Source: Candidatus Dojkabacteria bacterium (GTDB taxonomy: Bacteria > Patescibacteriota > Dojkabacteria > SC72 > JAFGCJ01). Taken from it: 34,024 nt of DNA. The notes below the pieces were generated by a model, which did no database searches, was not told the DNA's origin, and saw only the letters and a program-made list of their open reading frames with translations. Numbering within the stretch: position 1 is the first letter of the stretch; every line of letters starts with the position of its first letter. The DNA lies in assembly GCA_016929645.1 (NCBI GenBank), contig JAFGIK010000080.1, positions 1-34,024 of the forward strand, written 5' to 3'. Of the stretch, positions 1-34,024 are shown piece after piece. Both the position numbers and the translations under genes were made by a program.

Positions 1-93
1 ATTGATAGGTTAGATCTCTCAATTCTCGCAACTGGTCCCATTTTTGTGAACCATGTAGGTGGGCATTATCTACCCGATGAGTAGAGTATCACA

Positions 94-122
94 TTGATTA
101 AAAGATCAGTTTGTTGTATAAT
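94..122 (+). promoter_or_regulatory. Candidate sigma-70 promoter for DEAD-box helicase
   Basis: TTGATT (94-99), 17-nt spacer, TATAAT (117-122), upstream of the helicase ORF. Confidence 0.55.
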
Positions 123-361
123 AGCCGCGAATTAAGAAAAGAATCTTAATACTTCGATTATTACACCATTTGTAAAAACGTCGGAGTTTTGCCTCCGATA
201 TGATTTCCCATAAAGATTTTCATTCGATATAAGGCTTATTGTCGAGATAAATCGACTCAATTTCTTTTCGCATTCGCCACCTTTGGTGGTAATTGCATGC
301 ATGAGCACGATTTTTATCTTATAAAAAGCCATGACATTGATTAAATTTAATAAACATAGTT

Positions 362-1678
362 TTGAATAATAATTACAAAAGCAAAAACAACTCAACATAT
401 GAAGGGTATCCAAGGAGAAACAAGTCCTATGGAAACTCTCAACATAATAATAGACAAAGCTCTGGAAATTCTTCGAACAACAGATTTTATGGAAATTTTA
501 GACGTCAAGGTGGCCGTAATAATGGCCGTAGAAATAACAGGAGACCAGGTTTCAAGTTTAATGAAAGTATGTTCATTAAGAAAGCATGCACAATCACAGA
601 AGAAATTTCATATAAATCACATTTTGTATTTGAGGATCTTGATGTTAATACAACCTTGAAAAAGAATATAAGGGCAAAAAAATTTGATATCCCTACTCCA
701 ATTCAAGATCAGGCAATTAAGCCAATTATTGAAGGAAAAGACTTACTTGGAATTGCTGATACAGGAACAGGTAAAACAGCAGCATTTCTGATCCCATTGA
801 TCGATAGGACAATCAATGATCAAAACAATAAAACTTTGATCATGACTCCAACACGAGAACTTGCAGAGCAGATAAATCAAGAAATGCAAACATTAACAAG
901 AGAACTACGAATATATTCAGTCCAATGCATTGGTGGAAATAATATTAAAAACCAAATTTTTGGACTAAGAAAAGGATGTAATTTTGTAGTAGGAACTCCT
1001 GGACGATTGAAGGATTTGTTTGATCGAAAAGTTTTAAATTTATCAATTTTCAACGCTGTTGTTATTGATGAAGTTGATAGAATGTTAGATATGGGTTTTG
1101 TAAATGAAATAAAACATTTAATCTCATTCCTTCCAAAAGAGAGACAATCTCTTTGCTTTTCTGCAACAGTAAATACAAAAATTGAAGAAATAATAAATTC
1201 TTTACTTAAACAAGATCGCGTTAAGATTTCTGTAAAAACAGGAGAGACAGCACAAAATGTTGAACAAGATATTGTAAGAATAAGCAATCATGACGAAAAA
1301 CTTTCAAAACTTGAGGAATTGCTGAAAAGATCTGATTTTCAAAAAGTACTTGTTTTCGCTAATACCAAAAGAATTGTAGATCGTCTTGATAAACATCTAT
1401 ACAACAGTGGATTCAAAGTAGAATCTATTCATGGAGATAGAAGACAAAGTCAGAGAAAAAGATCAATAGAAAGCTTCAAGAATGGCCGATCAAAAATATT
1501 GGTTGCAACAGACGTTGCTGCTCGAGGTCTTGATATTAACAACGTTACACATGTCATTAACTACGACATTCCAATGACTTATGAGGATTATATTCATAGA
1601 GTCGGTAGAACTGGCCGTGCCCAAAACAAAGGACTCGCATTGACTTTTGTTGAAAATAATATCTTAAGCTCAAGGTAG
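362..1678 (+). CDS. DEAD-box ATP-dependent RNA helicase with Asn/Arg/Gly-rich N-terminal extension
   Basis: Q-motif region (FDIPTPIQDQAI), ADTGTGKTAAF (Walker A), TPTRELAEQ, VIDEVDRMLD (DEVD variant of DEAD), FSATV, HRVGRTGRA; TTG start as given by ORF track. Confidence 0.93.
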   Translation: MNNNYKSKNNSTYEGYPRRNKSYGNSQHNNRQSSGNSSNNRFYGNFRRQGGRNNGRRNNRRPGFKFNESMFIKKACTITEEISYKSHFVFEDLDVNTTLKKNIRAKKFDIPTPIQDQAIKPIIEGKDLLGIADTGTGKTAAFLIPLIDRTINDQNNKTLIMTPTRELAEQINQEMQTLTRELRIYSVQCIGGNNIKNQIFGLRKGCNFVVGTPGRLKDLFDRKVLNLSIFNAVVIDEVDRMLDMGFVNEIKHLISFLPKERQSLCFSATVNTKIEEIINSLLKQDRVKISVKTGETAQNVEQDIVRISNHDEKLSKLEELLKRSDFQKVLVFANTKRIVDRLDKHLYNSGFKVESIHGDRRQSQRKRSIESFKNGRSKILVATDVAARGLDINNVTHVINYDIPMTYEDYIHRVGRTGRAQNKGLALTFVENNILSSR

Positions 1679-1699
1679 ATTTCGTGTTAATATTAAGGT

Positions 1700-1945
1700 G
1701 TGTCTATCTACTCTTTCATAAAGCACAGACAAATTGGAATATGCGGCCTTTCCTGCAGACTATGCCCTAATTTCCAAACTACAGCAGCAAGCAAATGCAA
1801 TGGGTGCGAAAGTAGTGATAGAATATCCATCGGATTTCCATTTATAACTTGCGCAGTAAAAAAAAAGTCGAATTCTGCTGGGATTGCGATGAAAACAAAA
1901 CATGCACAAAATGGAAAAGTCATAGAATTTTCAAATATTGAATTG
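1700..1945 (+). pseudogene. DUF3795-like Cys-rich protein remnant, frameshifted in a 9-A run and truncated
   Basis: Frame 1 reads ICGLSCRLCPNFQTTAASKCNGCES...FITCAVKKK; the Cys pattern continues in another frame after A9 (1858-1866) as VEFCWDCDENKTCTKWKSHRIFKY*. Confidence 0.6.
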
Positions 1946-1968
1946 CGTTTATAAAGCTTGATTACCCC

Positions 1969-1997
1969 TTGCTTTATTTTCGAACCCGAAGTATACT
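1969..1997 (+). promoter_or_regulatory. Promoter of TetR-family gene
   Basis: TTGCTT (1969-1974), 17-nt spacer, TATACT (1992-1997). Confidence 0.6.
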
Positions 1998-2013
1998 GAG
2001 CATGTACTCAGTA
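1994..2013. promoter_or_regulatory. Palindromic operator candidate for the TetR regulator
   Basis: TACTGAG-CATGTA-CTCAGTA, perfect 7-bp arms, overlapping the -10 and 10 bp upstream of the ATG. Confidence 0.6.
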
Positions 2014-2023
2014 ACAAACAATC

Positions 2024-2599
2024 ATGCGAAATAAAGAATTAACTCGAAAAAAAATAATAAAAACAGCAACAAAACTCTTTGTAAAAGATGGTTTTTTGAA
2101 AGTTTCGACCCTTGATATTGCAAAAAAATCTGAAATTGCTCATGGTACAGTATTCTTTCACTTTTCAAATAGATCAGACCTAATCGTGTCATGCATTTAT
2201 GATGTTATGGGTAAACTTGCAGATGAACTTAATGAAAAGTCTCGAAATTCAGAAGATGTTGAGGAACTTTGTGAAATCTTTCTAAAACAAATATTTAATT
2301 ATAAAAAATTCTACAGCAGATTAATAAAGGATATCCCTCACCTACCAATAAAAGTACAAAGAATGGTATTTGCTTCAATGAGCGCATTTTCAATTCACCT
2401 TGTAGATACAATTGAAAATGCGCAAAAAAATGGCAATATCCGAAAATTCGACCCAAAGTATGCAATGTTCTTCTGGTTTGGAACAATCAACTACATATTT
2501 ACATATTCGGAAATGCTAGGAACTGAAGAATTTAATGAAAACAATAAAAAAGAGTTGATAAGATTTTTCATGGCCTCTCTTAGAAATACAAATTATTAA
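2024..2599 (+). CDS. TetR/AcrR family transcriptional regulator
   Basis: N-terminal HTH: RKKIIKTATKLFVKDGFLKVSTLDIAKKSEIAHGTVFFHFSNRSDLI. Confidence 0.9.
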   Translation: MRNKELTRKKIIKTATKLFVKDGFLKVSTLDIAKKSEIAHGTVFFHFSNRSDLIVSCIYDVMGKLADELNEKSRNSEDVEELCEIFLKQIFNYKKFYSRLIKDIPHLPIKVQRMVFASMSAFSIHLVDTIENAQKNGNIRKFDPKYAMFFWFGTINYIFTYSEMLGTEEFNENNKKELIRFFMASLRNTNY

Positions 2600-2628
2600 T
2601 TTTATTTAAATTTTTATATTTATATTTT

Positions 2629-2892
2629 ATGCAGGCAAATCAAAAAATGTGTGTCGTATGTGGAATGCCTCTTGTAAAAGTTGAGGATTACCCAGAAGGA
2701 GCAGACACCAATGTTGTCGATTGGTGCAAATATTGTGGCACAAAGGATAATATGAATTCGTACGAGCAGGCACTCAAAGGGATGACCGAATTCATGATGA
2801 AGAGCCAGGGTATGACAGAAGAGCAGGCTAAGAAAGCTGCTGAAGAGGCACTGAAGAACTCAGCTGCATACAAGGACGGAAGATTGAAGTAA
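2629..2892 (+). CDS. Small zinc-ribbon protein
   Basis: CVVCGMPLVK...WCKYCGT (two CxxC pairs) as in putative zinc-ribbon domain proteins. Confidence 0.75.
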   Translation: MQANQKMCVVCGMPLVKVEDYPEGADTNVVDWCKYCGTKDNMNSYEQALKGMTEFMMKSQGMTEEQAKKAAEEALKNSAAYKDGRLK

Positions 2893-2930
2893 AAGCTGAT
2901 TTTGTATCCGCAAGAATGCGATTTTGTTGA

Positions 2931-2957
2931 TAGGGCGCCATTGAAAATGGCGCCCTA
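2931..2957. terminator. Strong hairpin between convergent genes, probable bidirectional terminator
   Basis: TAGGGCGCCATT-GAA-AATGGCGCCCTA, perfect 12-bp arms; no strong T-tract on either side. Confidence 0.6.
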
Positions 2958-3012
2958 CTACAACTACAACCAATCAACGGTCAGACATACAATAAACTCC
3001 GAAATAAATACT

Positions 3013-3438
3013 CTACACTATTTTAAATTTCCTCGAATAAACTCGCTCTACATTCTCGCCCCAACCTTCACCAATAGCACGACGATCCTCTTTTACATAA
3101 GGAATAAAAATGCGATAGCACCCTGGATTTGCCCAAACACTAGCACTTGCGTCTTTATTCATCACTTTACCGTCCCAGTATACAGAAAAATTACAGCCCG
3201 GCTTTAACTCTGTAAAATCATGAGAAGCTAAAAACCAGTCGCAAGGTGCAGAGTATCGCACAACATGACCATCGCAAGTTTCTATCTCAAAGCAAGACAT
3301 ACCGCAATTTACATGTTTGGCATACCAAATCGAAGAATTCAAATTATTTGTTAATGTTATATTGACAGGATAACCGGAACTATATGTGTTCAGATCCAAA
3401 TCTAATACGATATTAAATTCTAACTTATTATTAACCAT
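3013..3438 (-). CDS. Hypothetical protein, probable beta-sandwich fold
   Basis: ORF 142 aa; alternating hydrophobic beta-like pattern (YPVNITLTNNLNSSIWY..., FSVYWDGKV..., GCYRIFIPYV); ATG at 3438 preferred over the GTG at 3441. Confidence 0.6.
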   Translation of the reverse strand: MVNNKLEFNIVLDLDLNTYSSGYPVNITLTNNLNSSIWYAKHVNCGMSCFEIETCDGHVVRYSAPCDWFLASHDFTELKPGCNFSVYWDGKVMNKDASASVWANPGCYRIFIPYVKEDRRAIGEGWGENVERVYSRKFKIV

Positions 3439-3563
3439 CACAGAATTTTTTTAAAATCGATATTTTTCATACAAAGTATAAAATACAAAAAACAAACATA
3501 ATTATTGTATTAGTATTTGATTCGTTCAAAACATTCAACAACAGAAGAGCTCATTGTATAGCT

Positions 3564-3899
3564 TTATGATTCTGGCTCAAAAACCTGTGTAAACAAAGTT
3601 GACATACCTCCTTCATCATATTGGGCTTGTTCTGCCGCAGTTTGGCCAATCGCTTGCATTAACTCTGTATTTTGACTAATGGCTGATCGAACTTTTGGAT
3701 CATTAGCAGCTTGTGTGATAAGCTCGGAAAAAACGCCAACTCTGAGACTTGCAGGATCCGTTAACCAAGATTGAAGTACTCGGACTTTCTGTTCAATAAT
3801 TCGGTCTAGATCAGGATTTCCTGTAGCTTCAATTCCGCACTCTCTTAACAAGTCTCTATGAGCCGCAAAAAAATCGAATAATCTATCCATAAAAATCAT
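3564..3899 (-). CDS. Hypothetical protein, possible paralogue of the adjacent ORF
   Basis: ORF 111 aa, no overlapping alternative; shares a segment pattern with 3938-4303. Confidence 0.6.
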   Translation of the reverse strand: MIFMDRLFDFFAAHRDLLRECGIEATGNPDLDRIIEQKVRVLQSWLTDPASLRVGVFSELITQAANDPKVRSAISQNTELMQAIGQTAAEQAQYDEGGMSTLFTQVFEPES

Positions 3900-3937
3900 A
3901 AAATAAATTTAAATAATAAAGCAAAACCTTTCATAAG

Positions 3938-4303
3938 TTAATCAACAAAACCATGTCTCTTAAGAGAAAAGTACAAACCAGTGTCTTTAGGATCAAGATC
4001 ATTCCAACGTGCAAGTTTATCATTATATTCCAACAACCAAGTAACATACTCAGGGTTACCATTTAAAGCAGCTCTAATTCGTCTATCGTCAGAACTTGAC
4101 ACCAATTCACTTACAGCGCAAAAAAGCCTATATTCAATAAGCTCGTTAACACCAGGATTGGCAGTACTAGAAAGTGCACCTGCAGCGTCTTGCGTTTCAA
4201 TGAGTAATCTAAATAACTCACCATCAAAGTAGCGATCACCTGTACGGCTAAAACCAAGCAATGAGAGTATGTCTGTTGGAGATAAATTGTCGGGATTTAC
4301 CAA
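3938..4303 (-). CDS. Hypothetical protein, possible paralogue of the adjacent ORF
   Basis: ORF 121 aa with TTG start one codon after an in-frame stop; TTGACT-16-TATACT promoter upstream. Confidence 0.6.
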   Translation of the reverse strand: MVNPDNLSPTDILSLLGFSRTGDRYFDGELFRLLIETQDAAGALSSTANPGVNELIEYRLFCAVSELVSSSDDRRIRAALNGNPEYVTWLLEYNDKLARWNDLDPKDTGLYFSLKRHGFVD

Positions 4304-4323
4304 TTATTTTAATCAAAATAATT
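4302..4323. promoter_or_regulatory. Palindromic operator-like site overlapping the start of the 3938-4303 gene
   Basis: AATTATTTT-AATC-AAAATAATT, perfect 9-bp arms, between predicted promoter and start codon. Confidence 0.4.
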
Positions 4324-4337
4324 AAACTATAGGACCA

Positions 4338-4365
4338 AGTATACCAAAAATAGTCCTACAGTCAA
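4338..4365 (-). promoter_or_regulatory. Promoter for 3938-4303
   Basis: Minus strand TTGACT (4365-4360), 16-nt spacer, TATACT (4343-4338). Confidence 0.55.
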
Positions 4366-4519
4366 GGTTAAGCCTATATCTTATGATACAAGTACTTTAA
4401 CAAATTCACAACCTTTGCTATAGTAGAATACGTCCCCGAAAATAAGTAAGACAAACTGCCGCGAAACCAATTGTTACTTTAACTTATGGGTACAATAAAA
4501 TTTGACTTGTTAATATAAA

Positions 4520-5488
4520 ATGAGCGTACTTACCCCGGCAGTACCGTTTGATCTCGATTTAGACCATGCAGATGAAGAATTACCAGGAGTATTCAGAATT
4601 AAACCTGGTGAACAACAATCTTCAAACATATTCACGAGGAGACAATTCAATAGAAATCCCGATTCAACACAAAACCAAACAGAGGATAGTTCATTCTTTC
4701 CGCCTGGAGCCGCAGAACTAGAAAAAGCACGTATCACTTATTCAAGAATTTTGGCAACACACGAAATCAACGCCTGGAGTTGCCATAATCAAAAAGATAG
4801 AATCGGTTTAGTTTACAACATGGTAATGATATATCAGTATTTTTACGGAGCATCTGAAAAAGCAGCTTTTACAGCAGCAAGAGGATTGACAGAAGCTGCG
4901 TGGAAACATGATGCCGCTGAAAAAACAGAAGACCATTCAACAACAGACGAATTAGATGACAAAGAAAAAGATATATTATTAAAACAAGCTGAAGCTCAAT
5001 GGAACAAAGTTTTACTAATACTTCAAAATCATTACTTTGTAATATTCAGTAGTAAGTGGGAAAATTTATTTACTAATCAAAAAATAGCGGAAAAAGCAAA
5101 AAAAATGGGTCTATATGACTGCCAAAGGTGGAGGGATCACCACCACAGAGATTATCAAAAAGTCAAAGAGGACATGGCCAAAATGTATGAAACCGCATTC
5201 AATATTAGAGCAGAAATAGCATATCCATTAATGACCTATGTTGAATGGGCACTTAGATTTCACGATTATGCAGAGCATATAGATGCAGAGATGGGAGAAG
5301 TTCCATTCACAATCGTAGATGATGATCCAGAATCTTCAAATACCATAAATACTCTATTAGAAAACGGATACCCAGGATGCAAAGATGACTACGCCCAAGC
5401 AGATTCATGGTGGAATCGTGCAACAGTACTAATGGCAATTCATTATTTTTTAACATTAAATTATATACATAACGCACCCCAAACATGA
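4520..5488 (+). CDS. Hypothetical 322-aa, probably alpha-helical cytoplasmic protein
   Basis: Long ORF; stop overlaps the next start (ATGA at 5485-5488); no family recognised. Confidence 0.75.
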   Translation: MSVLTPAVPFDLDLDHADEELPGVFRIKPGEQQSSNIFTRRQFNRNPDSTQNQTEDSSFFPPGAAELEKARITYSRILATHEINAWSCHNQKDRIGLVYNMVMIYQYFYGASEKAAFTAARGLTEAAWKHDAAEKTEDHSTTDELDDKEKDILLKQAEAQWNKVLLILQNHYFVIFSSKWENLFTNQKIAEKAKKMGLYDCQRWRDHHHRDYQKVKEDMAKMYETAFNIRAEIAYPLMTYVEWALRFHDYAEHIDAEMGEVPFTIVDDDPESSNTINTLLENGYPGCKDDYAQADSWWNRATVLMAIHYFLTLNYIHNAPQT

Positions 5489-7551
5489 TTTTTGATCAAA
5501 TTTTTCGACCAAAGCCCCAAGATTCATTAAATTCCATACAAGGAGTCCAGCTAAGTACCATAAATGATATTTCAGCTCTCTTAAACACAAAATCATCTCT
5601 TGAAAATACACTTAAATCAATTGCTCAAATCATTCCAAAGGTTTTAGGATGTAGATATGTCGGAATATTAATGCTAAAGAGTCATAAACATTCAGAGTAT
5701 AGATTTAGCCTTTCTACTACATCGATGCCAGCAACGCTTAACAGATTTGTAAAAAAAGCTGTTGGAGGAAATCTTAATGGATTGCCATATGTAATCAAGG
5801 GAAAAACAAGCATATTTGCCAAATCCGTAAAATCAAAAAAAATTGAATATACAAAAGATCTATATCAAAGTTTCCTTCCAATCATGCCAAAATCTCTTGC
5901 TTCGGCACTAGATTCAATAATCGCTAAACATATGCAGTTACTTGTTAGTATTCCGTTATTAGTAAATGATGAAACCCTTGGTGTTGTAGCTCTCGGTTGG
6001 AAAAACAAATACATAACAGACTCTGATAGGGTTGTAATGTCAACATTTGCAAATTTGGCATCAACAGCAATCCATATATCAAGATTATTTGAAGAAAAAG
6101 AAAAAGCTATTTTAGCAATAAAAGAGCAAAACTCAAACCTTCGATCTATTTTCAATCTCGTAAAAGCATTAAATCAAACCTTTAATAGCGACGAGGTAGC
6201 CAAAAAATCAATGAATGGTCTCCCTCAAAAGAAGTTTTTAATCGGAGGAATTTTATGTTCATACAATGCAAAAGAAAAAACGATTCAGGTTTGGACAATA
6301 ACAAAAAATAAATTGTCGGAAAAAGTCTCAAAGTTAGTCCGAGGTTTCAGTCAATACATAAAACATACAGATCATCCTGATTTTAAAAATGATATTTATG
6401 TCAGAGCTATTAAAACTAAATCCCCAGTATCAAGTACTGATATGGAAGAAATCTTAAGACCTATCCCTAATATATTTTATCCAACAATTCAAAAGATTTT
6501 AAAAATTAAGTCAGTCGTTGCCTATCCTGTCGTTAGTGAAAAAAATAAGGCTATTGCCGTAGTTTCGTATTTTATTAGGGATGAGCTATATGAAGATTTA
6601 TCTTATGATAAGAAAGAATTACTTTCTACGTATACTAATCAAATATCAATAGCACTCGGAAACGCAATATTTTTCCAAGGTCAGAGAAAAGCTGTTTTGG
6701 AACTAGACAAAAAAATCAGCGCTCTAAAGGAGGCCCGAAGAAAAGAACGAGATATCATAGATATCATGGGTCACGAGCTTCGTACCCCTATGAGTATAAT
6801 TCAGCTTAGTCATAAATATATTAGAGAAAAAATACTTCCAAAGGCTATGGAGAATCGTGATCCTACAAGTTTAGAAAAGCTTGAAAAATACCAAGATAGG
6901 CTAGAAGAAAGCATAAAAAGAGAAATTTGCTTACTTGAAACACTATCTGGAGTAACTAAAGTAGATAACGGTAAACTTGAACTGAGAAAAGAGCCTGTCA
7001 ATATCCTGGAAATTATCGAAACAGGAATACAGGAACAAAAGAAAAATGCGGAAGAAAAAAACTTACGCTTATCTTTTAAAAAGCCAGGTAAAAACAAAGT
7101 TACCCCTGAGGTGAACGCTGATAAAGTACGAATTCAACAAATATTTGATAATTTACTAAGTAATGCAGTCAAATATACATCAAAAGGAGGAGTAAAGGTG
7201 ACCGTTGATAACGATTCAGATTATGTAAAAGTTGACGTACAGGACACTGGTGAAGGTATTCCAGAAGAAGCAATCAAAAATCTAGGGAAAAAGTTCTTCA
7301 GAGTAAATCAGTATATTAAAGATAGCAAAGAAGCAGGTAAAGAAATTGTTCGTCCAGGCGGTACAGGATTAGGATTATATCTTACTTTTTCATTAGTCAA
7401 GGCCCATGGAGGAAAAATATGGGTTGAAAGCCAAGTTGGAAAAGGTAGCATATTTCATTTTACAGTTCCTGTTTACAAAAACCATATATCAGATAACAAG
7501 TCGAAATCCACAGAAAGAGATGTATTTAAAAGGTACGGATTAAAAAAATAA
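5485..7551 (+). CDS. Soluble sensor histidine kinase with two GAF-like domains
   Basis: HisKA H-box MGHELRTPMSIIQLS; N-box NLLSNAVKYTSKGG; DTGEGIPEEA; GGTGLGLYLTFSLVKAHGGKIWVES; two GAF-like N-terminal segments; no obvious TM helix. Confidence 0.9.
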   Translation: MIFDQIFRPKPQDSLNSIQGVQLSTINDISALLNTKSSLENTLKSIAQIIPKVLGCRYVGILMLKSHKHSEYRFSLSTTSMPATLNRFVKKAVGGNLNGLPYVIKGKTSIFAKSVKSKKIEYTKDLYQSFLPIMPKSLASALDSIIAKHMQLLVSIPLLVNDETLGVVALGWKNKYITDSDRVVMSTFANLASTAIHISRLFEEKEKAILAIKEQNSNLRSIFNLVKALNQTFNSDEVAKKSMNGLPQKKFLIGGILCSYNAKEKTIQVWTITKNKLSEKVSKLVRGFSQYIKHTDHPDFKNDIYVRAIKTKSPVSSTDMEEILRPIPNIFYPTIQKILKIKSVVAYPVVSEKNKAIAVVSYFIRDELYEDLSYDKKELLSTYTNQISIALGNAIFFQGQRKAVLELDKKISALKEARRKERDIIDIMGHELRTPMSIIQLSHKYIREKILPKAMENRDPTSLEKLEKYQDRLEESIKREICLLETLSGVTKVDNGKLELRKEPVNILEIIETGIQEQKKNAEEKNLRLSFKKPGKNKVTPEVNADKVRIQQIFDNLLSNAVKYTSKGGVKVTVDNDSDYVKVDVQDTGEGIPEEAIKNLGKKFFRVNQYIKDSKEAGKEIVRPGGTGLGLYLTFSLVKAHGGKIWVESQVGKGSIFHFTVPVYKNHISDNKSKSTERDVFKRYGLKK

Positions 7552-7645
7552 ATCAGAAAAAGTTCCTATTTGATTAAATGCCCCATAGAAAACAAAAACA
7601 TGATATAGTATAATCATTACAAACAATTTTACTTCTTGTCATGTA

Positions 7646-8264
7646 ATGAAAATAGAGATAACTGGCTCAACTAATGGAATACATGAACAATCCAACCCTA
7701 GACAGCAGGCGTCAGTTATTGGCTCTCAAGCAGCCGCTGTATGCTACTCGGCTGATGGATGGAGAGCCATATTAGGAGAAAATCCCACATAAACAGGGCA
7801 AAGAATCGATAGAACTCTTAGAGATGGTCACGATTCAGTTTACGAGCGTACAGTATTCACATTCAATATTGAGGGTATTCCTAAATTTCTCGCAATGATT
7901 TTAAACAATGAACCACCATACTCAACATCCGAACGATCAGCGCGATACACAAAAATGGATTAATGATATCTCATCTTTAGAGCAAGTATTCCCTCAAGGA
8001 ACAATGATCAGAATAAAGGAACAAGGAACCGCAGATAGATTTATCTGGAAATTGCAACAAAGACTATGTGGGCGAGCGCATCCTGAAATAATGCAACAAG
8101 CCAAACGTACGCTTGAGGAGTATATTGCAGCTACAAAAAAAAGTCATCCGCACATCGCTGCTCGACTCAGCCAGTATAATAATGTACCAAAGTGTACGTT
8201 TCCAAATACCTCATGCACCTCCCCTTGCTCTTGGGGCAAAAATGCTTTAAAAAGGAATATATAA
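7646..8264 (+). pseudogene. thyX: FAD-dependent thymidylate synthase (ThyX) pseudogene
   Basis: ATG at 7646 reads ...ILGENPT*TGQRIDRTLRDGHDSVYERTVFTFNIEGIPKFLAMILNNEPPYSTSERSARYTKMD* with in-frame TAA at 7790-7792 and 7961-7963; the 3' part continues in another frame (7908-8264 ORF) as TADRFIWKLQQRLCGRAHPEIMQQAKRTL. Confidence 0.72.
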
Positions 8265-8305
8265 GGGAATAGTCCCGAAATCTCAGAAAATACCAAGCAC
8301 CTTGA

Positions 8306-8689
8306 TCAATTTGGCTCGTAAGTTATATATAGCCTTACTCTAACACTGTCCCTATCGCCATCAGAGTTATCGTGATAACCTATAAAGTCAAAGTAATTTT
8401 GCCCTTCTTCTAATTGATACTCTTTGCCACGATAGCTACAAAGTTTATCAATATCTCTTTGGCTTTGCTTAATATTATCCAACCTAAGCTCGTCAATATT
8501 CTGGCAATCAAAACTTATATAAATGGAATCTGAATGAACAGTTGTTCTCGTATATGCTGGTCTAACAAGATCAAGAACTGGACCATTTTCCGAATAGCTG
8601 CCATCACAGGAAGACAAAAAAAATGCGAAAATAAAAATAACAAAAGGAAGAGCTAAAAGAGATAATGAGATTTTTGATTTGTTTTTCAT
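8306..8689 (-). CDS. Small putative lipoprotein
   Basis: MKNKSKISLSLLALPFVIFIFAFFLSSC: signal peptide ending in a lipobox-like LSSC. Confidence 0.7.
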   Translation of the reverse strand: MKNKSKISLSLLALPFVIFIFAFFLSSCDGSYSENGPVLDLVRPAYTRTTVHSDSIYISFDCQNIDELRLDNIKQSQRDIDKLCSYRGKEYQLEEGQNYFDFIGYHDNSDGDRDSVRVRLYITYEPN

Positions 8690-8758
8690 AAATTTAGTAT
8701 AACATTATAATTTTATTTTAGTAAGAAATGCTCTAGCAGGGAAATATTAAATTAATGG

Positions 8759-8786
8759 TTGCAAGAGATATTATATTCTCTATAAT
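8759..8786 (+). promoter_or_regulatory. Promoter for the RecD-like helicase
   Basis: TTGCAA (8759-8764), 16-nt spacer, TATAAT (8781-8786). Confidence 0.5.
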
Positions 8787-8860
8787 GTTAAACGTAATTC
8801 CACTTCGGTAGGAACAAAATATTTTGATTTAACTAACTACAACAGACCCGGAAAACATTT

Positions 8861-10027
8861 ATGCAACTCTCTCAAGATCAAAAAGACGTACTAGAAAAAC
8901 TTACGCAATGGTCAACAGCAAAACATAAGTCTCCGTTTATCACAGTGGGCGGTTATGCTGGAACTGGTAAAACTACAGTAATCGCACATCTACGAACAAA
9001 ATTACACAAGATTAATCCAAAGATAACAGTCGCTTTTTGTAGTTACACTGGTAAAGCAGCTCAAGTCCTCAAAAGCACACTCCACGAATCAAAATCTGTA
9101 TACAAAGGGGATATTATCGGTACGATTCACTCCCTAATTTACACCCCAATTGTTAATGATAAAGAAGAAATCACGGGATGGAGATTAAAGGATATTGATG
9201 AACTAGGCTACAAATTGATTATCGTTGATGAGGCTTCTATGATTGATGAAAGAATCTGGAATGATTTGTGCTCTTTTGACATACCAATAATTGCTGTTGG
9301 AGACCACGGACAACTGCCACCAGTTAATGGAAGATTTAATCTTATGCTTAAACCTCAGTTGCTTTTGGAGCAAATACATCGACAGGCCGAAGGAAACCCA
9401 ATCATAGAGATTTCAAGACTTGCAAGAGAACAAGGATTCATACCAGAAGGAAAATATGGACCCAAAGTAATGAAAATTATTAATCGAGATGAGGATTCAC
9501 AAGAAATAGTTAATGAGAATTTGATTAATTACAACAATGATACGCTAGTCCTATGTGGCTACAATATTACTCGGGTGAAACTCAACTCATTCATTCGCCA
9601 AAATCTTGAATTCTACTCTACTCAACCACAAGTCCAGGATCGTGTAATTTGCCTACGAAATAATCACGAAAAACAGATCTTCAATGGCATGATCGGGACA
9701 ATATATTCAATTGATAATTATGACGAATTATTGTATCAAGCAGAAATCAAATTTGATCTGGACAAATCAATATACAAGGGGTTAATTATTAAAGAACAGT
9801 TCAATGAATCTCAGGGATTGAACTTCACAAGAAAAAGGCTATTAACACTGAATTGCGATCTATTTGATTTTGGTTATGCGCTAACGGTTCACAAGGCTCA
9901 AGGTAGCCAAGCAAATAAAGTAATTTTGTTCGAACAAAGATTTAGCAAAATGAATGACGAAGATTGGAGACGATGGCTTTACACTGGCATAACTAGAGCA
10001 CAAAACGAATTACTGGTAATTGGGTAG
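8861..10027 (+). CDS. RecD/Dda-like superfamily 1 DNA helicase
   Basis: GGYAGTGKTTVIAHL Walker A, IIVDEASMID Walker B, VGDHGQLPPV, GYALTVHKAQGSQANKVILFE, RWLYTGITRAQNELLVIG. Confidence 0.88.
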   Translation: MQLSQDQKDVLEKLTQWSTAKHKSPFITVGGYAGTGKTTVIAHLRTKLHKINPKITVAFCSYTGKAAQVLKSTLHESKSVYKGDIIGTIHSLIYTPIVNDKEEITGWRLKDIDELGYKLIIVDEASMIDERIWNDLCSFDIPIIAVGDHGQLPPVNGRFNLMLKPQLLLEQIHRQAEGNPIIEISRLAREQGFIPEGKYGPKVMKIINRDEDSQEIVNENLINYNNDTLVLCGYNITRVKLNSFIRQNLEFYSTQPQVQDRVICLRNNHEKQIFNGMIGTIYSIDNYDELLYQAEIKFDLDKSIYKGLIIKEQFNESQGLNFTRKRLLTLNCDLFDFGYALTVHKAQGSQANKVILFEQRFSKMNDEDWRRWLYTGITRAQNELLVIG

Positions 10028-10134
10028 TGACTCTCATCGAGCTCAATGACGATAGCCCACTTAAGAAGACTCATATCATATATATTCCATCTATGTAGTA
10101 TAATACTAAAAGCTTAAATTATTTTTTCAAAAAA

Positions 10135-10767
10135 ATGAATCTCCAAGAAAAACTTAAACTCGTGGTCTCATCATCCCTCATCTCTTTTTGTATTGGTGCA
10201 TTATTATCGGGTGTTATTGTCTCAATAATATTTCTAAAAATAAATGAAAAGAAGAGCACAGAAACACAAGAAGTCACAGAATCAATAATCCTAGAGAAAA
10301 TTAACGATCAGGCATTCCTTGTAACAACCAACGTCATTACTGACGAAGAAGTAACCATTACTATAGACCAAGGATCTGAATGGTCAAATTTCTGGTGGGG
10401 ACATGAAATAGTGGCTGATGGTACAATGAAAGTTGATGTAGGGGTTAACCTTGCAAATCTAGACGACAAAGACATTTCTGTTGATCATTCAAGGAGAATT
10501 ATTACAATATCTCTTCCTGAAGCTGAGGTGTACGAGGTCTCTCTAATTGGTAAAATAAGTGCAGAAACTAAAAGTGGAATACTAAAACAAATACTAGCAA
10601 GTGATAGTGAACAGGATTTTAATCTGGCATTAGCTGAACTTCAGAAGAGTGCCGAGGAAGCAGTAAAAGATGACTCAGAGATTATGGAAGATTCAAGAGA
10701 ATCAGCCAAAAATCTTTTAGAATCTCTATTTCAAGAGACTGGATATAAAGTTGAATTTGATGAATAA
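10135..10767 (+). CDS. Membrane-anchored DUF4230-like protein
   Basis: N-terminal TM segment, then a DUF4230-like pattern (VDVGVNLANLDDKDISVDHSRRIITISLPEAEV). Confidence 0.65.
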   Translation: MNLQEKLKLVVSSSLISFCIGALLSGVIVSIIFLKINEKKSTETQEVTESIILEKINDQAFLVTTNVITDEEVTITIDQGSEWSNFWWGHEIVADGTMKVDVGVNLANLDDKDISVDHSRRIITISLPEAEVYEVSLIGKISAETKSGILKQILASDSEQDFNLALAELQKSAEEAVKDDSEIMEDSRESAKNLLESLFQETGYKVEFDE

Positions 10768-10801
10768 TAATAGTATTAATTCACTCAGGTCATAATAAAC
10801 A

Positions 10802-11356
10802 ATGAAAGATATTCTTCGTAAGCTCGCTATAATAGCAAGCTTCTTATTCACTTTGAAATATAGGATATTTTATCACAACAGAGTAAAGTTTGGTAAAAAT
10901 TTTATTTGTAACTATAACCTTTATATAAAAGGACCTGGTAAAGTAATATTTGGTGACAACGTTAATGCATGGACAAACTTTGAACCAAACAGATTCCAAA
11001 CTTTTTCAAGTAACGCAGTTATCAAAATTGGATTGAATACAAGACTCAATGGGGTTTGGTGTCAGTCACGAAGTTCAATAAATGTTGGAAATGACTGTAT
11101 TGTTGGTTCTGCAATTATTATTGACACAGATTTTCATAGCTTAGGAATTGATAGAAAGACTAATACAAACATCCCATCCGAAGACATCGTTATAAAAGAT
11201 AATGTCTGGATTGCAGGACAATCCGCAATTTTGAAAGGTGTAAATATAGGGGAAAATTCAGTAGTTGGTTTCCGTGCAGTAGTAGCAAAAGATGTGCCTA
11301 AAAATTCAGTAGTTGCAGGAAACCCTGCAAATGTAGTAAAAATGATAAATGGATAA
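10802..11356 (+). CDS. Left-handed beta-helix (hexapeptide repeat) acyltransferase
   Basis: Repeats IVIKDNVWIAGQSAILKGVNIGENSVVGFRAVVAKDVPKNSVVAGNPANVVK. Confidence 0.85.
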   Translation: MKDILRKLAIIASFLFTLKYRIFYHNRVKFGKNFICNYNLYIKGPGKVIFGDNVNAWTNFEPNRFQTFSSNAVIKIGLNTRLNGVWCQSRSSINVGNDCIVGSAIIIDTDFHSLGIDRKTNTNIPSEDIVIKDNVWIAGQSAILKGVNIGENSVVGFRAVVAKDVPKNSVVAGNPANVVKMING

Positions 11357-11402
11357 GCTGTTTTCTTAGATTCTCAATTAATTAAATTTTTTTAAATTTT
11401 TT

Positions 11403-12140
11403 ATGAAATTTCAAATAATTGGCGACGATATGCAGGCAATTGTTATGAATTTAGAGAAAGGTGAGCGTGTGACTGCAGAATCAGGTGCAATGATGTACAT
11501 GAAAGGAGACATCACTATAGATGCCGAACTTCGCGGTGGCATACTTGGCGGTTTAAAAAGAGCTTTAGTCAAAGAAAGTCTCTTCATGGTAAATTATGAT
11601 GCTAAATCTGACAATGCTGAAGTCGCATTTGCTCCATCATATCCGGGACATATTAGAAAATTTTCTCTAAATGGAAATTCAATGATATGTCAAAAAAATG
11701 CATACGTATGCTCAGTAGGAAATATTGAAACAGATATTGAATTTACTAAAAAACTTGGATTTGGATTCTTTGGCGGAGAGGGATTTATACTTCAGAAGAT
11801 TAAAGGTGAAGGTGAGGTTTTCATCCACGCAGGTGGCAATTTTGTCGAGAAAGAACTTGTCGAAGATGAATATATAGATGTTGATACTGGCTGTATTGTC
11901 GCAATGGATGATACTGTAGATTATGATATTAAATCAATTGGTAATATTAAAACCAGTTTATTTGCAGGAGAAGGCTTATTTGTAGCCCATCTTAAAGGTC
12001 CAGGAAAGGTTTTGATTCAAACGCTTCCATTTTCAAGAATGGCTGGAAAAATACTTGGTGCTGTACAAGGCGGACGTGGAGAGGTTCGCGGTGCAGCAGG
12101 CATTGGCGGAAGTATAATCAAAAGCATAATTAGCGGATAA
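11403..12140 (+). CDS. AIM24 / TIGR00266 family protein
   Basis: QAIVMNLEKGERVTAESGAMMYM...GGGLGGLKRAL-type motif (ELRGGILGGLKRALVKESLFMVNY) and gene length typical of the family. Confidence 0.85.
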   Translation: MKFQIIGDDMQAIVMNLEKGERVTAESGAMMYMKGDITIDAELRGGILGGLKRALVKESLFMVNYDAKSDNAEVAFAPSYPGHIRKFSLNGNSMICQKNAYVCSVGNIETDIEFTKKLGFGFFGGEGFILQKIKGEGEVFIHAGGNFVEKELVEDEYIDVDTGCIVAMDDTVDYDIKSIGNIKTSLFAGEGLFVAHLKGPGKVLIQTLPFSRMAGKILGAVQGGRGEVRGAAGIGGSIIKSIISG

Positions 12141-12154
12141 ACGAATTCGATGTT

Positions 12155-12182
12155 GAGGCCCATGGCAAAAGCTGCGGGCCTC
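12155..12182 (+). terminator. Hairpin downstream of AIM24 gene, possible terminator
   Basis: GAGGCCC...GGGCCTC arms around a CATGGCAAAAGCTGC-like loop. Confidence 0.5.
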
Positions 12183-12225
12183 TACTCTGAAATAACTCAT
12201 CTCACAGCAACGCATTACCTACAAA

Positions 12226-13056
12226 TCAAAACAAATTCCCTTTTCTCGCTGCTTCAAATAGGAAGCTACCTGCGTAACCAGCATATTTTCCAAATTTACT
12301 GATTGCAAAATCATGTACTTCATCGTACTTCGCTTTTTCATTAAGATTGTATAATTTATTAAATACTTTTCTTGTCCATACATCAATAGGCATCCGATCT
12401 AAATGATTGAAAGAAAAAAGCATAACGCAATCAGCTATCTTATCCCCAACACCATGAAAAGTTTTAAGTTGATTTCTCAACAATAATGGCTCATATTCTT
12501 TTAAATTCGTAATATTTGAATAAGAATTAATTTTCTGAGCCGCTGATAACATGTATTTACCACGAAATCCTACTTTAGCCTTGCGAATCTCATCTTCGCT
12601 AATTGTGGCTAATTTGTCTAACGAAGGAAAAGCATAGAAATTCTTCCATAATTTCGTGCCAAAAAGTTGTGACATTAAAGCTAATTGTCTGCGTATATTC
12701 GCTATACTGTTATTTGCAGAATCAATAAATGAAATAATAGTTTCATAAGGATCTTGCCTTAGTATTCTATACCCTGATTCAGTAGCTAGTGACTTTCTTA
12801 TGAATGGATCATCAACTATAGAATTAATAATATCATCATACCGTTCGTTAATTGAGAAATAATTAATTATCTCATTTTCACTAATATCTCCGTAAACAAC
12901 CTCAATCACATTCTGAGCGCCTTTTTGAGACGCCTTTAGAACGCTTGAACCGATAACACCAAAATAATTGTGTCCGACCCTATTCCACCGAAATGTCTGA
13001 CCTGATAACAATGTTTTTTCTAAAGAATAAGTTGCTGAATCAAATGTAATTTTCAT
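12226..13056 (-). CDS. ogg: 8-oxoguanine DNA glycosylase (OGG1-type HhH-GPD protein)
   Basis: OGG_N-like LLSGQTFRW; HhH-GPD LKTFHGVGDKIADCVMLFSF...MPIDVWTRKVF with conserved Lys and Asp. Confidence 0.8.
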   Translation of the reverse strand: MKITFDSATYSLEKTLLSGQTFRWNRVGHNYFGVIGSSVLKASQKGAQNVIEVVYGDISENEIINYFSINERYDDIINSIVDDPFIRKSLATESGYRILRQDPYETIISFIDSANNSIANIRRQLALMSQLFGTKLWKNFYAFPSLDKLATISEDEIRKAKVGFRGKYMLSAAQKINSYSNITNLKEYEPLLLRNQLKTFHGVGDKIADCVMLFSFNHLDRMPIDVWTRKVFNKLYNLNEKAKYDEVHDFAISKFGKYAGYAGSFLFEAARKGNLF

Positions 13057-13105
13057 AGAGAATTATGATAATAAAAAAGCTTCACGAAACCATAGTGAAA
13101 TCAAA

Positions 13106-14209
13106 CTACAGATACAAAGCAATAGCTGCACCAACCAAACCAAATACAGCAGAAAAGAAATAAAATCTCATAACAATTTTCTCAAGGCTCCAGCCAATCA
13201 TTTCAAAATGATGATGAATTGGAGCCATTTTAAATATTTTTCTTAAAAAAAATGTGGCAAAAAAGACTTGAATAACATCTGAGAAAATTTCCATAAAGAA
13301 TATTACACCGAAAAAAGGAAGTAATATCGCTCTATTTATTGAAATTGCAATAAATGCAAATAGCAATCCAAGAGGAATTGTTCCAATATCACTCATTTCA
13401 ACTCTTGCAGGAGGAATGTTGAAGTAGTAAAAAGTTAATTCAGAGCCAACAACAACCATACACAAGTGTCCGAGCCAGAGAAATCCTAGTGCATAACAAA
13501 CAACGCCAAGAATGGCAAATGATATTGCATGATTTCCAGCAGAAAGACCATCAATTCCATCAGCGACTGAAAAACCTAATGCAAAAATCACAAAGAATGA
13601 CGTAGTAATAAGAACTGACCAAAAGCCAATATTTAAATCACCGATAACTGGCAACCAAAAATTTGCTCCTTTAGTTGACTGGTATATCAAGATGGCAATA
13701 ACAAATGAAACAATAATTTCTATGAACAATTTTTTTGATGCTTGTAGACCAGTTTTAACACTTCCAGCATCATCGACACTGCGGCTAAATAATTTGAATG
13801 GCCAGGAAAGATATTTAAAAAGTAACCATATAGGATAGCAACAGTAAACTATGGGGTTTACGTCACTATATACTACAGGCGTTTGAGAACCATTTTTTTT
13901 ACCAATTACATCATAAAAATCGTCAAGAAACCCTATTATACCGCCACCTAATATAATTATTAATGGTAAATATCCAAGTCTATTTTGCATACCTAATGAA
14001 AAATAAAGAATTGTAACAGTTAGAATAATTATGATACCACCCATAATTGGCACACCTATATTCGTCTTCTTAGTCTTACTATGTTCTTGCACCTCAACTT
14101 TACCATGTTGGCGAAATTTAAGACGATAGAGAATCTCAATAATCAATGGTGCAATGATAAGGCTTAGAATTAATGATATTAAAATGTAAATTACAGGTGA
14201 TATTGTCAT
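13106..14209 (-). CDS. mraY: Phospho-N-acetylmuramoyl-pentapeptide-transferase
   Basis: TNIGVPIMGGIIII, GGGIIGFLDDFYDV, FSVADGIDGLSAG, MAPIHHHFEMIGWSLEKIVMRFYF. Confidence 0.95.
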   Translation of the reverse strand: MTISPVIYILISLILSLIIAPLIIEILYRLKFRQHGKVEVQEHSKTKKTNIGVPIMGGIIIILTVTILYFSLGMQNRLGYLPLIIILGGGIIGFLDDFYDVIGKKNGSQTPVVYSDVNPIVYCCYPIWLLFKYLSWPFKLFSRSVDDAGSVKTGLQASKKLFIEIIVSFVIAILIYQSTKGANFWLPVIGDLNIGFWSVLITTSFFVIFALGFSVADGIDGLSAGNHAISFAILGVVCYALGFLWLGHLCMVVVGSELTFYYFNIPPARVEMSDIGTIPLGLLFAFIAISINRAILLPFFGVIFFMEIFSDVIQVFFATFFLRKIFKMAPIHHHFEMIGWSLEKIVMRFYFFSAVFGLVGAAIALYL

Positions 14210-14218
14210 ATCAAATTA

Positions 14219-15703
14219 CTAAATATTATAAATATCCGGCAAATCATTCTCTAATAATACTACAGCAGGCATAAGATTTCTTTGCGCAACAATCTCGTAA
14301 CACTTGGTTATATCGTTTATAAAGACAATCTTATCAGATGGATAATCGATAGACTTTAGTCCAGATTTCAATCCCAAAATTTGTTGAGTATCTTCGGTCC
14401 GACCAAGCAAAACAACAAGATCAATATCCTTAGTAATTTCTGCTCCTAAAGTTTCATGTACTTTATATGTAATTTCTCCCAGTTCATAAATTCCGGGAGT
14501 TACTAAAATTTTAAAGTAATTCGTGAAGTATGATAAAGTCTTAATACTTTGTTTAAAGCTTTCGGGATTTGAACTAAATCCATTATTGATGGTAAGAATT
14601 CCAGTACCTGGATCAAGAATTTCCATACGACTCTCAATCGGAGTAAGCTCTGCAACAGACTCAGCTATAGATTCTTCATCAACACCAAGCTCAAAAGCAA
14701 CTGCAATTGCACCTAGGATATTCTCTACATTTCCTGTACCAATAAGTTTTGTATGAAACTTATACGTCTTATCATCACAGGTAACTGAAAAATCAGTACC
14801 ATCCCGATCCATATTCTCAACTTTGCCGGAAACTTCTGATATTTCATTGAAGCCATACCCAACAACCTTTAATCTGTCAGTTTCCTTCTCTTCCCTATAA
14901 ACCGCAAGTGTATGCGGGTTGTTAGTATTTATAAAACAAGTTGACCCATCAGCCAATCCATCAATTATTTCTCTTTTAGCTTTGATTGTATTTTCAAGAG
15001 ATCCAAATTTTTCATAATGCATTGTAGTAATTCCTGTTAGAATACTAATATCTGGGGGATAAGCGTATACCAGTTCAGAAATTTCACCAATACAGTAAGC
15101 ACCCATTTCTACAATAAAGACTTCAATATCCCTTTCAAGATGCTCAAGTACACTTGACACAAAGCTAAAAGAAAATTTTGCCTGGGCTATACCAAAAAGA
15201 GTATTATGACTTTTAGGTGTTGGATAAGTTTTATATTTTCTTTCTAAAATTTTAGAAAGAAAGAATTTAGTACTGGTTTTTCCATAACTGCCAGTAATAC
15301 CAATCACTTTCATACCGTTTTTACGACGCTTTAGTATCTCTTTCCTTGTTAATTCCTTTAAAAACCATCTGTTAAACCATTCTCTTGGTAAAGATAAATA
15401 AAAAGAAATGATTAAGTAAATCCAGGAAAACGAGAAAAAAAACAAAAAGCTTATAAAGTAAGCCCAAAATGGAACACCCAGAATGGCAAGAATAACATTT
15501 TGAACACAAAATAATATTAATGTCAGAATAAATAGAAGCTTTGCCTTAAAGGTCCAATCTAATTTATGAACCTTTTCAACATCCCACGGAAACGGGTTTC
15601 TTATGATCAATACCAAGAATTGTTTTACCGAATATTGTTCCTGCTGGAATATATATATAAAAGATCGAAGAAACAGTAAATTTTTAAATATTTGACTCTT
15701 CAT
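14219..15703 (-). CDS. murF: UDP-N-acetylmuramoyl-tripeptide--D-alanyl-D-alanine ligase-like Mur ligase with N-terminal membrane segment
   Basis: VIGITGSYGKTSTKFFLSKIL P-loop, FIVEMGAYCIGEI, TGITTMHYEKFGSLENTIKAKREII, FINTNNPHTL; hydrophobic segments before the P-loop. Confidence 0.85.
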   Translation of the reverse strand: MKSQIFKNLLFLRSFIYIFQQEQYSVKQFLVLIIRNPFPWDVEKVHKLDWTFKAKLLFILTLILFCVQNVILAILGVPFWAYFISFLFFFSFSWIYLIISFYLSLPREWFNRWFLKELTRKEILKRRKNGMKVIGITGSYGKTSTKFFLSKILERKYKTYPTPKSHNTLFGIAQAKFSFSFVSSVLEHLERDIEVFIVEMGAYCIGEISELVYAYPPDISILTGITTMHYEKFGSLENTIKAKREIIDGLADGSTCFINTNNPHTLAVYREEKETDRLKVVGYGFNEISEVSGKVENMDRDGTDFSVTCDDKTYKFHTKLIGTGNVENILGAIAVAFELGVDEESIAESVAELTPIESRMEILDPGTGILTINNGFSSNPESFKQSIKTLSYFTNYFKILVTPGIYELGEITYKVHETLGAEITKDIDLVVLLGRTEDTQQILGLKSGLKSIDYPSDKIVFINDITKCYEIVAQRNLMPAVVLLENDLPDIYNI

Positions 15704-16454
15704 TTTTACTAACGAACTCGTTAATTAATTGAAAATAAGTATCTGTGTGAGATATGAAAGGAAAATGCCCAGCACTTTTAATAATTTTAATTTCTGAATT
15801 TTGAATAGATCGTTGAATTTCAACTCCGTCAATCAAGGGTGTTTGATTGTCTTCATCTCCCCAAATAATCAAGCTCGGAATTTTTATATCTTTAAACAAA
15901 GTCCGTATGTCTTCCCCAATAATTTTTTTAAAGCTATCTTTCATTGCACCAGACTCTAAATAATCGTCGGAAGCAAATAGTGACAAAAGTTTCTGCCTCC
16001 TTTGTTCATTTTGACCAAAAGCACCAAGGAAATTTAATACGAATTTGCCAATCTTGGCTATAGCCACTTTGACAACAACCTCAGGATTGAATCGCTTAAA
16101 TCCCGCACTATTTGAAAGTATTAACATATCAGCTCCACCATATTTTTTTTGATATATTGTTGCAACTTTACCCCCAAGAGAATGTCCCATAAGAATAAAA
16201 TCTTCAAGTTCAAGCTCCTTTACAAAGGAATTCACTAAATCGGCATAGAAAAATGAATCAACAACATCTTTAGGGGTATCACTTTGATCAAATCCAGGCA
16301 AAGAAATTACAAAAACTTGAAATCCAAGTTCAATAAATTTATAAAGATAATTATTCCATACTGCAGCCCCACCCCAGCCATGTAAAAGAATAAGTCTTTT
16401 TCCGGAGCCTAAGCATTCATACGAAACATTTAAATCTTTATATTGGAATACCAT
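15684..16454 (-). CDS. Alpha/beta hydrolase
   Basis: LILLHGWGG oxyanion region, LMGHSLGGKVA nucleophile elbow, WGDEDNQTPL, SAGHFPF catalytic His. Confidence 0.92.
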   Translation of the reverse strand: MVFQYKDLNVSYECLGSGKRLILLHGWGGAAVWNNYLYKFIELGFQVFVISLPGFDQSDTPKDVVDSFFYADLVNSFVKELELEDFILMGHSLGGKVATIYQKKYGGADMLILSNSAGFKRFNPEVVVKVAIAKIGKFVLNFLGAFGQNEQRRQKLLSLFASDDYLESGAMKDSFKKIIGEDIRTLFKDIKIPSLIIWGDEDNQTPLIDGVEIQRSIQNSEIKIIKSAGHFPFISHTDTYFQLINEFVSKNEESNI

Positions 16455-17534
16455 TTATCTTGGTCCTACTTTTTTCTCAAATGATTCAATCGATAATTCA
16501 ATAATTTTGTCAAAAAATTCAGTCGCTGTCATCCCTGCCTCAGCAGCTTGATGGAAAACCATTGTAGATGGTGTAACTCCTGGTAAAGTATTTGGTTCTA
16601 GAACAATTAACTCGCCATCTTTCCAAAATGCATCAATTCTGGAATAAACAGATAATTCAAGAATTTTATAAATCTCAACAAATCTTGCTTGAACCGATTT
16701 AACAGTCTCTTCATCCATCCCTGTTGGAGGAGTAATCATTGATGCGTCACCTGGAAGGAATTTTTCTTCAACTGATAAAACAGCGGATTTTTTAGGGGTT
16801 TCTGTTGGAACAAGGGCATAAGGCTCTTCATTACCAATAATAGTACATGTTATTTCTTGTGCATCAATAAATTCTTCAACAAGAATAATAAGATCCCATT
16901 TAAACGCTTCTTCTATAGCATTTTCAAGCTCAGCATCATTATTAACTTTACTTACTGCAGTGCTACAACCTTCCCGACTTGGCTTTACAATCATTGGATA
17001 CTTATGAAATTTTTTAATTTGTAAAAGAATTGAACTTTTATCTGAAGTCCAATTTGCATATTCCACAGAAATATATTTTGGAACGCGAATTCCAGATCCT
17101 TCAAGAACTTTTCTCTGGAAGTACTTATCCATACCAAGTGAAGCACCAATCATACCCGGTCCATTGTATGGAATATTTATCAACTCAAGAAGGCCTTGCA
17201 AACAGCCATCTTCAACAAATTTGCCATGTAGACCAAGAAATGCGAAATCAACATATTCTGGAAGCTCTTCATATCCAAGCTTGAGAGATTCATCATTTTT
17301 CAGCTCAGCAATAATATCATCAGTTGTATTAAGCCAAAGTTGGGATTCACTAAGTCTCCAAAAGGTTAAATCTCTATTTACAAAAATTATAACTTTTTCA
17401 TATTTTGAATCATCAAGACTGTTATAAATATGTCGACCACTTTCCAGTGAAATCTCACGCTCTGATGATTTTCCTCCAAGAAAAACACCAACTCGGAATT
17501 TTTCGTTATTTTTTAATTTCTCTGACAACTTCAT
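16455..17534 (-). CDS. ddl: D-alanine--D-alanine ligase paralogue 1
   Basis: GVFLGGKSSEREISLESG, FLGLHGKFVEDGCLQG, IVKPSREGCSTAVSKV, SRIDAFWKDGELIVLEPNTLPGVTPST. Confidence 0.9.
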   Translation of the reverse strand: MKLSEKLKNNEKFRVGVFLGGKSSEREISLESGRHIYNSLDDSKYEKVIIFVNRDLTFWRLSESQLWLNTTDDIIAELKNDESLKLGYEELPEYVDFAFLGLHGKFVEDGCLQGLLELINIPYNGPGMIGASLGMDKYFQRKVLEGSGIRVPKYISVEYANWTSDKSSILLQIKKFHKYPMIVKPSREGCSTAVSKVNNDAELENAIEEAFKWDLIILVEEFIDAQEITCTIIGNEEPYALVPTETPKKSAVLSVEEKFLPGDASMITPPTGMDEETVKSVQARFVEIYKILELSVYSRIDAFWKDGELIVLEPNTLPGVTPSTMVFHQAAEAGMTATEFFDKIIELSIESFEKKVGPR

Positions 17535-17552
17535 TCTTATTTTTTTTTAATA

Positions 17553-18710
17553 TTATTGTAAAGAACCTTTTTTATTAGAATGGGCATCAATTGCAAGGTT
17601 AACAATCGTCGTTATCAATTCTCTTGGTGATAAGCCAGTTTGAACTTTTCCGCCCTTTACACTTCCATTGGCACCACTTTTGAGACTACCTGATTTCATG
17701 CTAGCTCCTTTAATAGAATCTGCACTTATTTCAGAACGAGAAACCTGCTGGAAAACATATGATGATGGAACCATAATAGTGCCTGTATGTGTCTCTCCAA
17801 TATATATTTTATCATCAACAACGTAGCCATCAACCCTACCGTACCCTTTTACCCCCATAAGTTTGTAAACATTTACCGCAGTATCCTTGATTTTATTGAC
17901 CATTTCAGAAGAAATCCGTGGAGGTGTATGATATTGAGCTCGACCAGGCATATACTTACTCTCATAGGTATGAATGTCTCCTTCAAAATCAACCTCGCTT
18001 GGCGTCATTGCTGCAGGATTATTGTTTCCAATTACTACACACATAAATTCAGTACCTTTAATATATTTTTCGGCAAGTATTTCGTTATCCCATTTAAACG
18101 CCTCGTCTACACATTCTTTTATCATAGATTCATCCTTGCAAAATGTAACACCAACACTCGATCCTTCTCGAGTTGGTTTTACTACAAAAGGAAGCCCAAG
18201 TTTTGTTATCATTTCCTGGACGACTTTTTCTCTTTTATCATCATCCTGCCAATCAGTCCTATACAAAACAACATCTTCTGGTACAAGAATCCCATGACCT
18301 TTTAATAGCTGTTTCGTGACTCGTTTGTGCATTCCAATAGAAGAAGAAAGCACTCCAGCTCCAGTATATGGAATATTCAGCATTTCAAGTAAACCTTGAA
18401 TAACACCATCCTCACCATATTTACCAAGAAGAGCAATGAACATGACATCAACATATTTATGAAGGTCATCGTATTTGATTCGCTCAGCTTCCTCAAGCCT
18501 AGATTCAACATCGTCTGTTTTATTTTGAATTACAAGCTTATCCGGAATTTTGTAGATGTTAGCATTTCTCGCCATATACAGAGGAACAGCCTCATATTTA
18601 CTTCGATCAACAAGTGAGTAAACATATCGTCCAGTAGCAAGAGATATTTCCTTTTCTGCAGATAAACCGCCAAAAATAACACCAATTTTCAATTTATTTG
18701 AATCTGTCAT
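17553..18710 (-). CDS. D-alanine--D-alanine ligase paralogue 2, divergent
   Basis: GVIFGGLSAEKEISLATG, GKYGEDGVIQGLLEMLNIPYTG, VVKPTREGSSVGVTF, GRVDGYVVDDKIYIGETHTGTIMVPSSYVFQ; ATG at 18710 preferred over TTG at 18716. Confidence 0.85.
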   Translation of the reverse strand: MTDSNKLKIGVIFGGLSAEKEISLATGRYVYSLVDRSKYEAVPLYMARNANIYKIPDKLVIQNKTDDVESRLEEAERIKYDDLHKYVDVMFIALLGKYGEDGVIQGLLEMLNIPYTGAGVLSSSIGMHKRVTKQLLKGHGILVPEDVVLYRTDWQDDDKREKVVQEMITKLGLPFVVKPTREGSSVGVTFCKDESMIKECVDEAFKWDNEILAEKYIKGTEFMCVVIGNNNPAAMTPSEVDFEGDIHTYESKYMPGRAQYHTPPRISSEMVNKIKDTAVNVYKLMGVKGYGRVDGYVVDDKIYIGETHTGTIMVPSSYVFQQVSRSEISADSIKGASMKSGSLKSGANGSVKGGKVQTGLSPRELITTIVNLAIDAHSNKKGSLQ

Positions 18711-18801
18711 TAACAAAAAGATATTTAATTTTATATTGGAAAAAACGAACTATTTTTGCACGTTATATAACAACGAAGTCATTAATAAAATATTACACTT
18801 T

Positions 18802-19356
18802 TTAAGGTTTATTTAAAAGTTTTTTAATTTTTTCCCTTACACGGTACAAACGAGTGGCTGCATTTGATTTAGAAATATTTAGCTTATCAGAAATTTCATC
18901 AATACTCATCCGTTCAAAATATTTATAGTAAACTAAATATTGATCATTGACAGAAAGCTTTGAGATCGATTCATACAGCTTGAGTTCTGTTTCATCTCTA
19001 ATCAGCGAAATCTCAAAATCCTCTTTATTTTTACTTTCAATAGTTGATTCATCGATAATATTTACAACTCTTCTATTCTTAGCACTTCGAAAGTAATCAA
19101 ATACAGTGTTTCTGGCAATTCGAAATAGCCATGAAGCAAAACTAATACCTTGCCATTTAAAGTAGTCAAGATTTTTTAAAGCTTTTTCAAAGGTTACTGA
19201 AGCGAGATCTTCGCTAAGTTCTTTATCATTAACTTTTTTCTTTATGTAAAGGAATATCCTTGTGTAGTAACGATCATAAATAGCAGCAAAATAGTTTTTG
19301 TCATTCTGTGCTTTTTTTACATCAATTTTATCTTTTTCTAGTGAAATAATGCTCAT
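18802..19356 (-). CDS. Sigma-70 family (ECF-like) RNA polymerase sigma factor
   Basis: Region 2: ELSEDLASVTFEKALKNLDYFKWQGISFASWLFRIARNTVFDYFR; region 4: YFERMSIDEISDKLNISKSNAATRLYRVREKIKKLL. Confidence 0.9.
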   Translation of the reverse strand: MSIISLEKDKIDVKKAQNDKNYFAAIYDRYYTRIFLYIKKKVNDKELSEDLASVTFEKALKNLDYFKWQGISFASWLFRIARNTVFDYFRSAKNRRVVNIIDESTIESKNKEDFEISLIRDETELKLYESISKLSVNDQYLVYYKYFERMSIDEISDKLNISKSNAATRLYRVREKIKKLLNKP

Positions 19357-20144
19357 TTGCTTAAATCTTCAAATACATCATCTAAATCCACTTCCGCACG
19401 CAGCAGTTTTTCTGAAACTTCAATATCACTTAACCCCAGACCCTTGAGAGTAGCAATTGCAACAACCATTAAATCAACCATAAATCGACCTTTAGGGATA
19501 ATTGTATAATCACAACTTTTGTGCTCATCATTAATATTAAATTCCATACTTAGTCGTGAACCCTTTTTAAGTTCAGTTACAGAATTCAATATCACATTGC
19601 TAGCAGGATCTTTTCCTATTTCGATAAGAGAAATCTTTGAATCTGATACTATCTTCCGTACTCCAAGATCAGAAGACACAACCAAAAGACTTTTTGTCTT
19701 TCGACACAAATCCCCGTATAAATCAAGGACATTCTTATCATGATTCAAGATAACAGTTACCTCAGGATCAACAATTTGTAACCAATAGTCAACTATCTCC
19801 TGCTTCTGGGAACTGAATCTCAAAACAATCCAATTTGAACTTTTTTTACTTAAAAATAATGTAAATAATGTTTTAAAAATGATTGAAATCCAGCCAAGAA
19901 AAGAGTATCTCTTATCCTCATATCCTAGAATCCCAAGTGGAATAGAAAAATCCCAAGACGAAGGAAATATTTGCCTTCTTATCGTATATTCTGGATATAG
20001 CATCTCAGAAATAATTTGAGAAAATAAGTCCAATCCATAATTACCAGAAACAACAATAAACTTGTGATCATGTTTAGCTATTGTCAACTTACACAAGAAT
20101 CTAAGAATAAATGACAATATCCTACGAAATAATTTCTGTAACAT
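19353..20144 (-). CDS. Degenerate MurF-like protein lacking the P-loop
   Basis: IVVSGNYGLDLFSQIISEML occupies the place of a TGSYGKTSTK P-loop; SIPLGILGYEDKRYSFLGW and VILNHDKNVLDLYGD resemble Mur-ligase segments; ATG at 20144 avoids the overlap with the PBP gene. Confidence 0.65.
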   Translation of the reverse strand: MLQKLFRRILSFILRFLCKLTIAKHDHKFIVVSGNYGLDLFSQIISEMLYPEYTIRRQIFPSSWDFSIPLGILGYEDKRYSFLGWISIIFKTLFTLFLSKKSSNWIVLRFSSQKQEIVDYWLQIVDPEVTVILNHDKNVLDLYGDLCRKTKSLLVVSSDLGVRKIVSDSKISLIEIGKDPASNVILNSVTELKKGSRLSMEFNINDEHKSCDYTIIPKGRFMVDLMVVAIATLKGLGLSDIEVSEKLLRAEVDLDDVFEDLSK

Positions 20145-20167
20145 AATTTGATAAACAGATAGATAAA

Positions 20168-21949
20168 CTATTGATCTTTTGGGGCAATACCTAATTCTAC
20201 AACAACATTCTGGAACATATCCACCCATGCAGGTACAACTGTATATGCTGAAAGCGTATTTGTCGTTGGTTCTTCAAGCCTAACCAACATTATCATTTTC
20301 GCACCATGAATAGGTGTAAATCCAACAAAAGTAACGTTTGTTTTGTCTTCATAATATCCATATGCATCAGGTAAAGGGATTTGTGCAGTTCCTGTTTTAC
20401 CTGCGATTTCATAATTATTTATCGGAGTAAACCAATATTTTGCTTCACCATTCGTTACTACATTTGACATCATATCTTGAACTTCGTATGCGGTCTCTTC
20501 TGAAACAATTTGCCCAAAAGATTCAGGTTCAATCGTAATAGTTTCCTCGTCGTCATATAACTTGGAAACAATATAAGGTCGCATTCTTTCACCGTCATTG
20601 GCAATTGTAGAAATGGCAGAAATTACTTGTAGAGGCGTAGCTGATATTGACTGACCAAATGATGCAGCTGCAAGGTCAACCTGATTCCACTCATTAGCAG
20701 GTTTCAAATAACTAGTGGATTCCTCTTCAAGGCCAATTCCAATAAAATCACCAATACCAAATGCACTCAAATAATCATGATACTTATCAGAGCCAACAAG
20801 AAGTCCAAAGCGAACAGCACACACATTATTTGAATTAGCAAGAACATCTTTAGGCTGCTGTGCTCCATCTGGTTGCATGTCCCAGGTATAAATAGTTTTA
20901 TCAATAACCTTTATAGAACCAGTTTCATCGTAACAATACGAATCCTTAGTGATCAAATTCTCTTCAAGAGCTGCCGCAACTGTTAAGACCTTATTAACTG
21001 AACCATATTCATATACATCAGAAATCGCTTTATTTCTATATACATCAGCACTATCAGCTTTCCAGTAATAATTTGGATCGTAGTTCGGATAATTTGCCAT
21101 TGCAAGAATAGCTCCAGTATCAGGGTCAAGAATAATTGCTGAACCACTTTTTGCTCCGAATTCCTTAACACTTTTTTCAAGAGATTCTTCGACTCGCATC
21201 TGCAATCCAGGCATAATTGTCAAAACAATACTTTTACCCTCTCTCGGAATAACAGGGTCATATTCACCAGTTAAAATAACATTTCCACGAGAATCCTTTT
21301 CCTCATATTTAAAACCTTCCTGACCGAGCAGGTCTCCAGCATAATAACCTTCGAGCCCATATTGTCCAACATCTTCACCATCTTCATTTTTGCCAACAAA
21401 ACCCAAAATATGACATGCAAGATTTCCATGAGGATAAATTCGTTGTTCCTCTTCTTTGAAGTAAATACCGAAGAGATTCATTTCCTCCAAAGCTTTCTTA
21501 TCTTCAGAAGAAACATTGTGTTTCAAAGGAACATATACAAAATCATCTGATAGCAACTTATCGACATCTGATTCTTTCATATCAAGAACAGAAGAGACGC
21601 TTGTAATAAATTCATCACGATTTTCATTGAAGCGATCTCTTTCTTCTTCATCTGTACTTAATGTTGCATAAACACCCCACACAGGGTCATCGACAGCAAG
21701 GTAAGTTCCATCTGCTGCATATATAACTCCACGCGATGTTGGTAATCTCAAATCCTCAACATACTGTGATTTAGCAAGATTACTATAATAATCATGAAGA
21801 GAGACTTGCCACCGATACATTTGGTATATAAGTCCAAAAACTACAACGGGAACAACACTAAAAAGGACAAACACATATCTACTTTTAAAATATGTTGTTG
21901 AAGGAAAGTTCTTTACGTTGGCATTATTTTGCCAGATTTTTTTATTCAT
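20168..21949 (-). CDS. Class B penicillin-binding protein (PBP2/FtsI family)
   Basis: GSVNK (SxxK), SNN (SxN), AGKTGTAQIP (KTG), N-terminal TM, LPTSRGVIYAADGTYLA dimerisation domain. Confidence 0.93.
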   Translation of the reverse strand: MNKKIWQNNANVKNFPSTTYFKSRYVFVLFSVVPVVVFGLIYQMYRWQVSLHDYYSNLAKSQYVEDLRLPTSRGVIYAADGTYLAVDDPVWGVYATLSTDEEERDRFNENRDEFITSVSSVLDMKESDVDKLLSDDFVYVPLKHNVSSEDKKALEEMNLFGIYFKEEEQRIYPHGNLACHILGFVGKNEDGEDVGQYGLEGYYAGDLLGQEGFKYEEKDSRGNVILTGEYDPVIPREGKSIVLTIMPGLQMRVEESLEKSVKEFGAKSGSAIILDPDTGAILAMANYPNYDPNYYWKADSADVYRNKAISDVYEYGSVNKVLTVAAALEENLITKDSYCYDETGSIKVIDKTIYTWDMQPDGAQQPKDVLANSNNVCAVRFGLLVGSDKYHDYLSAFGIGDFIGIGLEEESTSYLKPANEWNQVDLAAASFGQSISATPLQVISAISTIANDGERMRPYIVSKLYDDEETITIEPESFGQIVSEETAYEVQDMMSNVVTNGEAKYWFTPINNYEIAGKTGTAQIPLPDAYGYYEDKTNVTFVGFTPIHGAKMIMLVRLEEPTTNTLSAYTVVPAWVDMFQNVVVELGIAPKDQ

Positions 21950-22319
21950 TGATAGCCGAGGTTGTTATTTCAGCGTTAGTCACGGTTATGTCTACAAATT
22001 TCAAATTACTTGCCTTCTTCATGCCAAGATCACTTTCAGCCCTCTGCTCAATAATTGTCAGCGAGCTGAATTGCGCAATTTGAAGCTCAAGCTCACGATT
22101 TTCTTCAACGAGAGAAGTTTTCTCATTGTCAAGTCTCTCAAGAATCTTACCTTGTGGACTAAGAATCGTTGTAATTGATAATTGTACAACACAAAAAAGA
22201 AGAACAACAACAACCATCGCTGTTGTTGATATATTTAATATTGATACTCTCTTGTTTGTCTTTTGAGAGATACTTGAAATTTTGGTTTTTAATTTTCGTT
22301 TGAAAATATCAAGATTCAT
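21942..22319 (-). CDS. FtsL/DivIC-like single-pass membrane protein
   Basis: Single TM segment followed by short coiled-coil; located between rsmH and the PBP gene as ftsL is in dcw clusters. Confidence 0.65.
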   Translation of the reverse strand: MNLDIFKRKLKTKISSISQKTNKRVSILNISTTAMVVVVLLFCVVQLSITTILSPQGKILERLDNEKTSLVEENRELELQIAQFSSLTIIEQRAESDLGMKKASNLKFVDITVTNAEITTSAINE

Positions 22320-22373
22320 TTTGGCAGTTTTATTTATTTTTATCGATTTTTTTAAATAAAAATACTTATTCAG

Positions 22374-23288
22374 CTAAAGTTTTTCCGCTGCACGAAGTTT
22401 CGCACTTCGTGATCTGTGATTATTCAGTATCTCAGATTGAGTTGCTTTTAACGGTTTCTTCGTTAATATGCGAATTTTATTTTCGCTTTCATATTGTTTA
22501 TAAATTTTCTTAACAATTCTATCTTCAAGTGAATGATAGCTAACAACAACAGACCTACCATTTGTGTCCAATATCGAAAGGGCCGAGACTAACCCTTCTT
22601 CCAAATTGTGTAATTCATCATTAACAGCAATTCGAAGAGCCTGAAAAACTCTTGTTGCAGGATGTCTCGGCCCATGTCGATATTTGGCCGGTATAGCTCT
22701 ACAAACAATATCAACAAGAGTTTCGGTACTAATATTTTTATCAATATTCATCTTCACGTAATACTTAAGTTCCCGAGCAATTCTCCCTGAAAAAAGCTCT
22801 TCTCCATACATAGAAAAAATTGATTCCAGTTCCTTTTCTGATAATAATTTTATAAGGTCGACCGCTTTAACACTAAAACGTTCATCCATTCTCATATCAA
22901 GATCTCCTTCACTCTTGAAACTAAAACCACGCCTTGAATTTGCAAGTTGCCTTGAAGACAAACCAAGATCAAAAACTATGCCATCAACCTTATTTATATT
23001 CAAAGAGCTAACAACATCATCTATGTCATTAAAATTCGATCTGACTATAATCCATTTTTTATCTTTTCTCTCTAAATCCTGTTTATAAAAATTATTAACA
23101 AATTCTATTGATTCAGCATCACAATCAATACTCACAAGAGTTCCTGTTTTTAGTAAATCAAAAATTGCTTTACTGTATCCCCCATCTCCAAGAGTACAGT
23201 CCACATAAATTCCAGAAGTATTAATTTTCAAATAATCAAGAACTTCATTTAAAAGAACAGGTATATGAACCTTTTTAGTATTCATCAT
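22374..23288 (-). CDS. rsmH: 16S rRNA (cytosine-1402-N4)-methyltransferase
   Basis: HIPVLLNEVLDYL, YVDCTLGDGGYSKAI, GIVFDLGLSSRQLANSRRGFSF, RHPATRVFQALRIAVNDEL, VVVSYHSLEDRIVKK. Confidence 0.97.
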   Translation of the reverse strand: MMNTKKVHIPVLLNEVLDYLKINTSGIYVDCTLGDGGYSKAIFDLLKTGTLVSIDCDAESIEFVNNFYKQDLERKDKKWIIVRSNFNDIDDVVSSLNINKVDGIVFDLGLSSRQLANSRRGFSFKSEGDLDMRMDERFSVKAVDLIKLLSEKELESIFSMYGEELFSGRIARELKYYVKMNIDKNISTETLVDIVCRAIPAKYRHGPRHPATRVFQALRIAVNDELHNLEEGLVSALSILDTNGRSVVVSYHSLEDRIVKKIYKQYESENKIRILTKKPLKATQSEILNNHRSRSAKLRAAEKL

Positions 23289-23731
23289 TTTTGACTAATA
23301 TTTTTACTTACCGTTATCAATTCCTGTGCGATCTTTTCTCCATTTTCGCTAATATATTTCTCATGTTCAGTCCATTTTGACTTTGACCATACCTCAACCC
23401 AATTCACAAGACCTAAAAAGATAGCTTCTTCCTTCAGATCTGCATATTCAACAAGTCCATCAGGAACAACAAATCTACCTTGCAAATCTAGTTCTATCTC
23501 ATGAGCACCGGCTATTAAAAATCTACTCGTATCTCTGATTTTTTTATCAATGAACTGACCGTTGATCACATCTTTAGTAATCTCAGACCACTGTTTTTCA
23601 TCAACAAGAACAAGACAATTTTCATAACCTCTAGTCAATATCAAATTACCTTTAAATTGATCTCTGAATTTTTTGGGCAAAGCGACTCTTTTCTTCTCTC
23701 CAATTTTGCTTGAATATTGACCAATAATCAC
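23285..23731 (-). CDS. mraZ: Transcriptional regulator MraZ
   Basis: KRVALPKKFRDQF, LVLVDEKQW, ELDLQGRFVVPDGLVEYADL, EVWSKSKW; GTG start; immediately upstream of rsmH. Confidence 0.95.
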   Translation of the reverse strand: MIIGQYSSKIGEKKRVALPKKFRDQFKGNLILTRGYENCLVLVDEKQWSEITKDVINGQFIDKKIRDTSRFLIAGAHEIELDLQGRFVVPDGLVEYADLKEEAIFLGLVNWVEVWSKSKWTEHEKYISENGEKIAQELITVSKNISQK

Positions 23732-23768
23732 GGTTTATTAAGGATCATTTAATATAATCTAAAGTCTA

Positions 23769-23795
23769 TCACCACACTTCACCACTATTCACCAC
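23769..23795 (-). promoter_or_regulatory. MraZ-binding boxes (three direct repeats)
   Basis: Plus strand TCACCAC at 23769, 23779, 23789 (minus strand GTGGTGA x3, 10-bp period). Confidence 0.8.
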
Positions 23796-24010
23796 TACAA
23801 TATCATGCTTACATATATAATGTCAAACCTATATTTAAATATCCTAAATTGAACAGAAATCTATTAATAAATAAGGATAAAAAAACAAGGAGAAATGATC
23901 ACCTGATGATTCTCTCGATAAAATCTCATTGAGAAATGATTATTAAAGATGTTACTAAAACCCAAAAAAACGTAGACTATTATGATATTCTAAAAACAAT
24001 ATAGACAGCA

Positions 24011-24055
24011 TTGTTAAAATATGAAAATATTGTTAAGTCAATATTATCTTGTTAA
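24011..24055. repeat. Three TTGTTAA direct repeats with exact 19-bp spacing
   Basis: TTGTTAA at 24011, 24030 and 24049, upstream of the class A PBP. Confidence 0.6.
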
Positions 24056-24093
24056 TAGACTCGCTAATATTATTTATATATAATGTAAAAGTC

Positions 24094-27000
24094 ATGAGAT
24101 ACAAAGTTGGGATTACTTCATCAAAATTTGGTTCAATTTCTACTCGCGGGTCAAGTGCCCGTCCAATTGCTAAATCATCATCAGATAGAAAATATAAATA
24201 TCGAAAGATAAAAAAATATAGTCCAACCAGAGAGAAAACAGGGAAATGGGGCTGGTCTGCTCCTAAATCAATGAAGAAAAAAGAGATTATGAAGAAGGTT
24301 GGTAAGATTCTTGGAGTATTTATTGGGATCATGACTTTAGGTGCACTTGCTGGCACCTTATATGTCGGTGCAACACTAGCCAATATCAAACGATCTCTTC
24401 CCGATCCAAACGCTCTTGTTGATAGAACTTCAGATCAAAGCACAAGAATATACGATCGCGGTGGACCTGAAAACGGAAAACTTCTTTATACAATCTATGG
24501 TGATGAGAATCGAGAATTTGTTAGCGTTGATAAAATTCCAAATTATACAAAATGGGCGTTATTAGCAGCAGAAGATGTAGAATTCTATGATCACAAAGGT
24601 ATAGATATTCCTGGTCTGGCCATGGCTGTTTATGTCAATGTTATCAAGGGTGAGGAAGGACGTGGATCCAGTACTATCAGTCAACAGCTCGTTAGAAATA
24701 CTCTACTCTATGATTACATGGGAGATGATGCATATGAACGCTCATACATGAGAAAACTGAAAGAAATACTTATCACAATGCAATTGGAGCAGACATTATC
24801 CAAAGATGAAATTTTACAGATGTACATGAACGAAATTCCTCTTGGCGGAACCAATTATGGATATGAGGCTGCAGCAAAATCTTATTTTGATAAAGATGTC
24901 AGTGAACTGACTCTGGCTGAAAGCGCTATGCTTGCTGGTCTGATCCAGGCACCAGGGGCTTATTCACCGCTATTTGGTAGCGAACCAGAAAAAGCAATTG
25001 AACGGCAAAATTATGTTCTAGACCAGATGTGGGATAACAGAGATTACATTAGAGAGGAATCAAAAAAGCACGGAGAAGAATTAGTCATTACAGAGGACAT
25101 GATTAAACAGGCCAAAAGCGAAGTACTACAATATGCAGATGTACAGATTGATATTGAAGCTCCTCATTTTGTTTTTTACGTAAAAGATCAACTAATCCAG
25201 GAATATGGAATTGACCGAGTTGAAAGAGGCGGATTAACAGTTACCACCTCCCTAGACTATGAAACACAACAGATTGCAGAGGAGGAAGTTCGTGCAGGAG
25301 TTGATAAGTTCCGAACTGCATATAATGTAAATAATGGATCCATGGTAGCAATCGATCCCAAAACAGGAGAGGTTCTTGCAATGGTTGGTTCCTATGATTA
25401 CTGGGCTGCTCCTGATCCAAGAGTAGATGGTAATGTAAATATTGCCACAGCTGATAGACAGATGGGATCAGCAGTAAAAACAATTACATATCTAACAGCA
25501 TTTGATAAAGGTTATAGCCCTGCTCTTCTTACCCCTGATATTCCATTAGATTTCGGATATCAACTTAAAAACTGGGATGGTAGCTATTCCGGACTAATTC
25601 TTGCAAGACAAGCACTTGTCGAATCTAGAAATATACCAGCTATCTATACATTAGAGTTAGTTGGAGGTTCAAACTCATTTGTTGATTCAGCAGAAAAACT
25701 AGGAATTACTACATTAACAAATAGAGATCAATATGGATTAAGTATCACACTTGGAGCTGCAGAAATGAAACTTGCTGAGCTGACTTCAGTATATGGAGTT
25801 TATGCGAATGAAGGTATAAGACATGACATAAAACCTGTTATAAAAGTAGAAACTTCTAATGGAGAAGATATAACTCCAAGAGAATGGAGAGATACAGAAG
25901 GAACAAGAGTATGGGATGAAAGGGAAGTTTATTTACTAAACTGGACAATCTGTGACTTGAGCAATCAAGGTAGATTGATGAGCCAATATTACAGTGCAGG
26001 AAGCCAAAGACTCTGCGGCAAAACAGGTACTACTGACGGACCTAAAGATTTAACAGCCTTTCTATATTATCCAAACTTAGTCGTGGGAGTATGGACAGGT
26101 AACAATAATAATGAAATTACTACAGGGTCATGGGGTCAAGGTTGGAGCACAACTGTACCATTACCTATTGCAAGTTCATTTATGTCCAGAGTCGTAGGTA
26201 AATATGGAAACGCCTGGTATGACAATCGTCCTGCAGGAGTCGTATCAGGATCAGTATGTAAGGACACAGGACTTCTTGCCACATCAACATCTAACTGTGC
26301 TGCAGTATCATCAGTATTTTTACAAGAACATATTCCTGCAGTTGACAATGCTCACGTAAAGAAACCTATTTGTAAAGAGACAGGATTAATAGCCACAAAT
26401 GAGTCGGAGGCAAAAGCACTCGGATTAATTGACTACAAGACATTCCTTAATATAAAGCTTGAGAACGCACGACATCAGAATTCATTAAATAATTGGCTGT
26501 CAGGACATAAAGAATATGGCTCAACATCTACCTTGCCAGCAGAAGGGGTATGTCCAATTCCAGATACACCACCTACAATAACGATTACTTCTCCTACTGG
26601 AGGAACTTCGTACTTTCAAGGCGACACCGCAAATATAACAATTTCGGCAAACGCAACAAAAGGAATTCAGAGGGTAGAATACTATATCGATGGGTCAAGT
26701 ATCGGAACAGTAACAACTGCACCATATGGTCTTTCATACACAATACCTGCTTCCTTACCAGTAGGGGCACATACAATACTTGCACGTGTTTACGATCCAG
26801 ATGGTAAAAGTGGTGATGACACTGTGGTAATAAATATAAAAAGCACTACTCCGACAGTTTCAATATCAATGACCGCACCGACAACAGGAAGTACTGTATC
26901 ATTCCCCCAGACAGTAACAGCATCAGTTTCCGGCACTGCTATCGTAACCGGGGTAACCTTTACAATAACAGGACCAGAAAACAGATCTCTTACTGGAGTT

Positions 27001-27132
27001 AACGTTGGCGGAGGAAATTGGACTTCTACTTGGGCAGGACCAATGACTCCTGGTAGCTATTCAATCTATGCAACAGCTACAACAAACGTAGGCTCAGTAC
27101 AAAGTAGTACAATCACAGTAACAGCGCCATAA
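24094..27132 (+). CDS. Class A penicillin-binding protein (GT51 plus transpeptidase) with C-terminal Ig-like domains
   Basis: AEDVEFYDHKGIDIPG and GRGSSTISQQLVRNTLL (GT51), GSAVK (SxxK), SRN, CGKTGTTDG; two Ig-like repeats after residue ~840; ATG at 24094 follows TATAAT at 24079-24084. Confidence 0.92.
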   Translation: MRYKVGITSSKFGSISTRGSSARPIAKSSSDRKYKYRKIKKYSPTREKTGKWGWSAPKSMKKKEIMKKVGKILGVFIGIMTLGALAGTLYVGATLANIKRSLPDPNALVDRTSDQSTRIYDRGGPENGKLLYTIYGDENREFVSVDKIPNYTKWALLAAEDVEFYDHKGIDIPGLAMAVYVNVIKGEEGRGSSTISQQLVRNTLLYDYMGDDAYERSYMRKLKEILITMQLEQTLSKDEILQMYMNEIPLGGTNYGYEAAAKSYFDKDVSELTLAESAMLAGLIQAPGAYSPLFGSEPEKAIERQNYVLDQMWDNRDYIREESKKHGEELVITEDMIKQAKSEVLQYADVQIDIEAPHFVFYVKDQLIQEYGIDRVERGGLTVTTSLDYETQQIAEEEVRAGVDKFRTAYNVNNGSMVAIDPKTGEVLAMVGSYDYWAAPDPRVDGNVNIATADRQMGSAVKTITYLTAFDKGYSPALLTPDIPLDFGYQLKNWDGSYSGLILARQALVESRNIPAIYTLELVGGSNSFVDSAEKLGITTLTNRDQYGLSITLGAAEMKLAELTSVYGVYANEGIRHDIKPVIKVETSNGEDITPREWRDTEGTRVWDEREVYLLNWTICDLSNQGRLMSQYYSAGSQRLCGKTGTTDGPKDLTAFLYYPNLVVGVWTGNNNNEITTGSWGQGWSTTVPLPIASSFMSRVVGKYGNAWYDNRPAGVVSGSVCKDTGLLATSTSNCAAVSSVFLQEHIPAVDNAHVKKPICKETGLIATNESEAKALGLIDYKTFLNIKLENARHQNSLNNWLSGHKEYGSTSTLPAEGVCPIPDTPPTITITSPTGGTSYFQGDTANITISANATKGIQRVEYYIDGSSIGTVTTAPYGLSYTIPASLPVGAHTILARVYDPDGKSGDDTVVINIKSTTPTVSISMTAPTTGSTVSFPQTVTASVSGTAIVTGVTFTITGPENRSLTGVNVGGGNWTSTWAGPMTPGSYSIYATATTNVGSVQSSTITVTAP

Positions 27133-27155
27133 GGAAAGGAATTTTGATTAAATTA

Positions 27156-27203
27156 AAAGGAGGAGCGGGAAAATCCGAATTCGGATTTTCCCGCTCCTCC
27201 TTT
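27156..27203. terminator. Bidirectional terminator, 48-bp perfect palindrome between convergent genes
   Basis: AAAGGAGGAGCGGGAAAATCCGAA|TTCGGATTTTCCCGCTCCTCCTTT, 24-bp arms. Confidence 0.85.
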
Positions 27204-27238
27204 GTTAATCCTTGATCTTGATTAGTAATTGATTATTT

Positions 27239-29719
27239 CTAAGACACAAGAACTCCGCCTACTCGTTTTTTCACTGATTTAAGTATATCTGACCTAATAG
27301 CTTCAATATCATCATCTTTTAGCGTTTTATTTTCACCCTGGAAAGATATTCTCAGTGTCGTCTTCTTATTATTTTTATTCTTATTATCTTGATAAATATC
27401 AATACAAGATATATCGCTAATTAATTTGCTATCAGAATCAGCAAATTTTATAGCATCAACAATTGCATCATACGGAACATCAACGTCTGTGACTAAAGAG
27501 AAATCATGAATAACCTCTGGATATTTAGACGGATTTTTGTACCTTGGAATATCAGGAATTGCAAAATCAAAATCATCCAATCTAATTTCAAATCCAGATG
27601 TATGCGCAGGCAATCCTAGTTTGCTAATAGTAAACGGATTTATCTCACCGATCAAACCAATAATTTGATCAGCAACCTTTATTAACCCTGTTCGAGATGC
27701 ATTAAATAAGGGCATTTCAAACTTAATCCAATCCATAACTTTATCTTTGGATATATTCGAAGGAAGGATAAGATTGTAATCTAAAACTCCAAGGTTATTC
27801 ATTAACGTATCAAGATACAATTTTGCATGATAATATGACAACGAATGAACAAGTCCAAGGTGCCAATATTCCGCAGGAAGATTAACCTTTACATCTTCAT
27901 CTGCTGATTTCATAGGATTAATGATATCTATCTCAAAACAAGCGAGTTCAGGTTTAGTTTTAACATTTTGAGGAATTTTCTCTAATATTGATGGCAATAA
28001 CACTGGCTTCATATAAGATAGTGCTGGTGATAATGGATTTTTTAGCTGATGACAATTATTTAGGGTCAGATTGCACATATTATATAAATCTGGACCAGTA
28101 AAGGAATAAATAAAAAGCTCATTTGCACCAATAGATTTAAATACTCTTCTGATCCTTTTTCTATTCTCAGGTTCACGGTCTACAGTAACGGGAGCGATCG
28201 AACGCATCGGAAGTTTCGGAACAATCTTGTTGTAACCATAAATACGAATCACCTCTTCGTCAATATCCTGAGGAATCCTCAAATCAGGTCTATATGTAGG
28301 AATTTCAAGAATAAACTCGTCTTCATTGCTTCCAGTTTTAACCGTTATACCAAGCCTTTCTAAAATGTCTTTTATTTCATCGTTTTTTATTTCGACACCA
28401 AGTCTTTTTCGGATTTTATCTGTACTTACGGTAAGAAATCTTGATTCGATTTTTTCTTCATAATAATCATAGATTTTTGACGCAATCTTAGCATTACATA
28501 GCTCTTGCATCATCTGAATACCCTTGTATAGCACAGATTCGCACCTATTCGGATCAAGACCCTTAGAAAATCTTGTCACAGCATCAGTCATCAGACCTGT
28601 TTTCATTGAGGTTTTTCTTACATTATACATATCCAAGTTTTCAACCTGGAAAATGACCCTTGTTGTCAAATCGGAAATTTCAGTATCCTTCCCTCCCATT
28701 ACTCCTGCTATGCCGATAGGGTTGGAACTATCAGCAATGACAACAGTATCATCGTATAGATCCTTAACCTGTTCATCTATTGTTGTTATTTTTTCTCCAG
28801 GTTTACCTAATCTTACATTAATTGTTACATCACCTTTGAGTACGGTATCTTTTGATTTAATTGTATCGTAATCAAAAGCATGACTTGGCTGACCAGTAAG
28901 AAGCATTAGGTAGTTAGTAATATCAACAATATTATTAACTGGATGGATACCATGTTTTGATAATCGAATCTGCATCCATGAGGGGGAATCCTGAATTTTA
29001 ATATCATCTAGCACAACAGCAATATACCTTCTACACAAAGCTTTAGCATTATTTACAACTTTAATTGGCAATCTCTCTTCATTTGGTACTTCTGGCTTAA
29101 TTAACTCAGGTTTACCAAGCCAGTCAATATCCTGAAATTTCTCACGCTGCATCGCTGCAAGCTCTCTTGCCATACCAATAATGGAGAAAGTATCAGGTCT
29201 ATTTGTTAATGATTTATTTTTGATTTCAAGAATCTGATCTACCAAATCCAAGGATTGACTAATATCCTCCCCAGGTTTTAGTTCACCTGATACTGTATAA
29301 ACTGTAGTATGATCATAATTTAGAGCCATCTCTCTGCCAGAAGGAATCATTCCTTCAGACTCGACTTCTTTGATTTTTGTTTTTTCAACCTTAATACCTT
29401 TTCCACCTGCAAGTACTGATTCTGGGATCACGGTTCCCGGTTTCAAGTATGGAACTTTATCACCAACTTTGACAGGACATACCTGAATGACAACTGTTTT
29501 GGTCAAATCTCCGACATCAAGCTTAAGCACTAGTAGTCCATCAGACTTTGGATGCTTTTGAACTTCTAGAACTTTTGCAACAATAATCCCTGAATATTTC
29601 TCTCCAAAATTTTCAATATTTTCTGCCTCAGTTAATGAAACAGAAATCACATCTTTCAACTCTTTAGGAGGTAATGTGATTTTTGTAAATTCTTTGATCC
29701 AATTTAATGATACTTTCAT
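27239..29719 (-). CDS. pheT: Phenylalanine--tRNA ligase beta subunit
   Basis: N-terminal tRNA-binding (EMAP) domain, B3/B4 (RRYIAVVLDDIKI...HPVNNIVDITNYLMLLTGQPSHAFDYDTI), GGKDTEISDLTT, C-terminal FDX-ACB-like segment. Confidence 0.95.
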   Translation of the reverse strand: MKVSLNWIKEFTKITLPPKELKDVISVSLTEAENIENFGEKYSGIIVAKVLEVQKHPKSDGLLVLKLDVGDLTKTVVIQVCPVKVGDKVPYLKPGTVIPESVLAGGKGIKVEKTKIKEVESEGMIPSGREMALNYDHTTVYTVSGELKPGEDISQSLDLVDQILEIKNKSLTNRPDTFSIIGMARELAAMQREKFQDIDWLGKPELIKPEVPNEERLPIKVVNNAKALCRRYIAVVLDDIKIQDSPSWMQIRLSKHGIHPVNNIVDITNYLMLLTGQPSHAFDYDTIKSKDTVLKGDVTINVRLGKPGEKITTIDEQVKDLYDDTVVIADSSNPIGIAGVMGGKDTEISDLTTRVIFQVENLDMYNVRKTSMKTGLMTDAVTRFSKGLDPNRCESVLYKGIQMMQELCNAKIASKIYDYYEEKIESRFLTVSTDKIRKRLGVEIKNDEIKDILERLGITVKTGSNEDEFILEIPTYRPDLRIPQDIDEEVIRIYGYNKIVPKLPMRSIAPVTVDREPENRKRIRRVFKSIGANELFIYSFTGPDLYNMCNLTLNNCHQLKNPLSPALSYMKPVLLPSILEKIPQNVKTKPELACFEIDIINPMKSADEDVKVNLPAEYWHLGLVHSLSYYHAKLYLDTLMNNLGVLDYNLILPSNISKDKVMDWIKFEMPLFNASRTGLIKVADQIIGLIGEINPFTISKLGLPAHTSGFEIRLDDFDFAIPDIPRYKNPSKYPEVIHDFSLVTDVDVPYDAIVDAIKFADSDSKLISDISCIDIYQDNKNKNNKKTTLRISFQGENKTLKDDDIEAIRSDILKSVKKRVGGVLVS

Positions 29720-30789
29720 TTGAATTGTTCTAAAAATTTTAGATCACCACTATGAATATGACGAATATCATTGATGTGGGATTGAAGTATAACTAATCGG
29801 TCATAGCCAAGACCCCAGGCAAACCCTGTATAAGTTTCAGGATCATAGCCACCTTCACGCAAAACATTGGGATGAATTGGACCACAAGGAACCAATTCAA
29901 CCCATCCGGAATACCCACAGAATGGGCATCCCTTCTGACCACAGGTTAGGCATTCGATTAAAAATTCCAATCCTGGTTCAACAAAAGGAAAGTAGCTCGG
30001 TTGAATTCTGTATTTTACATCACGACCATAAAACTCATTCATAAAAGCAGACAGAGTGCCGATAAGGTGAGCAAGAGTAATTCCTTTATCCACATACATA
30101 CCTTCAACCTGATAAAAAGTGTGTTCGTGACTTGCATCAGTCGCTTCATTTCGCATACATCGACCGACAATAACCTCCCGAATAGGAACTTTTTTAGTAG
30201 TTAATATTCTATTCTGCATCGCTGAAGTATGAGTTATTGGTATAAGATCATCCTGAGTCCAGAACGTATCCCACATGTCTCTTGCTGGATGTTCAGGCGG
30301 TAGGTTCAAGGCTTCAAACACATTGTAATCGTTATCAAGTCTTCTGGAATATGTTACATGAAAACCCATGGATTCGAAAATCCTAAGTGCTTTCTCTCCA
30401 ATCTCTGTAATTGGATGAAGCGAGCCTGGTTGTGAGATAAGTTTAGGTTTATCTTGAAGAGGAATATTTACATCAAAAGGTGCAGTAATATCAATCGCAT
30501 CCTTTGTAAGCATTTTCCCTGTTTGCTGTAAATTTTCCTTACCTCGAAGCGTATTAATTTTCTGTTCAATAGCATTTTTAAGGCTGTTTACAGCTTTCCC
30601 ATAAAGAGGTTTTTCTTTATTTTGTTTTTCCTTGATTCTGCAAAGGAGATCAATTACTAACCCTTTTTTCCCAAGATATTTATGCTTTATCTCATCATAA
30701 TCAAGATTTAAAATATCTTCTGAAAATGATTCATATACAGCTTCAACCTCAGGAAAAGGATTATCTGGAAGTTTATTTTTAGATGGCAT
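29716..30789 (-). CDS. pheS: Phenylalanine--tRNA ligase alpha subunit
   Basis: HPARDMWDTFWTQ, HTSAMQNRIL, FYQVEGMYVDKGITLAHLIGTL, CGPIHPNVLREGGYDPETYTGFAWGLGYDRL. Confidence 0.95.
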   Translation of the reverse strand: MPSKNKLPDNPFPEVEAVYESFSEDILNLDYDEIKHKYLGKKGLVIDLLCRIKEKQNKEKPLYGKAVNSLKNAIEQKINTLRGKENLQQTGKMLTKDAIDITAPFDVNIPLQDKPKLISQPGSLHPITEIGEKALRIFESMGFHVTYSRRLDNDYNVFEALNLPPEHPARDMWDTFWTQDDLIPITHTSAMQNRILTTKKVPIREVIVGRCMRNEATDASHEHTFYQVEGMYVDKGITLAHLIGTLSAFMNEFYGRDVKYRIQPSYFPFVEPGLEFLIECLTCGQKGCPFCGYSGWVELVPCGPIHPNVLREGGYDPETYTGFAWGLGYDRLVILQSHINDIRHIHSGDLKFLEQFK

Positions 30790-30860
30790 CCCAGGATTAA
30801 ATTAATTTATATAATGCCCAAAATGAAATTTGATGAGTAACCTGATTAAATGGCCGTAGA

Positions 30861-31205
30861 CTAGGCGTTAACAAAATCTACGACCTTATTAAAGGTCTCA
30901 TCGGCATTAACAGCTAATTCTGCCAAAACGTGGCGATTAAGCTGAACATTCTTTTTCCTGAGATTATGAATGAAGATATTGTATGATAAATCCTTGGCCT
31001 TTAAAGCTGCATTAATTCTTGCAATCCAAAGTCTTCTGAAGTCGTTAATTCTTTTACGTCTATGTTGAAAAGAATACTGGCCTGCATGTAAAAAAGCTTC
31101 ATGAGCAACTTTGTATAGTTTGCTCTTCGTTAATCTAAATCCTTTTGTAGCTTTGAGAACTTTTTTATGTCTTCTTCTTGTTACAATTCCACCTTTTACT
31201 CGCAT
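30861..31205 (-). CDS. rplT: 50S ribosomal protein L20
   Basis: RVKGGIVTRRRHKKVLKATKGF, RRLWIARINAALKAKDLSYNIFIHNL. Confidence 0.97.
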   Translation of the reverse strand: MRVKGGIVTRRRHKKVLKATKGFRLTKSKLYKVAHEAFLHAGQYSFQHRRKRINDFRRLWIARINAALKAKDLSYNIFIHNLRKKNVQLNRHVLAELAVNADETFNKVVDFVNA

Positions 31206-31236
31206 TTAATAATAATTAATAAACTTATATTCAAAA

Positions 31237-31446
31237 TTAGATCAATTTTGAAACTCTTTTCTTGTCAGAATCTGAAACATTATTAGATCGGAGCGTTCTG
31301 TTCTTGGTTCGAGCAGATCGCTTAGTAAACCCATGATTCTGATGGCTTTTGTTGAAAAGAATTTTCTTTCCTTTGCCACCTCGTGGATTGGTTTTCCTAA
31401 ATCTTTTAGCTGCAGTTTTATTTGTCTTTATTTTGATCTTTCCCAT
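31237..31446 (-). CDS. rpmI: 50S ribosomal protein L35
   Basis: KIKTNKTAAKRFRKT...KSHQNHGFTKRSARTKNRTLRSN. Confidence 0.95.
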   Translation of the reverse strand: MGKIKIKTNKTAAKRFRKTNPRGGKGKKILFNKSHQNHGFTKRSARTKNRTLRSNNVSDSDKKRVSKLI

Positions 31447-32092
31447 TTGTTGAATTTTCTAAATCTTCTTTAATTTTTGGAGATTTTAATTTGATAATCT
31501 CCGCTTTGTACGTTATTGACATCTTACGTCCATCATATGATGGTACGGATTCGATGGTACTATACTCTGAAAAGTGTGTCAATAACTCATTCATCAAATC
31601 CTGAATTTGCTCCTTTTTAATTCTTCCTTTCTTAATTACAGTTAATCTGACATTGTGTCCTTTTGATAGAAAATCCAAAGCCCTTTTAATCAATCGTAAC
31701 TTATCACCATCTGCAATAAAAATACCAAATCTTAATTCCTTAAGCTCCTTATGCTTCTTCTTTTTGTTTTCTCTTTCTTTTCTTTTTTGTCCATAAATGA
31801 ACTTTGACCACGCAATTATTTTGCACACAGGAGGAGTAGTATTGGGACCAACCTCAACTAAATCCAGATCTTTAGCTCTTGCCATATCAATAGCCTCATT
31901 TCTCTGCAAAACACCAAGATTATTTCCAGATTCATCAATTACAAGCACTTCATTGCTTCGAATAAACTCATTTCTATAGTACTTAAAATTGCCAAAACTC
32001 TTCTTAACGTAAGGTTTATGGTTATTTTTATTTCGATTAAATGGTTTATTTCTAGAAAACTTGGCTGAAAATGAGTTTTTATTTTTTTTCAT
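31418..32092 (-). CDS. infC: Translation initiation factor IF-3
   Basis: VLVIDESGNNLGVLQRNEAIDMARAKDLDLVEVGPNTTPPVCKIIAWSKFIYGQKR...KELRFG; ATG at 32092 chosen over the track start at 32167, which runs deep into thrS. Confidence 0.93.
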   Translation of the reverse strand: MKKNKNSFSAKFSRNKPFNRNKNNHKPYVKKSFGNFKYYRNEFIRSNEVLVIDESGNNLGVLQRNEAIDMARAKDLDLVEVGPNTTPPVCKIIAWSKFIYGQKRKERENKKKKHKELKELRFGIFIADGDKLRLIKRALDFLSKGHNVRLTVIKKGRIKKEQIQDLMNELLTHFSEYSTIESVPSYDGRKMSITYKAEIIKLKSPKIKEDLENSTNGKDQNKDK

Positions 32093-33848
32093 ATTTCTTT
32101 TGAGAGATCTCCTCGATAATATTATTAATAAATTCTTCAACATCAACCATTCCAGTATTGCTTTCACCGTGAGGCCTTACTGAAACGGTATGATTTTCTT
32201 GTTCTTTATCACCAACAACTACAACGTATGGAATTTTCTGAAGTTCAGCATCACGAATTCTTGCCTGCATCGTCTCACTCTTAATATCAATAGTAGCACT
32301 TACCCCATTTTTCGCAAGCAAAGTTTGTATTTCATTTGCATATTTTTCGTGACGATCAGCAATTGGAACTATTCGTATTTGCTCAGGAGCTAACCACAAT
32401 GGGAAAATACCACCATAATTTTCAATCATAAGACCAATAAATCTTTCAATCGAACCATAAACAACTCTATGCAACATAATTGGTCTTTGCTTATTTCCAT
32501 CTTCATCTATATATTCAAGCTCAAAGTTTTCTGGCTGAGCAAAATCAACTTGAATCGTACCACACTGCCAAGTCCTACCCATCTTATCCTGAAGATGAAA
32601 ATCAATCTTCGGTCCATAAAATGCTCCATCTCCCTCATTAATCTTATATATAACTCCACCATCGTCTAAAACTTCCTTCATCAAACGTTCAGCAAGCTCC
32701 CAATTTTCATCTGAACCAATAGAGTTTTCTGGTCTTGTAGAAAGCTCTATGTGATGAATCTCAAAATGAAAGGTTTTGTAGTAATCCATGAAAAGCTTTA
32801 TCAACTTCCTTATCTCATCTTTCACCTGTTTCTTGGTACAATAAATATGAGCATCATCTTGAGTAAATTCTCTTACTCTCATAAGTCCGTGAGTCTCACC
32901 GGAGCTTTCATATCTATGAACAACACCAATCTCACCCATTTTTAAAGGTAAATCTTTATATGATTTTTGAGAAGTTTTGTAAATTAACATACCACCATCA
33001 CAATTCATAGGCTTTACTGCATAATTCATATCTTTGGAGTCATCAGTTTTACACATATACATTTTCTCCTTGAAGTTATCAAGATGACCACTTCGTTTCC
33101 AAGTTTCCTTAGTCAAAAGCACTGGTGTCCTTACCTCTACGTAACCCTCTCTTTCATGAACCTCTCGCCAATAAGATATCAATGTATTTAGAATCTTAAG
33201 TCCTTTAGGATGCCAAAAAGCACTTGCTGGACTCTCTTCATGAAATGAAAATAAATCCAATTCTTTTCCAAGTTTCCTGTGATCAACAGCCTCAAGTTTC
33301 TCTCTTAAATCAAGATAATCATCAAGCTCTTTCTGCGTGCCAAATGCAAGACCATAAATCCTCTGAAGCATTGGATTCTTTTCATCACCTCGCCAATAAG
33401 CTCCAGCAATTCGGTCTACTTTTACTGCACCGATTTTACCAGTACTTTCAACATGAGGACCTCTACATAAATCGATAAATTCATCATCACCAGTAACATA
33501 GGTACTTAGTTCCTTATCTGGAATCTCATTGAGGAGATCAAGTTTATAATCCTGTTTTTTTAATTTGAGATACTCAATAAAATCCTCACGCTTTCTCATT
33601 TTTTGAACAATAGGAAGATCCTGCTTAATAATATTCTTCATCTCTTCCTCAATAACAGGAAGATCTTCCTCCTTTAAAGCCCTTGGTAATTCAAAATCAT
33701 AATAAAAGCCATTCTCAATTGCAGGTCCAATACCGAATTTTGCCTCAGGAAACATTTTAAGAACAGCCTGTGCAAGTACATGAGATGAACTATGTCTCAT
33801 ACGCTCTATATCTTCATTATTTTTTAATTCTTGTTGTTTATCATTCAT
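32079..33848 (-). CDS. thrS: Threonine--tRNA ligase, no TGS domain
   Basis: RHSSSHVLAQAV editing domain, FGIGPAIENGFYYDF, catalytic MNCDGGMLIYKTSQKSYKDLPLKMGEIGVVHRYESSGETHGLMRVREFTQDDAHIYC, WLAPEQIRIVPI. Confidence 0.97.
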   Translation of the reverse strand: MNDKQQELKNNEDIERMRHSSSHVLAQAVLKMFPEAKFGIGPAIENGFYYDFELPRALKEEDLPVIEEEMKNIIKQDLPIVQKMRKREDFIEYLKLKKQDYKLDLLNEIPDKELSTYVTGDDEFIDLCRGPHVESTGKIGAVKVDRIAGAYWRGDEKNPMLQRIYGLAFGTQKELDDYLDLREKLEAVDHRKLGKELDLFSFHEESPASAFWHPKGLKILNTLISYWREVHEREGYVEVRTPVLLTKETWKRSGHLDNFKEKMYMCKTDDSKDMNYAVKPMNCDGGMLIYKTSQKSYKDLPLKMGEIGVVHRYESSGETHGLMRVREFTQDDAHIYCTKKQVKDEIRKLIKLFMDYYKTFHFEIHHIELSTRPENSIGSDENWELAERLMKEVLDDGGVIYKINEGDGAFYGPKIDFHLQDKMGRTWQCGTIQVDFAQPENFELEYIDEDGNKQRPIMLHRVVYGSIERFIGLMIENYGGIFPLWLAPEQIRIVPIADRHEKYANEIQTLLAKNGVSATIDIKSETMQARIRDAELQKIPYVVVVGDKEQENHTVSVRPHGESNTGMVDVEEFINNIIEEISQKKYEKK

Positions 33849-34024
33849 ATTAATAGTTAAATAATATTATCTAGGAAAAAATATTTAGTAATAGGGAAAT
33901 AATAGTTGTATTTAACAACATGTGACGTAAACAATCTTGATTAATTTGTGTGGACTTTCAATAAGTTTGTACATTTCTGATAAAGAATTATAGCCGATGA
34001 TTGGAATAAGAGCAATAATGATGG

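Follow-up and report, generated by a model that had tools for sequence, protein, structure and literature searches.

The window, the whole 34,024-nucleotide stretch of Dojkabacteria DNA analysed here, carries a gene for a MurF-like protein that has lost its catalytic machinery (pseudo-MurF). On balance, we read it as a dead descendant of patescibacterial MurF that is kept to partner and regulate the ECF sigma factor whose gene lies immediately downstream. That pseudo-MurF is a non-catalytic, maintained protein is almost certain, and the gene linkage makes a functional partnership with the sigma factor probable. The first-pass annotation, made from the sequence of the window, had proposed a maintained non-catalytic MurF-like protein, which is borne out by profile, fold, tree, catalytic-residue loss and dN/dS well below 1. 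Its functional reading left out the strongest functional clue, the overlapping and long-lasting pairing with one orthologous ECF sigma factor.

We regard the pair as an ECF sigma module whose partner protein is without precedent: in open-access papers, we found neither a comparable Mur-ligase pseudoenzyme nor a Mur-ligase-type anti-sigma factor, and no report of a sigma factor within the dcw clusters of Patescibacteria. Patescibacteria (CPR) are ultra-small, have small genomes and are hard to grow, and we know of no described regulator of their cell-wall synthesis. A conserved pseudoenzyme tied to one division-cluster sigma factor is a concrete, testable candidate.

Gene structure and relationship to MurF

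The pseudo-MurF frame is intact over 263 codons, confirming the real gene of about 264 codons without stop or frameshift described previously. An ORF finder reports a longer ORF starting at 20228; since this version runs into ftsI and the relatives begin at the point corresponding to 20144, the latter start was taken as correct (Table 1).

Table 1. Features of the pseudo-MurF locus and genes used for comparison
Feature	Position in window	Strand	Description
Pseudo-MurF gene	19353..20144	(-)	263 aa
Basic amphipathic N-terminal helix, residues 2-25	20070..20141	(-)	AlphaFold helix 2-25; stands in for MurF domain I
Dead P-loop GNYGLDLF, residues 34-41	20022..20045	(-)	Aligned to GSVGKTTL of genuine MurF
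Conserved loop RRQ...WDFSIPLGILGY, residues 56-75	19920..19979	(-)	Former MurF 'NNEIGVP' region; alignment
VLRF, residues 107-110	19815..19826	(-)	Replaces VxEMG strand with catalytic Glu; alignment
Partner ECF sigma factor, 184 aa	18802..19356	(-)	Pfam sigma regions 2 and 4; orthologous clade
ftsI-type transpeptidase	20168..21949	(-)	Directly upstream of pseudo-MurF, dcw cluster
Genuine MurF-type ligase of the same genome	14219..15703	(-)	Comparison

Single-sequence searches with the window protein were blank, with no Pfam family (E up to 1), PDB sequence or NCBIfam family matched and no match in the genome contigs when it was the only query; the MurF relationship is visible only in profiles and structure. 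A sequence search among 97 related genomes returned some 20 proteins close to 260 aa in length. Weak hits were also obtained to genuine Mur ligases, which measure 410-500 aa and have ligase domains confirmed by Pfam. The family profile (A1), comprising 22 members, aligned along almost its entire length with genuine MurF-like ligases (E 3.8e-20), and hhalign of the family against seven genuine ligases gave a probability of 99.3% and E 2.5e-20 over 250 columns. This is the Mur-ligase profile match that the first-pass annotation had named as a check of its claim. Individual members most frequently matched NCBIfam murF (13/22). According to profile searches, pseudo-MurF occurs in 24 of 86 Dojkabacteria genomes, 23 of them with strong matches and one, G068, with a 277-aa frame at 1.8e-13; in a second class, 10 of 45 genomes have it.

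Structure prediction, another check named, gave the same answer. The AlphaFold model of the window protein (pLDDT 81.5, pTM 0.80) had MurF structures as its best five Foldseek matches in the PDB (E 4.9e-10, TM 0.64), and a model of the subtype found in the second class (pLDDT 86.8) had MurF as its ten best fold matches. Thus hhalign, Foldseek and the tree described below all assign pseudo-MurF the central-domain fold and descent of a MurF ligase. Chance resemblance to MurF was ruled out by the hhalign E-value together with the Foldseek matches. No significant match to pseudo-MurF was obtained in a viral fold library, and none in plasmids.

Loss of the catalytic machinery

In joint alignments of 33 pseudo-MurF proteins (22 of the window's subtype and 11 of the second subtype) with 20 genuine MurF, the P-loop Lys was present in 20/20 genuine and 0/33 pseudo-MurF sequences, none of the latter retaining a GxxGKT/S motif. 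The active-site His followed the same distribution (20/20 versus 0/33), and the carbamylated Lys was found in 19/20 versus 0/33; both positions are deleted or replaced in pseudo-MurF. The Glu of the VxEMG strand is missing from all 22 members of the window's subtype and kept by 8 of the 11 second-subtype members. In the window gene it is replaced by Arg, the strand reading VLRFS, in line with the alteration of VLEMG pointed out initially. The proposed replacement of GKTS by LDLF was right as to the loss of the motif and off by one residue in register, the aligned change being GKTT to GLDL. The C-terminal domain is indeed missing from the window protein and from its whole subtype; the second subtype has a remnant with a conserved Arg (11/11) and Asp (11/11). 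Judged from these aligned residues, the pseudoenzyme status of pseudo-MurF can be regarded as secure.

The first-pass annotation had also recognized a MurF N-terminal/central region, which holds for the central part only. MurF domain I, the domain that binds UDP-MurNAc, is absent, and all that lies ahead of the central domain is a helix some 25 residues long. Because of this absence, the suggested role as a UDP-precursor sensor is weakened. Genuine patescibacterial MurF homologues likewise carry a helix where domain I would be, so the loss of the domain preceded pseudo-MurF. The helix of the window protein has a net charge of +6 and a moment of 0.77, and being basic and amphipathic, it makes membrane or protein docking plausible; no clear transmembrane span was found in the protein by hydropathy. 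The genuine MurF-type ligase of the same genome has a long hydrophobic N-terminal region at the place of domain I.

Compared with MurF ligase (TIGR01143; Mur_ligase_M, PF08245), pseudo-MurF therefore retains the central-domain fold and the MurF loop region but lacks the P-loop Lys/Thr, the catalytic Glu, His and carbamate Lys, domain I and, apart from the remnant in the second-class subtype, the C-terminal domain. A divergent active enzyme performing other chemistry on the Mur fold would be consistent with the polar positions conserved across the clade in the joint alignment (R7, R57, N58 and an acidic residue at 65), but with the nucleotide-binding and active-site residues and the C-terminal domain gone, this explanation is very improbable.

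Single origin and purifying selection

A tree inferred on 134 columns placed 33/33 pseudo-MurF in one clade (100/99) within patescibacterial MurF, with support of 99/94 and 99/93 for the two subtypes. Since all of them form one clade, a single origin inside MurF is indicated. The nearest known proteins are thus patescibacterial MurF without domain I, among which pseudo-MurF is nested and with which it has the N-terminal helix in common.

NG86 dN/dS was 0.16 and 0.10 in two pairs with unsaturated dS, both from a lineage without the sigma factor, and 0.03 in a sigma-linked pair, in which dS was saturated. The pseudo-MurF values were close to those of murA, murE and ftsI of the same genomes. The missing catalytic motifs could also be read as those of a decaying pseudogene; however, the frames are open throughout two classes, the proteins form one ancient clade, and dN/dS resembles that of neighbouring essential genes. 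The comparison across relatives, advised at the outset because a ratio near 1 would indicate decay, gave values far below 1, which, together with the conservation, leads us to reject the pseudogene reading; its probability is negligible.

Pairing with one orthologous ECF sigma factor

The ATG of the sigma gene overlaps the pseudo-MurF stop by 4 bases (ATGA, 19353-19356). Its short product contains both sigma regions of an ECF factor (PF04542, E 2e-14; PF08281, E 1e-9). In the sigma tree, the partner forms one orthologous clade, separated with support of 99/97 from 20 other ECF paralogues. Among 86 Dojkabacteria genomes, 16 have both genes, 8 pseudo-MurF only, 1 the sigma factor only and 61 neither. 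The orthologous sigma factor, present in 17 genomes, is therefore beside pseudo-MurF in 16/17, and it directly follows pseudo-MurF in 16/16 genomes holding both; in one of these (G076) it was not called by the ORF picker, and a genome search located it in the space separating pseudo-MurF from murE. In the second class, 10 of 45 genomes have both genes and 35 neither, the sigma factor being found in exactly the genomes with pseudo-MurF. The two genes adjoin in 9/9 checkable second-class genomes, and across the two classes they often overlap; in G433 they lie on different contigs, with pseudo-MurF near a contig end. With genomes counted as independent and shared ancestry uncorrected, co-occurrence was significant in Dojkabacteria (Fisher's test, p = 1e-10) and in the second class (p = 3e-10). 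The mirror-tree partial correlation of the two proteins was reached by 736 of 2000 permutations.

The usual gene order in Dojkabacteria is mraZ-mraW-ftsL-ftsI-murA-pseudoMurF-sigma-murE. This position, between murA and murE in most Dojkabacteria, suits the main rival explanation, in which pseudo-MurF is a scaffold or a structural or allosteric partner of MurA, MurE and genuine MurF. By docking to these enzymes or to the membrane, it would organise the synthesis of precursors, and the sigma factor would be a dcw passenger. A structure of a MurE-MurF complex exists, and its entry 8f5d is among the fold matches. Against this, the link to the sigma factor outlives the link to murA and murE: in the window genome, the murA-to-murE part is on another contig and ftsI, pseudo-MurF and sigma are still together, and G047, whose genome has no MurA match, has retained the pair alone, outside the dcw cluster. 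In the second class, where the sigma factor is strictly co-inherited, the pair is mostly antisense inside the dcw cluster, with the murA/ftsI part on one flank and the ftsW or murB part on the other, and often forms its own antisense two-gene unit. We consider the scaffold explanation unlikely, though it gains from the sigma-less lineage described below.

A TATAAT-like box lies 5-13 bases before the start in 10/11 subtype-II pseudo-MurF genes (loci L110, L120, L123, L124, L125 and L157-L162), compared with a shuffle mean of 1.9 and maximum of 8 in 2000 shuffles, and with 26/74 for other genes of the same loci. This suggests that the subtype-II pair may have its own promoter and a very short leader. 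No upstream ECF promoter motif was found above shuffles.

The window also encodes a MurF-type ligase, MraY and Ddl, and because the pathway is otherwise complete, pseudo-MurF replaces nothing obvious. The second of the two tandem D-Ala-D-Ala ligase genes, 17553-18716(-), has ETHTGTIMVPS where its neighbour (16455-17534) has EPNTLPGVTPS, and a C-terminal insert rich in Ser, Gly and Lys; its product may be an altered or inactive Ddl.

Exceptions to the pairing

Eight genomes (family f9 and G068) have pseudo-MurF without the sigma factor, located between murA and murE; in this lineage, the gene overlaps both by 4 bases each. The seven that are in the tree form a single nested lineage (98/96), so one loss of the sigma factor explains the sigma-less genomes. 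As pseudo-MurF was kept there, and remained constrained, a sigma-independent role must have been present or gained in this lineage, which, with the overlaps, favours the scaffold explanation. A relocated partner sigma was ruled out for the four sigma factors tested, all of them other paralogues. Residues H25, R56, L70, G74 and W85, which the 26 sigma-linked members conserve completely or almost so, have been lost from the sigma-less proteins. They are candidate sigma-contact or ligand positions, although the pattern represents a single evolutionary event.

The reverse case is found in the genome most closely related to that of the window, G001, in which the sigma gene lies about 60 bases after ftsI with no pseudo-MurF between them. 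In this 87% complete bin, no Mur ligase domain and no MurA match were found; mraZ, mraW, ftsL, ftsI, a PBP1-type gene and the dcw sigma gene are present (L117, contig 7).

Proposed role of pseudo-MurF

In both classes, pseudo-MurF is encoded beside a sigma factor, as anti-sigma factors are beside their cognate sigma, with the eight sigma-less genomes and G001 as exceptions. The usual gene order is sigma then anti-sigma; here it is reversed, which counts against an anti-sigma reading. Both the sigma-less lineage and the solitary sigma factor of G001 also weigh against sigma regulation, and no known anti-sigma domain was detected in pseudo-MurF by Pfam (E up to 1). From the gene linkage, control of the anti-sigma type is accordingly a possibility that we put forward tentatively. 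The two proteins would bind each other, and pseudo-MurF would hold or release the sigma factor, perhaps through its basic N-terminal helix and the conserved RRN...PL.ILG loop. What triggers this could be a ligand occupying the former MurF pocket, or else contact made with Mur enzymes or the membrane, so that transcription would be coupled to the state of cell-wall synthesis.

The same linkage would fit a positive partner, a holoenzyme subunit or chaperone aiding the sigma factor. The precedent would be the plastid MurE-like protein, which is among the fold matches (8r6s_Q) and sits, as PAP11, in the plastid-encoded RNA polymerase complex (PMC9456514). G001 has the sigma factor alone, however, and the plastid protein is of MurE type and offers an analogy only, making a positive partner rather improbable.

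Returning to regulation by pseudo-MurF, the pair may, with similar reserve as for anti-sigma control, define a new class of sigma regulator, in which a dead MurF senses the state of peptidoglycan precursors or the occupancy of Mur enzymes and accordingly gates an ECF sigma factor dedicated to it. If so, this would clearly exemplify how an enzyme of a core pathway can become a regulator of transcription. It would give a function to a protein family left blank or weakly 'murF' by Pfam and NCBIfam, and Patescibacteria would have a cell-wall homeostasis switch within the division/cell-wall gene cluster.

Comparison with known systems

Like ECF sigma/anti-sigma modules, the pair is a two-gene unit with an ECF sigma factor in a cell-wall gene context. 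One such module is B. subtilis SigM with its membrane anti-sigma factor, which responds to how much cell-wall lipid carrier is present (PMC11081497). For class I anti-sigma factors, membrane binding is predicted in about 65% (PMC7406223). The partner here has a Mur-ligase fold in place of an anti-sigma domain, the reversed gene order and no clear transmembrane segment. A review points out that uncharacterised elements are encoded close to many ECFs and that searches favour anti-sigma factors already known (PMC8103513).

PAP11/MurE-like is likewise a Mur-ligase homologue recruited to transcription; in contrast to pseudo-MurF, it is of MurE type, is encoded in the nucleus of plants, belongs to a polymerase complex and has no linkage to a sigma gene. 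MurT of MurT/GatD, also among the fold matches, is a relative of Mur ligases that acts together with a second protein. Unlike pseudo-MurF, MurT is a subunit of an enzyme, and its structures contain bound AMPPNP; no gene resembling GatD was observed next to pseudo-MurF.

A second group of truncated MurF proteins, 218-245 aa long, was observed in other Patescibacteria (L126:2186-2842, L127:8088-8816 and L128:8436-9173). The genes adjoin an apparent aminotransferase gene, and the proteins form their own clade (98/91); their P-loops show different degrees of decay (GNLGKTETK, GITSKTTTK and GTNSRYWIK). By these sequence features, the group is possibly a second, independent pseudo-MurF.
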